Shown one piece after another: positions 1 through 64,000 of a stretch of 64,000 nucleotides of DNA. Made by a program: the position numbers and the translations under genes. Location of the stretch: positions 253,127 to 317,126 of the forward strand of contig RPGP01000040.1 of NCBI GenBank assembly GCA_004193555.1, given 5' to 3'. This DNA is from Desulfobacteraceae bacterium Eth-SRB1. GTDB taxonomy: Bacteria > Desulfobacterota > Desulfobacteria > Desulfobacterales > ETH-SRB1. Each line of letters starts with the position of its first letter. Position 1 is the stretch's first letter. The notes under the pieces are model-generated. The model saw only the letters and a program-made list of their open reading frames with translations, did not search any database and was not told where the DNA came from.

Positions 1-1254
1 ATTTTTTTCATAATCAAGGCCCCTGTACAATTCCCATTCCGTCATTATTGCGATTGCATGACTTCCGGAGGCTGCTTCATAAGGATTATCGATATAGCTT
101 ACATTTTCGTCGATTCCTTTTAGATCGATTCCTGCGTTCTTTAATGCCTTTGGATCGGTAATTGTCAGGTGCGCTCTTTCCTCAATTAATCTCTTTGCAA
201 TATAAATGGCCGGACTCTCCCTTGTGTCTCCGGTGTTGGCCTTGAAAGCAAAGCCAAAAAGGGTTATTTTCTTGCCTGCCAATGTGTTGAACATGGCTGA
301 GAGCATGTTGGACACAAAACGATCCTTTTGAAAATCATTTATTTTGAGAACATGGTTCCAGTAGTCAGCGACTTCATTAAGGCCCTGATACCGGCACATA
401 TATACAAGATTCAAAATATCCTTTTTAAAACATGATCCACCAAACCCGATGCTTGCGTTCAGGAATTTATCGCCGATCCTGCTGTCAAATCCCACTGCTC
501 TGGCTACATTGGTAATATCGGCGCCGGTCTTCTCACACAGGGCGGATATGGCATTTATTGATGATATTCTCTGGGCCAGGAATGCATTGGCCACGAGTTT
601 GGAAAGTTCACTGCTCCAGATGTCGGATGTAATAATCAGGTCACGCGGCACCCAGTTGGCATATATTTCAACCAGCTCGTCTCTTGCTTTTAAACCGCTT
701 TGCGTTTGACGGGAACCGACGAGCACACGATCAGGATTTTCCAGATCGTTGATGGCCGTTCCTTCAGATAAAAATTCAGGATTGGAAAGAACCTCAAAAT
801 GAAGATTATTGTTTGAAGTCAGGATTCTCTCCATGGCGAGGGCGGTTTTGACAGGAAGCGTGCTCTTTTCTACAATGATTTTTGGGGACTGAGAATACTG
901 TAGAATCTGCCTTGCGGTCTTTTCCCAATACTGCAAATCAGCAGCCATGCCCGCGCCGACGCCAAAGGTCTTTGTAGGAGTGTTTACGCTGACAAAAATA
1001 ATGTCGGACTCTATTATGCCATGCTGTATATTACTGCTGAAGAAAAGATTTCTTCCCCGAGCCTTTTTTACAATCTCATCAAGGCCCGGTTCATAAACCG
1101 GCAGGTCATTTGAATTCCATTCATCAATGCGTACTGGGTTGATGTCCACAACCGTGACTTTGTATTGCGGGCATTTATAAGCAATCATCGCCATTGTCGG
1201 CCCGCCCACGTAACCTGCGCCTATGCAAAGGATGTTTTTTTTAAATTTTTTCAT
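1..1254 (-). CDS. UDP-glucose 6-dehydrogenase (3' end beyond window)
   Basis: Oxidises UDP-glucose to UDP-glucuronate with two NAD+, a cytoplasmic step supplying surface polysaccharide precursors. The frame is open from the ATG at 1252-1254 to the window edge, about 418 codons of an expected ~450-470. The N-terminus has the Rossmann motif GAGYVGGP, followed by NPVRIDEWNS and PVYEPGL. The catalytic cysteine lies in FGGSCFKKD. These motifs resemble the animal/long-form UGDH family more than the short bacterial Ugd type. A divergent sugar-nucleotide dehydrogenase with another substrate cannot be excluded, but UDP-glucose is the best guess. No clear Shine-Dalgarno is seen before the start, and an inverted-repeat element lies directly upstream. 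Confidence 0.88.
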   Translation of the reverse strand, partial: MKKFKKNILCIGAGYVGGPTMAMIAYKCPQYKVTVVDINPVRIDEWNSNDLPVYEPGLDEIVKKARGRNLFFSSNIQHGIIESDIIFVSVNTPTKTFGVGAGMAADLQYWEKTARQILQYSQSPKIIVEKSTLPVKTALAMERILTSNNNLHFEVLSNPEFLSEGTAINDLENPDRVLVGSRQTQSGLKARDELVEIYANWVPRDLIITSDIWSSELSKLVANAFLAQRISSINAISALCEKTGADITNVARAVGFDSRIGDKFLNASIGFGGSCFKKDILNLVYMCRYQGLNEVADYWNHVLKINDFQKDRFVSNMLSAMFNTLAGKKITLFGFAFKANTGDTRESPAIYIAKRLIEERAHLTITDPKALKNAGIDLKGIDENVSYIDNPYEAASGSHAIAIMTEWELYRGLDYEKN

Positions 1255-1275
1255 TTTTAATTAAGTGTTGACGGT

Positions 1276-1418
1276 CTCGTAAAAAGTCGTCACTCCGGTG
1301 AAAACCGGAGTCCAGATGTTCTGTAACTACTTGAAAAGACTGGATAGCGCTAAAGCTTCACTATGTGCCCGGCTTTCGCCGGAATGACGGAAAACGGTAT
1401 TTTTCGACTTTTTACGAG
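1276..1418. repeat. Inverted-repeat (MITE-like) element, TAAAAAGTCG family
   Basis: The ends CTCGTAAAAAGTCG and CGACTTTTTACGAG are perfect 14-bp inverted copies about 143 bp apart. Inside, a CACTCCGGTGAAAACCGG segment is mirrored by CCGGCTTTCGCCGGAATG. There is no coding capacity. Fragments with the same TAAAAAGTC end recur near 2320, 32479 and 32680. Confidence 0.7.
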
Positions 1419-1456
1419 TGCATCAAGTGTTAGATGAATAAAAAAAAACAGAAAAC

Positions 1457-1984
1457 CTAATTAACTGTAATATAGTGCTTAATGGCATTAAAAACGCCGG
1501 CGCCTATCCCTTTTACCTTTTTTATGTCTTCAATAGTTTCAAACAGGCCGTGCATATTTCTGTATTCCACAATCTTCACAGCAGACACAGGCCCAATTTG
1601 CGGAAGGGAAACCAGTTGGATAAGCTTTGCCCTGTTGATGTTCACAGGAGCCTGAAGGCCTTTTTTCATAACCTTTGCAATAAATTTACCATAGTGTTTT
1701 TTCAGATGCTTTCCGGCAATCTTCTTATTTTCCGGATAAATCCATATCTCATGGTCCAGAGTTCCCAGCACATATATCAGTTGTTCTTCATCAATCTTGC
1801 CGTTTGAATCATGATGCGGGCAATGCCTGATTTTCTTGCCTGGCTTTACTTCAACCACCGCAAAACTGGAATCAGGAAGAAGACGTATAGTGAGGTCTGT
1901 CCATCCCTGGCAAATAGCGGAATTCACGTTGAACACAAATAAAACAAAAAAAATAATGACCAGCAAACAATAATTTCGTTTCAT
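1457..1984 (-). CDS. ComEA-like helix-hairpin-helix protein, secreted
   Basis: 175 residues. It starts with a signal peptide or signal anchor (MKRNYC then a hydrophobic stretch to about residue 24), so the rest should be exported. The C-terminal ~60 residues form a ComEA-type double helix-hairpin-helix module: NINRAKLIQLVSLPQIG, then a second copy around FETIEDIKKVKGIG. This fold binds DNA without sequence specificity, and in competent bacteria ComEA draws DNA into the periplasm. The middle region (residues 30-105) is not recognised. It stands alone between repeats with no other competence gene nearby, so a role in DNA uptake is only inferred. Confidence 0.75.
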   Translation of the reverse strand: MKRNYCLLVIIFFVLFVFNVNSAICQGWTDLTIRLLPDSSFAVVEVKPGKKIRHCPHHDSNGKIDEEQLIYVLGTLDHEIWIYPENKKIAGKHLKKHYGKFIAKVMKKGLQAPVNINRAKLIQLVSLPQIGPVSAVKIVEYRNMHGLFETIEDIKKVKGIGAGVFNAIKHYITVN

Positions 1985-2401
1985 AATAACTCCTAATAGT
2001 TAGAGTGTTAAGTGTTAAGAAAAAAACCAAGGTTCAGGGTTATTTAAGTGACTAAAGTTAATGAATAATTTTTTTAATTTTATTCTAATTTATAATTTAA
2101 AGTCAAGATCAATAAGTGGGGGTTAGGGGTTTTTGATGCAGCTCTGTTTGACATAATGAATGGTTTCCTGTATTTTAATGTTTTATAAAAACATTTTTGA
2201 TAAGATCGTAAAAGGTACGATTTACCACAGAGCACACAGAGATAACTATTCGTAATTATTGCATTCCAAGCTTTTCAAAAATGATGAAAGCGCTCCTTTT
2301 TGACTTTTTACAAGAGCATTATTTTTGACGGCCTTTGCAAAAAAAATGAATTTGAAAAAACCAATTTTTTTTTACAAATTTATCATTCAGGGAGGTACAA
2401 C
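1985..2401. other. Intergenic gap with repeat fragments
   Basis: 417 bases without a supported gene. It holds AT-rich sequence, a fragment of the CACAGAG repeat family (about 2222-2246) and a partial TAAAAAGTC-type end (about 2305-2322). The promoter for ssb-surE presumably lies here, but no convincing -35/-10 pair stands out. Confidence 0.5.
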
Positions 2402-2830
2402 ATGGCAGGTGTCAACAAAGTAATTCTAATCGGTAATTTGGGTAATGATCCTGAAGTTCGTTATACACCAGACGGAACTGCCGTTGCCAATTTCAGCATA
2501 GCAACATCTGATGAATGGAAAGACAAAAATACAGGCGAAAAAAAGGAACGGACCGAATGGCATCGTATAGTTGCCTGGCGCAAACTGGGTGAAATATGCG
2601 GCCAGTATCTTTCAAAGGGCAGGCAGGTCTATGTCGAAGGCAAGCTCCAGACAAGGTCGTGGGAAAAAGACGGAGTAACGAGATACACCACGGAAATTCT
2701 TGCATCTGATGTGCGGTTTCTGGGAACAAAAAATTCCGCCAATACAGCCAGACCATCTGCAAGTATTCAAGAACCTGATATGCCGGGTCCTTCGGTTTCG
2801 CAAGCTACAAATGATGACATTCCGTTTTAA
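2402..2830 (+). CDS. ssb: Single-stranded DNA-binding protein
   Basis: 142 residues. It binds and protects single-stranded DNA in replication, recombination and repair, acting as a homotetramer. The OB fold covers about residues 1-108, beginning [20 protein letters not shown], with the family signature [16 protein letters not shown] short variable linker leads to the conserved acidic tip DDIPF, which docks partner proteins. The ATG at 2402 was chosen because GGAGGT lies 5-10 bases upstream and it matches the family N-terminus; the frame is open further upstream but that extension has no homology. The stop codon overlaps a possible ATG of the next gene, suggesting co-translation with surE. Confidence 0.97.
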
Positions 2831-2841
2831 TGTGGGCAGGA

Positions 2842-3603
2842 ATGAACATTCTTCTGACAAATGATGATGGCATTTATGCAACAGGGCTGTGGGCGCTTTA
2901 TCAAAGGTTTGCAAAAGCTCATTCTGTAACCGTAATAGCGCCGGACCGTGAGCGAAGCGCAGTAGGTCATGGCATAACGTTGTATAAACCTCTTCGTTTG
3001 ACCAGAGTGGCTGTCAATGGAGGACATACGGGATACTCTATTAACGGAACTCCTGCCGACTGCGTAAAACTTGGTGTTCTGGAAATACTCGATTCAAGAC
3101 CCGATATCGTAATCTCAGGAATTAATCCAGGCGCTAATGTCGGAATTAATATCAATTATTCCGGAACAGTTGCGGCCGCTAAAGAAGCCGCATTATATGG
3201 CATTCCCGCAATAGCTGTTTCCATTAACGGAAAAGAGATTGAAAATTATGATGATGCCGCACATTTTATTAAAATGCTTGCGGAAAATGTATGCAAAAAC
3301 GGTCTCCCCTCTGGAACAATACTCAATGTAAATATTCCCGATATGCCCGGAAAAAAGATAGCCGGAGTCAGGATAAACAGACAGAGCATTGTTCCCCTTA
3401 ATGAATATATCGAAAAAAGGATTGACCCTCGAAACCGTACATACTACTGGCAGGCCTGTAATTCTCAGACCTCCCTTGAAAATCCTGAAATCGACGAAAC
3501 TGCCCTGGGCCAGAACTGCATCTCCATAACGCCGATAAAATGTGATACGACCGATTACACTACACTGGAGACTCTTAAAGGATGGGATATAGATAAATTA
3601 TGA
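2842..3603 (+). CDS. surE: 5'/3'-nucleotidase SurE
   Basis: A metal-dependent phosphatase that removes phosphate from nucleoside monophosphates, linked to stationary-phase survival and nucleotide salvage. The N-terminus MNILLTNDDGI carries the metal-binding Asp-Asp pair (DD in TNDDG). SGINPGANVG and GTPADCVKLG are the other family blocks. Length (253 residues) is normal. Two starts are possible: ATG at 2842, which gives the canonical N-terminus, or ATG at 2830, which overlaps the ssb stop as TAATG and adds four residues. Neither has an ideal ribosome-binding site. It forms a transcription unit with ssb. Confidence 0.93.
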   Translation: MNILLTNDDGIYATGLWALYQRFAKAHSVTVIAPDRERSAVGHGITLYKPLRLTRVAVNGGHTGYSINGTPADCVKLGVLEILDSRPDIVISGINPGANVGININYSGTVAAAKEAALYGIPAIAVSINGKEIENYDDAAHFIKMLAENVCKNGLPSGTILNVNIPDMPGKKIAGVRINRQSIVPLNEYIEKRIDPRNRTYYWQACNSQTSLENPEIDETALGQNCISITPIKCDTTDYTTLETLKGWDIDKL

Positions 3604-4135
3604 CGATTAGATAATGTTAATGACTCAAGTTTCGCACCATTTAATTTAGCCAAAGCGTTAGACGGTAAGGGCTAAAAATAAATTTTAAAGCGAAATATAC
3701 TGCCTGTGGTTTTTACAACGGCGCCAATCAATAAATATAAAATTGATGCCTGGCGCTTTATTAAATTCAATAAGTTATATCTCCTTTACGCCTGATCGTA
3801 ATTTATGTTGCACTTAGATGTTGTTTACAAAATATAAGCAAATGATTTCGCTGTAAAAATGTTATTTTCAACCCTTACCGTCTTGATATTGATAGAAATC
3901 AAGGGTGCGAAACTTAAATTAATGATTTGAGCAGGACAGGGGAATCTCACCATAGTCATCAGTATCAACATCACCATTTGCGTAAGCCTTGTGCCATCCT
4001 TCCGGTACCGCATTTTGCAGTACAGGTAATCCCGCCATGATCTTTGTGCCAGAAACGGGTGTTCCTGCCTGATTCAAATAACTGTCCGGGTATTGGGACG
4101 CGTTGCCACAAATGTGATAAAACCCTTGAAACACC
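3604..4135. other. Intergenic gap with a MITE-like element
   Basis: Gap of 532 bases between convergent surE and lgt. 3627-3915 is a nested inverted-repeat element listed separately. The rest (3916-4135) has open frames on both strands but none with a recognisable family or ribosome-binding site. No simple terminator hairpin was seen. Confidence 0.5.
3627..3915. repeat. Nested inverted-repeat element (~289 bp, MITE-like)
   Basis: Outer ends AAGTTTCGCACC (3627-3638) and GGTGCGAAACTT (3904-3915) are perfect inverted copies. A second perfect pair lies inside: GACGGTAAGGG (3661-3671) and CCCTTACCGTC (3872-3882). A third, AGCGAAAT / ATTTCGCT, lies further in. There is no open frame of note. The architecture suggests a non-autonomous mobile element or the folded remains of one. 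Confidence 0.7.
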
Positions 4136-4906
4136 TTATAAGGTTCTGCCGGCCTGTTTTTTTAGAATTATCATCATAACAACTGCAACAGGCGCTATTA
4201 TTATTCCGACTGCCTGGGCAGCAGACAGGACGCCTAAAACAGGTTCCCCCCTGAAATCGCCGCGGAATATTTCTATAAGGGAACGGGTGACGGCATAAAG
4301 CAGGATATACAGCCAGAAAAGCTGGCCGTTATATTTCTTGCGGCCGCGGAAGAACCAGAGAAAGGCAAATATAGATAGATTGCTTATGGCGTGATAGAGC
4401 TGTGTTGGATGAATCGGGATTCCGAGCGGCGCCAGTGAGTCAGGATTTGTGAATGTCACCGCCCACGGCAGATTGCAGGCTTTTCCATAACAGCATCCAG
4501 CGGAAAAGCAGCCCAGCCTGCCTAAAAATTGACCTGCAGCAAGTGAAGGGGCGGCTATATCCGTTGTTCTCCACAGGGGCATTTTCTTTATCTTCAGGTA
4601 GATAAGGCCGACAATCAGGGCTGCAATAAAACCTCCGTAAAAAACAAGTCCTCCGTTCCATAATTTGAAAATTTCCAGGGGATCTGAAAGATATATCTCT
4701 GGATTTGTAATGATATAAAACAGACGTGAGCCTAAAATGGCGGAAACCATGACATAGAATGAAAGATCCATTATCCTGTCAGGATCTTCGCCCAATCTTT
4801 TAGCTTCCCTTTTCGCGATTAAAATGCCTGCAAGAAAACCCATGGCCACAAAAAAGCCATAAGTATGAAGAGACAGTTTGCCTAATTTCAAAAGGATTGG
4901 ATACAT
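4136..4906 (-). CDS. lgt: Prolipoprotein diacylglyceryl transferase
   Basis: Transfers diacylglycerol from phosphatidylglycerol to the lipobox cysteine of prolipoproteins, the first step of lipoprotein maturation in the inner membrane. About 256 residues with seven predicted membrane helices. Conserved blocks are NGGLVFYGG, GQFLGRLGCFSAGCCYG and IPIHPTQLYHA. The ATG at 4904-4906 gives MYPILLKLG; an upstream GTG at 4922-4924 is in frame but adds only six unlikely residues. It follows lspA on the same strand, so both lipoprotein-processing enzymes sit together behind ileS. The C-terminus ends in a short basic tail. Confidence 0.95.
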   Translation of the reverse strand: MYPILLKLGKLSLHTYGFFVAMGFLAGILIAKREAKRLGEDPDRIMDLSFYVMVSAILGSRLFYIITNPEIYLSDPLEIFKLWNGGLVFYGGFIAALIVGLIYLKIKKMPLWRTTDIAAPSLAAGQFLGRLGCFSAGCCYGKACNLPWAVTFTNPDSLAPLGIPIHPTQLYHAISNLSIFAFLWFFRGRKKYNGQLFWLYILLYAVTRSLIEIFRGDFRGEPVLGVLSAAQAVGIIIAPVAVVMMIILKKQAGRTL

Positions 4907-4992
4907 TTTTTTGTAGCCGTTCACGGTTTACGGTTCACAGTTCACGGTTGATTGAAACTGAGAACTCAAGTTTATATTGCATGTGAAGCGTG

Positions 4993-5484
4993 TTATAATT
5001 TTGGCAATTTATTAAAGATAATATGATATATAAAAATTCCGATTCCTATAGTGATTGCGCTGTCTGCGATATTAAAAGCAGGCCAGTGATAGTTTGATAT
5101 GTAAAAGTCTAAAAAATCGACCACCTTTCCGAAACGGAATCTATCAATCAGGTTGCCGATTGCGCCTCCGAAAATCATGGCAAAACCTGTGGCAAGCAAA
5201 GTATGTGTCTTTGGCGTATTTTTATATAAGAAAAAAATTAAACAGATAGCCAGGGGGGAAATAACAATAAAAAACATATCGCGCAGACTGGAACCATGAG
5301 TTGCCAGGAGCCCAAATGCGCCCCCGGGATTTTGAATATGGGTGATGCTAAAAAAACCTGGTATAACCGGTATAGAATGATAAAGAGGCATTTTGCTTAA
5401 TATTATCGCCTTTGATATCAGATCAAGAATTATAATTATACCGGCAATGCAAGCAAGTTTAATGTATTTTGTTTTATCTGTCAA
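4993..5484 (-). CDS. lspA: Lipoprotein signal peptidase (signal peptidase II)
   Basis: An aspartic protease of the inner membrane that cleaves the signal peptide of diacylglyceryl-prolipoproteins before the modified Cys. 163 residues, four membrane helices. The two catalytic aspartates are in GNLIDRFRFG and FNIADSAI, with VVDFLDF between. The only start that retains the first helix is TTG at 5482-5484, and no ribosome-binding site is visible because a tandem GTGTTAGGT repeat abuts the gene upstream. It lies between ileS and lgt on the same strand. Confidence 0.95.
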   Translation of the reverse strand: MTDKTKYIKLACIAGIIIILDLISKAIILSKMPLYHSIPVIPGFFSITHIQNPGGAFGLLATHGSSLRDMFFIVISPLAICLIFFLYKNTPKTHTLLATGFAMIFGGAIGNLIDRFRFGKVVDFLDFYISNYHWPAFNIADSAITIGIGIFIYHIIFNKLPKL

Positions 5485-5535
5485 AGTGTCAAAGTGTTAA
5501 GTGTTAAGTGTTAGGTGTTAGGTGTTAGGTGTTAA
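5485..5535. repeat. Tandem 9-bp repeat (GTGTTAAGT / GTGTTAGGT)
   Basis: Five to six consecutive copies of a 9-bp unit, GTGTTAAGT drifting to GTGTTAGGT. Shorter runs of the same unit occur at about 32711-32728, 40703-40725 and 53097-53125, so it is a dispersed simple repeat. There are no spacers, so it is not a CRISPR. Confidence 0.7.
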
Positions 5536-5591
5536 GATAAAACATTTATTTTCTCTGCGAGCTCTGCGTCTTGAGCGAAGCCGGCGAACCC

Positions 5592-8387
5592 TTACAGATT
5601 TTTAATATTCTCTTCACACCGTTTGCAGATAGCCGGATGCACGGAGCTTGTTCCCACAGAAGGATCGTGCACCCAGCAGCGTTCACACTTTGTGCCGGTT
5701 GCCTGTTTAATCAAAATCGACAATCCCTCTATATTGTTGCTTTCATATGCGCCTGCAAGGGTTTCTTCTTTGGCCAGAAAAGCCTGCGAAACAATAAAAA
5801 TTGATTTTAAGTCTTCTGAATATGGATAAAGAGCATTATATAAGTCTTCACTTGCCGCAACTGTAACCGAAGCATCAAGCGGATGCCCTATGAGTTTTGC
5901 GGTTCTGGCTTGCTCCAGGGCCTTTGTAACCTCGCCGCGCACCTGCAGCAGGAGTTCCCATTTTGGGGCCAGTTCTTCATCCTTTAATTTCTCACTTACA
6001 ACCGGCAGGGCTGTCAGATGAATGCTTGTTTCTTTGTCTTTCCGGTCCGGCATATATGTCCAGATTTCTTCTGCGGTAAAAGAAAGTATAGGCGCCATGA
6101 GCTTTGCAACAGTATCAATCATAATATGCATGACCGTCTGGGCGCTTCTTCTTTCCTCAGATTCCGGCGGCGATGTGTACAGCCTGTCTTTGAGGATATC
6201 AAGATAAAAGGCTGAAAGATCGAGAGTACAGTAATTATAAAGGGCATGATAGATAGTATGAAATTCAAATTGATCATATGCCTTTGTAGTTTTCTCGATT
6301 AGTTTCTGCAGTTTGTGCATGGCAAATCTGTCTATATCCGTCATTGATTCATATAAAACAGAGTCCTTTCCCGGGTCAAAATCATAAAGGTTGCTGAGTA
6401 GAAACTTGCATGTATTCCTGATTTTTTTGTATGCGTCGGTTAATTGTTTTAAAATACTGTCTGAAATGCGTATATCGTCTTTGTAATCTGATGCAGAGAC
6501 CCAGAGACGGAGAATTTCCGCTCCATACTGACTAATAATTTTCTTTGGAGCAATAACATTTCCAACAGACTTGGACATTTTTTTACCTTTTGCATCCACT
6601 ACAAACCCATGGGTTAAAACAGACTTATATGGGGCTTTGCCCCTTGTGCCGACTGCCGTCAAAAGTGAACTGTGGAACCAGCCTCTATGCTGGTCGCTCC
6701 CTTCAAGATAAAGATCGGCAGGCCATTTTAAATCAGAACGCTGTTCGAGTACTGCGGCATGGCTTACTCCTGAGTCGAACCATACATCAAGTATATCCGT
6801 TTCTTTTATAAAGGCGCTGTTCCCGCACTTTTCACACACAGCATCACTGGGCAGGAGCTCTTTTGTATCTTTTTTAAACCAGATATCCGCGCCGTGCTCT
6901 TTAAACAGCGCATACACATGATCGATTATCTCCTGGTTAATATATATTTCCCCGCATTTATCACAAAAGAATATAGCAATAGGAACGCCCCATGCCCGCT
7001 GCCTTGAGACGCACCAGTCCGGTCGGTTTTCAATCATGCCGTAGATTCTGTCTCTGCCCCAGCGCGGTATCCAGTTTACCTGATCGATTTCATCAAGGGC
7101 CTTTTTTCGCAAACCTGTTTTATCCATTGGAATAAACCACTGGGGTGTGGCCCGGAAAATTACAGGTTTCTTGCAGCGCCAGCAATGTGGATAAGAATGA
7201 TCTATTGTTTCTTCTTTGATGAGTGCGCCTGTTTCCCGCAGTTTGTTGACGATCTCTTTGTTGGCTTTAAATACGAACTGTCCTTCAAAAAACTCAACAT
7301 CATCCGTAAAACAGCCGTTGTCATTTACAGGTGAATAGGTATCCAGTCCGTATAAAAGTCCCGCCTCATAATCTTCCTGTCCATGTCCCGGCGCTGTGTG
7401 AACGCAGCCTGTGCCGGCTTCGAGTGTTACGTGAGAGCCAAGGATAATTAGAGAATTTCTGTCATAAAGTGGATGACGGCATCGTTTGTTTTCAAGAGAT
7501 TTTGCCTCGATTTCGGTCAGGATGGAAAAATTTGAAATGCCAAAGCTGTTCATGCAGCTTTCAACGAGTTCTCTCGCAAGAATAAAGACTTCGTCATTCC
7601 CCACATCAACGGCAGCATAAACAAAATCAGGGTGAAGCGCCACCGCCAGGTTTGCAGGAATAGTCCAGGGAGTGGTGGTCCATATTACAACAAAAACCTT
7701 TTTGCCGGCCAAAGCAGGCGAGCCCTGGCTGAGGTCATCTTTTAAGGGGAATTTTACATAAATTGACGGCGAAGGCACATCTTTATATTCGATTTCCGCT
7801 TCGGCAAGGGCTGTTTTGCAACTGCAACACCAGTATATCGGTTTTTTGCTCCTGAAAAGGGCGCCTTCCAACGCAAATTTTCCACACTCACGGGCGATTA
7901 CAGCTTCATACTCATAGTTCATTGTCAGATAGGGATTGTTCCATTCACCCATGACTCCAAGCCGTTTGAACTCTTCACGCTGAATATCGATATATTTATT
8001 TGCATATGACCGGCATAATTTCCGGAACTCGTCATGTGAAACATCCTTTTTTTTTGCCCCGAGTTCTTTATCAACATTATGTTCAATTGGAAGCCCGTGG
8101 CAATCCCATCCTGGCACATATACTGCGTTAAAGCCGGACATCTGCTTTGAACGGATGATTATATCCTTTAAGATCTTGTTTAAGGCTGTGCCCATATGAA
8201 TATTTCCGTTTGCATATGGAGGACCGTCATGCAGAATAAAATGTTCGCGATCTTTGGAATTATCTCTGATCGTTTCGTACAAACGGTTTTGTTCCCAGGC
8301 TGTTAGCTGCTCTGGCTCACGTTTCACCAGGCTTGCTTTCATGGGAAATTTGGTAAATGGCAGGTTAAGTGTTTTCTTATAATCCAT
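5592..8387 (-). CDS. ileS: Isoleucyl-tRNA synthetase
   Basis: Class I aminoacyl-tRNA synthetase charging tRNA-Ile; its editing domain removes mischarged valine. 931 residues, the expected size. The HIGH-type motif is NGNIHMGTALNK near residue 60. The editing domain follows, including VVIWTTTPWTIPANL. The KMSKS loop is KGKKMSKSVGN near residue 600. The C-terminal zinc finger has CERCW and CKRCEENI. The start has GGAGG seven bases upstream of ATG 8385-8387. lspA and lgt follow on the same strand, the common ileS-lspA arrangement. Confidence 0.98.
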   Translation of the reverse strand: MDYKKTLNLPFTKFPMKASLVKREPEQLTAWEQNRLYETIRDNSKDREHFILHDGPPYANGNIHMGTALNKILKDIIIRSKQMSGFNAVYVPGWDCHGLPIEHNVDKELGAKKKDVSHDEFRKLCRSYANKYIDIQREEFKRLGVMGEWNNPYLTMNYEYEAVIARECGKFALEGALFRSKKPIYWCCSCKTALAEAEIEYKDVPSPSIYVKFPLKDDLSQGSPALAGKKVFVVIWTTTPWTIPANLAVALHPDFVYAAVDVGNDEVFILARELVESCMNSFGISNFSILTEIEAKSLENKRCRHPLYDRNSLIILGSHVTLEAGTGCVHTAPGHGQEDYEAGLLYGLDTYSPVNDNGCFTDDVEFFEGQFVFKANKEIVNKLRETGALIKEETIDHSYPHCWRCKKPVIFRATPQWFIPMDKTGLRKKALDEIDQVNWIPRWGRDRIYGMIENRPDWCVSRQRAWGVPIAIFFCDKCGEIYINQEIIDHVYALFKEHGADIWFKKDTKELLPSDAVCEKCGNSAFIKETDILDVWFDSGVSHAAVLEQRSDLKWPADLYLEGSDQHRGWFHSSLLTAVGTRGKAPYKSVLTHGFVVDAKGKKMSKSVGNVIAPKKIISQYGAEILRLWVSASDYKDDIRISDSILKQLTDAYKKIRNTCKFLLSNLYDFDPGKDSVLYESMTDIDRFAMHKLQKLIEKTTKAYDQFEFHTIYHALYNYCTLDLSAFYLDILKDRLYTSPPESEERRSAQTVMHIMIDTVAKLMAPILSFTAEEIWTYMPDRKDKETSIHLTALPVVSEKLKDEELAPKWELLLQVRGEVTKALEQARTAKLIGHPLDASVTVAASEDLYNALYPYSEDLKSIFIVSQAFLAKEETLAGAYESNNIEGLSILIKQATGTKCERCWVHDPSVGTSSVHPAICKRCEENIKNL

Positions 8388-8440
8388 ATATCCTCCAACA
8401 CCGGATTTTAGTCAGAGATCTTTGAAAAAAGATGAAATGA

Positions 8441-8482
8441 AAAAAGTTAGGCCTTGATATTTTATCAAGGCCTAACTTTTTA
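8441..8482 (-). terminator. Rho-independent terminator (after tmcB)
   Basis: Near-perfect hairpin: AAAAAGTTAGGCCTTGATA, a short TTT loop, and the inverted copy ending in a T run. It lies between tmcB and ileS, both on the minus strand, and so should end tmcDCB transcription before the ileS promoter. The A/T flanks make it potentially bidirectional. Confidence 0.75.
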
Positions 8483-8502
8483 AATAAACGAAGAGCTGAT
8501 TA

Positions 8503-8644
8503 GAGACCTTTGCAAAACGCCCCCTTTTGCCCGATTACTGCGTCAGGCTCAAATTTCAATCCTCGAAATACTCAATGTATTCCTGTGGTTGAAATTTTCG
8601 CCTTCTTTGTACTCGAACAAAATTGAACATTTTTCAAAGGTCTC
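8503..8644. repeat. MITE-like repeat, GAGACCTTTG family, copy 1
   Basis: Ends are inverted: GAGACCTTTGCAAAA at the left and the complement of GAGACCTTTGAAAAA at the right. The same element in the opposite orientation is at 50987-51155, and half copies are near 33286 and 33721. There is no coding capacity. Confidence 0.8.
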
Positions 8645-8679
8645 GATTACTAACATCTGATCGCTGAATGCAGCATGTG

Positions 8680-10014
8680 CTATGCCTGCAAATCTTCCGG
8701 TATCTCCATTGCTTCTATAAGGAGCTCACTGAAGAACTTGACATGCATCCCGAGCTTATATCCGTCAACAATATCTTCAACACCGCTGTGGCAGTTATGG
8801 CATGGCGTTACAATAGTATGAGCGCCGGTTCTCTTGAAATTCTCAGACTGTAGTCTCGCTGACTGGACCCGGATTTTCTTCCAGGGCGGGCCGCAGTTAA
8901 TAGTGTCACCGCCTGCATTGCAACAGAAGGCATGCCTGTCATTAGGAACAAGATCTACAAAATCCTCACATACTGCATTCATAATATATCGCAGTTTACT
9001 GCCCAATCCCGCGTTTCTTATAATATTGCATGGATACTGTGCAGTAACCGGTCCTTCGACTTTTTTTGCTATTTTGATTCTTCCGCTTACAAGCAGATCA
9101 TAATAAAATGCTACTGCATGAACAATCGGTATGGGCGGACTCATCCAGCCTAACCAGGTAGGTCCGTCATATTCTCCCCCCCTGAAGGCATGACCGCATT
9201 CACCCATGACTATTTTTTTTACCTTAAGCCTTTGAGCTGTTTCGTGATGAAGCCTTTCCACCCTGGCCATGACCTCAAAATCCCCTGAATACATAGCCAT
9301 ATTGCTGTTATCCCAGCCGGCAGTCGCAGGCATTGTCCAGTCACACCCCGCTACGTTCATAATTACTGTAATATTGCCGAGGAGTTGTGCTAAAAACTTT
9401 GGTTCAGGCCCGATAACAGAGTACATTATTTCCGCGCCTTCTTTTTCCAGGGGCAAACGGGCGCTTGGCACATATCCCTGCCCTTCTTCTTCCTGCCACT
9501 GGAGAGTATCTATCCATTCATCCGGTTTTACCCACATCTGGTTCATTGTGGCAGCATGGCTGTTAACCGTATCCTGCAGGTAAAGAGGCACCATTTCCAA
9601 CTTTGCGCATATTCGCCGAACAACAAGCATCATGTACGCAATATCGATTCCAAACGGACAATACATGCCGCAACGCCGGCAGACATTACATTCGGTATGG
9701 GCGATTTGAGAGCATCTTTTGATAAATGCGGCGTCAACCTTTCCTTTTTTTTCCAGCATTACCCAGATGGTATCTTTTACCTTTGTAACCGGAGCAAAAC
9801 TGACATCCCTGTCATTAGAAAGAAACCAGTGACATGCTTCGGAACATAACCCGCAGTGAATACATGTATTAACGTAAGTCTGCAAACGCACGCCGGTTTC
9901 TTGATCAATAACTTCATTGATAACTTTTTCTATTTGGTCCTCGGTTAGGCTTTTCTCGGTCTGGTCCATGAGATCATCTACGACCGGTTCTCTTATAGCT
10001 ATGGTGGGTTTCAT
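8680..10014 (-). CDS. tmcB: Tmc complex HdrD/DsrK-like Fe-S subunit
   Basis: 444 residues. Cytoplasmic catalytic subunit of the transmembrane complex that passes electrons between periplasmic cytochrome c3 and a cytoplasmic thiol/disulfide acceptor. Two [4Fe-4S] motifs lie near the N-terminus: CIHCGLCSEAC (about residue 51) and CNVCRRCGMYCPF (about 110). The C-terminal half has CCG-type cysteines, CCNAGGD and PCHNCHSG, as in DsrK/HdrD where they hold the catalytic non-cubane cluster. The TmcB call rather than DsrK or HmeD rests on the neighbours tmcC, the Trp-rich tmcD and the divergent cytochrome. 35 bases separate it from tmcC. Confidence 0.85.
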   Translation of the reverse strand: MKPTIAIREPVVDDLMDQTEKSLTEDQIEKVINEVIDQETGVRLQTYVNTCIHCGLCSEACHWFLSNDRDVSFAPVTKVKDTIWVMLEKKGKVDAAFIKRCSQIAHTECNVCRRCGMYCPFGIDIAYMMLVVRRICAKLEMVPLYLQDTVNSHAATMNQMWVKPDEWIDTLQWQEEEGQGYVPSARLPLEKEGAEIMYSVIGPEPKFLAQLLGNITVIMNVAGCDWTMPATAGWDNSNMAMYSGDFEVMARVERLHHETAQRLKVKKIVMGECGHAFRGGEYDGPTWLGWMSPPIPIVHAVAFYYDLLVSGRIKIAKKVEGPVTAQYPCNIIRNAGLGSKLRYIMNAVCEDFVDLVPNDRHAFCCNAGGDTINCGPPWKKIRVQSARLQSENFKRTGAHTIVTPCHNCHSGVEDIVDGYKLGMHVKFFSELLIEAMEIPEDLQA

Positions 10015-10049
10015 AATATTCTCCTCAACATTATCTTGCTGTTAAAATT

Positions 10050-10697
10050 TTACCAGTCCTTTGAATGTTTCCAATAACCCTGTTCACTCCCGAACAATGC
10101 TCTTGTAAAAACAAAGAAAAGCATGTGGCTCAGCCTTGTAAATGGTATGGCTATAAGCATAATCTCGCCGGTAAGGATGTGAAGTATCAGTATGGTTTTA
10201 TAGGCAAATAATTGATGGTATGCAATGAAACCGGTTATAAATGGAAGAGCGGTAATTGCCAGCAGAAGATAGTCAGAACCATCGGTGACATTTTGTACAA
10301 CAGGGTCTGTTAATCTCCTGACGAGGTAAAAAATACACCCGGCAATGACTATGATCGTCATCCAGTCGGCTACTCCTTCCGGCAGACTCCACCAGCTTAT
10401 ATTCAAGGATTCATCCAATAAAATCAGGTGGCCCAAAAGAAAAATGGGTGTGAATATCAAACATATATGAAAAGCAAAAGATACAATTGTAAATATCGGT
10501 CTTTTTCTCATAGATTGATTGTTAAAGGGTATTAACCAGTGTATAAGAGATGCTGCACTGTGTCCCAGGGACATATGCCGGAACAAAGTCATATCTTTTT
10601 TAGCGCCGGACAACATGTGGTATATTTTATACAGGCTCCCGCCGATAAATATTATAAAGGCTATCCATACAAGCGGCCCGCTGACGAATTCATACAT
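10050..10697 (-). CDS. tmcC: Tmc complex cytochrome b-like membrane subunit
   Basis: 215 residues with about five to six hydrophobic helices, resembling the NarI/DsrM cytochrome b family. Histidines that could ligate haem b occur in helix regions (for example LGHSAASLIHW, FHICLIF, ILHILTG). It would carry electrons across the membrane between the periplasmic cytochrome and TmcB. Identification depends mainly on context: directly upstream of tmcB and downstream of tmcD on the same strand. DsrM proteins are usually longer, which argues against the Dsr complex. Confidence 0.8.
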   Translation of the reverse strand: MYEFVSGPLVWIAFIIFIGGSLYKIYHMLSGAKKDMTLFRHMSLGHSAASLIHWLIPFNNQSMRKRPIFTIVSFAFHICLIFTPIFLLGHLILLDESLNISWWSLPEGVADWMTIIVIAGCIFYLVRRLTDPVVQNVTDGSDYLLLAITALPFITGFIAYHQLFAYKTILILHILTGEIMLIAIPFTRLSHMLFFVFTRALFGSEQGYWKHSKDW

Positions 10698-10804
10698 TTG
10701 CTTCCCCCTTCTTTGAAAATATTGTTCAAAACTATTAGCTTGATATTTATTTTACCAAATAAAAGCATTATTTTTAACTTTAGTTCACTTGTAACTTATA
10801 TGTT

Positions 10805-12076
10805 TTATATATCGCTCAACAGAACTACTTTGCGATAATATTTCCCGCCTTTTACGCCGCATATCATTACTTTTGTTCCGTCAGGAGATACAACAGGATT
10901 CCAGAGGGCTTCGTATTCTTTATCCTTGACTTCGCCGTTAACAGCAACGGCAAACTTACCGTTTTTTTCTATTTTGTATATTACCTTGTCGCCATTTGGA
11001 CTGAAAGCAGGCGGCCAGACATTATCACAGCCTTCTCCAAGGACGGTTCCATCAACAACAAGAAACCAGTTGCCGCTGTCTTTTGCAATTGCGACTACCT
11101 TTCTGCCGTCCGGGCTGAAAGATGGTTTTAAAATGCATTCATTAAATGTAGTTGACCATGGCTGGCCGTTAACGGCAATCGTCCATTTTGCAAAAGATGG
11201 AGCAACTCCTGCCGCAATATTGCTGCCATCAGGACTGTAGGTTTGATACATGAGATTGACAAAACCTTTGTCCCAGACAATCCGGCCATTTGTTGCCAGG
11301 AACCACTGGCCTTCCTGCCTGACAGGGACAGATATTTCATCGCTGTTTGTGGGATTAAAAACCGGTTCCCATGTACAACCGAATTTTTCGTTCCAGGGTG
11401 TTCCGTTTACGAGAATGCCGTATTCACAAATACTATTCCTGTATTCAGCGGCAATATTTTTGCCGTCAGCGCTGATAACCAATCCATAAACATCAACATA
11501 GTTATCATTCCACGGCTTTCCGTTTACGATTACCGACCATGCGCCTTTCGTAAATGCATTAACATCAGCCTCAGCAGTGGCAACGGTCTGAGCGATAGCG
11601 ACAGCGGTTTTTCCATCCGGGCTTATTATGTGACTTGCTATGCTTTCAAGCTTAACAGGACATTCCCATGTCTTTTCATCTACCGTTATCGCGTAAACGC
11701 CATCCTGTTTAGTGGTCGCAGCTATAACCTTGCCGTTAGCGCTGAATTTGGTATCCCAGATATACTCATACATCTCTTCCCATGTTTTTCCATCCACGGC
11801 CATCGTCCATTCCATTTCCTTTGTTATAAGAGCGGTCAGGCGGCCGTCCGGGCTGAATCGGGAATACCATATCTTTTCAAAAGGTTCTTCCCCCCATGTC
11901 TCTTTATTGACAGCTATGTTGAATTCGCCTTCCCCCACTTTAACAATAGAGGCTATCTTCTCACCGTCGGAACTGATGTAAGGCTCCCAGACATCTTCAA
12001 ACTGATCTTTCCACTTTGAAGTGTCGGCAACCATTTTTTTATTACATTCCCAGTCCCAGCTTTCCGAATTAATCAT
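10805..12076 (-). CDS. tmcD: Tmc complex Trp-rich beta-propeller protein
   Basis: 423 residues without signal peptide, so cytoplasmic. It is built of about eight to nine repeats of roughly 45 residues, each with a W-x-x-x-[FY] segment followed by SPDG or SADG (for example FSPDGRKVVAIAKD, FSPNGDKVIYKIE), a WD40/TolB-like propeller signature. It is strikingly tryptophan-rich, as described for TmcD of sulfate reducers, whose function is unknown. It sits first in the tmcD-C-B unit, 107 bases before tmcC. Alternative: an unrelated propeller protein, less likely given the position. Confidence 0.75.
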   Translation of the reverse strand: MINSESWDWECNKKMVADTSKWKDQFEDVWEPYISSDGEKIASIVKVGEGEFNIAVNKETWGEEPFEKIWYSRFSPDGRLTALITKEMEWTMAVDGKTWEEMYEYIWDTKFSANGKVIAATTKQDGVYAITVDEKTWECPVKLESIASHIISPDGKTAVAIAQTVATAEADVNAFTKGAWSVIVNGKPWNDNYVDVYGLVISADGKNIAAEYRNSICEYGILVNGTPWNEKFGCTWEPVFNPTNSDEISVPVRQEGQWFLATNGRIVWDKGFVNLMYQTYSPDGSNIAAGVAPSFAKWTIAVNGQPWSTTFNECILKPSFSPDGRKVVAIAKDSGNWFLVVDGTVLGEGCDNVWPPAFSPNGDKVIYKIEKNGKFAVAVNGEVKDKEYEALWNPVVSPDGTKVMICGVKGGKYYRKVVLLSDI

Positions 12077-12434
12077 TCCCCCACCTCCTTATTTTCTTAC
12101 CATTGGAGTCTAATACCTTTTGCCCTAAAGTTATATCCTTATTATTGTTTTGAAAGTTAAATCAGATGGACATTAATTGATTTTTCTATAAAGGTCAAGT
12201 CAAAAGAACAGGCTGCAGATAGTTATTGATAAAAATTAAGCATATCTATTTCATTTTGACGCTCTGACAGTGTATAGTAAAGAACTTCATTTTATCTTTT
12301 TGCAGAAATGCTCGCAGCGGTTTTTTCTTGACAGGCAGATGTTGATTTGTTAGAGAAGAAAACTTATAAAATCTATATGAATCAATAAATAAGTAAAAGT
12401 TGTATATAATGATATAAGTGGGAGGCATTTGGGA
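12077..12434. other. Divergent promoter region tmcD / tmcA
   Basis: 358 AT-rich bases between divergent tmcD and tmcA. It must contain promoters in both directions. No clean sigma-70 or sigma-54 site could be assigned by eye. A GGAGG just before tmcA is its ribosome-binding site. A small open frame on the minus strand here has no support. Confidence 0.45.
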
Positions 12435-12818
12435 ATGAAAAAGAATAAAACAGTATTATTTGTTACGGCAACAGTTTTGGCGTTTCTTTTTATTCTTGGC
12501 GCAGCATATGCTCAGGATGATATAACCTTGTTGAAACATGATGCCTTTATAGAACGTGAGAGGCCTGCGGCCGTTTTCCCGCACTCACTTCATGCTGACG
12601 AGGCTGGAATCGATTGTTTAGAGTGTCACCATATATATGACGAAGCCGGTGAAAACATATGGGATGATTCTTCTGAAAGCGAGTGCGCCGAATGCCATAA
12701 GGTTGAGGCAGAGGGTAAGGTGCTTCCGTTAATGAAGGCATTTCATGCAAATTGCAAGGGGTGTCATGAAAAAGAAAATAAAGGGCCCCTTACATGCGGT
12801 GAGTGTCATCCCAAATAA
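12435..12818 (+). CDS. tmcA: Tetraheme cytochrome c3 (TmcA-like)
   Basis: 127 residues with a signal peptide (cleavage after AYA, about residue 26), so periplasmic. Four CXXCH haem sites are visible: CLECHH, CAECH, CKGCH and CGECH, giving a class III tetraheme cytochrome c3 with an acidic segment typical of type II c3/TmcA. It accepts electrons from periplasmic hydrogenase or formate dehydrogenase and passes them to the membrane Tmc complex encoded divergently. The ATG at 12435 is nine bases from GGAGG; an in-frame TTG two codons earlier is too close to it. Confidence 0.88.
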   Translation: MKKNKTVLFVTATVLAFLFILGAAYAQDDITLLKHDAFIERERPAAVFPHSLHADEAGIDCLECHHIYDEAGENIWDDSSESECAECHKVEAEGKVLPLMKAFHANCKGCHEKENKGPLTCGECHPK

Positions 12819-12847
12819 AAAAGAGTAACAGGGGATATAATTATAAT

Positions 12848-12882
12848 AAAGCCTTTGCGAATTTCAAATTCGCAAAGGCTTT
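12848..12882. terminator. Bidirectional terminator between tmcA and aroQ
   Basis: A perfect 17-bp stem (AAAGCCTTTGCGAATTT and its complement) with a one-base loop lies between convergent genes. T runs flank it in both directions, so it can serve both tmcA and aroQ. It touches the aroQ stop codon. Confidence 0.88.
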
Positions 12883-13328
12883 TACATTTTAGCAATAGCC
12901 TCCAGAGCCATTATATATCCCTGAACGCCAAAACCCGCAATTTGAGCAGTTACAATATCGGCTGTCATTGATTTGTGACGAAAAGGCTCTCTCTTGTAAA
13001 TATTGGATAGATGTACTTCAATTACAGGTATGTCTAACAGAAGAAGCGCATCACGGATTGCAATGCTCGTATGTGTATATGCAGCCGGATTAATGATCAG
13101 CCCTTTGTATTTTCCTGAAGTTTCGTGGATCTTTTCAACAATTGCCCCCTCATAATTGGATTGAAATGTATCTACATCAATTCCAAGTTTTTTCCCCAGT
13201 TTTTCCAGTCTTGAATTAATTTCTTCAAGGGTCTCCTTTCCATAAATATCCGGCTCTCTTTTTCCCAGCATATTTAAATTCGGGCCGTGAATTACCATGA
13301 CCTTCTGTATGTTTTTTTTCTGTTTCAT
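12882..13328 (-). CDS. aroQ: 3-dehydroquinate dehydratase, type II
   Basis: Converts 3-dehydroquinate to 3-dehydroshikimate in the shikimate pathway, as a dodecamer. About 148 residues, normal for type II. The active-site loop is HGPNLNMLGKREPDIYG, with the catalytic Tyr in IYG and the loop Arg. NPAAYTHTSIAIRDAL and EVHLSNIYKREPFRHKS complete the site. The ATG at 13326-13328 is seven bases from GGAG; the in-frame ATG at 13332-13334 is too close to it. Supplies chorismate for the trp operon elsewhere in the window. Confidence 0.96.
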   Translation of the reverse strand: MKQKKNIQKVMVIHGPNLNMLGKREPDIYGKETLEEINSRLEKLGKKLGIDVDTFQSNYEGAIVEKIHETSGKYKGLIINPAAYTHTSIAIRDALLLLDIPVIEVHLSNIYKREPFRHKSMTADIVTAQIAGFGVQGYIMALEAIAKM

Positions 13329-13380
13329 TATCATGCTCCATGTAAATAAAGGATTAAGGGATTAACGCCTTGAAAATATG

Positions 13381-13440
13381 AATGTCGAACATCGAACGTC
13401 CAACATCGAATTTTGAATGATGATGTCGCTTCGCTCTTCA
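13381..13440. repeat. ACATCGAAC-family repeat fragment
   Basis: Contains GTCGAACATCGAACGTCC and CAACATCGAATTTTGAATG, then the TCGCTTCGCT core (13426-13435). It is a fragment of the element found more fully at 22134-22349 and 41316-41521. Confidence 0.65.
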
Positions 13441-13516
13441 ATTTTAAAAAACAACCGTGAACAGTTAACCAATATGAGTATGCATTCCCACGCTGGAGCA
13501 TGGGAACGATTCGTGA

Positions 13517-14173
13517 TTATTCCCCGATTTTTTTCTTAAAACCTGCTATTGTTTTTTTATAATCCGGGCTGCCAAAAATCGCTGATCCGGCCACAAAGAC
13601 ATCCGAGCCTGCAATTGAAATATCTTCGATGTTTTCTTCGCATACACCGCCGTCTATTTCGATCAGGGTGGACAGATTCCTGCCCTCAATCATGCTGCGA
13701 AGGGCTCTGATCTTCTCGAGAGTGTTTGTAATAAATGTCTGGCCGCCAAACCCAGGATTGACGCTCATTATTACGGCAAGATCGATATATTCCAGAATCC
13801 AGTCCAGCGATGAAAGGGGGGTTGAAGGATTCAGCGCCACGCCGGCGCGCAGGCCGGATTCTTTTATAATCTGTATGGTTCTGTTTAAGTGAACACACGC
13901 CTCTGTATGCACGGAAATCACGGAAGCTCCGGCTTTTGCAAAATCATTAATGTAGCGGTCGGGATCTTCAATCATAAGATGTACATCGATTGGAAGCGAT
14001 GTAACATTCCTTGCGGCTTTGACAATTAATGGGCCCATTGTAATATTCGGCACATAACTGCCGTCCATTACATCCACATGAATCCAGTCCGCTCCTGCAT
14101 TTTCAACCGATCTTATCTCATCGCCAAGCTTTGAAAAATCAGCCGACAGTATCGATGGAGCAATAAATTTCAT
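13517..14173 (-). CDS. rpe: Ribulose-phosphate 3-epimerase
   Basis: Interconverts ribulose 5-phosphate and xylulose 5-phosphate in the pentose phosphate pathway. 218 residues forming a TIM barrel. Motifs are IAPSILSADFSKLG, the metal and catalytic block HVDVMDGSYVPN, IDVHLMIEDPDRYI, and VNPGFGGQTF. A clear AGGAG precedes the ATG at 14171-14173. The PASTA gene lies 27 bases upstream on the same strand, so the two are probably co-transcribed. Confidence 0.97.
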   Translation of the reverse strand: MKFIAPSILSADFSKLGDEIRSVENAGADWIHVDVMDGSYVPNITMGPLIVKAARNVTSLPIDVHLMIEDPDRYINDFAKAGASVISVHTEACVHLNRTIQIIKESGLRAGVALNPSTPLSSLDWILEYIDLAVIMSVNPGFGGQTFITNTLEKIRALRSMIEGRNLSTLIEIDGGVCEENIEDISIAGSDVFVAGSAIFGSPDYKKTIAGFKKKIGE

Positions 14174-14200
14174 AATTATATCTCCTGAACATATAAAAAG

Positions 14201-15190
14201 TTATGGGTTAGTCTGGGTCTTAACCAGCTCATCATTTTCATAAAGAAGGATAGTTGAATTATTATTCCCGGGAACAATAAGCCAGATTTCCTCCCCTGGT
14301 TTAACATAATCATCAAAAAGATCGGTTGAGAATCCTGAACTGATAAGCCTTGCCAGAATATGCCTTTTTAAAAATCCATTTTTGAGCCTGTATCTGAAAA
14401 GACCGGCAGGTTTAACCCCATGTAAATATTTACGGCCATTACCATTGGTTTTCCTGTTTATTTCAATGTTGACATATGTGCTCTCGATTACACGCCGGCC
14501 TGATAACGGTTCATGGATGACAACAACATTTTCGGGTTTGTCTTTATGTATAGAATATTTTATTTCTCCTAACAAAAGATTGTTTCTTTCAATCAACAGT
14601 ATAGCATCTTCCAAAGAGAGTCCTTTTAGATCAGGCATCTTATATGCTTTTGGCCTGGTCCCCATGCTTACAAGAAGATCTACAGTACTGCCCCGTTTTA
14701 TCAGAGCGCCAGGAGATGTGAACTGTGCAATAATTTCGCCTTTTTTTATATTATTACTGTAAGTTTTCGATATTTCTCCCTGGAGCAAACCGTTTTCTTC
14801 AAGGATTATACGCGCCTGCTGAACTAAAAGCCCTTTTAGATCAGGAGTTATAATGGTTTTGGCCCCTTTTGAAATAATCAGCCTTACATCACGCCCAAAT
14901 TTTACTTCTGTGCCGGGCTCAGGATCTTGATGAATCACAGTGTTTGGCGGAATGGTGTCGCTGTATTCAAATCCCTTAATCTTTGTGTTAAGACCCAGAT
15001 CTGTTAAAATTTCAAGAGAATATACGACATTTTTTTCTGTAAGATCAGGAATAACAACTATTTTCTTGCTTTTTATAATTACCGTAAGCGTAATATACGC
15101 AATTGCTCCGATAAAAAGCATAAATGCAATAAAATAGAATGATGTTTTAAAAAATTTAGTGATTATTTTAATTGTAGATAACCTCTTCAA
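14201..15190 (-). CDS. PASTA-domain membrane-anchored protein
   Basis: About 329 residues: a basic N-terminus, one transmembrane helix (about residues 17-38), then three PASTA domains (about 45-110, 112-181 and 183-247), each starting with a Pro-Asp-Leu block (IPDLTEKNV, TPDLKGLLV, MPDLKGLSL). PASTA modules bind muropeptides or beta-lactams in PBPs and Ser/Thr kinases, but here there is no kinase or transpeptidase domain. The C-terminal ~80 residues are not recognised. Start is uncertain: the best frame begins with TTG at 15188-15190 and no strong ribosome-binding site is seen. It precedes rpe. Confidence 0.8.
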   Translation of the reverse strand: MKRLSTIKIITKFFKTSFYFIAFMLFIGAIAYITLTVIIKSKKIVVIPDLTEKNVVYSLEILTDLGLNTKIKGFEYSDTIPPNTVIHQDPEPGTEVKFGRDVRLIISKGAKTIITPDLKGLLVQQARIILEENGLLQGEISKTYSNNIKKGEIIAQFTSPGALIKRGSTVDLLVSMGTRPKAYKMPDLKGLSLEDAILLIERNNLLLGEIKYSIHKDKPENVVVIHEPLSGRRVIESTYVNIEINRKTNGNGRKYLHGVKPAGLFRYRLKNGFLKRHILARLISSGFSTDLFDDYVKPGEEIWLIVPGNNNSTILLYENDELVKTQTNP

Positions 15191-15339
15191 AAAGTTTTAT
15201 GTGAGCGTTCACGGAATGTTTCAGGAACTATCAAAAAGGATCATTTCTGTCAATGCGTTATGGCGTTGCTGTTTTTATGGACAGCTTCTTGCGGTAGGAT
15301 CATATATTTGCTATCCTTATATGTTATGGAGGAATTTAA

Positions 15340-17124
15340 ATGAACGGTTTTTACGGCAGGGTACTGAAAATTGATCTTACAGGCAGAAGATACGATATAA
15401 TTCCGATAGATGACAGAACTCTTATAAAATATTTAGGAGGAAAGGGCCTTGCTTCTTATCTTCTTTACACCCTGAATCCTAAAGGGGTTGACCCGCTTTC
15501 TCCTGCCAACTGCATGATTTTTACGACTGGGCCTGTGACAGGCAGTATTATATGGGGTTCAAGCCGGTACGGGGTCTTCACCAAGTCACCGCAGACCGGC
15601 CTTTATTCAGAATCCTACTCAGGTGGCAGGGTGCCTGAAGCCATTAATTCAACAGGATTTGATGCAATTGTAATAACAGGTAAAAGCAAAAAGCCCTCTA
15701 TACTTGAAATACACCCTGAAGGCGCTGATTTTCATGATGCAGGCGATATCTGGGGCATGGATACTTATCAAACCGAAGATACAGTAAAAAAGTTATTTGG
15801 CAGCACAGACAGGGGAGCAAAAAAAACCGGTTGTGTGGTTATAGGGCCTGCTGCGGAAAAACTTGTCCGGTTTGCTGTTATTGAAAATGATTACTGGCGT
15901 TCTGCCGGAAGGACCGGCGTGGGAACGGTCATGGGATCCAAAAACCTTAAGGCCATACTTTTTAAGGGTGATAAAAAGCGTTTGCTTTTTGATCAAAGTG
16001 AGACAAAAAGATTTTCAAAAAAGATTGCCGCTGCATCAAAAAATAATCCTGCTGTAATAAACTTTAGAGCCTGGGGCACCCCTAATATGGTTAAAGTTAC
16101 AAATAATGCGGGGGCATTTCCAACGAGATACTGGTCTGAAGGATCCTTTGACAAATGGAAGAATATTGATGCAGAAGCTTTACATAAGCAATGCCGTGTA
16201 GAACCCCATGCCTGCCCTAAATGCTTTATTGCATGCGGCAGAATGACCACAGTTTTAAATGGCCGCCATTCCGGGCTGAAGTTAGAGGGGCCTGAATACG
16301 AAACAATCTATGCATTCGGAGGTCTTTGCCTGATTGACAGCATTGAGGAGATCGCTTATTTAAACGATATATGCGACAGACTTGGCATGGATACAATAAC
16401 AGCGGGAAATCTTTGCGGATTTACCATTGAGGCTGCAAAAAAGAAAAGGATAGACTTTCATATAGATTATGGTGATGTTGATGCCATAGCTGTTTTGCTT
16501 AAAATGATTGCAAAAAGGGAAGGAATAGGTGATATCCTTGCAGAGGGAATCCAGAATGCCGCAAAAAAATGGAACATGGAGGATATGGCAGTTCATGTTA
16601 AGGGCCTTGAGCCGCCGGGCTATGATCCCAGGGTTCTCAAGGGAAGCGGGCTTGGTTTTGCGGTGTCTGACAGAGGCGCATGTCATTTAAGGGCAACTTT
16701 TCATAATCCGGAGTTGACCGGCGTAATCGATCCTGGTGTTATCGAAGGGAAGGCAGATCTTTTTGTTGATTTTGAGGATCGTCTGACTTTCATGGACTGC
16801 CTTATTCTGTGCCGTTTTTACAGAGACCTGTGTTCCTGGAAGAATTTTGAGCGAATAATTTACATTACAACGGGATTAAAAGAGGATAAAGAAGCTCTTC
16901 AGAAAAGGGCTGCTGAGATATCAGAGCTGATTAGATGTTTTAATATACGGGAAGGCCTGAAACCGGAAGATGATAATCTGCCGGCGAGGTTTTACAAAGA
17001 TGTGCTTAAAACAGGGGATGTTATTACGGAAGATGAATTAAAGACCATGCTGAAGGAGTATTACAGCCTTCGGGGATGGAATAATGATGGTGTTCCGAAA
17101 GACCTTTGTAAAAAATATCAGTGA
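15340..17124 (+). CDS. Tungsten-type aldehyde:ferredoxin oxidoreductase
   Basis: 594 residues. Oxidises aldehydes to acids with ferredoxin, using a tungsto-bispterin and one [4Fe-4S] cluster, in the cytoplasm. The N-terminal domain starts MNGFYGRVLKIDLT and includes YLGGKGLASYLLY, then SSRYGVFTKSPQTGLYSES and GRTGVGTVMGSKNLKA. The cluster cysteines are in CPKCFIACG (about residue 288), and the later Cys-rich stretch around LILCRFYRDLC fits the fourth ligand. GGAGG lies before the ATG. The substrate cannot be deduced: the family includes benzoyl and short-chain aldehyde enzymes. It opens the electron-transfer region containing Kor and Hdr genes. Confidence 0.92.
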   Translation: MNGFYGRVLKIDLTGRRYDIIPIDDRTLIKYLGGKGLASYLLYTLNPKGVDPLSPANCMIFTTGPVTGSIIWGSSRYGVFTKSPQTGLYSESYSGGRVPEAINSTGFDAIVITGKSKKPSILEIHPEGADFHDAGDIWGMDTYQTEDTVKKLFGSTDRGAKKTGCVVIGPAAEKLVRFAVIENDYWRSAGRTGVGTVMGSKNLKAILFKGDKKRLLFDQSETKRFSKKIAAASKNNPAVINFRAWGTPNMVKVTNNAGAFPTRYWSEGSFDKWKNIDAEALHKQCRVEPHACPKCFIACGRMTTVLNGRHSGLKLEGPEYETIYAFGGLCLIDSIEEIAYLNDICDRLGMDTITAGNLCGFTIEAAKKKRIDFHIDYGDVDAIAVLLKMIAKREGIGDILAEGIQNAAKKWNMEDMAVHVKGLEPPGYDPRVLKGSGLGFAVSDRGACHLRATFHNPELTGVIDPGVIEGKADLFVDFEDRLTFMDCLILCRFYRDLCSWKNFERIIYITTGLKEDKEALQKRAAEISELIRCFNIREGLKPEDDNLPARFYKDVLKTGDVITEDELKTMLKEYYSLRGWNNDGVPKDLCKKYQ

Positions 17125-17185
17125 TGATCAGCGTAGATCTGTGGCTGAATAATTACTAAAGTATAATTTTACAGGAGGATTGATA

Positions 17186-17917
17186 ATGTATAGACATATT
17201 TCGATTCTGTCGATATTTATCTGCGTATTTCTGTTTCAGAGTTGCTCTACAAGCTATAAGGTAAAGCCGTTGCCGTTTAAGACCCCGGCTTCGTACGATA
17301 ATGCTGTAACGGTTTCCGGAGCCAAAGTGGCGGCAAAGGCATTCAATGATGCGACGCAGGCAAAGGAGGTGTTTGGATTCGACATCCACGGCGCCGGCAT
17401 GCTGCCGGTGCAGGTAGTATTTGATAATCAGGGGACCCATCCATTTGAAATTAATGGCGATCAGACATTCCTGGAGGATGAAAAGGGCAATCTGTGGCCT
17501 GTTTTAAGCAGAGAAATCGCATATGAAAGGGCCACAAAATATGCCAAAACAAAGGATGTCGTAAAGGAAGGGGCTTATCACGGCGTATTGGGAACTGTGG
17601 CAGGATCTCTAATCGGAGCTGCCATCGGCATTGTGTCCGGCGATAATGTTGCAACAGCGGCGGGTAAAGGGGCTGCTCTCGGCGCTGCTGCCGGAGCCAC
17701 CATGGGAGGCGCCGGCGGTTATACCTCGGACAATGCCAGGATAACAATTATAGATGATTTGCATGGAAAATCGCTTCAGAACAACCCGGTTGAACCAAAA
17801 AGTCTTGCTCATGGCATCCTGTTCTTTCCGGGTGAGGCCGGTTCGGGTCGGCAGCTACGCCTTCAGATAGTTGAAATAGATACCGGTAGAGTCCATGTAA
17901 TTAGACTGAATTTATAA
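17186..17917 (+). CDS. Glycine-zipper lipoprotein, unknown function
   Basis: 243 residues. The N-terminus has a signal sequence ending in a lipobox, LFQSC with Cys20, so it is a lipid-anchored envelope protein. Residues about 135-180 form a Gly/Ala-rich glycine-zipper segment (GTVAGSLIGAAIGIVSG, GAALGAAAGATMGGAGG) that could insert in a membrane. The flanking regions look beta-rich and resemble no family I can name. The ATG at 17186 is nine bases from AGGAGG. It lies 61 bases after the aldehyde oxidoreductase gene, but a functional link is not evident. Confidence 0.7.
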   Translation: MYRHISILSIFICVFLFQSCSTSYKVKPLPFKTPASYDNAVTVSGAKVAAKAFNDATQAKEVFGFDIHGAGMLPVQVVFDNQGTHPFEINGDQTFLEDEKGNLWPVLSREIAYERATKYAKTKDVVKEGAYHGVLGTVAGSLIGAAIGIVSGDNVATAAGKGAALGAAAGATMGGAGGYTSDNARITIIDDLHGKSLQNNPVEPKSLAHGILFFPGEAGSGRQLRLQIVEIDTGRVHVIRLNL

Positions 17918-17967
17918 CTTCTTGATTTTTTACGAATTTATCAATAATCTAAATTGAGGTTTAAACA

Positions 17968-18645
17968 ATGGCTTTTGAAACAAGGGAACAAGTATTAGAA
18001 AAGGTTTTAGAGCAGGAAAAACCAAAATGCCCTCATTGCGGCCAGGAAATGAGCATATGGGATGTTCCATCGATCCCCATGGGTGATGGCCTTGGATGGG
18101 GCGAACCTTTCCTGTTTGTATGTTTTAATGATGAATGCTCATTATATACCCAGGGATGGGATAAAGTGCAGGAGGATTATGGCCATACTGCTTCTTACAG
18201 GTGCATGTGCTATCCCAGCTCAGGGAAGTTTGAGTGTATGCCGGTATTCGGCAAATTGGGCGGAGCTGGGCAGGTTGTTGACGACCAGGTCCTCATGGAA
18301 CAGGAAATGTTGAAGGAGGCAATAAAGAAAGGATTTTCGATCCTTGCCGGTTGCTATGTAGAAAAGGACGCTGAAACGATTTTAAGGTTGCTTTTAGACC
18401 CCACCGAACCGGCGAAAGTCAGGCTTAAGGCAGCGGAAATGATCGGTGACATCGGAAGCCTGGAGGCAATTGATCCGATTAAAAATCTTAAAATTGGCAA
18501 TGAAATTATTCAAAAACAGCTGGATGAGTCTGTAAAAAAGATGCATAAGAGACATTTTACAAGGGAATGTCCATTCTGCGCTGAAATAATTAAAGAGAGA
18601 GCCAAGATTTGTAAGCACTGCGGAAAGGAAGTGGCTGGCCTGTAA
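17968..18645 (+). CDS. Double zinc-ribbon protein, unknown function
   Basis: 225 residues, cytoplasmic. There is an N-terminal zinc ribbon with CPHCG (about residue 21) and a later Cys pair near FNDECSLY, plus CMCYPSS. A helical middle (residues 120-190) resembles HEAT-like repeats (AKVRLKAAEMIGDIGSLEAI). The C-terminal zinc ribbon is CPFCAEIIKERAKICKHCG. The pattern suggests a protein- or nucleic-acid-binding adaptor, but no function can be assigned. It is 50 bases downstream of the lipoprotein gene. Confidence 0.65.
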   Translation: MAFETREQVLEKVLEQEKPKCPHCGQEMSIWDVPSIPMGDGLGWGEPFLFVCFNDECSLYTQGWDKVQEDYGHTASYRCMCYPSSGKFECMPVFGKLGGAGQVVDDQVLMEQEMLKEAIKKGFSILAGCYVEKDAETILRLLLDPTEPAKVRLKAAEMIGDIGSLEAIDPIKNLKIGNEIIQKQLDESVKKMHKRHFTRECPFCAEIIKERAKICKHCGKEVAGL

Positions 18646-18962
18646 TAAGTTTTGACAGAATTGACAGGGCTTCAGGATTAAAATCATCTAAACTTATCCT
18701 GTTATCCTGTCATATTTTTTTCAAGCGGTTAACCTGTTGCGATGTATCATACCATAACTGAGCCAATGCTCAATTAGGGTTGTAATAATTGAGCAGGATT
18801 TTATGGTGATAATAATTAATTTTAAAAACATCAGAATACCCCCCGAGAAAGTATAGGGGTATCCACAATTTTCTTATGGCTGCATAAATATAGCTCTTGA
18901 CAAACTTTAAGATAATTATACAATCTTCAAATTTTGTTGTCAAAAACTTAAGGAAGGACACT
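18646..18962. other. Intergenic gap before korD
   Basis: 317 bases without a gene. 18650-18715 contains the GACAGG / CCTGTTATCCTGTCA inverted repeat that recurs near 47560-47935 and may act as a terminator. Around 18836-18862 there is a small hairpin, ATACCCC ... GGGGTAT. The korDABC promoter is presumably in the AT-rich 18865-18950 stretch, which has TTGACA at 18897-18902 (ctcTTGACAaac) without a confident -10 partner. Confidence 0.45.
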
Positions 18963-19289
18963 ATGAAATTCTGGCGGGTTCCGCTTGATGCAGATGATAT
19001 TCAGGTTTCAAAGGGTATTGTATATATCCTTGAAGACCGGTGTAAAGGGTGTGGGTACTGCATAGAATTTTGTCCGCGTCATGTCCTGGAGTTTTCCTCA
19101 AAGATCAACGCGAAGGGTTATCATCTTCCGGCAGTAATTAAAGCAGAGGAATGCTTGAGCTGTCATTACTGCGAAATAATCTGCCCGGAATTTGCAATAT
19201 ATTCTATTGAGATTCCTTGTGAAAGCACCGAAAACACTAAGGGCATAGAAATAATCACGAAAACACAAAAGACAGAAAGCACGAAATAA
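18963..19289 (+). CDS. korD: 2-oxoacid:ferredoxin oxidoreductase, ferredoxin subunit
   Basis: 108 residues with two [4Fe-4S] motifs, CKGCGYCIEFCP and CLSCHYCEIICP. It is the delta subunit carrying electrons from the TPP centre of the oxidoreductase to free ferredoxin. The ATG at 18963 follows AAGGAAGGA; the frame is open upstream but the extension has no homology. The C-terminal tail (after IEIPCE) reads through one arm of an inverted repeat (CACGAAAACAC family, 19255-19330) and is unlikely to be ancestral. It is first of the korD-A-B-C unit. Confidence 0.9.
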   Translation: MKFWRVPLDADDIQVSKGIVYILEDRCKGCGYCIEFCPRHVLEFSSKINAKGYHLPAVIKAEECLSCHYCEIICPEFAIYSIEIPCESTENTKGIEIITKTQKTESTK

Positions 19290-19331
19290 TTATACTTTTT
19301 TCGTGTCTTCGTATTTTCGTGCTTTCGTGAT
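19253..19331. repeat. CGTGTTTTCGTG-family inverted repeat overlapping korD end
   Basis: The left arm AATCACGAAAACACAAAAG is inside the korD 3' end; the right arm around TTTCGTGCTTTCGTGAT follows the stop. A related single arm lies before trpG at about 45035-45067. It may form a hairpin between korD and korA. Confidence 0.6.
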
Positions 19332-19375
19332 AAATAAATCTTTTTGGTTTTGCGGTGAATAAAAAAAAGGAAATA

Positions 19376-20521
19376 ATGAAACCGGCAATTAACACAGGCG
19401 AACATTTTATCACGGGCGATGTTGCATGCGCCGAAGGCGCTATTGCGGCAGGCTGCCGTTTTTTTGGAGGATATCCAATAACTCCTGCCACAGAAATCAC
19501 CGAGCATCTGTCTGCCAGGCTTCCAGGAGTTGGCGGAACCTTCATACAGATGGAAGATGAAATTGCTGCAATAGCCTCCGTGCTGGGCGCTTCGTGGACA
19601 GGCGTAAAGAGCATGACCGCCACTTCCGGGCCGGGTTTCAGCCTCATGATGGAAAACATCGGCCTTGGTATCTGTACAGAAACACCCTGCGTTGTTGTAA
19701 ATGTGCAGCGTGTCGGACCTTCAACAGGTCTTCCCACACAGGCCGCCCAAGGTGATATGATGCAGGCACGATGGGGTTCCCACGGAGACTATGAAATTAT
19801 TGTGCTTTCGCCGTCCTCCCCGCAGGAGATTTTTTATCAGACAATCACCGCTTTTAACATGAGCGAAACATACCGGTTGCCTGTTCTCATTTTGGCTGAT
19901 GAGATAGTCGGCCATATGAGTGAAAAGGTTATTATACCGGACGCAAAGCATATCAAAACCGTATCGCGTTCCAGGCCAAAAGGCAGGAAAGACCGCTTTA
20001 AATTATATGAGCCCGGGCCAAACGGGGTTGCTCCCATGCCTGCCATCGGAGAAGGTTATAATATTCATGTAACCGGGCTTACTCACGATACAAAAGGCTA
20101 TCCGGCAATGACGGTGGACACTCAAAAAGAGATGATGGCGCGGCTGACAGGGAAGATTCAAAATAACCTTAAGGATATAATAAAGACTGAAAGCTATCGG
20201 CTGGATGATGCTGAAATAGCCATTATATCTTATGGCATCTCAGCGCGAACAAGCCTGTCCGCTGTTGATAAGGCGAGAAGGCAGGGTATAAAGGCTGGAC
20301 TTTTACGGCTTATTACCATCTGGCCTTTTCCAGAGGATCAGATCCTAAAGCTGGCTGAAAAGGTAAAAGGATTCGTAACAGTAGAGATGAATCTTGGCCA
20401 GATTCATCTCGAAGTAAAGAGATGCGCCGGCGGCAGAGCTCCAGCATTTTTAGTCGGGCATCCGGGCGGAACAATCATCTCGCCCGACACGGTTGTCAAA
20501 GTATTGCAGGAGGCCTTTTAA
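19376..20521 (+). CDS. korA: 2-oxoacid:ferredoxin oxidoreductase, alpha subunit
   Basis: 381 residues. The pyrimidine-binding half of the TPP enzyme that oxidatively decarboxylates 2-oxoacids (2-oxoglutarate most likely) to acyl-CoA with ferredoxin. Conserved blocks: GCRFFGGYPITPATEI, QMEDEIAAIASVLGASWTG, TATSGPGFSLMMENIG and NVQRVGPSTGLPTQ. The ATG at 19376 has AAGGA five bases upstream; an in-frame GTG at 19355 is a weaker start. korB begins four bases after its stop. 2-oxoisovalerate or another 2-oxoacid remains possible. Confidence 0.92.
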   Translation: MKPAINTGEHFITGDVACAEGAIAAGCRFFGGYPITPATEITEHLSARLPGVGGTFIQMEDEIAAIASVLGASWTGVKSMTATSGPGFSLMMENIGLGICTETPCVVVNVQRVGPSTGLPTQAAQGDMMQARWGSHGDYEIIVLSPSSPQEIFYQTITAFNMSETYRLPVLILADEIVGHMSEKVIIPDAKHIKTVSRSRPKGRKDRFKLYEPGPNGVAPMPAIGEGYNIHVTGLTHDTKGYPAMTVDTQKEMMARLTGKIQNNLKDIIKTESYRLDDAEIAIISYGISARTSLSAVDKARRQGIKAGLLRLITIWPFPEDQILKLAEKVKGFVTVEMNLGQIHLEVKRCAGGRAPAFLVGHPGGTIISPDTVVKVLQEAF

Positions 20522-20524
20522 CCG

Positions 20525-21355
20525 GTGGCGAAAAAAACACCCAAACATCCTTTAGACGACCTTATCCGAAAGGATCGTATCCCGCATATCTGGTGTCCGG
20601 GATGTGGGATCGGAACGATTTTTTCTTCGTGCCTGACAGCGATAAAGGAAAGCGGCATTGATCTGAAAAAGTTCGTGATGATCTCCGGGATCGGGTGTTC
20701 GGGTCGTGCAGCCGGTTATGTCAATCTGGATTCATTCCATACCACCCATGGACGGGCTATTCCCTTTGCCACTGGAGTAAAGCTTGCAAACCCTGAGCTG
20801 AATGTGATTGTATTCAGCGGAGATGGAGATCTTTTTGCTATCGGAGGAAATCATTTTATCCATGCAGCGCGTCGTAATGTTGATATCACGGTAATCTGTG
20901 TAAACAATTTTAATTACGGCATGACAGGAGGTCAGGTCGCGGCAACCACGCCAAACATGGCTAAAACCACAACGACCCCTTTTGGCAACCCGGAAACTCC
21001 TTTTAATCTTCCTCTTATGGCATATGCAGCCGGAGCAACATACGTCGCAAGATGGACAATGCTTCACTCACGTGACCTCACAGAATCAATAAGTGAGGCT
21101 ATTTTAAAAAACGGGTTCTCCTTTATTGAGGCGCTTTCACCCTGTCCTATTAACTACGGGCGGCGCAATAAATTAAAACCGCTTGATCAATTAAAACTGT
21201 ATCAGGAGAAGACTATTATAAAAAATGACGCAAAGCCCACCGAACTCGATATTAATTTTGAAAAGGGCGTTGTTCTGGGCAAGTTTGTGGATATAGAACG
21301 TCCCACATACGGGGATAGTTACAACAAAATATGCAGGCCGGATAAGCTGGAATAG
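20525..21355 (+). CDS. korB: 2-oxoacid:ferredoxin oxidoreductase, beta subunit
   Basis: 276 residues, the TPP-diphosphate-binding subunit. The N-terminus has WCPGCGIGT (Cys ligands for the proximal cluster region). The TPP/Mg motif is FSGDGDLFAIGG with the NNFNYGMTGGQ completion. Start is GTG at 20525-20527, preceded by AGGAGG inside the korA 3' end (20509-20514). It couples with KorA to form the catalytic core. Confidence 0.93.
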   Translation: MAKKTPKHPLDDLIRKDRIPHIWCPGCGIGTIFSSCLTAIKESGIDLKKFVMISGIGCSGRAAGYVNLDSFHTTHGRAIPFATGVKLANPELNVIVFSGDGDLFAIGGNHFIHAARRNVDITVICVNNFNYGMTGGQVAATTPNMAKTTTTPFGNPETPFNLPLMAYAAGATYVARWTMLHSRDLTESISEAILKNGFSFIEALSPCPINYGRRNKLKPLDQLKLYQEKTIIKNDAKPTELDINFEKGVVLGKFVDIERPTYGDSYNKICRPDKLE

Positions 21356-21375
21356 TTAAAAGTGCCTAAAGTTAT

Positions 21376-21460
21376 TGAATCGCTTCGCTCTGCCGGTTTA
21401 TAAATTGGCAGAATTCCTTATTCAAAATTCGATGTTGGACGTTCGATGTTGGACGTTCAT
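21376..21460. repeat. ACATCGAAC-family repeat, partial copy
   Basis: Carries the TCGCTTCGCT core, then CTGCCGGTTTATAAATTGGC and the right arm with two GATGTTGGACGTTC units. The left arm of the full element is missing. It lies between korB and korC. Confidence 0.7.
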
Positions 21461-21513
21461 TATTTAAAATAATCACCTACAGCCTGAATAACCTGAATAC
21501 TTAGTATCAAACA

Positions 21514-22119
21514 ATGACTGATAAACAGAAAAAGAAAAAAGCAAAAAAAGAGGTCATCATAACAGGATTCGGTGGCCAGGGTATTATAATGGCAGGCCGT
21601 ATAATTGGAATGTCGGCTGCTTTAGGCGATCATATGCATAGTGTCTTTACGCAGTCATACGGACCGGAATCACGTGGTGGCGCATGCAGCGCACAGGTGA
21701 TAATTTCAGATGCCCAGATCCATTATCCGTATGTTATGCGCCCGGATATACTGATATGTATGTCTCAGGGCGGGTATGATAAATTTATCAGCGAGATAAA
21801 ACAGGAAGGCATTTTGCTTATTGAGCGTGATCTGGTACGTCCCGGTGCATTAAAAAGAAATTTCTTTTCCATTCCCGCCACACGCATGGCCGAAGATTTA
21901 GGCCGCAAGATGATGGCCAATATAATTATGGTCGGGTTTTGCGTATCGGTCACAAAAGTAATTTCGAAAGATGCGGCGCTGGACAGCGTCGCAAAATCGG
22001 TGCCAAAGGGCACAGAGGAAGTCAACATTAGAGCCTTTAACAAAGGCTATGATTATGGCCTTGCAATACTTAAAGGACGCGGAAAAAAGGCTGCCGGCCA
22101 AACAGGAGTAACTGGATAG
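21514..22119 (+). CDS. korC: 2-oxoacid:ferredoxin oxidoreductase, gamma subunit
   Basis: 201 residues. The N-terminal KEVIITGFGGQGIIMAG is the gamma-subunit (CoA-binding) signature, followed by SYGPESRGGACSAQV. With KorA, B and D it completes the four-subunit enzyme. A Lys-rich N-terminal extension (MTDKQKKKKAKKE) precedes the fold. It is separated from korB by a 158-base spacer holding a dispersed repeat, so translation is not coupled, though co-transcription is likely. Confidence 0.92.
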   Translation: MTDKQKKKKAKKEVIITGFGGQGIIMAGRIIGMSAALGDHMHSVFTQSYGPESRGGACSAQVIISDAQIHYPYVMRPDILICMSQGGYDKFISEIKQEGILLIERDLVRPGALKRNFFSIPATRMAEDLGRKMMANIIMVGFCVSVTKVISKDAALDSVAKSVPKGTEEVNIRAFNKGYDYGLAILKGRGKKAAGQTGVTG

Positions 22120-22133
22120 TACGTGCGCCGCGT

Positions 22134-22349
22134 GTAGGAATTTCCATTTTTTGCCTGATAAATTCAGCATCATAGGATATAGGTGAATTTTTTTGAACGT
22201 CCAACATCGAACATCGAACGTTGAACATCGAATGATGAAATCGCTTTGCTCTGCCGGTTTATAAATTGGCAGAATTCCTTATTCAAAATTCGATGTTGGA
22301 CGTTCGATGTTGGACGTTCATCTTTTAAGCCCGCCCGATAGGGCGCTAA
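22134..22349. repeat. ~215-bp ACATCGAAC element, full copy 1
   Basis: Starts near TAGGAATTTCCATTTT. The left arm GAACGTCCAACATCGAACA, the core TCGCTTTGCT, a conserved CGGTTTATAAATTGGCAGAA centre, the right arm with GATGTTGGACGTTC units, and the end AAGCCCGCCCGATAGGGCGC follow. The second full copy is at 41316-41521. The arms are inverted, so the element can fold on itself. Confidence 0.75.
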
Positions 22350-22367
22350 GTTCACAGGAGCAACTGT

Positions 22368-25300
22368 ATGAAACGGCCTAAGAACAGACTTCACAGGGTG
22401 ATTGTTATCGGTGCGACACCTGCCGGGATAATGGCAACCAACAAGTTTGGAGAGCTTGGCATTCCTGTTACACTGGTTGATTCTGATTATGACCTTAATT
22501 TAAAACTTTCCTGTGATGAATATAAACTGAAATCAGGCATTCCCCTCAATCATGCCCATCGGCCCGGACTTATCAGAATTTTAAGGAATCCGTCCATTCG
22601 AACTGTCCTGCCGGTTGAGATAACCTCGATAAAGCACAGCCCGCAGGGATTCAGGGTATGCATGAACCGCCTGGAGACATATATTGATACGGATCAATGC
22701 ACATTATGCGGCCGCTGCGTTGAAATCTGTCCTGTTTCGATTCCCGAAGGCGGAAAGGCTATAAGTATTAACAGCAGACGAAGCCTTCCAGGCCGGCCGG
22801 TTATTGATAAGAGGCGCACCCCCCCTTGCAGAGAAGACTGTCCCCTTGGTGTTAATGTGCAAGGTTACGTCGTTCTTGCAAAGGCAGGCAGGTTTAAAGA
22901 AGCCCTTGCCCTTATCAGAGAAGATAACGTGCTTCCCGGCATATGCGGGCGTATCTGTACCCACCCTTGCGAAAAGGCCTGCAGAAGAGGCGAACTGGAC
23001 GATCCAATTGCAATTAGAGATATAAAGCGGTTTTTAGCCGACTATGAACTTTCTCATCCGGAAAAGGAAAAAAAGAAATCATATACAAAAAATGAGCAGG
23101 AATTGAAGCAAAAGAGACCTGAAAAAATTGCTGTAATAGGCTCTGGGCCGGCCGGCCTCGCCGCTGCCGCTGATCTGGCACGGTACGGTTATGCTGTTAC
23201 GATTTTTGAGAAGGAAAAGAAGGCAGGGGGGTTGCTGCGTTATGGAATCGGGCCACATCGCCTGCCAAGGAATATATTAGATATTGAGATTGAGCATATA
23301 AAAAAAATGGGAGTAAGTTTCGCAACATCCCATCCGGTTAATTTAAACAAAGATATAAAAAGGCTTCGGAAAAATTTTGAGGCCGTTGTTATTACAACAG
23401 GAACCTGGTCGGACCGGATGCTTGGTGTGCCAGGGGAAGAATTAAAAGGCGTTGAAGGATGTCTGTCTTTTCTTAAAAAGCTTTACTCTGGCAGGATAAA
23501 AAAACTTAAGAAAAGAGTAGCTGTGATAGGAGATGGGAATGCCGCATTTGATCTGGCGCGGGCGCTTGTTCGCATTGGCGCCGGCGTTACAATAGTATCG
23601 TGGTTTCCGATGGATTTAATTCCTGCAGATAATGAAGAGATCAAAGCAGCGCAGGATGAGGGCATTTCTATTAAAGATTGCACACAGGTTACCGCATTTT
23701 CAGGCAAAAAAGGCAAATTTGACCGAATGCAATGCGCGCATACAAAACCGGGAGAGCCTGATGCGCAGGACATACCATGGCCTGTTATTATTAAAAGACG
23801 CAAGCCCTTTGAGCTTAAATTTGATATGGCTTTTGTTGCTGTTGGTCAGGCAGGTATATTTAAAGGCAAGAGAAGTATCGGTGGATTAAATATTACAAAC
23901 TACGGCTTTATCGAAGCTGATAAATCCCTTTGTACAAATCTTTCCGGGATTTATGCTGCAGGAGACGCTGTTTCAGGCCCTTCTTCCGTAGTCCAGGCTA
24001 TGTCTTCCGGCAGGAGGGCTGCTTGTACGATTCACAAAAGTTTTGCCGTAGACCAGGATAAAGATATCAGGATTTTAAGGCCGGAGCGCAGGGATTATCC
24101 TCAACTTCCGGAAAATGTCCCTTTGCTGTCAAGACCTGTCATGCCTGAAATGCTGCCGGATGATCGCAGAAAAAACTTTTCAGAAGTTGCGCTCGGCTTC
24201 AGCGAGCAGGATGTTGCCTTTGAAGCCGGGAGATGCCTTCAATGCGGTGTCTGTTCAGAGTGCCTTCAATGTGTTGAGGCCTGTGGCGCAAACCGCGCAG
24301 TGAACCATTACGCGCCCTGTGAAGAAATCATTGAAAATGCCGGTGTGGTTATTATAGCGGATCCGGAAATAGTTCCTCCGATCAGGGGAGAGGATGTAAT
24401 CAGAGCCTATGCCCCGAAAAACGCAAAGGCGGATATTTACGCCGGGATATTGAGAGGTTTTGCTTCAGCGGCACAGGCCATGATACTGCTTGGCGGAACC
24501 TCGCAAAGACCAAAAGGGCACGGACTTTCCTTTTTTCCTCCTGATACAGGGCTGTCTCCTGATATCCGTCTTGGAGTTTTTGTTTGCAGGTGCAACGATT
24601 CCCTTGGATGGCTCGAGGGTATGAGCGAATATGTTAAGGAACTGGAATCTCACAGCGATATTGTTCATGCTGAAACAATATCATCTGCCTGCATAACCGA
24701 TGGATCTTCGGCTATTCTAAGAACAATTCGTGAAAAAGGCATTACGCGTGTGGTTCTTGCATCATGTGTATGTTGTCCTTTGAATTTTGTATGCAGCGCA
24801 TGCACTGATCAGAGAAGCCGGCTGAAAGATGCCCTGTTTACAGGTACTGGAATAAGCCGTTCCATGGTGGAGACATGCAATTTAAGGGGAGAAGTACTGC
24901 GGCTTGTTGAAAAAGATCCTGCCGTTGCCATGAAAAGATTCGCCGGATTGATAGATCGTTCTATCGGCCGTGCGCGAAGATTGAAGCCTCTTCCGGCCCT
25001 GGTGAGAAACTACAATTTTACTACCGCAGTGATCGGTGAGTCTGAACCGGCTGTTTCCAGCGCTTTTACACTTGCTGAGGCCGGTATGGATGTTTTTTTG
25101 TTTGGAACCTCGAAGAAACCGTTGACCGGGATATTAGAGCATCAGAATATTCATAATTTTGAAGGTTCAACGGTAAAAGGGTTTAGCGGGACATTAGGCG
25201 ATTTTCAGGTGTTTATCAATATGGGCGGTTTTCGTCATACAATACGTGTTGGAGCGGTTATTTTAGGAGAAAGATCAAGAAAAAAAATTCAATATATACA

Positions 25301-25766
25301 CCAGGAAGGTCTGCCAAGCCGTATTGTTGAATCGTCCCTGCAGAAAGATGGCGTGTTAGGAATACCGTTTTTCTACCCCGGAGCAACCTCAATTTCAGGT
25401 CTTTTTTTAGCTGACCCGTCAGCTATTAATGTATCTAAAAGAAAAAAAGGCGCTGCCGCCGCTGTACAGGCAGCAGCTATTATGCCCCGTGGTCCGCGTC
25501 AGAGCAAAGGTTTTACGGTGGTGGTAGATGAAAACTTATGCCGCTGGTGCGGACGCTGTATTCAGGTTTGTCCATATCAAGCTATTACGATGCAAAGAAA
25601 CGGCGCTGACAGATGGTCTGCATCGGTTGATGAAGCTCTGTGCAAGGGCTGCGGCAACTGTATCTCGGTATGTCCGTCAAATGCTGCCGACAGTCCATAT
25701 CGCAATCAGGCTTATCTTGAGCGGGCAATTAAGGAACTATTGGAAGGCCCGGAATTGTATGAATAA
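22368..25766 (+). CDS. Multidomain FAD / Fe-S oxidoreductase (GltD-like + HdrA-like parts)
   Basis: 1132 residues, cytoplasmic. Order: FAD/NAD-like Rossmann start (VIVIGATPAG, residues 10-20); [4Fe-4S] motif CTLCGRCVEICP at 111-122; GltD-type cysteine domain CREDCPLG ... CGRICTHPCEKAC (154-205); GltD-like FAD/NADPH module with GSGPAGLAAA (~258) and GDGNAAFDLARA; a Cys-rich CLQCGVCSECLQCVEACG (~625); an HdrA-like stretch GVFVCRCNDSLG (~740) with SCVCCP; and two C-terminal [4Fe-4S] motifs CRWCGRCIQVCP and CKGCGNCISVCP (~1058-1115). Probably an NAD(P)H-linked flavoprotein feeding the adjacent Hdr proteins. Substrate unknown. It overlaps the next gene by eight bases. Confidence 0.8.
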   Translation: MKRPKNRLHRVIVIGATPAGIMATNKFGELGIPVTLVDSDYDLNLKLSCDEYKLKSGIPLNHAHRPGLIRILRNPSIRTVLPVEITSIKHSPQGFRVCMNRLETYIDTDQCTLCGRCVEICPVSIPEGGKAISINSRRSLPGRPVIDKRRTPPCREDCPLGVNVQGYVVLAKAGRFKEALALIREDNVLPGICGRICTHPCEKACRRGELDDPIAIRDIKRFLADYELSHPEKEKKKSYTKNEQELKQKRPEKIAVIGSGPAGLAAAADLARYGYAVTIFEKEKKAGGLLRYGIGPHRLPRNILDIEIEHIKKMGVSFATSHPVNLNKDIKRLRKNFEAVVITTGTWSDRMLGVPGEELKGVEGCLSFLKKLYSGRIKKLKKRVAVIGDGNAAFDLARALVRIGAGVTIVSWFPMDLIPADNEEIKAAQDEGISIKDCTQVTAFSGKKGKFDRMQCAHTKPGEPDAQDIPWPVIIKRRKPFELKFDMAFVAVGQAGIFKGKRSIGGLNITNYGFIEADKSLCTNLSGIYAAGDAVSGPSSVVQAMSSGRRAACTIHKSFAVDQDKDIRILRPERRDYPQLPENVPLLSRPVMPEMLPDDRRKNFSEVALGFSEQDVAFEAGRCLQCGVCSECLQCVEACGANRAVNHYAPCEEIIENAGVVIIADPEIVPPIRGEDVIRAYAPKNAKADIYAGILRGFASAAQAMILLGGTSQRPKGHGLSFFPPDTGLSPDIRLGVFVCRCNDSLGWLEGMSEYVKELESHSDIVHAETISSACITDGSSAILRTIREKGITRVVLASCVCCPLNFVCSACTDQRSRLKDALFTGTGISRSMVETCNLRGEVLRLVEKDPAVAMKRFAGLIDRSIGRARRLKPLPALVRNYNFTTAVIGESEPAVSSAFTLAEAGMDVFLFGTSKKPLTGILEHQNIHNFEGSTVKGFSGTLGDFQVFINMGGFRHTIRVGAVILGERSRKKIQYIHQEGLPSRIVESSLQKDGVLGIPFFYPGATSISGLFLADPSAINVSKRKKGAAAAVQAAAIMPRGPRQSKGFTVVVDENLCRWCGRCIQVCPYQAITMQRNGADRWSASVDEALCKGCGNCISVCPSNAADSPYRNQAYLERAIKELLEGPELYE

Positions 25767-27342
25767 TTATAATGTCATATTAATGTTGTGTAACTGGGGA
25801 GCGCATAGCGCGTATCAAACGCTACAAGATACGGGTGCTGAAATCCCCCCGGAGATCAGTATGGTTCGTATTCCATGCACCGGAAGAATCAGCAAATCGC
25901 TTCTGTTCAAGGCTTTTGAAATGGGCGCAGATGGAGTTGCTCTTGTAGGATGTGAACCCGGGACCTGCCGTTATGGAAGCGGAACAGCCGCTGCCATAGA
26001 AAATACCGGGGATATGCGGGAGATTCTCGATCTTCTGGGATTAGGAAAAGATCGCCTGCGCCTTGCTACATTTTTGCCGGACGATTCAGAACCGTTGCTG
26101 CAATTTCTCAAAGATTTTTGCAGCGAAATACGAGCGCTTGGCAAAAGCCCTGTAAAGCATGTAAAAGCAGCGAAACCGGAGCCGGCGACTAAAAAAGCTC
26201 TTTCAGATATTGTTTCTTCACATGATGTTTTTGCGTGTCAGGATTGTGGAAAGTGCACATCAGCCTGCCCCCTTACACTGGCCGGCAAGCAGTTTTCACC
26301 ACGAGCTCTGGCCGGTTCTATTATTGCCGGGGATATTGATTCGCCTGAGGTACAGGATGATATCTGGGCCTGTCTTACCTGCGGCCTTTGTTATGACCGG
26401 TGTCCTTCTGCTGTTAACTTCCCTGAGTTTATTCGTGACCTTCGTCATTTTTCTAAGCAACGCAATTTAGACGGCCATGAGGCTCATGGAGGCTTTTTCC
26501 AGTCTTTGATGCGCGCCATGACATCTTCCGGCCTTAAAGCCAGGCGCTGGGACTGGCTTCCAGATAATATCCGTATCGATAATGAGAGTAAAATTCTGTT
26601 TTTTGGCGGTTGCGCGCCTTACTTTGACATTTTTTTCAGAAGCCATCTTGGGGTTGAAACCTGTAATATTATAACCGACAGTCTTCGCCTCTTAAATTTT
26701 TTTGATATCCGGCCGGCGCTGCTTCAGGATGAACGTTGTTGCGGACATGACCTGCTCTGGTCAGGAGATAAGGATAATTTTTTAAAGCTTGCCAGGTTAA
26801 ATGTTGATTTAATCCACAGTCTTGGAGTTGAAGAGGTTGTTACCGCCTGTCCGGAGTGTTACAGAACCCTGGTACATGACTATAATGAATACGGTGTAAA
26901 GTTAAATTGCAAGGTTACGCACATCTATGATTTGCTTGAAACAGAGATAGACAAAGGCGCTGTTGATTTTAAAAAAATTGATAAAAAGCTTACCTTTCAG
27001 GATCCATGCCGCCTTAGCAGGTTCGAACAACGGGAAGATCTTCCAAGAATGTTGCTGAAACGGCTTAAGCCGGGCGGTTTTCAGGAAATGTCCGACAAAG
27101 GAAGCGCCGCAATATGCTGCGGAAACAGCGCATGGACAGGGTGTGACTCTTTCAGCAAAGCTCTTCAGGTAAAACGTCTGAGACAGGCTAAGGAAACAGG
27201 GAGCAACCTCCTTGTAACAGCCTGTCCCAAATGCCAGATCCATCTACAGTGCGCCATGGAAGATCCGTTTTTAGGAGAAGAACTGAAAATGGAAATGATG
27301 GACCTGACAGGCCTGCTTGCAAAGACTATTTACTGGGAATGA
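25759..27342 (+). CDS. MvhD-HdrC-HdrB fusion protein
   Basis: 527 residues. Residues ~1-140 are an MvhD domain (LCNWGAHSAYQTLQ, RIPCTGRISKSLL, GCEPGTCRY), which holds a [2Fe-2S] cluster and hands electrons to HdrA. Next is an HdrC-like dicluster part: CQDCGKCTSACP (~155) and CLTCGLCYDRCPS (~200). The C-terminal half is HdrB/HdrD-like with two CCG regions (CCGHD ... ACPECYRT, and DPCRLSRF ... CCGNSAW ... ACPKCQIHL), the site of disulfide reduction. The ATG at 25759 overlaps the upstream stop; the longer open frame before it is read-through of the previous gene. Thus three Hdr functions sit in one chain. Confidence 0.85.
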   Translation: MNNYNVILMLCNWGAHSAYQTLQDTGAEIPPEISMVRIPCTGRISKSLLFKAFEMGADGVALVGCEPGTCRYGSGTAAAIENTGDMREILDLLGLGKDRLRLATFLPDDSEPLLQFLKDFCSEIRALGKSPVKHVKAAKPEPATKKALSDIVSSHDVFACQDCGKCTSACPLTLAGKQFSPRALAGSIIAGDIDSPEVQDDIWACLTCGLCYDRCPSAVNFPEFIRDLRHFSKQRNLDGHEAHGGFFQSLMRAMTSSGLKARRWDWLPDNIRIDNESKILFFGGCAPYFDIFFRSHLGVETCNIITDSLRLLNFFDIRPALLQDERCCGHDLLWSGDKDNFLKLARLNVDLIHSLGVEEVVTACPECYRTLVHDYNEYGVKLNCKVTHIYDLLETEIDKGAVDFKKIDKKLTFQDPCRLSRFEQREDLPRMLLKRLKPGGFQEMSDKGSAAICCGNSAWTGCDSFSKALQVKRLRQAKETGSNLLVTACPKCQIHLQCAMEDPFLGEELKMEMMDLTGLLAKTIYWE

Positions 27343-27344
27343 AT

Positions 27345-27420
27345 AGAAGATTGATGATTGTCGATTGATGATTGAAAAGATAGAGCGAAGCGATTCCATC
27401 AATCATAAATCATAAATCCA
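27345..27420. repeat. GATTGATGATT inverted repeat with AGCGAAGCGA core
   Basis: The left arm GATTGATGATTGTCGATTGA and the right arm TCAATCATAAATCATAAATCC flank AGCGAAGCGA at 27384-27393. It lies between the two Hdr genes. Confidence 0.6.
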
Positions 27421-27433
27421 AAAGGGTATAACA

Positions 27434-29875
27434 ATGGAAAAAAAGGTTGCGGAAAAAATTTCAACAAACTCGGGTCAGATCGCGCGAATAGGTGTTTATA
27501 TATGTCACTGCGGTTTGAATATCGGCAGGACAGTAAACTGCAAATATGTTGCTGATAAAACCTCGGGTATTGACGGCGTTGTTGTTTCAAAAGATATTGG
27601 ATATGCGTGTTCCGAACCGGGTCAACAGGAAATGATAGCAGATATTCTTGAACATGGATTGGACCGCATCGTGGTAGCCTCTTGTTCGCCCAGGCTTCAT
27701 GAGGCTACTTTTCGACAGATGATACAGTCCGCGGGGCTAAATCCTTATCTTCTGGAAATGGCCAATCTTCGTGAACAATGCAGCTGGGTTCACATGAATG
27801 AACCTGAGGCCGCAACACAGAAAGCTGTAAGTCTTGTAAAAATGGCAATTTCCAGGGTGCGTCTGCTTTGCCCGCTTGCTGTGAGAACAATACCGCTAAC
27901 CAAACGCACACTTGTAATCGGCGGGGGAATAGCCGGCATTCAGGCGTCGCTTGATCTTGCAGACAATGGTTATGAAGTAATCCTTGTTGAAAAAAAGCCG
28001 TCAATCGGCGGCACAATGGCCCAGCTTGATAAGACCTTTCCCACCATGGACTGTTCCATCTGAATTCTCGGACCCAAGATGACGGATGCCGGTCGGCATC
28101 CTGGAATAACACTTCACACCATGAGCGAGGTTGTCGATATTCAAGGCTATGTCGGCAACTTTGATGTAAAGATTTTAAAGCGGGCTCGTTATGTTGACGA
28201 GAAAGAATGCACTGCGTGTGGTGACTGCGCAGAAGCCTGTCCTGTTGTTCGTCCTGACGAATTTAATGTGGGTCTTTCTTCACGCAAGGCAATTTATACA
28301 CCATTTCCCCAGGCTGTTCCTTCTGCCTATGTTATCAATATCAATGAGTGTCTTGGGCACAATCCTTCTGTTTGCGCAAAATGTCTAAATGCCTGCGAAA
28401 AAGGCTGCATCAATTTCCACATGTCTGATGAAGAAATTGTTGAAAAGGTTGGATCAATCGTTGTGGCCACCGGGCTGGAACCATATGATCCCACAGAGCT
28501 TGACGAATACGGATATACACGGTTTGAAAATGTATTAACCAGCCTTGAATTCGAACGTCTTATAAATGCAGGAGGGCCGAGCAAGGGTGAACTGGTTCGT
28601 CCTTCTGATAGAAATTTGCCTGAATCCATCGGTTTTATACAGTGCGTTGGGTCCCGTTCCGCCAGAAAAGGCAGCGGTTACTGTTCCAATGTATGCTGTA
28701 TGAACACGATAAAAAGCAGTCTTGTTCTCAAGGAGCATTATCCTGATATAAATATAAAAGTTTTTTATATCGATATTCGCGCATTCGGAAAAGGATTCGA
28801 AGAGCTTCACATGCGGAGCAGGAGATTGGGTGTAAACTATTTAAGAGGTTTGCCCGGCACCGTTGAAGAGCTGGCCGATAAAAGCCTGCGGGTTGCTGTC
28901 GAAAATACGTCATCAGGCGAGCTGGAATATCACAAGCTGGATATGCTTGTACTTGCCATTGGAATCAAACCGGCTCAAAGCACTCAGAAAATTCGTGAGA
29001 TGCTTGGTCTCCAGTTATCTTCGGACGGATTCTTTCTGGAAGCGCATCCGAAACTTCTGCCGGTGGATGCTGCAACGCGAGGCGTTTTTTATGCCGGATG
29101 CGCTGAGGGCCCAAAAGATATCAAAGAGAGCGTTACCCAGGCAACCGCGGCCGCAGGACGAGCCATACGCCTGATGCATAAAGGGGAGATAAGCACAGAG
29201 CCGATTACATCTGAAGTGATTGCTGATAAATGCAATTCCTGCGGGAAATGCGCTGAAGTGTGCCCTTATAATGCAATTACCGTTGATGTGAAGAAAAAGA
29301 CTCCCGCTGTAGTAAATGCAGCGGCATGCACCGGCTGCGGGACATGTGCTGCCGAGTGCCCCTTTGGCGCTATTATCATGAACCATTTTACTGATGAACA
29401 GATTATAAACCAGATAGATGCCTTGATGGAAGACAGACCACAGGAAAAGGTTCCTGTTTTTGCCTGTAACTGGTGCTCATATGCCGGAGCCGATTTTGCA
29501 GGTGTTTCACGCCTCCAGTATCCTTCCAATATGCATATCATCCGGGTTATGTGTTCGGGCCGCGTGAACAATAAATTCATATGGCATGCTTTTCTAAAAG
29601 GAGCGCCGGTCATCCTTGTAAGTGGATGCCATATCGGCGATTGCCATTACATTGATGCCAATCACTGGACAGAAAAAAGGGTTAAAAAAGTATGGAGGCG
29701 TATGGAAAAGCTTGGCATCAGGCCTGAACGTTTACAGCTTGAATGGATCAGTGCGGCAGAAGGTGTTCGTTTTGCAGAAATAATGCGGAAAATGGAAAAT
29801 TTGCGTTGCCGGGTTTCGAGCAGGGAGATAGCGGACACAATCAAGATTCTGAAAAGCAGAAAAAAGAAGCCTTAA
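27434..29875 (+). CDS. hdrA: HdrA-MvhD fusion, selenoprotein (UGA read as Sec210)
   Basis: 813 residues if the in-frame TGA at 28061-28063 is read as selenocysteine. HdrA is the flavoprotein that bifurcates electrons in heterodisulfide reductase-type complexes. Upstream: VYICHCGLNIG, the Rossmann motif IGGGIAGIQASLDLA and TFPTMDCSI. The TGA falls where HdrA has the conserved Cys of the CSxC-ILxPKM block; ILGPKM follows in the same frame. Four further [4Fe-4S] motifs (CTACGDCAEACP, CAKCLNACEKGC, CNSCGKCAEVCP, CTGCGTCAAECP) and a C-terminal MvhD domain (ACNWCSYAGAD, CSGRV, GCHIGDC) complete it. A candidate SECIS hairpin is at 28084-28101. A nonsense mutation is possible but unlikely. Confidence 0.85.
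28084..28101 (+). promoter_or_regulatory. Candidate bacterial SECIS hairpin
   Basis: GGATGCC, loop GGTC, GGCATCC: a perfect 7-bp stem whose stem begins 20 bases after the in-frame TGA. The GGUC loop matches the G-rich apical loop that SelB recognises in the E. coli fdhF element, and the distance is within the bacterial range. It lies inside the hdrA coding sequence. Confidence 0.75.
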
Positions 29876-29989
29876 GCTCCTGATAGAGCAGGTGTTTGAT
29901 AAAAGGAGCGACGAAGCAATCTTTTGAAACGCCAGCTATAGATTGCTTCGATATCGCTCGCTATGAAGATTTTTTGGTGAAACGCCGGA

Positions 29990-30175
29990 TTAAAGGCCTG
30001 TGACAGTAATTGCGCCTGCTTCACAAACCTCAACACAGCTTTCACAGCCCTCGCAATCCTCGGCATTTACGGGGACAGATTTGTCATTCTGCATTTCAAA
30101 TACGTCCATTGGGCAGATATCAACACATTCTTCACAACCTTCGCATTTATCCGGATCGACAGTAGGTGTAGGCAT
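29990..30175 (-). CDS. Small 2[4Fe-4S] ferredoxin
   Basis: 61 residues with two complete cluster motifs, CEGCEECVDICP and CEGCESCVEVCEA, spaced as in clostridial-type ferredoxins; the second motif lacks the usual final Pro. Highly acidic, cytoplasmic. It is on the strand opposite to the surrounding Hdr genes. Plausible electron carrier between KorDABC, the aldehyde oxidoreductase and the Hdr proteins, but this pairing is inferred from position only. AGGAGAG precedes the ATG. Confidence 0.9.
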   Translation of the reverse strand: MPTPTVDPDKCEGCEECVDICPMDVFEMQNDKSVPVNAEDCEGCESCVEVCEAGAITVTGL

Positions 30176-30410
30176 TTTTTGATCTCTCCTTTCTTGATAA
30201 AAATTTAAACTTCACCGCAAAGCGGCTCGAAAAATAAATAATTGATTATTGTTATTAAAACATCATTTAGTTTAACTTTGGAAAAATCCATATATCAATT
30301 AAAAGAGTGAGTCAAGTATTCTTGTATTTTTTTTATAAAACATTTTAGGTTTTTGTGTTATAATAAAAATTCAACTTTATACGAATTCATCCTTTTTTAT
30401 AAGGTATGCT

Positions 30411-31454
30411 ATGAAAATCATAAGAATTAATAAAGAAAACTGGGCCGACGGACTTGAAAAGTTAAAGAGATCCTACCGATTATTCGGCCCTGTTAAGGAT
30501 AATAATCTTCATGTGTTTAAAGAACTCGATAAAGGTGAACTGCCGGATTGTAGTTATTTTAATACACGTCTTTCACCAAAATCGATTATTTATCCCCAGT
30601 CTGAGATTATGCTTGAATATGAGCTCGATGAAAGCAAAGAAGATCATCACATATTAAAAGAAATAGATACGGATTACTCGCCCAGAGCTGTAATCGGCAT
30701 AAGGCCTTGTGATGCAGCAGCTTTTTTATTAGTTAAACGTAACTTTGATACCCCTGAGTACAAAGACCCATACTGGATCAAGTCTTATGAAGCAACCACA
30801 TTTGTCGGTCTTGCATGCAATAACCCGCAAACAACATGTTTCTGCACAAGCGCCGGTTCCGGGCCTTTTTACGAAAAGGGACTTGACCTGCTTCTTGTCG
30901 ACATTGGAGATTATTATTTTGCAAAGATAATTACTTTAAAAGGAGAAAATTTTTTAGAAGCTGCCGGCTGGGATACCGAAGCTGATGGCAATGCAGAAGA
31001 ACAAATCAAAACCATGAAACAGAAAGCAGAAGCCAAAATAATCTCTTCTATTGCCACTGATAAATTAAAGGATAAAACAACTACAGACCTTTTTGATGCG
31101 CCTTTTTGGGAAGAAGTGGCTTTCGCGTGCATAAACTGCGGGGCATGCACATATGTTTGCCCGACATGCTGGTGCTTCGACATTCAGGACGAAGTCAATG
31201 GATACTCAGGGATACGTATGCGGAATTGGGATAGCTGCATGTTCCCTCTTTTTACACTTCATGGATCAGGGCATAATCCAAGAAGTACTAACATGCAGAG
31301 ATTCAGGCAGCGGTTTATGCACAAGCTCAAATATTATGTGGACAAATATAATGATGGCATTCAATGTGTTGGATGCGGTCGATGCACACGTCTGTGTCCG
31401 GCAAATATTGATATACGAAAAGTTTGTAATTTGATGAACGGTTATAGTGCCTAA
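30411..31454 (+). CDS. HydB/AsrA/FlxB-like 4Fe-4S subunit
   Basis: 347 residues. Matches the beta subunit of sulfhydrogenase and anaerobic sulfite reductase A: GIRPCDAAAF block, then two C-terminal [4Fe-4S] motifs, CINCGACTYVCPTCWCFD (about residue 242) and CVGCGRCTRLCPANID (about 320). It transfers electrons between the flavin subunit encoded next and a partner enzyme. In Flx-Hdr clusters the analogous proteins link NADH oxidation to HdrA via MvhD; the nearby hdrA-MvhD fusion makes that reading attractive. No catalytic hydrogenase or sirohaem subunit is adjacent. Confidence 0.82.
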   Translation: MKIIRINKENWADGLEKLKRSYRLFGPVKDNNLHVFKELDKGELPDCSYFNTRLSPKSIIYPQSEIMLEYELDESKEDHHILKEIDTDYSPRAVIGIRPCDAAAFLLVKRNFDTPEYKDPYWIKSYEATTFVGLACNNPQTTCFCTSAGSGPFYEKGLDLLLVDIGDYYFAKIITLKGENFLEAAGWDTEADGNAEEQIKTMKQKAEAKIISSIATDKLKDKTTTDLFDAPFWEEVAFACINCGACTYVCPTCWCFDIQDEVNGYSGIRMRNWDSCMFPLFTLHGSGHNPRSTNMQRFRQRFMHKLKYYVDKYNDGIQCVGCGRCTRLCPANIDIRKVCNLMNGYSA

Positions 31455-31608
31455 AGTATATTAAAATGCCTAAAGTTAAGGTATTCTGCTTATTTTAAAG
31501 TTACAAGCAACTGAAGAAAAGTTAAAATTGGCAACGCCGGACCTGCCTGCCTGCAGGGGCGCATTCCTTAACTTTAGGCACTTTAGCTCACTTTAGGCAC
31601 TTTACTTA
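31448..31608. repeat. AGTGCCTAAAGT-family inverted repeat
   Basis: Left arm: AGTGCCTAAAGT and ATGCCTAAAGTTAAGG. Right arm: CCTTAACTTTAGGCACTTTA then CTCACTTTAGGCACTTTA. The same family is at 38163-38285, and a single arm occurs at 21359-21373. It separates the two redox subunit genes. Confidence 0.7.
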
Positions 31609-31626
31609 TCCCAGGGGGAATGTAGA

Positions 31627-32472
31627 ATGCAAAATCCTTACCTGCCTTATCCTGTTCGTATAGAAGAAATAATAACCGAAACCGAAGATAAAAATCTTAA
31701 AACATTCAAGCTGGTTTTTTTAAACCCTGATGATGAAAAAAAATTTTCATATAAGGCCGGACAGTTTGCAGAACTTTCCGTTGCGGGAAAGGGTGAAGTG
31801 CCCATAGGTATTGCATCTTCACCCACGGAAAAAGGATATCTAATGTTTACCATCAACAAGGTCGGGCTGGTTACAACCACACTCCATTGCATGAAACCTG
31901 GAGATATTATAGGTATTCGCGGACCTCTCGGCAACAGTTATCCCTGGGATATTCTAAAAGGAAAAAATGTTCTGATAATCGGCGGCGGCTTTGCCTTTAC
32001 CACACTTCGCTCCTCCATAGTATATATGCTCGACCCTGCAAATCGCCCGAATTTTAAAAATATTCATGTAATATACGGCGCTCGGTCTCCTGGTATGCTT
32101 TTATATAAGGATGAACTAACTGCATGGGAATCACGTGATGATATTAATATGCACATTACGGTTGACGGCACAGATGATCCAGAATGGAAATATAATATCG
32201 GATTTGTGCCGACTGTCACCGAACAGAAAGCACCTCCGGGAAATGCGGATACATATGCGATTATTTGCGGCCCGCCGATTATGATAAAATTTACCCAGCC
32301 GGTATTAGACAAGTTAGGCTATTGCCATGACAATATTATTATGTCCCTTGAAATGCGTATGAAATGCGGTATCGGGATATGCGGCAGATGTAATATCGGC
32401 AAAGAATTTGTTTGCAAGGACGGTCCTGTGTTTACACTTGCCCAGTTGAATATGATGCCGAAAGAATATTGA
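31627..32472 (+). CDS. HydG/AsrB/FlxA-like FAD/NAD(P)H-binding subunit
   Basis: 281 residues of the ferredoxin-NADP reductase fold. The FAD domain has YKAGQFAELSV and GIASSP (variant of the RxYS region). The NAD domain has LIIGGGFAFTTLRS and ICGPPIMIKF. The C-terminal [2Fe-2S] cysteines are in MKCGIGICGRCNIG plus FVCKDGPVF. It oxidises or reduces NAD(P)H and exchanges electrons with the Fe-S subunit encoded upstream. GGGGGA precedes the ATG. Together they look like the FlxA/B part of an NADH-Hdr complex or a sulfhydrogenase module. Confidence 0.85.
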   Translation: MQNPYLPYPVRIEEIITETEDKNLKTFKLVFLNPDDEKKFSYKAGQFAELSVAGKGEVPIGIASSPTEKGYLMFTINKVGLVTTTLHCMKPGDIIGIRGPLGNSYPWDILKGKNVLIIGGGFAFTTLRSSIVYMLDPANRPNFKNIHVIYGARSPGMLLYKDELTAWESRDDINMHITVDGTDDPEWKYNIGFVPTVTEQKAPPGNADTYAIICGPPIMIKFTQPVLDKLGYCHDNIIMSLEMRMKCGIGICGRCNIGKEFVCKDGPVFTLAQLNMMPKEY

Positions 32473-32880
32473 TGGCGTCGTAAAAAGTCGGTTTTTCACC
32501 ACAGAGCCCACAGAGAGCGAAGAGAAAATCTTGTTATTTAAAATAGTTGTCTCTGAATTCTCCGCGTTCTCTGCGCTAATTTTATAAATTGTATTTTTGG
32601 TTTATTTGACATTTAATTTATTTGATATTGACATTCACAAACCAACAATATATTAACAAATATTATATAAAATACATTCGTAAAAAGTCAAAAAGCTACT
32701 TTTTACGAAAGGTGTTAGGTGTTAAGTGTCTGATAAAATATCTAATTACTTCAAACTGACATCTGACTACTAACCCTTGGTTTCTGATGAATTTGAATTT
32801 TTACGAATTCATCATATAAAAATAGCAGATAAAAGGCTGGTAGCCGTAAAAATTATTATATTAAAGGAGGATTTTTTTTA
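32473..32880. other. Intergenic gap before dsrC, repeat-rich
   Basis: 408 bases without a gene. Contains a TAAAAAGTCG-type end (32479-32490), CACAGAG-family arms (32497-32575), a perfect palindromic hairpin at 32677-32709 and a short GTGTTAGGT run. AAAGGAGG at 32864-32871 is the dsrC ribosome-binding site. Promoter position not resolved. Confidence 0.5.
32677..32709. repeat. Palindromic hairpin TTCGTAAAAAGT / ACTTTTTACGAA
   Basis: A perfect 12-bp inverted repeat with a nine-base loop, built from the same TAAAAAGT end that bounds the element at 1276-1418. It may be a collapsed copy of that element or a terminator for the upstream unit. Confidence 0.6.
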
Positions 32881-33198
32881 ATGGAAACTGTTGAATTCAT
32901 GGGTAAGACATTTAGCGTAGATGAGGACGGATTTATTGATGAGTTTGATAACTATTGTCCTGAGTGGGAACAGTGGGTAAAAACTGTAGAGGGTATTGAG
33001 GAGATAAATGATGAGCATAGGAAGCTTGTCGTGGTTCTTCGTGATTATTATGAGAAGAATGGAATTGCTCCGATGGTACGAATTCTTTCTAAGTCTACAG
33101 GCTTCAAGTTGAAACATATATATGAGCTTTTCCCGTCAGGCCCGGGTAAGGGAGCATGTAAGATGGCCGGTCTTCCAAAACCGACCGGTTGCGTCTAA
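32881..33198 (+). CDS. dsrC: DsrC / TusE-family sulfur carrier protein
   Basis: 105 residues. DsrC receives sulfur at its C-terminal cysteines during dissimilatory sulfite reduction, forming a trisulfide that is then reduced by DsrMKJOP or related complexes. Both cysteines are present: Cys93 and Cys104, in the C-x10-C arm CKMAGLPKPTGCV. The helix-turn region GIAPMVRILSKSTGFKLKHIYELFP is typical. A strong AAAGGAGG precedes the ATG, and a terminator follows, so it is probably a highly expressed single gene. dsrAB are not in this window. Confidence 0.95.
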   Translation: METVEFMGKTFSVDEDGFIDEFDNYCPEWEQWVKTVEGIEEINDEHRKLVVVLRDYYEKNGIAPMVRILSKSTGFKLKHIYELFPSGPGKGACKMAGLPKPTGCV

Positions 33199-33236
33199 GT
33201 AAGAATGGGTATATTGAATTAATACATTGTAATTAT

Positions 33237-33269
33237 AAAAAGCCCTGCGTTATCAGCAGGGCTTTTTTT
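33237..33269 (+). terminator. Rho-independent terminator after dsrC
   Basis: Stem AGCCCTGC / GCAGGGCT with a seven-base loop, preceded by an A run and followed by seven T. Positioned 39 bases after the dsrC stop. Confidence 0.9.
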
Positions 33270-33285
33270 ATATTGAAGAGGCGAG

Positions 33286-33325
33286 ACCTTTGAAAAACGT
33301 CCCCTTTTTCAAAAATCGAGGCGTT
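33286..33325. repeat. GAGACCTTTG-family fragment
   Basis: Begins GAGACCTTTGAAAAACG and carries CCCCTTTTTC, matching one end of the elements at 8503-8644 and 50987-51155. The rest is absent. It lies directly before yjbQ. Confidence 0.55.
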
Positions 33326-33326
33326 G

Positions 33327-33719
33327 ATGATATTAAAGATTAAAACCAGAGCCAAAACAGAATTAATAGATATAACTTCGGATGTTCGACAGATAGTTCA
33401 TTCTTCTGGTATAGTTGAAGGTCTTTGTATGCTTTATGTGCCTCATACAACTGCGGCTGTAACAATTAATGAAAATGCGGATCCAAGCGTTAAAACCGAT
33501 ATCCTCATGATTTTAAACAGAATTATACCATGGGAGGCGGAATATCGTCACCTTGAAGGAAATTCTCCGGCCCATATTAAGTCGACACTTGTCGGAGCTT
33601 CGGAGCTTATCGCAATAGAAAATGGTGAGCTTATGCTGGGTACGTGGCAGGGAATATTTTTTTGTGAATTTGACGGCCCTCGAAATAGAAAGACGTTTGT
33701 ACGTCTGTTACGGGGATAA
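33327..33719 (+). CDS. YjbQ-family (UPF0047) protein
   Basis: 130 residues. Family blocks: LYVPHTTAAVTINENADP, ILNRIIPW, GNSPAHIKSTLVG, and GTWQGIFFCEFDGPRNRK. The conserved His, Glu and Asp residues form a metal-like site. E. coli YjbQ was reported to have weak thiamin-phosphate synthase activity, but the true role is unclear. The ATG at 33327 is preferred over the adjacent in-frame TTG. The gene lies between two fragments of the GAGACCTTTG element. Confidence 0.88.
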   Translation: MILKIKTRAKTELIDITSDVRQIVHSSGIVEGLCMLYVPHTTAAVTINENADPSVKTDILMILNRIIPWEAEYRHLEGNSPAHIKSTLVGASELIAIENGELMLGTWQGIFFCEFDGPRNRKTFVRLLRG

Positions 33720-33720
33720 T

Positions 33721-33769
33721 GAAACTTTTGCAAAACGCCCCCTTTTGCCCAATCTCAGTGTCAGGAGTA
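33721..33769. repeat. GAGACCTTTG-family fragment before ahbA-like gene
   Basis: GAAACTTTTGCAAAACGCCC continues into CCTTTTGCCCAATCTCAG and GTCAGG, matching the left half of the full elements; similarity stops just before the ribosome-binding site of the next gene. Confidence 0.55.
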
Positions 33770-33773
33770 ATAC

Positions 33774-34229
33774 ATGCCCCCTATGGATGGAATCGACAGA
33801 GAAATTTTAAATAGAATACAGTCTAACTTTCCAGTCACACCACGCCCTTATCTTTCCATTGCCGATGATCTTGGCCTTTCAGAAAATGATGTTTTAAAGC
33901 GGGTTATCAGGTTGAAAAATGAGAGGATCATACGTCGAATCGGCGGCAATTTTGTCCCGGACAAGTTAGGATTTGTCAGCACTCTTTGCGCTGCCAGGGT
34001 TCCTGAAGATAAAATTGAAGAGTTTGCCGGGGAAGTCAATCGTTATCCGGGTGTAACCCATAATTACAGGCGGGATAATGAGTTTAATGTATGGTTTACA
34101 TTTATTGCGCCATCCATGGAGGAGATTCTGGAAAATCTCGAGAAGATATCTCAAAAAACAGGAATAACAGATATTATCAACCTGCCGGCAACAGATGTGT
34201 TTAAGATAAAGGCTCACTTTGATCTATAA
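33774..34229 (+). CDS. ahbA: Siroheme decarboxylase subunit (AhbA/AhbB family)
   Basis: 151 residues of the Lrp/AsnC-like fold. N-terminal winged helix (IDREILNRIQSNFP then LGLSENDVLKRVIRL), then IRRIGGNFVPDKLGF and VTHNYRRDNEFNVWFTFIAP. These blocks typify AhbA/AhbB (NirDLGH relatives), which decarboxylate sirohaem to didecarboxysirohaem in the alternative haem pathway of sulfate reducers. RIGG rather than RFGA and THNY favour AhbA over AhbB, but with limited certainty. The partner subunit is not adjacent. AGGAG precedes the ATG. Confidence 0.78.
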   Translation: MPPMDGIDREILNRIQSNFPVTPRPYLSIADDLGLSENDVLKRVIRLKNERIIRRIGGNFVPDKLGFVSTLCAARVPEDKIEEFAGEVNRYPGVTHNYRRDNEFNVWFTFIAPSMEEILENLEKISQKTGITDIINLPATDVFKIKAHFDL

Positions 34230-34244
34230 AAGGTTGCAGAAACC

Positions 34245-35048
34245 ATGAAGGATATAAGGGTTGCAGTTGCTGTTTTCAATTCCCCTGTCAACAAAACAAG
34301 ACATAACATTGACCGCATGACCAAGTGGATAAAGGAAGCAAAGAGGAAAGGCGCTTCGATAATCTGTTTTCCTGAAATGAATGTTACAGGATACTGTATA
34401 CATAAGTATATTAATAAGATAGCAGAGCCTATTCCAGGCAGGGCAACACAAGACCTTTTAGATATAGCCGGAGAGGAAAAAATTGTTATTCTTGCAGGTA
34501 TAGCCGAAAAAGATGCAACCGGTAGAATATTTGCGAGTCACCTAATTATTACGCCTGACGGTATTTCAGGTATATATCGAAAGCTTCATATACCCCCCCC
34601 TGAGAGCCTTTTTTTTACTCCGGGCAGCAAAATTCCGCTCTTTGAGACAATGGGAGTAAAGTTTGGTGTTCAGCTTTGTTATGATGCACACTTTCCGGGG
34701 CTTTCCACACATATGGCTGTAAGTGGAGCGGAACTTATTTTCATCCCCCATGCATCTCCAAGAGGAACTCCGGACAAAAAATTTAAATCATGGATGCGGC
34801 ATCTTATTGCGAGGGCTTATGATAACAGTATTTTTATTATTGCATGTAATCAGACCGGTAAAAATGGAAAGGGGCTTGCCTTTCCGGGCGTTTCCGTGAT
34901 AATTGGTCCAACAGGCAAGATTATAAAGAAAAGGATAAGCGGCAGGGAGGGTATAATGGTGGCAGATTTAAAGGCGGATGACCTCGTCAGAGTACGAAAT
35001 AACAGGATGCATTTTTTTCTTCCAAATACGAGGGCTGATTTATATTAA
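34245..35048 (+). CDS. Carbon-nitrogen hydrolase (nitrilase superfamily)
   Basis: 267 residues. The catalytic triad of the superfamily is visible: Glu44 in CFPEMNVTGY, Lys113 in YRKLHIP and Cys145 in QLCYDAHFPG. Such enzymes hydrolyse amides or nitriles (beta-ureidopropionase, N-carbamoylputrescine amidase, omega-amidase types); the substrate cannot be predicted. It starts 15 bases after the ahbA-like gene, so the two are probably co-transcribed, though no metabolic link is obvious. Confidence 0.88.
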   Translation: MKDIRVAVAVFNSPVNKTRHNIDRMTKWIKEAKRKGASIICFPEMNVTGYCIHKYINKIAEPIPGRATQDLLDIAGEEKIVILAGIAEKDATGRIFASHLIITPDGISGIYRKLHIPPPESLFFTPGSKIPLFETMGVKFGVQLCYDAHFPGLSTHMAVSGAELIFIPHASPRGTPDKKFKSWMRHLIARAYDNSIFIIACNQTGKNGKGLAFPGVSVIIGPTGKIIKKRISGREGIMVADLKADDLVRVRNNRMHFFLPNTRADLY

Positions 35049-35253
35049 ACGTAACTCAGGTTGATTAGGCTGTAGGCTGTCCAGGAAGAAGCGCATAAAA
35101 AAACAATCACGTCTCTTTTCAAGGCGTATGCCGCAAAACACGAAATGAGGAAAGCACGAAAAATTTTCTTTTCTGTCATTCCGGCGAAAGCCGGGTCATC
35201 TCTTCCAAATTTCTACTTTCCAATTTCAAGTTTAAAGCCGTAAACGGCTACTC

Positions 35254-35487
35254 TCATTGTTTGTTGCTGCGAACATAATCCAGTATATATGCCGTCCCCA
35301 CAAGAAATATGCAAAGCCCTGATATATAGACTATGTTTGTTTGGGGATAAAAAAAACGTGAGAGAATAACGGCAAAAATCAATCCAAGTACAACCCTGAT
35401 TACAAAAATGTGAAATTTGTTCACAATAGTTACCCCGAATAAACTAAAAATATTTCTTCCCGGATACTGCCATGCATTTTCGCACAA
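35254..35487 (-). CDS. Small membrane protein, unknown
   Basis: Up to 77 residues. Two hydrophobic helices are clear (around FVIRVVLGLIFAVILS and IVYISGLCIFLVGTAYIL), with a basic C-terminus. It lies 88 bases downstream of the PBP1A gene on the same strand. A GTG at 35422-35424 with GGGG upstream would give a 56-residue product starting MNKFHIF and is more plausible than the first ATG. No family recognised. Confidence 0.45.
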   Translation of the reverse strand: MCENAWQYPGRNIFSLFGVTIVNKFHIFVIRVVLGLIFAVILSRFFYPQTNIVYISGLCIFLVGTAYILDYVRSNKQ

Positions 35488-35575
35488 ACTTTGATACAGC
35501 CAGATACAATATTCGAGTATTATTGTGCAAGTATGATGTCAAGAAAAAAGGCCTTACTTTGCATGTCATCACCGT

Positions 35576-37528
35576 TTATTTTTTTGGCTCAGTCCCTTTT
35601 TTGAAAAGGGCTGATACAGCCTGCCGAGAATCATCAGACGCTATTCGGCCGGTTAAGGGGTCGATGCGCACCTGCACCACATCATCGGGAATATCAAAGT
35701 ATTGACACCGGCTGTCTTCCAGCGTTTTTTCCATGAATTTGATCCATATTGGAAGAGCCGCTTTTGCGCCTGTTTCCCCTTTTCCGAGGGTTGTAAAATT
35801 ATCCTGCCCCACCCATACCCCTGCTGCAACTGATGGCGAAAAACCGATAAAAAGAGCGTCTCTATAGTTGTTTGTGGTGCCGGTTTTTCCGGCAACAGGG
35901 CGTTTTAACACGCGGGCTTTTTTACCCGTGCCTTCCCGGATAACTCCGCACAACATGTTGGTTATTATTGCGGCCCCTGCCCGTGACATGCTTAGCCTTT
36001 GCTCAGGTTTTGCCTGCAGGACAATTCTGCCTTCCCTGTCAAGGACTTCCATGATCCCAAACGGTTTGATGCTTTTTCCCATGTTTGGAAAAACCGCATA
36101 GGCAGAGGTCAGATCAATCAATGTCGTTTCCGATGTGCCAAGAGCAAGGGAAAGATTTGGAGCAAGGGTTGATTCAATGCCGAGATTATAGCCAAACTTT
36201 GCCACAGACGAAGGACCCAGCATTTCTATCAGTCTGATTGCCGGTATGTTTACAGACTGAGCCAGTGCTTTTCTTAAAATAATTTCCCCCTTATACTTCC
36301 CGGAAAAATTTTCCGGCTGCCAGTCTTCTCCGTTTTCCCCTCCCTTAAACACCACGGGAGCATCCAGTATCATCCTGTTTTGCTGGAAACCCCGTTCAAT
36401 TGCGGTGGCGTAAACAACAGGTTTGAATGCGGAGCCCGGCTGTCTTCTGGCAGAGACAGCCCTGTTAAATGGGCTTTTGTCAAAGTCTCTGCCCCCGACC
36501 ATGGCAAGAATACCGCCTGACTGGACATTTAAAGCAATAAGCGCGGCCTGGGGACAGGGGTCTATTAGTCCCTGCTTTTTCATTCTTGTTTCAAGAGCAT
36601 AGAGTCCGTTTTCAACCGCTTTTTCCGCTGCTTTCTGCAATTCAAAGGAAAGGGTAGTGTAAACTGTAAGTCCGTTTTTATAGAGACAGGATGAGCCAAG
36701 TGTTTCTTCAAGAATTTTTTTTATATATTCCACGAAATAGGGGGCCTTGACCGATTTTTTGTTTTGTTTCCCAAAGGTAATTGTTTCGCTGACAGATTCA
36801 TTATAAGCGGTTTCAGATATCATGCCGGAGTTTGCCATCTGTTTTAAGACAATGTTTCTCCGCTTTACTGCAAGATCTTTGTTGACCAGTGGTGAGTATC
36901 GGGAAGGCGCTTTGGGCATAGCTGCAATCAGCGCGCATTCAGCAAGGCTTAGATCTTTTACCGGTTTTCCAAAAAAAGTTTGAGCCGCGGATTCCACGCC
37001 GTAAGCGCCGCTGCCCAAATATATCTGGTTAAGGTATAATTCCAGTATTTTATCCTTTGTATAACGGCGTTCCAGTTGAAAGGACAGAAAGGCTTCCCTG
37101 ATTTTCCGCATAATTGACTTTTCAGGTGTAAGAAATAATGTTTTGGCAAGTTGCTGCGTGATGGTACTGGCCCCTTCTACAAACTTTCTTGCCAGGATAT
37201 CCTTGATTATCGCCCTTAGAATCCCTTTCAGGTCAACGCCGCTGTGTTTGTAAAAATTTTTGTCTTCTGTGGCAATTATGGCTGTCTTTAGATAATGGGG
37301 AATAGCTTTCAGGGGCACAGGGTCCCTTTTTTCCAGATAAAGTTCGGCAAGGAGTTCTTTGTCTGCCGTGTATATCCGTGTGACTGCAGAGGGTCTGAAT
37401 GTTTCAAGGGCTTGTATCTGTGGAAGATCGTGTGTAATGGCTAAAAATGCGCCTGCAACAATTCCAAAAAGAACGCCTAACATCAAGGTAAGTATAATTG
37501 CGAATTGCTTTTTATTTTTCAATTCCAA
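35576..37528 (-). CDS. mrcA: Penicillin-binding protein 1A, bifunctional
   Basis: 650 residues. Builds peptidoglycan: glycan polymerisation and peptide cross-linking on the periplasmic face of the inner membrane. N-terminal signal anchor (residues 8-30). The GT51 transglycosylase has the catalytic Glu in IIATEDKNFYKHSG and EGASTITQQLAKTL. The transpeptidase has the nucleophile motif SAFK, and KTG in VAGKTGTTNNYRDA. Start is TTG at 37526-37528, overlapping the 3' end of the cobalamin adenosyltransferase gene by 17 bases; no ATG is available before the membrane helix. Confidence 0.95.
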   Translation of the reverse strand: MELKNKKQFAIILTLMLGVLFGIVAGAFLAITHDLPQIQALETFRPSAVTRIYTADKELLAELYLEKRDPVPLKAIPHYLKTAIIATEDKNFYKHSGVDLKGILRAIIKDILARKFVEGASTITQQLAKTLFLTPEKSIMRKIREAFLSFQLERRYTKDKILELYLNQIYLGSGAYGVESAAQTFFGKPVKDLSLAECALIAAMPKAPSRYSPLVNKDLAVKRRNIVLKQMANSGMISETAYNESVSETITFGKQNKKSVKAPYFVEYIKKILEETLGSSCLYKNGLTVYTTLSFELQKAAEKAVENGLYALETRMKKQGLIDPCPQAALIALNVQSGGILAMVGGRDFDKSPFNRAVSARRQPGSAFKPVVYATAIERGFQQNRMILDAPVVFKGGENGEDWQPENFSGKYKGEIILRKALAQSVNIPAIRLIEMLGPSSVAKFGYNLGIESTLAPNLSLALGTSETTLIDLTSAYAVFPNMGKSIKPFGIMEVLDREGRIVLQAKPEQRLSMSRAGAAIITNMLCGVIREGTGKKARVLKRPVAGKTGTTNNYRDALFIGFSPSVAAGVWVGQDNFTTLGKGETGAKAALPIWIKFMEKTLEDSRCQYFDIPDDVVQVRIDPLTGRIASDDSRQAVSALFKKGTEPKK

Positions 37529-38027
37529 GCCTTGCCTGTATCCCTTTCTGAAAGTAATGCTTTATCTCTTTCATTTCAGTAACAAGATCCGATTTTTCTA
37601 TAATCTCAGGGTCGGCATACCGTCCTGTAATAACAAGCTCGATATCTTCCGGTTTTGCGGCAATGATTTTGAGGAGATCCTGAACTTCAAACAGTTTGCA
37701 TTGCAACGCAACATTTGCTTCGTCCAAAATAATTATATTATAATCACCCGAAGACATAACCTCTTTTACCTTTTCAAGCCCTTTTCGCGCTAACTTGATA
37801 TCTTCAGAAACTGGTTTGCCTTTGATAAAACAGCCGCGTCCGAACTGTTCGATAGTTATAAAGTCGGAAAACCTTTTTAAAGCATTTATTTCGCTGTATT
37901 CTCCTGATTTGATAAATTGACCTATATAAACTTTCAGCCCTGCGCCGGCAGCCCTGATTGAAAGGCCCAGAGCCGCCGTGGTTTTCCCCTTTCCGTCACC
38001 AGTATAAATTTGAACATATCCTTTCAT
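37512..38027 (-). CDS. cobO: Cob(I)yrinic acid a,c-diamide adenosyltransferase
   Basis: 171 residues of the CobA/CobO/BtuR type. Transfers the adenosyl group of ATP to cob(I)alamin or corrinoid precursors. P-loop YTGDGKGKTTAALGLS near the N-terminus, then IILDEANVAL and ELVITGRYAD. The ATG at 38025-38027 gives the family N-terminus MKGYVQIYTG, with AGGGA eight bases upstream; the longer frame was discarded. Its stop overlaps the start of mrcA. Confidence 0.93.
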   Translation of the reverse strand: MKGYVQIYTGDGKGKTTAALGLSIRAAGAGLKVYIGQFIKSGEYSEINALKRFSDFITIEQFGRGCFIKGKPVSEDIKLARKGLEKVKEVMSSGDYNIIILDEANVALQCKLFEVQDLLKIIAAKPEDIELVITGRYADPEIIEKSDLVTEMKEIKHYFQKGIQARLGIEK

Positions 38028-38358
38028 GGCTTTTCCCTGTATAATATATTTTAGCCGTAGACACACACGAACGAACACAGACTTTTATTTAAACATAGAA
38101 AACCTGGTACTCAGGACCAGGTCAGAGTTTTCCGGCTCTGCCTGAAGAAACGCTGCAAAAGTTTAAAGTGAACTAAAGTGCCTAAAGTGAGCTAAAGTTA
38201 AGGAATTCTATCAATTATATAAAATCAGTGGAGCGAAGCGACTCCACAACTTTAGGCACTTTAGCTCACTTTAGGCACTTATAACTTATACGGTTTTAAA
38301 TACAACAGCCCCTTTCAGGGGCAAACCAAAGCCTGATCCTTTGGGCCAGGATTCTTTA
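38028..38358. other. Intergenic gap, repeats only
   Basis: 331 bases. 38048-38090 has an arm of the CACAGAC / GTCTGTG repeat; 38163-38285 is an AGTGCCTAAAGT-family inverted repeat with the AGCGAAGCGA core at 38232. No gene is supported. Confidence 0.55.
38163..38285. repeat. AGTGCCTAAAGT-family inverted repeat, copy 2
   Basis: The left arm (TTAAAGTGAACTAAAGTGCC, GAGCTAAAGTTAAGG) and right arm (AACTTTAGGCACTTTAGCTC, ACTTTAGGCACTTATA) are inverted, with AGCGAAGCGA in the centre. Confidence 0.75.
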
Positions 38359-39624
38359 CTATTTTGTCTGTGCCTGTCTGTGCGGGTCTGTGGCCAAACC
38401 CACCTTTCTTATCAGATCATTTGTCGAGCATTCGGTTGAAAGACTGATGTTCACCTTACTGCCTTGCGGGGCAAAAGATAAAGGCTGCCCGCTTATGTCG
38501 ATAATATCATTTATTTTATCCTGTTTTACAGGCCCTTTTATGCTCAGTACTTCGATTGCATCCCCTTTAAAAAATTTATTCCGCACATCAATGTTTACAT
38601 AATGGTTGCCCGTGCTTTCCAGAACTTTGCCTACAAACAGATGGCCGGTTGAAGGTTGAAACTTTGAGTAATCAGGCGATATCTCGTCAGGATCTCCAAA
38701 ATAAAAACCGGTGCAATAACCACGGTTGTTTATGGTGTTAAGCTCTTTCAACCACTCCTTTTTGACCGTGTAATCAGCAGGACTTTCATAACAGGCGTCT
38801 ATAGCTTCTCTGTAAACCTTGACAGTTGAGGCTATATAATTGATTCCCTTCATCCGCCCTTCAATTTTTAAGGAAGTCAGGCCTGCTTTAATCATTTCCG
38901 GAATATGTTCTATCATACAGAGATCCTTTGAATTGAAAATATAAGATCCTCGACTATCTTCATACAAAGGCATGTATTCGCCGGGCCTTAGCTCTTCAAC
39001 AACCGCATATTTCCATCTGCATGGATGTGAGCACATGCCGCGGTTGCTATCACGATTTGTCATAAAGCTGCTGAGGAGACACCGCCCTGAATATGAAATG
39101 CACATGGCCCCGTGCACAAATGCTTCAATTTCAATTGATTTGTGTGATGCGATCTCTTTTATTTCTTTTAAAGAAAGCTCTCTTGCGACATTTACCCTTT
39201 TGACGCCCTGCTTTTTCCAGAACAAAACAGTCTTGTAATTGGTTGTATTTGCCTGGGTGCTGAGATGCACAGGAATATGAGGAATTATGCCGCATGCTTC
39301 CATTAAAATGCCGGGATCGGCAACAATTACAGCGTCTGGGCATATTTCGCCGATTTTTTGCAGATAATCAGCAATTTCCCGCTGCTCGAAGTTTCTTGAG
39401 TAGATATTGCATGCCACATATATTTTAACATTATTTTTACGCCCGAGATCTACGGCTTTTTGCAGTTCGTCAAGAGTAAAATTTCCGGAAAAATTTCTAA
39501 GGCTGAAGTCTTTGCCGCCAAGATAGACAGCGTCCGCACCATAGTGTATGGCAATCTCAAGTTTTTCAAAATTGCCCGCCGGCGCAAGCAGTTCGATTTT
39601 ATTATTTGTCAGGCAATCTGTCAT
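38359..39624 (-). CDS. Peptidase U32-family protein (TrhP/YegQ-like)
   Basis: About 421 residues. The family contains collagenase-like proteins and TrhP, which takes part in 5-hydroxyuridine formation on tRNA. N-terminal LLAPAGNFEKLEIAIHYGAD, then FVHGAMCISYSGRCLLSS, the Cys cluster GMCSHPCRWKY, SKDLCMIEHIPEMI and KIEGRMKGINYIA, all U32 signatures. The ATG at 39622-39624 is preferred to an in-frame TTG two codons earlier. The last ~9 residues (after GLATD) are encoded by a dispersed CACAGAC repeat. Confidence 0.88.
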   Translation of the reverse strand: MTDCLTNNKIELLAPAGNFEKLEIAIHYGADAVYLGGKDFSLRNFSGNFTLDELQKAVDLGRKNNVKIYVACNIYSRNFEQREIADYLQKIGEICPDAVIVADPGILMEACGIIPHIPVHLSTQANTTNYKTVLFWKKQGVKRVNVARELSLKEIKEIASHKSIEIEAFVHGAMCISYSGRCLLSSFMTNRDSNRGMCSHPCRWKYAVVEELRPGEYMPLYEDSRGSYIFNSKDLCMIEHIPEMIKAGLTSLKIEGRMKGINYIASTVKVYREAIDACYESPADYTVKKEWLKELNTINNRGYCTGFYFGDPDEISPDYSKFQPSTGHLFVGKVLESTGNHYVNIDVRNKFFKGDAIEVLSIKGPVKQDKINDIIDISGQPLSFAPQGSKVNISLSTECSTNDLIRKVGLATDPHRQAQTK

Positions 39625-39637
39625 ATACAAACAACAC

Positions 39638-39722
39638 TTACCACAGAGTTCACAGAGAACACAGAGGTTTTCTATAAAAAGGAATGGTTTTCTCTGTGAT
39701 CTCTGTGTGCTCCGTGGTAAAA
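39638..39722. repeat. CACAGAG-family inverted repeat
   Basis: The left arm TTACCACAGAGTTCACAGAG and the right arm TCTCTGTGTGCTCCGTGGTAA flank a short AT-rich centre. Arms of the same family are at 2222, 32497, 40627-40695 and 52110-52290. Confidence 0.7.
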
Positions 39723-39726
39723 TTGA

Positions 39727-40608
39727 TTATAGCTTTTTCAAAGCTCTAATTGTTCTTTTCAGGCTTTCCTGCCACGGTTTTGCGCTTATTCCGAAGTTTT
39801 TATATATAAGGCTGCAGTCAAGGGCTGAAAAGGCAGGTCTTTTCGCCTTTGTGGGATACTCGGCAGTTGTGACAGGTTCGACTTTGGAAATTTCCATTGA
39901 ATCGTATTCCCTTGATATTTCAAATATTGTTTCGGCAAACTTATGCCAGGTTGTTATGCCTTGACCGCAATAATGGTAAGTTCCCCACTTGATTTTTAAA
40001 CCGTTTCTTATTTTGTCGGCAATTGTTAAAACAGCCTCAGCAAGATCATCAGCGCTGGTTGGACATCCATACTGGTCGGCAACAACCTTGATAATCTTTT
40101 TTTCTTTGCCGAGTTTCAGCATGGTTTTTACGAAATTGTGTCCGTGTATCCCATAAAGCCATGCGGTTCGGAGTATAATATGCTGGTTTAAATGCGAACG
40201 CACCTCGGCTTCTCCCTGTTCTTTGCTTTTTCCATAAACACCTGTCGGCGAAACCGGATCGGTTTCAATATAAGGCGTTCCCTTCCTGCCATCAAATATA
40301 TAATCGGTTGAAATATGTATAAGCGGTATTTTTGCCTTTGCGCAGGCTTTGGCAAGATTCGCAGGGCCGTCTCTGTTTACTTTATAGACAAGCGTTTGTT
40401 CTGATTCAGCGCCGTCAACATTTGTATATGCGGCAGCATTAATTATAAGAGAGGGGTGAAAATTTGAAAGTATCTTTTCGACCTGAATTATATCGGTTAT
40501 GTCTAATTCTGGGAGATCAAAAGATAGAATTTCAAAATTAAACTGTTTGCCCTGGCTGATAAGTTCCAGGCCAAGCTGTCCTTTTGATCCTGTTACAAGA
40601 ATTTTGAT
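39727..40608 (-). CDS. rmlD: dTDP-4-dehydrorhamnose reductase (non-ATG start)
   Basis: 293 residues. Last step of dTDP-L-rhamnose synthesis, NADPH-dependent. The frame read from 40608 gives IKILVTGSKGQLG (Rossmann motif), INAAAYTNVDGAE, HISTDYIFDG and the SDR-type Tyr/Lys in VYGKSKEQGE, then ILRTAWLYG. An in-frame stop lies just upstream and there is no ATG, GTG or TTG before this N-terminus; the codon aligned with the family Met is ATC (40606-40608), six bases after AAGGAG. Either ATC serves as start or there is a point change. Calling the gene from the internal GTG at 40203 would remove the NADPH site. Confidence 0.85.
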   Translation of the reverse strand: MKILVTGSKGQLGLELISQGKQFNFEILSFDLPELDITDIIQVEKILSNFHPSLIINAAAYTNVDGAESEQTLVYKVNRDGPANLAKACAKAKIPLIHISTDYIFDGRKGTPYIETDPVSPTGVYGKSKEQGEAEVRSHLNQHIILRTAWLYGIHGHNFVKTMLKLGKEKKIIKVVADQYGCPTSADDLAEAVLTIADKIRNGLKIKWGTYHYCGQGITTWHKFAETIFEISREYDSMEISKVEPVTTAEYPTKAKRPAFSALDCSLIYKNFGISAKPWQESLKRTIRALKKL

Positions 40609-40702
40609 GTCTATCTCCTTTATATCTCACAGAAGGCGCAAAGAACGCAGAGATTAAGTGTTTTTAAAAATAAATCTTTCTGTGTACTCCGTGGTAAAAA
40701 CC

Positions 40703-41251
40703 CTAACACCTAACACCTGACACCTTGATATCAGACAGACGTGGAAGCTGTTTATCCTTTTCAGAAATAATCGGATTTTTTACAGGCCAGTCAATACCTA
40801 TGTCATGATCGGACCAGATAATTCCTCCTTCGTCCTGTGGGAAATAATAATCGGAGCATTTGTATGAAAAATAGGCTGTTTCGCTCAGCACGCAAAAGCC
40901 GTGAGCAAATCCTTTTGGTATAAAGAGCTGGCGTTTATTTTTATCAGAAAGATAAGCCCCTGTCCATTTGCCGAATGTCGTGGAACCCGGCCTGATGTCA
41001 ACCGCCACGTCAAAAATTTCACCAGAAACAACCTGGACCAGTTTTGCCTGGGGATGCTTGATCTGGAAGTGCAACCCCCTTAGAGTGTTTTTCAGGGAAT
41101 AGGAAAGATTGTCCTGAACAAAGATACAGTCAATGCCGTATTTTTCATATCTTTTCCGGTTATAAGTCTCCGCAAAGAAGCCGCGATTATCTCTAAACAC
41201 CTCCGGTTCAATAATTACGACACCTTCAAGTTGTGTGGTGATGATATTCAT
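40703..41251 (-). CDS. rmlC: dTDP-4-dehydrorhamnose 3,5-epimerase
   Basis: 182 residues, cupin fold. Converts dTDP-4-keto-6-deoxyglucose to the L-lyxo form in dTDP-rhamnose synthesis. Motifs: EVFRDNRGFFAETYN, LRGLHFQIKHPQAKLV with the catalytic His, FDVAVDIRPGS and IPKGFAHGFCVLSE. The C-terminal residues after RLSD are encoded within a GTGTTAGGT-type repeat, so the natural tail is probably altered. It lies between rmlA and rmlD on the same strand; rmlB is not in the window. Confidence 0.94.
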   Translation of the reverse strand: MNIITTQLEGVVIIEPEVFRDNRGFFAETYNRKRYEKYGIDCIFVQDNLSYSLKNTLRGLHFQIKHPQAKLVQVVSGEIFDVAVDIRPGSTTFGKWTGAYLSDKNKRQLFIPKGFAHGFCVLSETAYFSYKCSDYYFPQDEGGIIWSDHDIGIDWPVKNPIISEKDKQLPRLSDIKVSGVRC

Positions 41252-41315
41252 AGATAATTAAAGTGTTAAGTATGAGGCTGCGGTGGGCTTCAATTCCTCA
41301 CCCTAATTTAATAGT

Positions 41316-41521
41316 ATAGGAATTTCCATTTTATGATTAATTTTATCAATAGGTTGCCAAGTGGGAGCGGCAGAGTGAAAATTCTTTTGAACATCGAACA
41401 TCGAATGATGAAATCGCTTCGCTCCGCCGGTTTATAAATTGGCAGAATTCCTTATTCAAAATTCGATGTTGAACGTTCGATGTTCGACGTTCATCTTTTA
41501 AGCCCGCCCGAAGGGCGCTAA
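41316..41521. repeat. ~205-bp ACATCGAAC element, full copy 2
   Basis: Starts TAGGAATTTCCATTTT, with arms GAACATCGAACATCGAATG and GATGTTGAACGTTCGATG, core TCGCTTCGCT (41414-41423), centre CGGTTTATAAATTGGCAGAA, and end AAGCCCGCCCGAAGGGCGC. Its end supplies the last codons and the stop of rmlA. Confidence 0.78.
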
Positions 41522-42382
41522 TTGAAGCATATCGATCAAATACCGGCCGTAGCTGTTTTTTGAAAGGGGCCGGGCCAGCTCTTCAACCTGTGCCGCATCT
41601 ATATATCCCTTACGATAGACTATCTCTTCAATGCACGCAACCTTTAAGCCCTGCCTGTTTTCAATGGTTTCTATATAATTGGAGGCCTGCATCAGGCTTT
41701 TGTGTGTTCCTGTATCTAACCATGCTATCCCCCTGCCGAACTTTTCAACATGGAGTTTGCCCATTTTCAGATAGGCCGTATTTACGTCTGTGATTTCAAG
41801 CTCACCCCTTGGGGAAGATTTTAGTCCGGCAGCTATATCGATAACCCGGTTATCATAAAAATACAGACCGGTAACAGCAAAATTTGATTTGGGTTTTTCC
41901 GGTTTTTCCTCTATGTTAATTGCCATGCCGGATTCATCAAAATCAACTACGCCATAACGCTGCGGATCTTTTACCCGGTATCCGAAAACAGTTGCTCCTT
42001 CTTTTCTTGATTTTGCGTTATTCAGGAGCCCGGTCATGCCGTGACCGTAAAAAATGTTGTCGCCGAGTATCATGCATACATTTTTATTCCCGATAAATTC
42101 TTTGCCGATGATGAAAGCCTGTGCCAGGCCTTCGGGGCGGGGCTGCTCAGCATAAGTAAATGAAATTCCCCACTGTGAGCCATCACCCAATAGTTTTTTA
42201 TACAAGGGCAGATCGTATGGAGTTGAAATTATTAGGATGTCACGGATATCTGCCAGTAGAAGCACGGAAAGCGGATAGTAAATCATCGGTTTGTCGTATA
42301 CAGGAAGCAGCTGTTTGCTGACAACAATGGAAATTGGGTAAAGCCTTGAACCCGACCCGCCGGCGAGTATGATTCCCTTCAT
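41498..42382 (-). CDS. rmlA: Glucose-1-phosphate thymidylyltransferase
   Basis: 294 residues. Makes dTDP-glucose from dTTP and glucose 1-phosphate, the entry step to dTDP-rhamnose. N-terminal nucleotide-binding motif [13 protein letters not shown], then [41 protein letters not shown] and [14 protein letters not shown]. The last seven residues (LAPFGRA) come from the end of a dispersed repeat element. It follows the methyltransferase gene by four bases on the same strand. Confidence 0.96.
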
Positions 42383-42386
42383 AATT

Positions 42387-43055
42387 CTATCCTTTTAAAC
42401 TGAGTGAATGAATCACTATTTTGTAGATATCTTCATTTCCTTTTAAGCTCTTCACAACATTTTCAATTTTAAATTGACCCAATACTGTTTCAATAAAGTT
42501 TATCATTGTCATACGCGTTACGTCATGAGACATGAATATAGTGCCATCTGTCTTAAGATAATCCTGAAAGAGCTTTATGATCGGTTTAATATGTTTTTTA
42601 TTATATACCAGTTCCGAGCCGCAAATAATATCAAATTTACCTGTAAGGTCAGGAAAATTCCAATCCAGCTTTCTTACAGACACATTGTCTAATTGATTGT
42701 GTTTAACATTCATGCGTAGCAGTTCGAGAGCATCATCATCATAATCGGTAATGGTAACTTTGTGCCCTGAAAGCCCGAGGAAGAGTCCTGCGACCCCCAT
42801 TCCGGCGCCTATTTCAAGTATCTCCTTTCCTTTTTCGATATCCATATTGATCAAATGAGAGGCCAGTACGATTGATGATTCCCATACCTTTACCCAGAAG
42901 GGGAAATGGCTGATATCTTCCTCGCCCTTATTTGCAAGATCGTTAATTATCGGATCTATATTCTTAACCCGATAAAGATCAAGCCTCTTTCCGTTGATCG
43001 AAATAGGGGTTTGCTCTAATTCATATTTTTCTGCAATATTGTTTGATCTTGTCAT
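42387..43055 (-). CDS. SAM-dependent methyltransferase (METTL21/PrmA-like)
   Basis: About 222 residues. SAM-binding motif I is [16 protein letters not shown], followed by the acidic motif [20 protein letters not shown] and the post-motif [28 protein letters not shown] resembles protein-lysine methyltransferases of the METTL21 type. Substrate unknown. The ATG at 43053-43055 is preferred; an in-frame ATG 33 bases upstream lies within a repeat-like CCTGG...CCAGG hairpin. It sits directly upstream of rmlA. Confidence 0.75.
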
Positions 43056-43227
43056 TTGATTTATTTTGCAACAGAAAACCTGGGGCATTAGGCCAGGATT
43101 CTATATATTCTTTACTATGTTAGCATAAAAAGAATTATATAATATTGACAGTTTAGTGAAAAGTCAAACCCGGCAAAGACTTTTTACAAATGGATCAAGT
43201 GTTACAATTTTTCTTTTTTAAAAAAAC

Positions 43228-43256
43228 TTGACAAATTCAATCCTATATAGTTATAT
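43228..43256 (+). promoter_or_regulatory. Sigma-70-type promoter of the trp operon
   Basis: TTGACA at 43228-43233 and TTATAT at 43251-43256, with a 17-base spacer. It lies 34 bases before the leader-peptide ATG, the position expected for transcription of the attenuator. Confidence 0.7.
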
Positions 43257-43289
43257 AAATTTTTATTTTATCTGACGGGTATAATTAAA

Positions 43290-43391
43290 ATGATTAAATT
43301 CAAAAAACAAATAGCAGTAAATAAAGAATTTGAATGCTGGTGGTGGCAGGCTTATAGATGCGGGTTTGCTATCGGAACTTTATCAGTTTGA
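43290..43391 (+). CDS. trpL: trp leader peptide (attenuation)
   Basis: 33 residues, too short for ordinary ORF calling. It contains three consecutive Trp codons (ECWWWQAYRCG, TGG TGG TGG at 43337-43345). Translation stalling at these codons when charged tRNA-Trp is scarce would prevent formation of the downstream terminator, as in enteric trp operons. It lies between a good promoter and a strong terminator, 130 bases before trpE. The leader ends TTATCAGTTTGA. No strong Shine-Dalgarno is visible before the ATG. Confidence 0.88.
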   Translation: MIKFKKQIAVNKEFECWWWQAYRCGFAIGTLSV

Positions 43392-43417
43392 TTTAATTAA
43401 CAAATAAAAAACTTATC

Positions 43418-43456
43418 AAGACCGTGGGCAAAACCTTTCAGCCCACGGTCTTTTTT
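43418..43456 (+). terminator. trp attenuator terminator
   Basis: Perfect 12-bp stem AAGACCGTGGGC / GCCCACGGTCTT with an 11-base loop, followed by a T run. It lies between trpL and trpE. I could not settle a convincing antiterminator pairing by eye; a weak one is GGTTTGC (43363-43369) with GCAAAACC (43428-43435). Confidence 0.88.
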
Positions 43457-43464
43457 GTTTGCAA

Positions 43465-43494
43465 AAGGTCGTGGAATTTTTCACGGCCTTTTTT
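43465..43494 (+). terminator. Second hairpin with T run before trpE
   Basis: Nine-bp stem AAGGTCGTG / CACGGCCTT (one G-T pair) and TTTT. It resembles the first attenuator hairpin in sequence (CGTG/CACG centre), suggesting a duplicated or backup terminator. Confidence 0.65.
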
Positions 43495-43520
43495 GATGGC
43501 GCCGTAAAAAGGAAATAAAA

Positions 43521-45023
43521 ATGATTATAAAACAATTCCCTGACAAAGCTCAATTCCGCAAACTGGCGGAAAAAAACAATGTGATTCCTGTTTGCGTTGA
43601 AATACTTGCGGATACGGAAACCCCTGTTTCGCTTTTAAAGAAAATCTATAAAAATAAAGGGCCTGTCTTTCTCTTCGAGAGTGTTGAAGGTGGTGAGCGG
43701 TGGGGAAGATACAGTTTTTTAAGCGGATCAGCCCGCTATCATATCCGGGTATATACACTCTTTGTGGAAATTCAGAAAAAAGATGGTTCCGTCAAACAGA
43801 TTCCTCATAATGGAGATCCGCTGGGAGTTCTAAGGGACTTTATGAGCAGGTTTGATCCGGCTGATATGCCTGAACTGCCAAGGTTTTGGGGAGGAATGGT
43901 CGGTTACCTCGCTTATGAAATGGTTTCCTTTATCGAAGCGGTTCCGAATCAATGGCCAAAAGAAAAACCGCTTGCAAATTTCATGGTGCCTGATGAACTG
44001 CTTGTTTTTGATAATATTCGAAACACATTGCTTGCAATTGTCATAACCTTTCTGGATGAAGATCAAGAAACCGATCAGACTGTGGAAAAAGTCTTTGAAT
44101 CCGCAAAAATACGTATTCAATCCATGTTACAGGCAATCGACAGACAATTGCCCGAAAACAATGACAATGTATGGCAAAAGGAGTATAATCTGACCCCTCG
44201 GCAGGAGCCCGACACCTATCGGTCTTACGTAAAAAAAACAAAGGAATATATCAGGGCAGGGGATGTGATCCAGGCGGTTATATCTCAGCCCTTTGTTTGC
44301 GATGCGCCTCCTGATTTATGGTCGCTCTATCGCGCTCAGCGATATGTTAACCCGTCCCCTTATCTATATTTTATGCATATAGATGATGTGGCGCTTGTCG
44401 GCTCTTCGCCGGAAACAATGGTTCGGCTGGAAGACGGCATTGCCACCCTTCGGCCAATTGCCGGCACACGTCCGAGAGGAAAAAATGAACAAGCGGACAG
44501 AATGCTTGCAGACGAACTGCTTGCCGATGAAAAGGAACGGGCGGAACACCTTATGCTGGTCGATCTGGGGCGAAACGATCTTGGCAGGATCGCGGAAGTT
44601 GGAACCGTGCAGGTAACCGAGTTAATGGTTGTGGAACGATATTCTCATGTAATGCATCTTGTTTCCAACATATGCTCTGATCTGCGATCCGATTGTGATG
44701 CGTGGGATCTTCTTGCCGCTACATTTCCTGCGGGCACCCTGTCAGGGGCTCCAAAGGTCAGAGCCATGGAAATTATCGCAGAACTGGAAAAGGAACCAAG
44801 AGGGCCTTACGGGGGGGCTGTAGGCTATATTTCGTTTCATGGGAATATGGATATGGCGATCACTATCCGGACCGCCTGTATTGAAAATGGACAGCTTACG
44901 GTTCGCGCAGGAGCAGGAATAGTCGCTGATTCCAACCCGGAACGGGAACGGGTGGAAACCGTCAATAAGGCCATGGCCATACAGAAGGCGCTGGAGCTTT
45001 TACAGGGGAAGGCAGCCCTTTAA
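43521..45023 (+). CDS. trpE: Anthranilate synthase component I
   Basis: 500 residues. Makes anthranilate from chorismate with ammonia supplied by TrpG. The N-terminal domain contains the tryptophan feedback site, around LFESVEGGERWGRYSFLS (the LLES-type element). The catalytic domain shows IQAVISQPF, PSPYLYFM, LRPIAGTRPRG, HLMLVDLGRNDLGR and TFPAGTLSGAPKVRAMEII. AAAGGAAA precedes the ATG. It is first structural gene of trpE-G-D-C-F-B-A and controlled by the attenuator upstream. Confidence 0.97.
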   Translation: MIIKQFPDKAQFRKLAEKNNVIPVCVEILADTETPVSLLKKIYKNKGPVFLFESVEGGERWGRYSFLSGSARYHIRVYTLFVEIQKKDGSVKQIPHNGDPLGVLRDFMSRFDPADMPELPRFWGGMVGYLAYEMVSFIEAVPNQWPKEKPLANFMVPDELLVFDNIRNTLLAIVITFLDEDQETDQTVEKVFESAKIRIQSMLQAIDRQLPENNDNVWQKEYNLTPRQEPDTYRSYVKKTKEYIRAGDVIQAVISQPFVCDAPPDLWSLYRAQRYVNPSPYLYFMHIDDVALVGSSPETMVRLEDGIATLRPIAGTRPRGKNEQADRMLADELLADEKERAEHLMLVDLGRNDLGRIAEVGTVQVTELMVVERYSHVMHLVSNICSDLRSDCDAWDLLAATFPAGTLSGAPKVRAMEIIAELEKEPRGPYGGAVGYISFHGNMDMAITIRTACIENGQLTVRAGAGIVADSNPERERVETVNKAMAIQKALELLQGKAAL

Positions 45024-45095
45024 ATTTTTTTCTGTTTCGTGCTTTCATCCTTTCGTGTTTTCGTGATTTTTTTATTTTTTGCAAGGAGAAAAGAG

Positions 45096-45680
45096 ATGAT
45101 CCTGATGATTGACAACTATGATTCATTTACTTACAACCTGGTTCAATATGTTGAGCAGTTAGGCTCTCCGGTTAAGGTTGTGCGAAACGACGCTGCCTCT
45201 ATTTCAGATATTGTCTCCTGGAATCCTTCCGGTATCATAATATCGCCGGGCCCGGGCAGGCCGGAATCAGCAGGAATAACTCTTGAAGTGATAAAACATT
45301 TTTCCGGGCATATCCCGATTCTTGGCGTATGCCTTGGGCATCAGGCTATTGCCGTAGCCTTTGGAGGCAGGGTGATTCCAGCAAAGAGGCTTATGCACGG
45401 CAAAACCTCCTTAATTCATGCTGATGGGAAAACGCTGTATCAGGGCATCAGCAAACCTTTTAAGGCTATGCGCTATCACTCTTTGTCCGTTTCCAGAGAG
45501 GATCTGCCTGAATGCTTTGAGATCACCGCAGAGTCTGATGACGGCGAGATTATGGGAATCAGGCACCACGAGCATTGCACGGAAGGGATTCAATTTCATC
45601 CGGAATCAATCATGACTCCGGTAGGCAAGCGGATTTTGAGGAATTTCTTACAAGGATCAAAATTGATAAACAACAACTAA
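45096..45680 (+). CDS. trpG: Anthranilate synthase component II (glutamine amidotransferase)
   Basis: 194 residues, class I amidotransferase providing ammonia to TrpE. N-terminal MILMIDNYDSFTYNLVQYV, oxyanion region ISPGPGRPESAG, nucleophile Cys in LGVCLGHQAI, and His-Glu in IQFHPESI. The ATG at 45096 has AAGGAG seven bases upstream; the longer frame starts in a CGTGTTTTCGTG repeat and was discarded. pabA-type dual use with a PabB elsewhere is possible. Confidence 0.95.
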   Translation: MILMIDNYDSFTYNLVQYVEQLGSPVKVVRNDAASISDIVSWNPSGIIISPGPGRPESAGITLEVIKHFSGHIPILGVCLGHQAIAVAFGGRVIPAKRLMHGKTSLIHADGKTLYQGISKPFKAMRYHSLSVSREDLPECFEITAESDDGEIMGIRHHEHCTEGIQFHPESIMTPVGKRILRNFLQGSKLINNN

Positions 45681-45694
45681 AGAGGAATGCTATT

Positions 45695-46711
45695 ATGTTT
45701 CGGGAAAATCTAAATAAAATTATCCACAGGAAAAATTTAAGCGAAAACGAAATGTCTGAGATGATTACTGAAATCTTTACAGGCAATATAACCGATGCGC
45801 AGATCGGAGCATTTATGGCGGCTCTTGCCACAAAGGGTGAAACATTTGAGGAGCTGGCCGGAGCAGCCAGGGCCATGCGAAAAAAGGCGTTTCGGATTCA
45901 AACCTCGGCCACGGATGTGCTGGACGCGGTGGGGACCGGCGGAGATAGTACAAATACCTTCAACATTTCCACTACCACGGCTTTTGTTGCGGCAGGTTGC
46001 GGGGTAACTGTTGCCAAGCACGGGAACAGGGCGGTTTCCAGCAAATGCGGCAGCGCTGATGTGCTGGAAACGCTGGGTGTAAAGTTAGACACTCCTCCGG
46101 AGGTGGTAGAGGAGGCGATTCAGGAAATCGGGATAGGCTTTTTGTTCGCGCCGCTCTATCACAGCGCCATGCGGTTTGCAGCCAGAGCACGGAAGGAAAT
46201 CGGCCTGCGGAGCATCTTTAATATGCTGGGGCCTCTAACCAATCCTGCCGGCGCCAATTGCTTGCTGCTTGGCGTATATGCTCCAGAGCTTACAGAGATG
46301 TTTGCCGAGGCAGCGAAACTTTTAGGCGCTAAGCGGGCATTTGCGGTTCACGGCCATGATGGTTTGGATGAAATTTCAGTTTGCGCGCCTACACGTATTT
46401 CCGAATTAAAAGACGGCATGATTCGAACTTATGATATTACGCCGGAACAATTTTTCGGGAAAATTGCCGATCCTGAAGATATGTTGGGCGGAGATTCACA
46501 AAAAAATGCAAAAATTACCAGGAAAATTCTGGAAGGTGAAAAAGGTCCACGGCGGGATGTGGTATTGCTGAATGCCTCTGCTGCGTTGGTTGCTGTCGGA
46601 AAGGCCGTGGATTTTAAAGAAGGCATCAGCCTTGCAGAAACCTCCATTGACAGCGGGGCTGCCGCGGCAAAACTTGAAAAACTGGCAAAATATACCCAGG
46701 AAAATGAATAA
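45695..46711 (+). CDS. trpD: Anthranilate phosphoribosyltransferase
   Basis: 338 residues. Adds phosphoribose from PRPP to anthranilate. Signature blocks: DAVGTGGDSTNTFNIST (PRPP/Mg site), VAKHGNRAVSSKCGSADVLE, FLFAPLYHSAMRFAARAR and FNMLGPLTNPA. The ATG at 45695 follows AGAGGA at eight bases; the in-frame extension upstream overlaps trpG and has no homology. 14 bases separate it from trpG. Confidence 0.97.
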   Translation: MFRENLNKIIHRKNLSENEMSEMITEIFTGNITDAQIGAFMAALATKGETFEELAGAARAMRKKAFRIQTSATDVLDAVGTGGDSTNTFNISTTTAFVAAGCGVTVAKHGNRAVSSKCGSADVLETLGVKLDTPPEVVEEAIQEIGIGFLFAPLYHSAMRFAARARKEIGLRSIFNMLGPLTNPAGANCLLLGVYAPELTEMFAEAAKLLGAKRAFAVHGHDGLDEISVCAPTRISELKDGMIRTYDITPEQFFGKIADPEDMLGGDSQKNAKITRKILEGEKGPRRDVVLLNASAALVAVGKAVDFKEGISLAETSIDSGAAAAKLEKLAKYTQENE

Positions 46712-46728
46712 ACAGGAATGGAAAGTAA

Positions 46729-47523
46729 ATGAATAAGGATTTTTTAACAAAAATCATAGCTGATAAAAAAGAGGAAATTGCTGCGGCAAAAAGGAGTTTA
46801 CCGGAAAGCCTGGTCCGTGATAAAGCGGCTGTATCTCAAAAAAGGCGCATGTTTTTAAAAAAACTTGAGCAGCCAGGACCTTCGGGAATAAATATTATTG
46901 CTGAAATCAAACGGGCTTCTCCATCCAAAGGAGAAATACGCGGAGATATCAACCCAGCCGTATATGCTGCGGAATATGAGCACGGAGGGGCCGCAGCCCT
47001 GTCGGTTCTTACAGACAGGGCTTATTTTAAAGGCAGTATAAAAGACTTTAAAGCAGCTCGGCAGGCTGTAACCATTCCGGTTCTTCGAAAAGACTTTTTG
47101 ATCTCTACATATCAGATTTATGAATCTGCGGTAATTGGCGCGGATGCAGTTCTTCTTATTGCCCGTATTCTTTCGCCCAATCAGTTGAAAGACTATCTCA
47201 ATCTCTGTAATGAATTAACGATGGACGCCCTTGTTGAAATCAATACAAAAGAGAACTTTGAAATCGCTACTAACGCTGGAGCCCGGCTGATCGGGATTAA
47301 TAATCGTGATCTGAGTTCCTTTAAAACCGATATCAACACGACAATTAACATGGCATCCCTTATCAAACCTGATCAAGTTGCTGTTGCGGCAAGCGGAATA
47401 AACACGCGGGAAGATATAGAAAAGATACAGAAAGCTGGAATCTGGAACTTTTTGATAGGAGAAAGCCTCATGCGGTCATCAAATCCAAGCGCTTTTCTGA
47501 TGAATCTTATGGGGAAAAAGTAG
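46729..47523 (+). CDS. trpC: Indole-3-glycerol phosphate synthase
   Basis: 264 residues, TIM barrel, forming indole-3-glycerol phosphate from CdRP. Catalytic blocks: IIAEIKRASPSKGEIR with the Lys, VLRKDFLISTYQIYES, ALVEINTKENFEIA, IGINNRDLSSF and AASGINTREDI. TrpC and TrpF are separate genes here. It begins 17 bases after trpD. Confidence 0.97.
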   Translation: MNKDFLTKIIADKKEEIAAAKRSLPESLVRDKAAVSQKRRMFLKKLEQPGPSGINIIAEIKRASPSKGEIRGDINPAVYAAEYEHGGAAALSVLTDRAYFKGSIKDFKAARQAVTIPVLRKDFLISTYQIYESAVIGADAVLLIARILSPNQLKDYLNLCNELTMDALVEINTKENFEIATNAGARLIGINNRDLSSFKTDINTTINMASLIKPDQVAVAASGINTREDIEKIQKAGIWNFLIGESLMRSSNPSAFLMNLMGKK

Positions 47524-47972
47524 CGCTTATATTTTACAACGAAGAATATAAAAAATTTTGACAGGATAACAGGATAAACAAGATATTATTTCAAGTGAAC
47601 AAGCTTGGGTTAAGTTTTACTCTAACTATCCAGTAAATCATAAAAAATCATAGCTTGAGTAAGTTGTACAAATAAAATACAAAAAATCGACTGAAAAATC
47701 ATCGGTTGTGCATGTAGAGTTTACAACCGAATGTGTTATGGCTTTTAGGTTTAATTGTTAATTTTGGTGAACGGAACGCCCGCCCACCTCGCCTGAGCTC
47801 GCGATGGCGGGCGGGTTGAAATCACGTGCAGCGCAGGCGCTTGCGCCGCGTGAACGCAAAGTAAGGGATTTTGATGAGAATTTACAGGATGAGTTTTGAT
47901 GTTTTAATCCTGAACATCTTGTTAATCCTGTCAAAAAAGTTTCTGTGGTGAAAGATTAAATTGATTCTATCA
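47524..47972. other. Intra-operon gap with inverted repeat
   Basis: About 450 bases between trpC and trpF. The ends TTTTGACAGGATAACAGGAT (47558) and ATCCTGTCAAAA (47926-47937) are inverted, as near 18650. The GC-rich middle (47772-47870), with GCCCGCCCACCTCGCC and GGCGGGCGGG, can form a further hairpin. No gene. It probably represents a repeat insertion that has not split the operon function. Confidence 0.55.
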
Positions 47973-48674
47973 ATGATGAGCTTAAAACAAAAAATGGAAA
48001 ATGACAATAAACCTCAGGTTAAGGTATGCGGCTTTACCCGTGTTGAAGAAGCATTGGAATGCGCGTCGCTTGGCGTTGATGCAATCGGATGTGTCTTTTT
48101 TTCTAAAAGCCCGAGACACGTGACTGAAGATCAGGCAAGAGAAATATGCATGGCTGTATCAGACAAGGTAAAAACAGTAGGTGTGTTTGTGAATGAAACA
48201 TTTGACAACATAATGCAAAAAGTAAATTATTGTTGTCTTGATTGTGTCCAACTTCACGGCAGGGAATCACCTGAGCTTGTCAGCCGGCTTGTTCAAGAAA
48301 ATATTCTGGTGATTAAGGCCCTGTTTGCCGAAGGCAGACCACCGCTTGAGAAGGCCGCAAATTATCAGGCCTCCGCATATCTTGTGGAATGCGGCAAAGG
48401 CACACTCCCGGGCGGCAATGCGCTTCAATGGGATTGGGGAAAGGCATACGATTTCGGCAAACAACAGCCTTTTATCCTGGCTGGAGGGCTTGCGCCGGAA
48501 AATATCTGTCGCGCTGTAACTGAAAGTGCGCCGGATGCCGTGGATGTAAGTTCAGGCGTTGAGTCAAGCCCCGGAAGAAAGGATTCCCACAAAGTTAAAT
48601 CCTTTATTGATGCTCTTGCACGATGCAAACTTAATAGAGAGCCTGGCAAAAAGATTAGGAGGATTTTTAAATGA
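47973..48674 (+). CDS. trpF: Phosphoribosylanthranilate isomerase
   Basis: About 233 residues. Isomerises PRA to CdRP in tryptophan synthesis. Blocks: [15 protein letters not shown] with the catalytic Cys, [32 protein letters not shown] and the phosphate-binding [11 protein letters not shown] with [15 protein letters not shown]. Start is uncertain: TTG 47961, ATG 47973, ATG 47976 and ATG 47994 are in frame and none has a good ribosome-binding site; homology begins near residue 12. The stop overlaps the trpB ATG as ATGA. Confidence 0.94.
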
Positions 48675-49891
48675 GTCCCAACAAAACGGTTAACAACAAA
48701 GATAATCAAGATAAATTTCCTGATTCAAAAGGCCATTTCGGCCTTTATGGAGGGCGTTATGTCGGCGAAACCCTGATGCCGGCCCTGCTGGAACTGGACG
48801 AGGCTTACAATAAAATTGTGCCTGATCCATCCTTTCAGTTTGAATTCAAGAGATTATTGCAAGATTATGTGGGCAGGCCCACCCCTCTGTTTTATGCAAA
48901 AAGGCTGAGCGAATACCTTAAAGGAGCATACATTTATCTGAAGCGGGAAGATCTGGCTCATACCGGAGCCCATAAAATCAACAACACCCTGGGCCAGGCG
49001 CTTCTTGCCAAGCGGATGGGCAAAACTAAACTTATTGCCGAAACAGGCGCGGGACAGCATGGTGTAGCAACGGCAACAGCGGCGGCTCTCTTTGGAATGG
49101 AGTGTCGTATCTTTATGGGAACGGAAGACATCCATCGACAGGCCCCCAATGTTCAGCGCATGAAATTGTTAGGCGCCGAAGTGGTTCCGGTTACTTCAGG
49201 AACTATGACCCTTAAGGATGCAATGAATGAGGCGATGCGCTTCTGGGTGGGGGCGGTTCGTGATACCTTTTACGTGATTGGATCGGTTGCAGGACCTCAC
49301 CCCTATCCTGTAATGGTCAGGGAGTTTCAGAAAGTAATCGGGAATGAAACACGGGAGCAGATTCTCAAAAAAAGCGGCGGGCTCCCTGCTGTACTGATCG
49401 CCTGCGTTGGTGGAGGAAGCAATGCCATGGGGCTTTTTTATGCTTTTATGAACGATCCTGTTGAAATGATTGGAGTTGAAGCTGCCGGTAAAGGCATTGA
49501 AACCGGAAAACATGCGGCAACCCTTGGGCAAGGAACTGTTGGGGTGCTTCACGGCTCTAAATCATATATGCTTCAGGATGAGCAAGGCCAAATTCAGGAG
49601 GCCCATTCGATCGCAGCCGGGCTTGATTATCCAGGAGTTGGTCCTGAACATTCTTTATTAAAGGATTTAAACAGGGTGCAATATGTTTCCATAGATAATA
49701 ATCAGGCCTTAGAAGCATTTAAGCTTCTTTGCGTTCTGGAGGGAATTATTCCAGCCCTGGAAAGTTCACATGCTATTGCCTGTGCCATGGCAGAAGCAGC
49801 ACGCAGGCCGCAAAACGAAATTATTATAGTAAATCTATCTGGAAGAGGCGATAAGGATCTGGACATTGTCTCCGCATATAATTTTAAATAG
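48671..49891 (+). CDS. trpB: Tryptophan synthase beta chain
   Basis: 406 residues, PLP enzyme condensing indole with serine. N-terminal [22 protein letters not shown] lysine in [35 protein letters not shown] for the phosphate; and [10 protein letters not shown] near the C-terminus. AGGAGG precedes the ATG inside the trpF end. It is translationally coupled to trpF. Confidence 0.98.
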
Positions 49892-50057
49892 TACCAGAAA
49901 TTTGAAAACTCAATTATGAGATTAACCTGAAGCAGCGGACAATTAAATTTAACTGTCCGCCGCATCAGGTTGTTAATAGGCACATACATGATAATGAAAA
50001 TCTGTGTTTGTCCGTGTGGATCTGTGGCTAATAATAACTTGATAAGGAGCATAAACG

Positions 50058-50867
50058 ATGACAAATCGCATTGATAATACATTTGAAGCTCTCAAACAAA
50101 AAAAAGAAAAGGCTCTAATTGGATTTATTACCGCGGGAGACCCGAACATCTCCGGGTCCTTAAATATAATTACAGCCATGTGCAAAAGCGGGCTGGATAT
50201 TTTAGAGCTTGGAGTTCCATTTTCAGATCCGACTGCCGACGGCCCTGTAATTCAACAGTCGTCGGCAAGGGCTTTAAAGGATGGAGTAAATCTTAGAGCT
50301 GTTCTTGAAATGACCGGCAGGCTGCGGGAAGAGACATCTATACCGATTATCCTTTTCAGTTATTACAATCCTATTTACGCATACGGAGCCAAAGCTTTTT
50401 ACAAAGACGCTCTAACGGCAGGGGCTGATGGAGTGCTGGTGGTCGATCTTCCGCCTGAGGAATCTGATGAAATGACCTCACAATGGTCAGGCAATGAGGT
50501 TGCCTTAATCCGATTAGTGGCTCCAACAACTCCGCTAAAACGGATGGCTCAAATTGCACAGTCTGCATCCGGATTTATATATCTTGTTTCCAAAACCGGG
50601 GTTACCGGAAGCGATGGCCTGGACACAGAGGATATAAACGATAAAATCGAATTGCTTCGCTCAACAACAAAGCTGCCAATTTGTGTTGGTTTCGGCATTT
50701 CCACGGCTGATGATGTGGCTGCTATTGCTGCTGTTGCAGATGGAGTAGTAATCGGAAGCGCTTTTGAACGTCTCATCGAAGATAATCTTGACAATCCCGA
50801 TCTTGCCTCGATTCTTGCTAATAAGGTCTATGAATTTAAAAAAGCAACAAAATTGATGGGATCGTAA
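50058..50867 (+). CDS. trpA: Tryptophan synthase alpha chain
   Basis: 269 residues, TIM barrel cleaving indole-3-glycerol phosphate to indole. Blocks: GFITAGDPN, LELGVPFSDPTADGPVIQ with the catalytic Glu and Asp, PIILFSYYNPIYAYG, YLVSKTGVTG and VGFGISTADDVAAIA. AAGGAG precedes the ATG. A 166-base spacer with a GTCTGTGGC-type repeat separates it from trpB. Last gene of the operon. Confidence 0.97.
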   Translation: MTNRIDNTFEALKQKKEKALIGFITAGDPNISGSLNIITAMCKSGLDILELGVPFSDPTADGPVIQQSSARALKDGVNLRAVLEMTGRLREETSIPIILFSYYNPIYAYGAKAFYKDALTAGADGVLVVDLPPEESDEMTSQWSGNEVALIRLVAPTTPLKRMAQIAQSASGFIYLVSKTGVTGSDGLDTEDINDKIELLRSTTKLPICVGFGISTADDVAAIAAVADGVVIGSAFERLIEDNLDNPDLASILANKVYEFKKATKLMGS

Positions 50868-50986
50868 AAAATCGGAAAATGCAGTAATTTTTCAGACTCT
50901 CAACATACTATGAGCTGGAGCAAATCGTGCCGGTTTGTTGCAATGAGAACTCCACGAGAAAAGGACAAAAAGCCAGGGCAAGCTAT

Positions 50987-51155
50987 GAGACCTTTGAAAA
51001 ATGTTCAATTTTGTTCAAGTACAAGCCTGCCTGTGCGTCGCACGCAGACAGGAAAGGCGAAAATTTTAAACGTAGGAATACATTGAGTATTTCGAGGCTT
51101 AAAATTTGAGCCTGACGCAGTAATTGGGCAAAAGGGGGCGTTTTGCAAAGGTCTC
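50987..51155. repeat. MITE-like repeat, GAGACCTTTG family, copy 2
   Basis: Same element as 8503-8644 in reverse orientation, 169 bp, ends GAGACCTTTGAAAAATG and TTTTGCAAAGGTCTC. It carries an extra CTGCCTGTGCGTCGCACG / GCAGACAGG segment in the middle. It fills most of the 314-base gap between trpA and the acyltransferase gene; nothing else was seen in that gap. Confidence 0.8.
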
Positions 51156-51181
51156 GCTATACAATGCGTGCTGTCCGTGTT

Positions 51182-52087
51182 CTATTTTTTCCTTGGCCAT
51201 GGGCAGTATGGTTTTGTTTTCCAGCGTTGATGAACCCAGAACCACTGATCAGGGTAACGACGAATAAAATCTTCTATAACCCTGTTATACTGCTGGGTAT
51301 TGGCTTCCAGATCCTTTCTGATATCTTCTGTTTTTATCAAGTGAATTTCCGATCCGAATTCGGCCATAAATCCTGATTTTTCACGCACTAAAAAAACGGG
51401 AACAACGGGCGCTTCGGTTCTACGCGCCAAAAGCGCCAAACCTTTGTTTGTGCATGCCCTATGACCAAAAAAATCGATAAAAACCCCTTCATGCCAATCA
51501 ACATTCTGATCCATTAACATTCCAACAACTTTACCGTGTTTCAGGGTTCGCAAAATCTTGCGCATAGATTGGGCGCTGGGAATCAATTCTGCGCCAAAAC
51601 GACCTCTTATCATAGCAAAGAACCGATCCAGCGGAAAAAAATCAAGCGGCCGATACAGAACGCTAATCGGATAGCCGACCATAGCCATAATTATCGACAA
51701 AAGCTCCCAGTTTCCCATGTGAGCGGTAAGAAAGAGTACACCCCTGCCTTTTTCATACGCATTTTTATAATTGGACAATCCCTGGATCTTAAAGTGCTTT
51801 TGAAAATCTCTGCTCTCAAGCCCCAAAGACCACCCGATATCAAAAATAATCTGACCGAGATTCTTGAAAACCCGCCTTGCAAGTATTTTTATTTCATAAG
51901 AACTTTTTTCATGACCAAAAGCACGTGTCAGATTATTCAGAGCTATATTTCTGTGCTTCCTGTCAACTGAAAAAAGGATCTGCCCGATAAGACTGCCTGC
52001 TTTAAATGCCATCTTACGCGGAATAAGCCCTAAGACCTTAAACAGTACGATAATAATTTTGCATAAAATTACCTGTGAATTAGACAT
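51182..52087 (-). CDS. lpxL: LpxL/HtrB-family lipid A acyltransferase
   Basis: 301 residues. Adds a secondary acyl chain to Kdo-lipid A precursor at the inner membrane. N-terminal membrane anchor, then the HX4E catalytic motif in LTAHMGNWELLS, YRPLDFFPLDRFF and MLMDQNVDWHEGVFIDFFG. LpxL and LpxM types cannot be separated by eye. It is followed (in the direction of transcription) by a repeat element and preceded by the glycosyltransferase gene; with lpxK and waaA it belongs to a lipid A/core cluster. Confidence 0.88.
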   Translation of the reverse strand: MSNSQVILCKIIIVLFKVLGLIPRKMAFKAGSLIGQILFSVDRKHRNIALNNLTRAFGHEKSSYEIKILARRVFKNLGQIIFDIGWSLGLESRDFQKHFKIQGLSNYKNAYEKGRGVLFLTAHMGNWELLSIIMAMVGYPISVLYRPLDFFPLDRFFAMIRGRFGAELIPSAQSMRKILRTLKHGKVVGMLMDQNVDWHEGVFIDFFGHRACTNKGLALLARRTEAPVVPVFLVREKSGFMAEFGSEIHLIKTEDIRKDLEANTQQYNRVIEDFIRRYPDQWFWVHQRWKTKPYCPWPRKK

Positions 52088-52305
52088 AATTATAAAAAAA
52101 CTTTTACCATAGAGTACACGAAAATTTTCTATAAGAAGAAATTAAAAGACGAACGTCCAACATCGAACGTCCAATAATGATGTCGCTTCGCTATTTAAAT
52201 TGTTTTAATAATCGAATAAAGAAAACATTATTTTATAATTTTCTATACAATAAAAAAGATTTTTCCCCGTGACCTCTGTGTGCTTTGCGGTGAATACATA
52301 CTGCT

Positions 52306-53052
52306 TTAATTACGCAGACCCGATTCCCATGCCTTTGCATGCTTAAGAAAGATATACCATGCTGAATTCATGGCGATAACAAGACCGGGGATGCTGTCTA
52401 AAAAACCGAGTTTCCACACATAACATTCTGCGAACTTGCCAAGAGCGTGAACTGCGCCGGCAAAGACAAACCATCCGCCTGCCGGACCATGCTCAGCAGC
52501 GTAAACATCTGAAAATTTATTTACAGTTACCACATGATCTGAAATCCCGCGGTAAACATGGTGGAGAATAGGTTTTGAAAGCTGTTCTGTCTTTCCATCA
52601 ACCACAAGCTGCTCGTGCAATACACCTTTCCATGCTCCTTTTCCTCTTCGGACAAGACGCACTTTCCGATCAGGGTACCATCCGCCGTGCTTTATCCATC
52701 TGCCAAGATATCTGGACAGTCTCGGCATGGAAAAGGCGGATATGTCAGGGCTGGCATTATTGACAACATGCTGTATCTCTTCCGCAAGAGAATCTGATAT
52801 CTCCTCATCAGCGTCAAGATTGAGTATCCATTCCGACGCAGTATGCTCCATCGCAAACTGCTTTTGCGCTGCATAGCCTTGCCACTTATTAAAAATCACC
52901 TTTACCCCGAACTGCTTGCAGACATCCTGAGTACCATCAGTACTTCCTGAATCAACAACAATTACTTCATCAGCAAACTCCACGCTCTTAAACAGACGAC
53001 CGATCCGATCCGCCTCGTTTTTTGCTATAACCGCTATGCTTATTTTTTTCAT
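52306..53052 (-). CDS. Family 2 glycosyltransferase (WaaE/KdtX-like)
   Basis: 248 residues. GT-A fold: ISVAVIAKNEADRI-type start, VVDSGSTDGTQDVC, and the metal-binding LNLDADEEIS. WIKHGGWYPDRKVRLVRRG and GVLHEQLVV are typical of the LPS core beta-1,4-glucosyltransferase WaaE/KdtX group. Cytoplasmic, membrane-associated. It lies in the lipid A/core cluster; the acceptor is inferred to be the inner core. Confidence 0.85.
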   Translation of the reverse strand: MKKISIAVIAKNEADRIGRLFKSVEFADEVIVVDSGSTDGTQDVCKQFGVKVIFNKWQGYAAQKQFAMEHTASEWILNLDADEEISDSLAEEIQHVVNNASPDISAFSMPRLSRYLGRWIKHGGWYPDRKVRLVRRGKGAWKGVLHEQLVVDGKTEQLSKPILHHVYRGISDHVVTVNKFSDVYAAEHGPAGGWFVFAGAVHALGKFAECYVWKLGFLDSIPGLVIAMNSAWYIFLKHAKAWESGLRN

Positions 53053-53137
53053 AATAATTCAATATATGATGAATTCGCAAAAAAACGAATTCATCAGGTG
53101 TTAAGTGCAAAGTGTTAGGTGTTAGGTTAGTGGTCAA

Positions 53138-54292
53138 CTATCCCCTAAGTCTTTTTTCAATAAAAGCATTAAATGCTTCGTCATCATCACCAAAGGAGAC
53201 TTTGATATTTACGACTACAAGGTCAATCGGCCATGTTATCCTGTTAGCAATCCGGACATAATCTTTTTCGGTTGTGAGAAGAAAATCAGCTTTTGACTCA
53301 AGGTATGTTTTGTATATCCTGTTTAGGTCTGTGTCCGAATAATTATGGTGATCCGGAAATTCCAAAAAATCTATCAAATCACACCCAAGGTTCTCGATAG
53401 TAAGCCGGAAATCACTATTTCCGGCCAGCCCGGAAAAAGCAAACACTTTTCGCTCTTTCAAGTATTCGGGATTACATGGTAATATATCCTGTAAGCTTCC
53501 ACGAATCGATCTTTTTTTTTCTTTTGCTGCCTTATAAACATTTGGAATGTGGCATGATCTGAAAACAGGTTTGCCGCGTGTTAACTTTCTAAGTTTATCT
53601 GTAAATGTTGCAATTATAGCATCGCCGGCATAATTAGATCTTGTTATAATAAATGCATCCCCACGCAACAGAGCTGAGACAGGCTCTCTTAATGTACCCC
53701 TTGGCAGCAGATGGTTGTTGCCAAAAGGATGCCTGCAATCTAAAAGCACCAAGTCAATATCTCTTTTCAACCTTAAGCGCTGGAATGCGTCATCAAGCAC
53801 AATGACATCAGGATCAAACTCATCCATTGTTAGACAGCCCGCCTCAAACCGGTTTTGCCAAACAACCACCGGGATATCTTTTAATGTTGAAGCTATCATA
53901 AACGGTTCGTCGCCGGCTTTATCAGGCCCCATTAATACTGTCTTCCCGTTGCTTACGATCCCTCCGGTTTTTTCCAGTCTCCCTTTATATCCCCTGCTGA
54001 TAACCGCTACTTTATAACCAAGACGCTTAACTATTTCAGCCACCTTAATAGTCATTGGAGTTTTTCCTGTGCCGCCGACGGTTATGTTCCCTATCGATAT
54101 TATCTTACAGGGCAGCTTTTTTGATCTTAAAAGCCCTTTCTTGTAACAGTTTTCTCTTAATCTGACTGCACAGCCGTAACAAAGCGACAACGCAAACAGT
54201 AATGACCCGACAGAAAAAAACCTTGTTTTTTCACTGCCCGTCATAATTGTTTCTATCTTTGTCCTGATCTTGTCTATCACCTGATTATCCAT
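53138..54292 (-). CDS. lpxK: Tetraacyldisaccharide 4'-kinase
   Basis: 384 residues. Phosphorylates the 4' position of the lipid A precursor. Membrane-associated N-terminus, P-loop ISIGNITVGGTGKTPMTI (about residues 66-83), VISRGYKGR, GDEPFMIAS, VIVLDDAFQRLRLKRDIDLV and AFSGLAGNSDFR, then TEKDYVRI. Slightly longer than many family members. Same strand as waaA, lpxL and the glycosyltransferase. Confidence 0.95.
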   Translation of the reverse strand: MDNQVIDKIRTKIETIMTGSEKTRFFSVGSLLFALSLCYGCAVRLRENCYKKGLLRSKKLPCKIISIGNITVGGTGKTPMTIKVAEIVKRLGYKVAVISRGYKGRLEKTGGIVSNGKTVLMGPDKAGDEPFMIASTLKDIPVVVWQNRFEAGCLTMDEFDPDVIVLDDAFQRLRLKRDIDLVLLDCRHPFGNNHLLPRGTLREPVSALLRGDAFIITRSNYAGDAIIATFTDKLRKLTRGKPVFRSCHIPNVYKAAKEKKRSIRGSLQDILPCNPEYLKERKVFAFSGLAGNSDFRLTIENLGCDLIDFLEFPDHHNYSDTDLNRIYKTYLESKADFLLTTEKDYVRIANRITWPIDLVVVNIKVSFGDDDEAFNAFIEKRLRG

Positions 54293-54688
54293 TTGGCATT
54301 GGTCGAGTAATCGAGTAGCTATCTGTAATGAGCTTCAGATATGATTAAATTTTATACTGGAGCGGCGCTTGACAAAAACAGACTTTTTGAAAAATATTCG
54401 CTACGACCCTCAAGCATCAGCGGTTTAAGGTTTTTTCAGGAAGGAGATATCTTTATCATTGCGCACAGCCTTTCGTCGCAGTCCAATATTTATGATTTAT
54501 ATCACAAAAATTTTATCATGTCCCCCGAAAGCAGCTAAATCATAAATATTGGACTGCCTTCCTGAATATTATTGATATCGACTGGATGAAAAAGCCTTAA
54601 ACCGCTGATGCGTAAGCCACAACTATTTTTAAAATGGCCAACGTATTACGAATATTGAAACAAATGGCGACTGAACGACAATATTCAA
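54293..54688. other. Intergenic gap with large palindromic element
   Basis: 396 bases between waaA and lpxK. Most is the nested palindrome at 54414-54611. A short open frame on the plus strand overlaps its left half and lacks support. Confidence 0.5.
54414..54611. repeat. Nested palindromic element (~198 bp)
   Basis: The outer pair GCATCAGCGGTTTAAGG (54414-54430) and its complement (54595-54611) is perfect over 17 bp. The inner pair 54478-54499 and 54536-54557 is perfect over 22 bp (GCAGTCCAATATTTATGA plus four bases). A related single arm (CATCAGCCGGGGCGGTTTAA) is at 56082-56110. There is no coding capacity. Confidence 0.75.
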
Positions 54689-56005
54689 TTACAAGATATC
54701 TTCAACTATATTCAAAGTCTTTTCAACAGCCCCTTTGTTTGCATTAAATACCTTCAGCGCCCTCTTCCCCATCTCTCCGGCTTTCTGATCATCAGTCAAC
54801 AGCTTTGATACAACACTATATATACTTTCAGCGTCCTGTACACGGACAGCCCCGCCTGATTCCACAAGCAGATGCGCAATATCTCTAAAATCACTCATAT
54901 CGTAACCAAACATAACCGGTTTTGAATATGCGGCAGGTTCAAGCGGATTATGTCCTCCGCTCTTAACAAGACTCCCCCCGATAAAAGCCATATCCGCCAA
55001 AGCATAAAATTTTCTTAAGACCCCGATTTTATCAACAATTATCGCACCAATTTCTGCATTAAGCTTTGCCTCCGGCCCAATGTTTTCAATATCTGACATG
55101 GCAACAGCAAAAAGACCGGCAGCTTTGCAAATTTCGCATACTGATCCTGCGCGTTCCGGGTCTCTCGGAGTGATGATAAGGAAAATGTCTGGAAGCCTCT
55201 TTTTTACTTTTGCGACAGCATCGCAAATAATCTCCTCCTCTCCCTTGTGTGTACTACCTGCTAATAAAATCTTCTGGTATGGCTTTATATGCATAATTTG
55301 TTTCAATTTTTCTATTTCCGTTTCCGGCGCTAAATCGTATTCCTGGTCAAATTTTATATTCCCTGTTATTATGATTTTATTTGACGGAACACCAAGAAGA
55401 CTGAAACGAAGCGCGTCTTCACCGGATTGGACACAAATCTTTGTAAAAAAAGAAAATAGTCTCTTTGAAAAAAACGGGATTTTACCGTATCCTGAAAACG
55501 ATCTTTCCGAAAGCCTTGCATTCACAAGAATTACCGGAACTTCTCGCTTTTCCATTTCAGATAAAAAATTCGGCCATATATCTGACTCAACAATAAGAAC
55601 AAGGCATGGATCAACATGTCTTGCAATATGTTTTACAGAAATCAAAAAATCATACGGAAAGTAGAATATTGAATCTACATGTTTTTTTAATAGTTTGCCT
55701 GCAATTTCAAATCCTGTTTTTGTAGACACTGAAAAAATTATATTCCGGCGATTTAAATCGGCCCTTAAGCCTTTAACAAGTTCAATAGAAGAAAGAACCT
55801 CTCCAACAGAAAGCGCATGAACCCATACGGGTCTATTCTCAGGCCTGTTAAACCTGTCTTTCCTTATATTTTCAGGAAGCCGCTTAATCCCCAGTCTCTG
55901 GAGAACTGTTTTACGCCTCTTGTGAGATACAAGCACAAGCGGAATTATCAAGGGAAAACCCAGGACAATCGCAATAAAAAACAAAATATTATACAGAAAG
56001 ATCAA
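54689..56005 (-). CDS. waaA: 3-deoxy-D-manno-octulosonic acid transferase
   Basis: 438 residues. Attaches Kdo to lipid A precursor at the inner membrane. N-terminal membrane helix, then VWVHALSVGEVLSS with the catalytic Glu, SVSTKTGFEIA, ARLSERSFSGYGKIP, GNIKFDQ, LLAGSTHKGEE and GGHNPLEPAAYSKPV, all KdtA signatures. Start is TTG at 56003-56005; no ATG precedes the hydrophobic segment. Likely co-transcribed with lpxK. Confidence 0.95.
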   Translation of the reverse strand: MIFLYNILFFIAIVLGFPLIIPLVLVSHKRRKTVLQRLGIKRLPENIRKDRFNRPENRPVWVHALSVGEVLSSIELVKGLRADLNRRNIIFSVSTKTGFEIAGKLLKKHVDSIFYFPYDFLISVKHIARHVDPCLVLIVESDIWPNFLSEMEKREVPVILVNARLSERSFSGYGKIPFFSKRLFSFFTKICVQSGEDALRFSLLGVPSNKIIITGNIKFDQEYDLAPETEIEKLKQIMHIKPYQKILLAGSTHKGEEEIICDAVAKVKKRLPDIFLIITPRDPERAGSVCEICKAAGLFAVAMSDIENIGPEAKLNAEIGAIIVDKIGVLRKFYALADMAFIGGSLVKSGGHNPLEPAAYSKPVMFGYDMSDFRDIAHLLVESGGAVRVQDAESIYSVVSKLLTDDQKAGEMGKRALKVFNANKGAVEKTLNIVEDIL

Positions 56006-56692
56006 TCTTTACACCATTTATTCTGCACGAAAACACGTAACACTTTAGTTGTTTAAAAAATATTCTTTGTGGTCATCAAGCATCAGCCGGGGCGGTTTAA
56101 GGCTTTTTCATCCCGAATGTTTACAAATACTTTATTGTTTCAGGAAACTATCAAAAAAGAGCATTTCTGTCAATGCGTTATGGCTTTCTAAATTCCTCTA
56201 ATAATAAGGTTCTCAGGCAATTTTGCCTGCATCTAAGCATTATAACTGAACCACTGCCCACTCAAAGTGAGTAGGTTTGATTTTCGGCTTAAGCCGACTA
56301 AAGGACTAAAGGGAAAATGTGCACGAATGCACAGAATTATGTACATCGGCAGATTTCCTGCTTCTAACCCGGATCGCTGTGCCGCCGTAACAGCTCCTTT
56401 TACAGGCAATCGGAATAATAGCGCCAGTTGCGGTTATTCTGATGACCATCCTTAAAAAGCATGCCGGCAAAACATTATAACCCTAAAAGAACGAAAATAA
56501 TCACCTTTTAAATACGCCTAAAATGTTGATAACAGCGACCTAATCTAAATCCAAATGATTTTAATGGCTCATTTAGGGTTAAATTAATTGCAAGGTTGCT
56601 TTTCTTTACAAACCCAACCGATATCTAATAGAAAATGCTTGCGCAACAATTTAAAATGTATAAAGATATTTATACCAATGTAAGGAGCAATC
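56006..56692. other. Long gap at the island boundary
   Basis: 687 bases with no supported gene. 56082-56190 carries repeat arms: CATCAGC...GGTTTAAGGCTTTTTCATCC, and GTTTCAGGAAACTATCAAAA, also seen before the aldehyde oxidoreductase gene at 15216-15262. 56245-56460 has several short hairpins (for example CCCACTCAAAGTGAGTAGG, GGCTTAAGCC and GTGCACGAATGCAC) and looks structured. A 62-codon frame at 56267-56455 has no recognisable family. No CRISPR repeats are present. Confidence 0.45.
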
Positions 56693-57634
56693 ATGCTTTA
56701 CGGAAAGTATCGGTTTTTTTGTAGTCTTGAAACCAACGCAAGCCTTCCGCCATATAAAGGATCAACCTTTAGAGGAGTATTCGGCCTGGCGCTGAAAAAG
56801 GTTGTATGCGCCTTAAAGAGACAAGAGTGCGCCAACTGTCTCCTGAAACAAAGGTGTGTCTATGCCCTGGTCTTTGAAACTTCAGAATCCCTGGAGCTGC
56901 CCGAAGGCTCAAGAATTGTCTCGCCTCCGCATCCATTCGTAATTGAGCCACCGCTGACAACCGAAACAGAATTTCGCAAAGGAGCCTCTTTTGATTTCAA
57001 TCTCCTGCTTTTCGGTGAATTAAACAACAGCCTCCCCTATTTCATTTATGCCTTTGATCAGATGGGCAAAATCGGCGTTGGGAAAAAAATTGACGGCAAG
57101 CGGGGTCGATTTGTCCTGAAAGAGGTCAGACACAAGGAGCAGATCGTCTATTCCGATGCCGACCGGAAACTGAATGCGATAGACTCCCTGAAGAGATTAT
57201 CCATTCCGGCGGCAGCAGATTGTTCCAAAGGCGGTTTTTGTCTAAGACTCATTCTTGAAACACCCCTCCGGCTAAAATTTGAAAATCGCTTCAAGGCTGA
57301 TCTGCCGTTTCATGTTCTTGTCAGAGCCATGCTCAGGAGAAGCTCTTCTCTCCTCAACTGCTACGGGGATGGCGAACCTCCATTAGATTACCGGGAGCTT
57401 GTGAAAAGGGCTGAAACAATCCGGATTGTCGATACAAATTTAAGCTGGTTTGACTGGAAGCGTTATTCTCATCGCCAGGACAAAAGCATGCTCATGGGCG
57501 GGTTGATCGGTTCAGTAACCTATGAAGGAACCATCCAGGAATATATCCCTCTCATTGAGTTCTGCTCAAAGACGCATTTAGGGAAACAGACCTCGTTCGG
57601 CCTGGGCAAAATCAATGCTGAGATGGCTCCATGA
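56693..57634 (+). CDS. cas6: CRISPR-associated endoribonuclease Cas6
   Basis: 313 residues, RAMP family. The N-terminus has LPPYKGSTFRGVFGLALKKV and the Cys group CANCLLKQRCVYALVFE, both typical of Cas6 from type I/III systems. The C-terminal glycine-rich loop is HLGKQTSFGLGKI. Cas6 cuts pre-crRNA within the repeat. AAGGAG precedes the ATG. No CRISPR array, effector genes or cas1-cas2 lie in this window; the next gene is a truncated CRISPR accessory gene, so the locus may be a remnant or act on arrays elsewhere. Confidence 0.85.
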   Translation: MLYGKYRFFCSLETNASLPPYKGSTFRGVFGLALKKVVCALKRQECANCLLKQRCVYALVFETSESLELPEGSRIVSPPHPFVIEPPLTTETEFRKGASFDFNLLLFGELNNSLPYFIYAFDQMGKIGVGKKIDGKRGRFVLKEVRHKEQIVYSDADRKLNAIDSLKRLSIPAAADCSKGGFCLRLILETPLRLKFENRFKADLPFHVLVRAMLRRSSSLLNCYGDGEPPLDYRELVKRAETIRIVDTNLSWFDWKRYSHRQDKSMLMGGLIGSVTYEGTIQEYIPLIEFCSKTHLGKQTSFGLGKINAEMAP

Positions 57635-57918
57635 AGAATATATTGCTTGCTGTGACCGGACTAAGCCCTCAGGTCATAACCGAAACACTGTATGCGCTGC
57701 ACCAGAGCAGTCGGCATGTGGATGCGATTCATGTAATTACAACGCGGGATGGGAAGGAAAAAATCTTTGCAGAGCTTTTCAGCGGAGGAAACGGCCAATA
57801 TTATAAATATCTTGATGAATACGGCATCGATCCCGCATCCATAGATTTCAGCTATCGCAATGTTCATGTAATCACTGATGAGCACGGTATTGAGATCCCG
57901 GATATTGCGGAAAGATAA
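57631..57918 (+). pseudogene. Truncated CRISPR ring-nuclease/Csm6 (NE0113-type) gene
   Basis: 95 residues. MKNILLAVTGLSPQVITETL and IHVITTRDGKEKI match the N-terminus of the CRISPR-associated NE0113/Csm6-like CARF family, which binds or degrades cyclic oligoadenylates in type III systems. Members are normally well over 200 residues; here the frame stops at DEHGIEIPDIAER, before the conserved ligand-binding and C-terminal parts. It overlaps the cas6 stop as ATGA. Downstream, an unrelated gene begins after 72 bases, consistent with a deletion. A functional mini-protein cannot be excluded. Confidence 0.7.
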
Positions 57919-57990
57919 TATAACATCTCCTTGACAGAATATCTTACCAATATTATGATAGTTTAAAATAGACCGATCAGGGAGAAAAAA

Positions 57991-58782
57991 ATGACTAAAA
58001 TTAATAAAAAACTTGGTGGAAATATCAGGGAAATGAGAGAGCAGCACGGTATTACCCAGCAAAAGCTTGCGAATCTATTATGCCTCTCACGTCCTACAAT
58101 ATCTCAAATAGAGCTTGGAGAAAGAAAAATATCCGCTGATGAACTGCTAAAATTAGCGGATATCTTTAATGTTTCTGTAGAAAATTTGGTTGGCCTGAAA
58201 AAAGAGCCAAAAATAATTATAAAAAAGAGTGAAAAGAAAGAGAAAGCAAAAAGTCAGATAAGAATCAATGTGCCGCAGAAGAATATTAACAAATTCAGGG
58301 AAATTTTTCTCTATATTTTGAATAAAGTGGGTTCTAAACCCGATCTCGGAGAAACAGTGTTATATAAGATACTCTATTTTATTGATTTCGATTTTTACGA
58401 AAAATATGAGGAACAGTTGATTGGTGCAACTTATATAAAAAATCACTATGGCCCGACACCTGTGGAGTTTAAAAAGATAACAGAAAAAATGATTGATGCC
58501 GGAGAAATAATTAAGGTTAAAAGCATATATTTTGAATATCCGCAAACAAAATATCTACCTGTAAGAAAGGCAGACCTGACTGAATTCAAGGCAAACGAAA
58601 TTGAACTTATTGACGATATTTTAAACAGGCTTTCTGATATGAATGCTTCACAGATAAGCGAATATTCCCATAATGATGTGCCATGGATGACAACAGAAAA
58701 TCAGGGGACTATTGAATATGAATCGGTTTTCTATAGGACCCCCTCTTATTCAGTAAGAGAATATGACAAAGATATTCAATAA
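57991..58782 (+). CDS. HTH-Panacea (DUF4065) antitoxin
   Basis: 263 residues. N-terminal HTH_3 DNA-binding domain (IREMREQHGITQQKLANLL, SRPTISQIELGERKIS), a Lys-rich linker, then a Panacea/DUF4065 domain (ETVLYKILYFIDFDFYEKY, IKNHYGPTPVEFKKI, SEYSHNDVPW). Panacea proteins neutralise many unrelated toxins (PanAT systems). The following frame, overlapping by 20 bases, looks like its RelE-type toxin. GGGAG precedes the ATG. The HTH suggests autoregulation. Confidence 0.82.
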   Translation: MTKINKKLGGNIREMREQHGITQQKLANLLCLSRPTISQIELGERKISADELLKLADIFNVSVENLVGLKKEPKIIIKKSEKKEKAKSQIRINVPQKNINKFREIFLYILNKVGSKPDLGETVLYKILYFIDFDFYEKYEEQLIGATYIKNHYGPTPVEFKKITEKMIDAGEIIKVKSIYFEYPQTKYLPVRKADLTEFKANEIELIDDILNRLSDMNASQISEYSHNDVPWMTTENQGTIEYESVFYRTPSYSVREYDKDIQ

Positions 58783-59021
58783 AATTTCTCGAATTCCTGA
58801 GTTTGAAAAGGACTTTAAAAAACTTCTTAAAAAAGTTTAGAACCCTGGAAGATGACTTAAGAATTTTTGTCAAAAACCGGTTGAATCTTTACCATAAGCT
58901 GCACAAAGGCAATAAGGGCATCTTCCCAATAACTGGATTGTCTATAGAATATCCAGGATTATACAAGGCAAAAAAATTTGCATGTAAATCTCTAAAAGAA
59001 AAGGGTGTAGCAATCCTCTAA
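58763..59021 (+). pseudogene. Frameshifted RelE/ParE-like toxin
   Basis: From ATG 58763 the frame reads MTKIFNKISRIPEFEKDF and stops at TAG 58838-58840 after 25 residues. In the +1 frame, across an AAAAAA run (58829-58834), it continues FRTLEDDLRIFVKNRLNLYH, GIFPITGLSIEYPGLYKAKK and FACKSLKEKG, which resembles RelE-like toxins paired with HTH antitoxins. It then ends early, lacking the usual C-terminal strand. One base deleted plus a truncation explains it; a sequencing error could account for the first part only. Confidence 0.6.
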
Positions 59022-59065
59022 AGACATATGACTTTTTAGAGTTTAGAATAAATGGAGGATAACTG

Positions 59066-59488
59066 ATGGATAAAAAAGGGATTATGATTCCTGTTGAGAG
59101 AATTGAACAGGCTATCTTGTTAATGCGAGGGCAAAAGGTTATGTTGGATGCTGACTTGGCCGTTCTTTATGAAGTCCCAACTAAAGCATTGAATCAGGCT
59201 GTTAAACGGAATGAACGGCGATTCCCGCCGGATTTTATGTTTCGACTGACCAAAAAAGAAAAGGGTGAACTGGTCACAAATTGTGACCGGTTCGAAAGGC
59301 TAAAACATTCCTCAGCTTTACCCCGTGCCTTAGAGCAAAAATACGATGAGCAGTTCAAAGTTGTTTTTGACGCGATCCGTGCTTTAATGACGCCGCCTGC
59401 GAAACCACGGAAGAAGATTGGATTTGTGGTAAAGGAAAAAAGGGCAACGTATGGCAGTTTGAGCCCTAAACGCAAAAGAAAGACCTGA
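59066..59488 (+). CDS. ORF6N-domain protein, internally deleted
   Basis: 140 residues. The N-terminal ORF6N domain (IPVERIEQAILLMRGQKVML, LAVLYEVPTKALNQAVKRN, RRFPPDFMFRLTKKE) is complete; such proteins are common as phage anti-repressor-like or island genes. After LKHSSALP the sequence jumps to EQKYDEQFKVVFDAIRALM, skipping the part that usually follows (the LPYAFTEHG-type block and a helical stretch), which indicates an in-frame internal deletion. The last ~20 residues also look unlike the family. GGAGG precedes the ATG. Confidence 0.7.
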   Translation: MDKKGIMIPVERIEQAILLMRGQKVMLDADLAVLYEVPTKALNQAVKRNERRFPPDFMFRLTKKEKGELVTNCDRFERLKHSSALPRALEQKYDEQFKVVFDAIRALMTPPAKPRKKIGFVVKEKRATYGSLSPKRKRKT

Positions 59489-59549
59489 AACATTTTCCAG
59501 CGCTGTTTATGTTTGACGACAACTTCAAGTTTTCAGGGTTGACTTTCTC

Positions 59550-59816
59550 ATGACCTTTTCAAAAAGCGGCAAAGAGCAGGCCCTGATCCTGGAATATGAT
59601 GGGGTGGAATACCATACAAAAAACCCGGATATAGTAACAAAACATAATTTTAGCCAGGAATACCTTGATTATGATATCAGCCGTCAGATAGAGCTTGAAA
59701 GCTACGGCTACCGGTTTTTGAGGCTGAACAAGTTTAACCTGCGGCCGGAACAGGATGGTGAGATAAAGACGGATGTTTTGGATAGGTTTTTAAGAAAGGC
59801 GTTTGCTGTTGAATGA
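59550..59816 (+). pseudogene. Fragment of a PD-(D/E)XK-type nuclease C-terminus
   Basis: 88 residues with no proper start region. LILEYDGVEYHTKNP and YLDYDISRQIELESYGYRFL look like the C-terminal nuclease-like domain of larger helicase/nuclease proteins. The N-terminal bulk is missing, so this is a remnant. It lies in a decayed stretch between ORF6N and hsdR. Confidence 0.5.
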
Positions 59817-59843
59817 GGTTTTTGAAATATAACAAAAGACGAA

Positions 59844-60279
59844 TTGATCAAACTCCTTAATGGGCATGAATGGAATGCGGCATTTCGGCGATTAGGGCTC
59901 TGTGAGCAGGCAGGCACCGGAATGCGGATGGTGTTGAATCAATGGCAGGTATTGGGACATCCTGAGCCGGAGTACGACAATGACCGCTCACGCAAGGCCT
60001 TTGAAATACGCCTGCCTTTGGCAAAAGAACCAGCCACCGAACAAGTTACAGGTGAAGTCGGCACCAAGTTAATATTTTACATGACTGCTATGAATCCAGT
60101 AAGTTAGTGGATCTTATGGCCGTCACCGGTCGTTCTGACCGCACCAAGTTTTGAATCCACTTTTAGATGCCGGGCTTGTTGAAATGACAATTCCGGATAA
60201 ACCGAAAAGCCGTTTACAAAAATATCGTCTTACAGATAAGGGAAAAGAATGGGTTAAGCACAACCAGGCGAAAAAATGA
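59844..60279 (+). pseudogene. Remnant of an AlbA/RecG-like ATP-binding regulator
   Basis: The first part encodes FRRLGLCEQAGTGMRMVLNQ and SRKAFEIRLPL, the C-terminal GHKL-like end of DNA-binding (AlbA_2) RecG-like proteins. The frame then breaks: the downstream winged-helix part ([47 protein letters not shown]) continues in other frames to TGA 60277-60279. At least two frame disruptions are needed, so it is a pseudogene lacking its N-terminus. Confidence 0.6.
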
Positions 60280-60562
60280 TCATGATACATTTAATGGCAT
60301 TAAAAACGGCACGAAAACGGCTGGAGGCAAAACCCACATAGTGCAATACAGAATACAAATGATGTCAGGGATAAACAAAAAAATCCTCGACAAATTAGAC
60401 AAATACTGAATTCTACGGCTATTGGCGATGAAAAAATCGCAAAAGTAAATCAATATTTACTTCTTGACGATATAAACTTATAAACTGAGGAACGTCCCAT
60501 AGATTCTGACTATATTTACCACATGATGTTTATTAAGCTAATTAATTTATCAAATAGATAAA
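60280..60562. other. Gap before hsdR
   Basis: 283 bases with no gene. It presumably holds the hsdR promoter; no clear motif was found. Short identities to coding fragments are not recognised. Confidence 0.35.
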
Positions 60563-63376
60563 ATGACAAAAACACCAGAACAGAAAGCCCGGGAAACCAT
60601 CGATAAAATGCTAGACCAGTCTGGATGGGATGTCCAGGATGTTGAAAATGCCAGCATCCATGCAAAAAAAGGCGTTGCAATCAGGGAGTTTCCCTTAAAT
60701 AAGGGCCATGGCTTTGCAGATTATCTTTTGTATGTGGATGGCAGGGCAGCAGGTGTTGTTGAGGCAAAAAAAGTCGGCAATACCCTTACCGGCGTTGAAA
60801 TCCAGTCAGACAAGTACAAAACCGGCCTGCCTGCAGATCTTCCGGCCTGGTGCCGCCCCCTTCCTTTCTGTTATCAGTCCACAGGTATTGAAACCCGTTT
60901 TGCAAATGACCTTGAACCTGATCCTCGCTCCCGTAATGTTTTTTCTTTTCATCGCCCGAAAACGATTGAAGGGTGGCTGAATGATGATACACGCGTTCCT
61001 CTGAAACAATCTTCAGAAAAGCCGATGCCTTATGGCAAACCGTCCACTTTAAACCTGCGGCTCAGGCATATGCCTGAACTCATCGAAGATGGCCTCTGGC
61101 CCGCACAAGTCATAGCCATTAAAAATCTGGAAAAGTCTCTTGCGGAAAACCGGCCTCGTGCCCTTATCCAGATGGCCACAGGTTCGGGCAAGACATTTAC
61201 AGCCATCAATTTTATCTACAGACTTATCAAGTTTGCAAAGGCACGTCGGGTTCTGTTTCTTGTTGATCGGGGCAATTTGGGCAAACAGACACTTAAGGAA
61301 TTCCAGCAGTATGTTTCACCCTATAACAACTATAAATTCAGTGAAGAATATATTGTTCAGCGCCTTACTTCAAACAATCTGGATAAAACCGCCCGAGTCT
61401 GCATCTGTACGATCCAGCGTCTTTACTCCATGCTCAGGGGAGTAGAACTTCCGAAAATTGAAGAGGAAGTATCTGTTCAGGGCCTTGAAAATGTGTATGA
61501 TGAGGTTCCGCCCATAGAATACAACCCGGCTATCCCCATTGAGACCTTTGACTTCATAATCACAGATGAATGTCACCGCTCCATTTATAATCTCTGGCGT
61601 CAAGTGCTTGATTATTTTGATGGGTATATTATCGGCCTTACTGCCACGCCCAGCAAACAGACCTTTGGTTTTTTTAATCAAAATCTTGTTATGGAATACG
61701 GTCATGAGGAGGCTGTGGCTGATGGTGTGAATGTTAATTATGATGTTTACCGTATCAGGACACAAATCACAGAACAGGGCTCAAATGTGGAATCCGGCTA
61801 TTATATTGATGTTCGTGACAGGGAAACAAGAGAAATCCGCTGGGAACAGTTAGATGAAGATCTTGAATATGATGCAAGCAAGCTGGATCGTGATGTTGTG
61901 GCGCCAGACCAGATCCGCACCGTTGTCAGTACGTTTAGGGACAAGCTCTTTACAGATATTTTTCCCGGCCGTACCGAAGTTCCAAAGACTCTGATCTTTG
62001 CAAAGGATGACAGCCATGCAGAAGACATTGTTAAAATTGTGCGCGATGAATTTGCAAAAGGCAATGCTTTTGCCCAAAAGATTACCTACAAGACAACCGG
62101 CAAAAAGCCTGAAGATCTTATCGCAGAATTCAGAAACAGTTATAATCCCAGGATCGCCGTTACAGTGGACATGATAGCTACAGGCACGGACATAAAACCT
62201 CTTGAAGTTGTTATATTCATGCGCAGTGTAAAATCCCGCGGATATTTCGAGCAAATGAAGGGCCGGGGCGTACGAGTTATAAATAAAGATGATCTAAAAT
62301 CTGTTACGCCGGATGCCAATGCAAAGGATCATTATATTATTGTGGATGCCGTGGGCGTATGCGAACGGGACAAGACAGACTCAAAACCCATGGACAGGAA
62401 AAAATCGGTATCCTTTGAAAAACTTCTCCAGGCAATAAGCCTTGGAAACACAGATCCAAATGTTATTTCTTCAGTGGCTTCCCGTATTGCGCGTATCAAT
62501 AAAAATATTTCAGAAGAAGACGCAGAAAAAGTAATAGAAGTTACAGAGGGCAAGAGCCTGGGCGGTCTTGTATCTGATCTTGTAACTGCCCTTAATCCTG
62601 ACAACCATGTGGAACTTGCCTGTGCCAGGCTTAGCGAGGCAGAAAGGAAGGAGCCTACTGAAGAAGATATTAAACAAGCTGCGGAAAGCATGATAAAAAA
62701 TGCGGTAAAGCCTCTGTACAATCCAAACTTAAGGAATCTTTTATTTGAGATAAAGAAAAAGAACGAGCAGATTATTGATAATGTCAGCCCCGATAAGGTT
62801 ATAGAAGCAGGTTTCAGTGCAGAAGCCCTGGAAAAGGCAAGAGGCATGATAGAGTCCTTTAAGCAGTTTATAGAGGATAACAAAGATGAACTTACTGCCC
62901 TGCAGATTCTTTATTCCAAGCCGTACAAATCGCCCTTGAAATTTGAGAATATAAAAGAACTTGCAGATACCATCAATAAGCCACCTCATCACTGGACAGA
63001 AGATAATCTCTGGGCAGCCTATGCGGCCCTTGAGAAATCAAAGGTTCGTGGTGCCAGCGGTGCGCGGATAATGACAGATCTTGTATCCCTCGTTCGCTAT
63101 GCACTTGATCAGGAAAATGAACTTGTGCCATTCCCGGAAAAAGTGGATGCAAATTTCAAGGCATGGCTGGCACAGCAGGGAAAAGAGTTTGATGAAGAAA
63201 AGCTTCACTGGCTTGAGATGATCCGAGATCATATTGCAGGAAACCTGTCGATAGATACTGAAGACTTTGAATATGCGCCTTTTTCACAGGAGGGCGGCAT
63301 TGGAAAAGTGTATCAGTTGTTTGGGGATGAATTGAATGATATTTTAGATGAATTGAATGAGGCGTTGGCGGCGTGA
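60563..63376 (+). CDS. hsdR: Type I restriction enzyme R subunit (EcoEI type)
   Basis: 937 residues. ATP-dependent translocase and nuclease of a type I restriction-modification system. N-terminal nuclease domain: FADYLLYVDGRAAGVVEAKK (the D...ExK core, residues ~50-72). Helicase motif I MATGSGKTFTA (~205), DECH box ITDECHRS (~333), motif III LTATP, motif V-VI region VDMIATGTDIKP and QMKGRGVRV. The C-terminal ~330 residues bind the methyltransferase core. Length fits the EcoEI/EcoR124-like R subunits. hsdS overlaps it by four bases; hsdM is not seen and probably lies beyond the edge. Confidence 0.95.
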   Translation: MTKTPEQKARETIDKMLDQSGWDVQDVENASIHAKKGVAIREFPLNKGHGFADYLLYVDGRAAGVVEAKKVGNTLTGVEIQSDKYKTGLPADLPAWCRPLPFCYQSTGIETRFANDLEPDPRSRNVFSFHRPKTIEGWLNDDTRVPLKQSSEKPMPYGKPSTLNLRLRHMPELIEDGLWPAQVIAIKNLEKSLAENRPRALIQMATGSGKTFTAINFIYRLIKFAKARRVLFLVDRGNLGKQTLKEFQQYVSPYNNYKFSEEYIVQRLTSNNLDKTARVCICTIQRLYSMLRGVELPKIEEEVSVQGLENVYDEVPPIEYNPAIPIETFDFIITDECHRSIYNLWRQVLDYFDGYIIGLTATPSKQTFGFFNQNLVMEYGHEEAVADGVNVNYDVYRIRTQITEQGSNVESGYYIDVRDRETREIRWEQLDEDLEYDASKLDRDVVAPDQIRTVVSTFRDKLFTDIFPGRTEVPKTLIFAKDDSHAEDIVKIVRDEFAKGNAFAQKITYKTTGKKPEDLIAEFRNSYNPRIAVTVDMIATGTDIKPLEVVIFMRSVKSRGYFEQMKGRGVRVINKDDLKSVTPDANAKDHYIIVDAVGVCERDKTDSKPMDRKKSVSFEKLLQAISLGNTDPNVISSVASRIARINKNISEEDAEKVIEVTEGKSLGGLVSDLVTALNPDNHVELACARLSEAERKEPTEEDIKQAAESMIKNAVKPLYNPNLRNLLFEIKKKNEQIIDNVSPDKVIEAGFSAEALEKARGMIESFKQFIEDNKDELTALQILYSKPYKSPLKFENIKELADTINKPPHHWTEDNLWAAYAALEKSKVRGASGARIMTDLVSLVRYALDQENELVPFPEKVDANFKAWLAQQGKEFDEEKLHWLEMIRDHIAGNLSIDTEDFEYAPFSQEGGIGKVYQLFGDELNDILDELNEALAA

Positions 63377-64000
63377 CGGACAAGAAACTCATACGCATTA
63401 ATAAAAAAGAGCTCCCTGAAGGTTGGAAGGTCGAAAGAATCGAGAATTTATCAACTGTTATTTTAGGGCAGTCACCAGCTTCCAGTTCGTATAACACTAA
63501 TGAGGAGGGATTACCGTTTTTCCAGGGCAAAACTGAATTTGGACCAGCTTATCCACAAGCTGTTAAGTGGTGTACGGAGCCAAAGAAAACTGCATTAAAA
63601 AATGATGTCTTAATCTCAGTTCGAGCACCTGTAGGCCCGACTAATCTAGCACCAGCAAAATGCTGTATTGGTCGCGGCCTGGCTGCTATTAGGCCCAATG
63701 ACGGAGTATCGTATAAATATTTGCTCTATTATTTGAGAAGTATTGAAGCAGCAGTTGCGTCTCTTGGAACCGGCACAACGTTTAAAGCAATATCTGGTGG
63801 AATCTTAAAAAACCTGCCTGTTTTATTAGCGCCCGAACACGAACAAAAACGCATTGTCGCAGAAATCGAAAAACAATTTTCCCGCCTGGATGAAGCTGTT
63901 GAAAACCTCAAGCGCGTAAAAGCTAACCTCAAGCGATACAAAGCCTCTGTCCTCAAAGCCGCTGTTGAAGGCAAGCTCACAGAGGATTGGCGTAAAGCCC
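63373..64000 (+). CDS. hsdS: Type I restriction specificity subunit (3' end beyond window)
   Basis: At least 209 codons, starting with GTG at 63373 (GTGA overlap with the hsdR stop). The first target-recognition domain starts LPEGWKVERIENLSTV and includes VLISVRAPVGPTNLAP and GRGLAAIRPND, ending LKNLPVLLAPEHEQKRIVAE followed by the coiled-coil spacer (LDEAVENLKRVKANLKRYK) and the conserved VLKAAVEGKLTEDWR. The second recognition domain is outside the window. It decides which DNA sequence the R-M complex recognises. Confidence 0.93.
   Translation, partial: MTDKKLIRINKKELPEGWKVERIENLSTVILGQSPASSSYNTNEEGLPFFQGKTEFGPAYPQAVKWCTEPKKTALKNDVLISVRAPVGPTNLAPAKCCIGRGLAAIRPNDGVSYKYLLYYLRSIEAAVASLGTGTTFKAISGGILKNLPVLLAPEHEQKRIVAEIEKQFSRLDEAVENLKRVKANLKRYKASVLKAAVEGKLTEDWRKA

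Follow-up and report, generated by a model that had tools for sequence, protein, structure and literature searches.

A probable selenocysteine-containing HdrA-MvhD fusion protein with a SECIS-type hairpin in Desulfobacteraceae bacterium Eth-SRB1

In the 64,000-nucleotide stretch of DNA from Desulfobacteraceae bacterium Eth-SRB1 that was analysed here (the window), a gene of the hdrA2 type on the plus strand (27434..29875) contains a TGA codon at 28061-28063, raising the question of whether this codon ends translation, reflects a sequence error or encodes an amino acid. The codon shares its phase with the reading frame on both sides, and translation with TGA read as selenocysteine (Sec, U) resulted in an open frame of 813 residues with U at position 210, in the context PTMDCSIUILGPKM. 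Standard-code ORF calling (table 11), in turn, broke the gene into two ORFs (27434-28063 and 28079-29875). An initial annotation of this DNA had described a frame open in the same phase on either side of the TGA and had expected standard annotation to split the gene, and both statements were borne out.

The encoded protein joins an N-terminal HdrA part, with FAD and ferredoxin domains, to a C-terminal MvhD/FlpD part. The HdrA2 model NF040770 matched with 1193 bits, above its cut-off of 1100, and covered residues 18-797 of 813; the FlpD model PF02662 matched residues 675-788 of the same polypeptide with 168 bits. In the same line, residues 17-667 aligned with 5odc_A, the HdrA of the solved complex 5ODC, and residues from about 671 to 789 with MvhD-type chains. 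With its FAD-type and Fe-S domains and its homology to 5odc_A, the protein may be an electron-bifurcating HdrA. Within an ungapped alignment block, residue 210 fell on Cys197 of 5odc_A, and with Cys207 it forms a CxxU motif directly after the FAD-binding Rossmann segment. The earlier view that this site is normally Cys in HdrA agrees with Cys197 and with the orthologues lacking the TGA, and the position on Cys197 of 5ODC chain A makes it reasonable to locate Sec210, as proposed, close to the bifurcating flavin.

A Sec reading presupposes the matching machinery, and the initial annotation had named selA, selB, selC and selD as the genes to look for. All four were present in the genome of the window (G000; 3.34 Mb, 52 contigs, 98% complete): selA (599 bits), canonical selB (382 bits), selD (373 bits, with an in-frame TGA of its own) and a tRNA-Sec (76 bits) with anticodon TCA and a G before CCA. 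Among the matches listed for 13 relatives, tRNA-Sec appeared in at least ten (none for G011, G013 and G105) and a SelB-type match in at least 12 (none for G123, and fragments only in G047, G105 and G109); the missing matches may reflect fragmented contigs. Elsewhere in the genome, a multihaem cytochrome-like ORF on contig C40 (L066 6544-7860, minus strand) contains a TGA in frame within a GGGUG motif, with a GC-rich hairpin after it, and adjoins a rhodanese-like ORF, making it a candidate selenoprotein, with families assigned by eye.

Comparison with relatives placed the in-frame UGA at a position where homologues carry Cys or Sec. In a search of the family (17 genomes), all four matches that were at least 83% identical, lay outside the genome of the window and covered residue 210 carried one TGA, and 47%-identical matches in G015 and G001 had Cys at the column. 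At the level of the order, 123 of 389 genomes matched the gene at E<=1e-220, and the matches covering residue 210 contained at least one TGA in all but six cases; these six and one match with three TGA codons had Cys at the Sec column. An alternative Sec codon was accordingly rejected, as the matches with TAG or TAA and no TGA (G177, G044 and G137) and the three-TGA match in G284 all had Cys there. The codon itself was read directly in 68 loci, comprising the window gene, four family loci, 26 order-search loci and 37 of 40 stretches hand-picked by rank and, deliberately, as divergent, stop-free or odd-stop matches; the three others, L143-L145 (46-47% identical), had Cys at the column and were excluded from the count. 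This yielded 64 TGA and four Cys codons (three TGT and one TGC), the remaining order-search matches contributing stop counts only, with the codon itself not read. Complementarily, a separate collection of named loci carried TGA in 80 of 80 cases (79 by pattern, and L241 read individually). In accordance with the expectation that HdrA homologues would show Cys or U at this column, nearly every orthologue read had TGA and the others had Cys.

These data bear directly on the two readings in which the TGA does not encode an amino acid. If it were a real stop, the locus would be a pseudogene or would encode a 209-residue N-terminal piece followed by a 598-residue protein starting at 28079, as the two ORFs called under table 11 would suggest; however, dozens of genomes with 47-93% identity share this TGA, which falls midway through the FAD domain, and a covarying hairpin accompanies it. 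Decay is unlikely because a decaying gene would not retain both halves as well as the codon, and we consider termination at this codon highly improbable. A sequencing or assembly error for TGC or TGT might be suspected in an assembly of 52 contigs with a Cys codon one base away, but independent assemblies share the TGA, including those of the cultured Desulfocicer vacuolatum DSM 3385 and Desulfobulbus elongatus DSM 2908, leaving an error as the most improbable of the explanations. Further cultured carriers of the TGA are Desulfobulbus rhabdoformis, Desulfogranum marinum, Desulfoprunum benzoelyticum and Desulfoferrobacter suflitae.

Downstream of the codon, a spacer of 20 nt (28064-28083) leads to a putative bacterial SECIS on the plus strand (28084..28101), assigned by conservation, covariation and a check of the sequence. 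The perfect 7-bp hairpin with a GGTC loop 20 bases past the TGA, noted initially, was recovered exactly: GGATGCC (28084-28090) pairs with GGCATCC (28095-28101) around the apical loop GGTC (28091-28094). How often such a structure occurs by chance was assessed for a perfect 7-bp stem with a loop of 3-6 nt starting 10-35 nt downstream. It arose in 0.99% of 20,000 synonymous recodings of the gene, after 2.3% of the gene's other codons and at 1.25% of plus-strand positions in the window, so one such hairpin is, on its own, no more than mildly unusual. When compared with synonymous recodings, the folding energy of the window gene was not significant (p 0.15); across the 64 Sec genes the mean z was -1.24, with p<=0.05 in 18 of 64. 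This weakness for single genes probably has its origin in the conserved protein sequence, which already promotes a degree of pairing; synonymous-site entropy and tree-corrected covariation took the place of folding energy as the main tests. Rfam gave no gathering-level match in the window and no family that fits the hairpin; one sub-threshold match close to the site was taken for chance. With a hairpin that is mildly unusual and a folding energy that is not significant, the selenoprotein case rests on conservation and covariation among relatives.

The hairpin was compared across both locus sets, which overlap and contain 63 and 74 distinct sequences (union 114; hairpin counts for the named collection are based on 79 loci, L241 being omitted). 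Six pairs and the GGTC loop were found in 111 of the 114 distinct sequences; the exceptions among Sec genes were L156 (50% identical), which has no stem in the register, one gene with a GGGC loop and one with five pairs. In the 64 Sec genes, the stem and loop codons were nearly invariant (GAT, GGT and CAT, each in 63 of 64), while the surrounding Pro, Gly and Ile codons do vary synonymously. When synonymous entropy was calculated over 802 five-codon windows, the five lowest values all began at residues 215-219, on the hairpin, making its codons the most synonymously constrained stretch of the gene. The single freely varying pair, tallied on the 112 sequences with the GGT codon, was C-G in 41, T-A in 54, T-G in 17 and C-A in none. 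This pair couples an Ala/Val change with a silent change in an Arg codon, a coupling that is unexplained by protein selection. On a tree of 63 genes, its two bases change 13 and 17 times, and a sign test on independent tree pairs found changes in the same direction and never in the opposite one (median p 0.0156, range 0.0156-0.0625); the tree was built rapidly with FastTree from 63 proteins, without removal of the Ala/Val column itself.

The four Cys orthologues had all lost the GGTC loop; of the six stem pairs they retain 6, 5, 3 and 3, a pattern expected of decaying SECIS remnants. Since one of them, L142 in G177, still has six possible pairs, pairing alone cannot separate Sec from Cys genes. 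The element lies shortly downstream of the UGA and within the coding region, and the comparative data point to selection at the RNA level and thus to a conserved RNA element. The resulting comparative picture of the HdrA2-type SECIS comprises a stem of 6-7 bp, a GGTC loop, a distance of 20 nt after the UGA and real covariation.

Overall, the sel genes, the Sec/Cys column and the conserved hairpin support the initial claim that this HdrA-MvhD fusion is a probable selenoprotein. We estimate a probability of roughly 0.93 that UGA 210 of the HdrA2-type fusion is decoded as selenocysteine, a reading drawn from genome comparison. Canonical SelB, bound to the hairpin 20 nt past the UGA, would then deliver Sec-tRNA-Sec to the ribosome.

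The genome of the window also encodes what appears to be a second UGA-reading system. A tandem repeat at C40:940-944.3 kb (L050 13500-17850; G000:C40:940.0-944.3 kb) holds two further tRNAs with a UCA anticodon, and a divergent selB (selB*) comes immediately after each of them. The selC* tRNA-Cys and SelB* are reportedly the subject of Mukai 2017 and Vargas-Rodriguez 2018. Both tRNAs of the repeat are identical and tRNA-Sec-like, with U before CCA (U73) and an opal anticodon; their T stem has four pairs and one unpaired A, and A1 pairs with U72 (stems assigned by eye). One selB* is intact (640 aa, 30% identical to canonical SelB) and the second copy is frameshifted. These marks match those published for the opal selC* tRNA-Cys of Desulfobacterales, for which the available excerpt of the source gives selB* downstream and a further gene, cysS* (PMC7609411). 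The genome of the window differs from the published system in that the module is tandem-duplicated with one selB* frameshifted and in that no cysS*, a CysRS without the anticodon-binding domain, was found there: the two CysRS above the cut-off span nearly the entire model, at model positions 1-465 and 1-458 of 466. In the wider survey, ARAGORN placed a selC*-type tRNA in 27 of 30 selB*-type loci, always with anticodon TCA, and all 28 selC* tRNAs displayed had U ahead of CCA, with GGAGG or GGAGC immediately preceding the T loop.

Several observations concern the surroundings of this module. The minus strand nearby (L050 1467-7532) encodes a YedE-type selenium transporter (TIGR04112, 481 bits), the selD that contains an in-frame TGA, and small ORFs resembling sulfur carriers, the last identified by eye. 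Formate dehydrogenase genes adjoin the module, and their presumed Sec site, located by eye, is Cys-coded. The module is followed by a double-cubane-cluster reductase (NF040772, 469 bits) with an activase (L050 11464-13512); the same type of reductase follows selB* in L164, L166, L167, L171 and L173, and cysS-like genes do so in L175, L178 and L182. These assignments come from 25 loci, some of which end early, with families judged by eye from translations, and a functional link of the reductase to selC*-selB* is possible. One of the two CysRS above the cut-off is a fusion of cysteine synthase to cysteinyl-tRNA synthetase (765 aa), encoded on the minus strand at L065 2252-4549 (G000:C1:153.75-156.05 kb). 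It was rejected as a stand-in for cysS*, as it occurs in 319 of the 389 genomes of the order (E<=1e-180) versus roughly 33 with a selB*-like match.

The presence of this module raises the alternative that the selC* tRNA and SelB* insert cysteine at the UGA for part or all of the time, for example when selenium is scarce. Two selC* copies with an intact selB*, tRNA features that fit the published ones and the tolerance of Cys at the Sec column in four orthologues would be compatible with this. Furthermore, no second close HdrA2 that could act as a Cys-coded backup was found in the genome of the window, unlike in M. maripaludis, which has HdrAU and, according to the part of the report available, switches to Cys isoforms without selenium (PMC11097638). 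A more distant Cys-coded HdrA (44% identical, C1:147666; Cys at the Sec column), however, might act as a backup, and the cysS* partner is missing from the matches in this genome. A selB*-like match of at least 410 bits was present in 14 of the 123 genomes that match HdrA2 and absent from the other 109, with hairpins of the same class in genomes of both kinds (these counts and the 33 above were made by eye, and a contig-broken selB* could escape the E<=1e-90 threshold). G009, G012 and G013, for instance, carry the same TGA and hairpin class and a canonical selB that is 77% identical, with no strong selB* match; tRNA-Sec was present in G009 and G012, and none was found in G013.

Because hairpins of the same class occur in genomes with and without selB*, the hairpin fits canonical SelB, and because 109 of 123 HdrA2 genomes lack a strong selB* match, the canonical Sec system appears to be enough. 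We consider a cysteine reading of the codon unlikely and infer that Sec, not Cys, would be inserted most of the time; cysteine insertion at the HdrA UGA would have a minor or conditional role at most, and even that seems doubtful. Similarly improbable is a scheme with two readings of one UGA, namely Sec by SelB and tRNA-Sec with selenium and Cys by SelB* and selC* without it. If true, a single gene without a close Cys-coded copy would yield both Sec-HdrA and Cys-HdrA. Since the genome combines a Sec system with a Cys-type UGA system, it is directly testable which SelB reads which hairpin.

Other HdrA copies were seen in the course of this comparison. A second HdrA region in the genome of the window (L051 1132-4518; G000:C29:166.6-170.0 kb) has Sec at the same column and a hairpin with a GGTC loop, and in its downstream MvhD-type segment a TGA occupies a site where the window protein has Cys. 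In G064, a Sec-HdrA2 (L127, C1:1763953-1766340) and a Cys-HdrA2 (L165, C1:1778174-1780012) share a contig, the Cys copy lying about 12 kb from the selC*-selB* locus of that genome.

The genes upstream on the same strand suggest the pathway in which selenocysteine-containing HdrA may act. Three ORFs (19355..22119; POR_N/PFOR_II, TPP_enzyme_C and POR domains) encode alpha-, beta- and gamma-type subunits of a 2-oxoacid:ferredoxin oxidoreductase. They are followed by a pyridine-nucleotide-disulfide oxidoreductase of 1132 aa with several 4Fe-4S domains (22368..25766; Pyr_redox_2, Fer4_20 and Fer4_7) and by an MvhD (FlpD) fused to a 4Fe-4S domain and two CCG (HdrB-type) stretches (25762..27342; FlpD, Fer4_8 and CCG). 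The latter, an MvhD-HdrBC-like fusion, is the likely electron partner of the Sec-HdrA-MvhD protein, which probably works with it and with the 2-oxoacid:ferredoxin oxidoreductase in cytoplasmic flavin-based electron bifurcation or confurcation. Most likely, the FAD for bifurcation or confurcation in a cytoplasmic Hdr complex would be carried by Sec-HdrA, with the ferredoxin oxidoreductase feeding the complex. Sec210 may tune how electrons pass between the flavin and the iron-sulfur clusters. The locus lends support to the idea that, in this Desulfobacterales-related lineage, a core subunit of electron bifurcation requires selenium; standard-code ORF calling splits its gene in two.

Sec-containing HdrA is already known in these bacteria. 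The initial remark that it had been proposed in deltaproteobacteria was right but understated, as it was reported there in 2006, 2009 and 2016. In the parts of these reports available, seven Sec-HdrA are given for Syntrophobacter and four for Syntrophus, alongside those of other bacteria (PMC1794560), Desulfobacterium autotrophicum HRM2 has Sec hdrA1 and hdrA2 (PMC2702500), and hdrA of Desulfococcus multivorans is among five genes with a UGA upstream of a SECIS (PMC5109826). For methanogens, the corresponding excerpt states that gene prediction truncates Sec-HdrA (PMC12054007). As far as these sources describe them, the HdrA proteins of Syntrophobacter, Syntrophus and HRM2 resemble the window protein in being UGA-encoded Sec-HdrA of sulfate-reducing or syntrophic deltaproteobacteria associated with MvhD (PMC1794560, PMC2702500). 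HdrA1-HdrA3 of HRM2, however, are encoded by two or three genes, whereas HdrA and MvhD form one polypeptide in the window (PMC2702500), and hdrA1 of Desulfococcus multivorans colocalises with a separate mvhD1, in contrast to the fusion gene found here (PMC5109826). The C-terminal MvhD extension is shared with Methanosarcina HdrA2 (NF040770; PMC6019823), for which the available text of the source does not describe Sec, while the window protein combines Sec with a bacterial gene cluster. Together, these comparisons make the window gene a further, well-supported example of Sec-HdrA in these bacteria.
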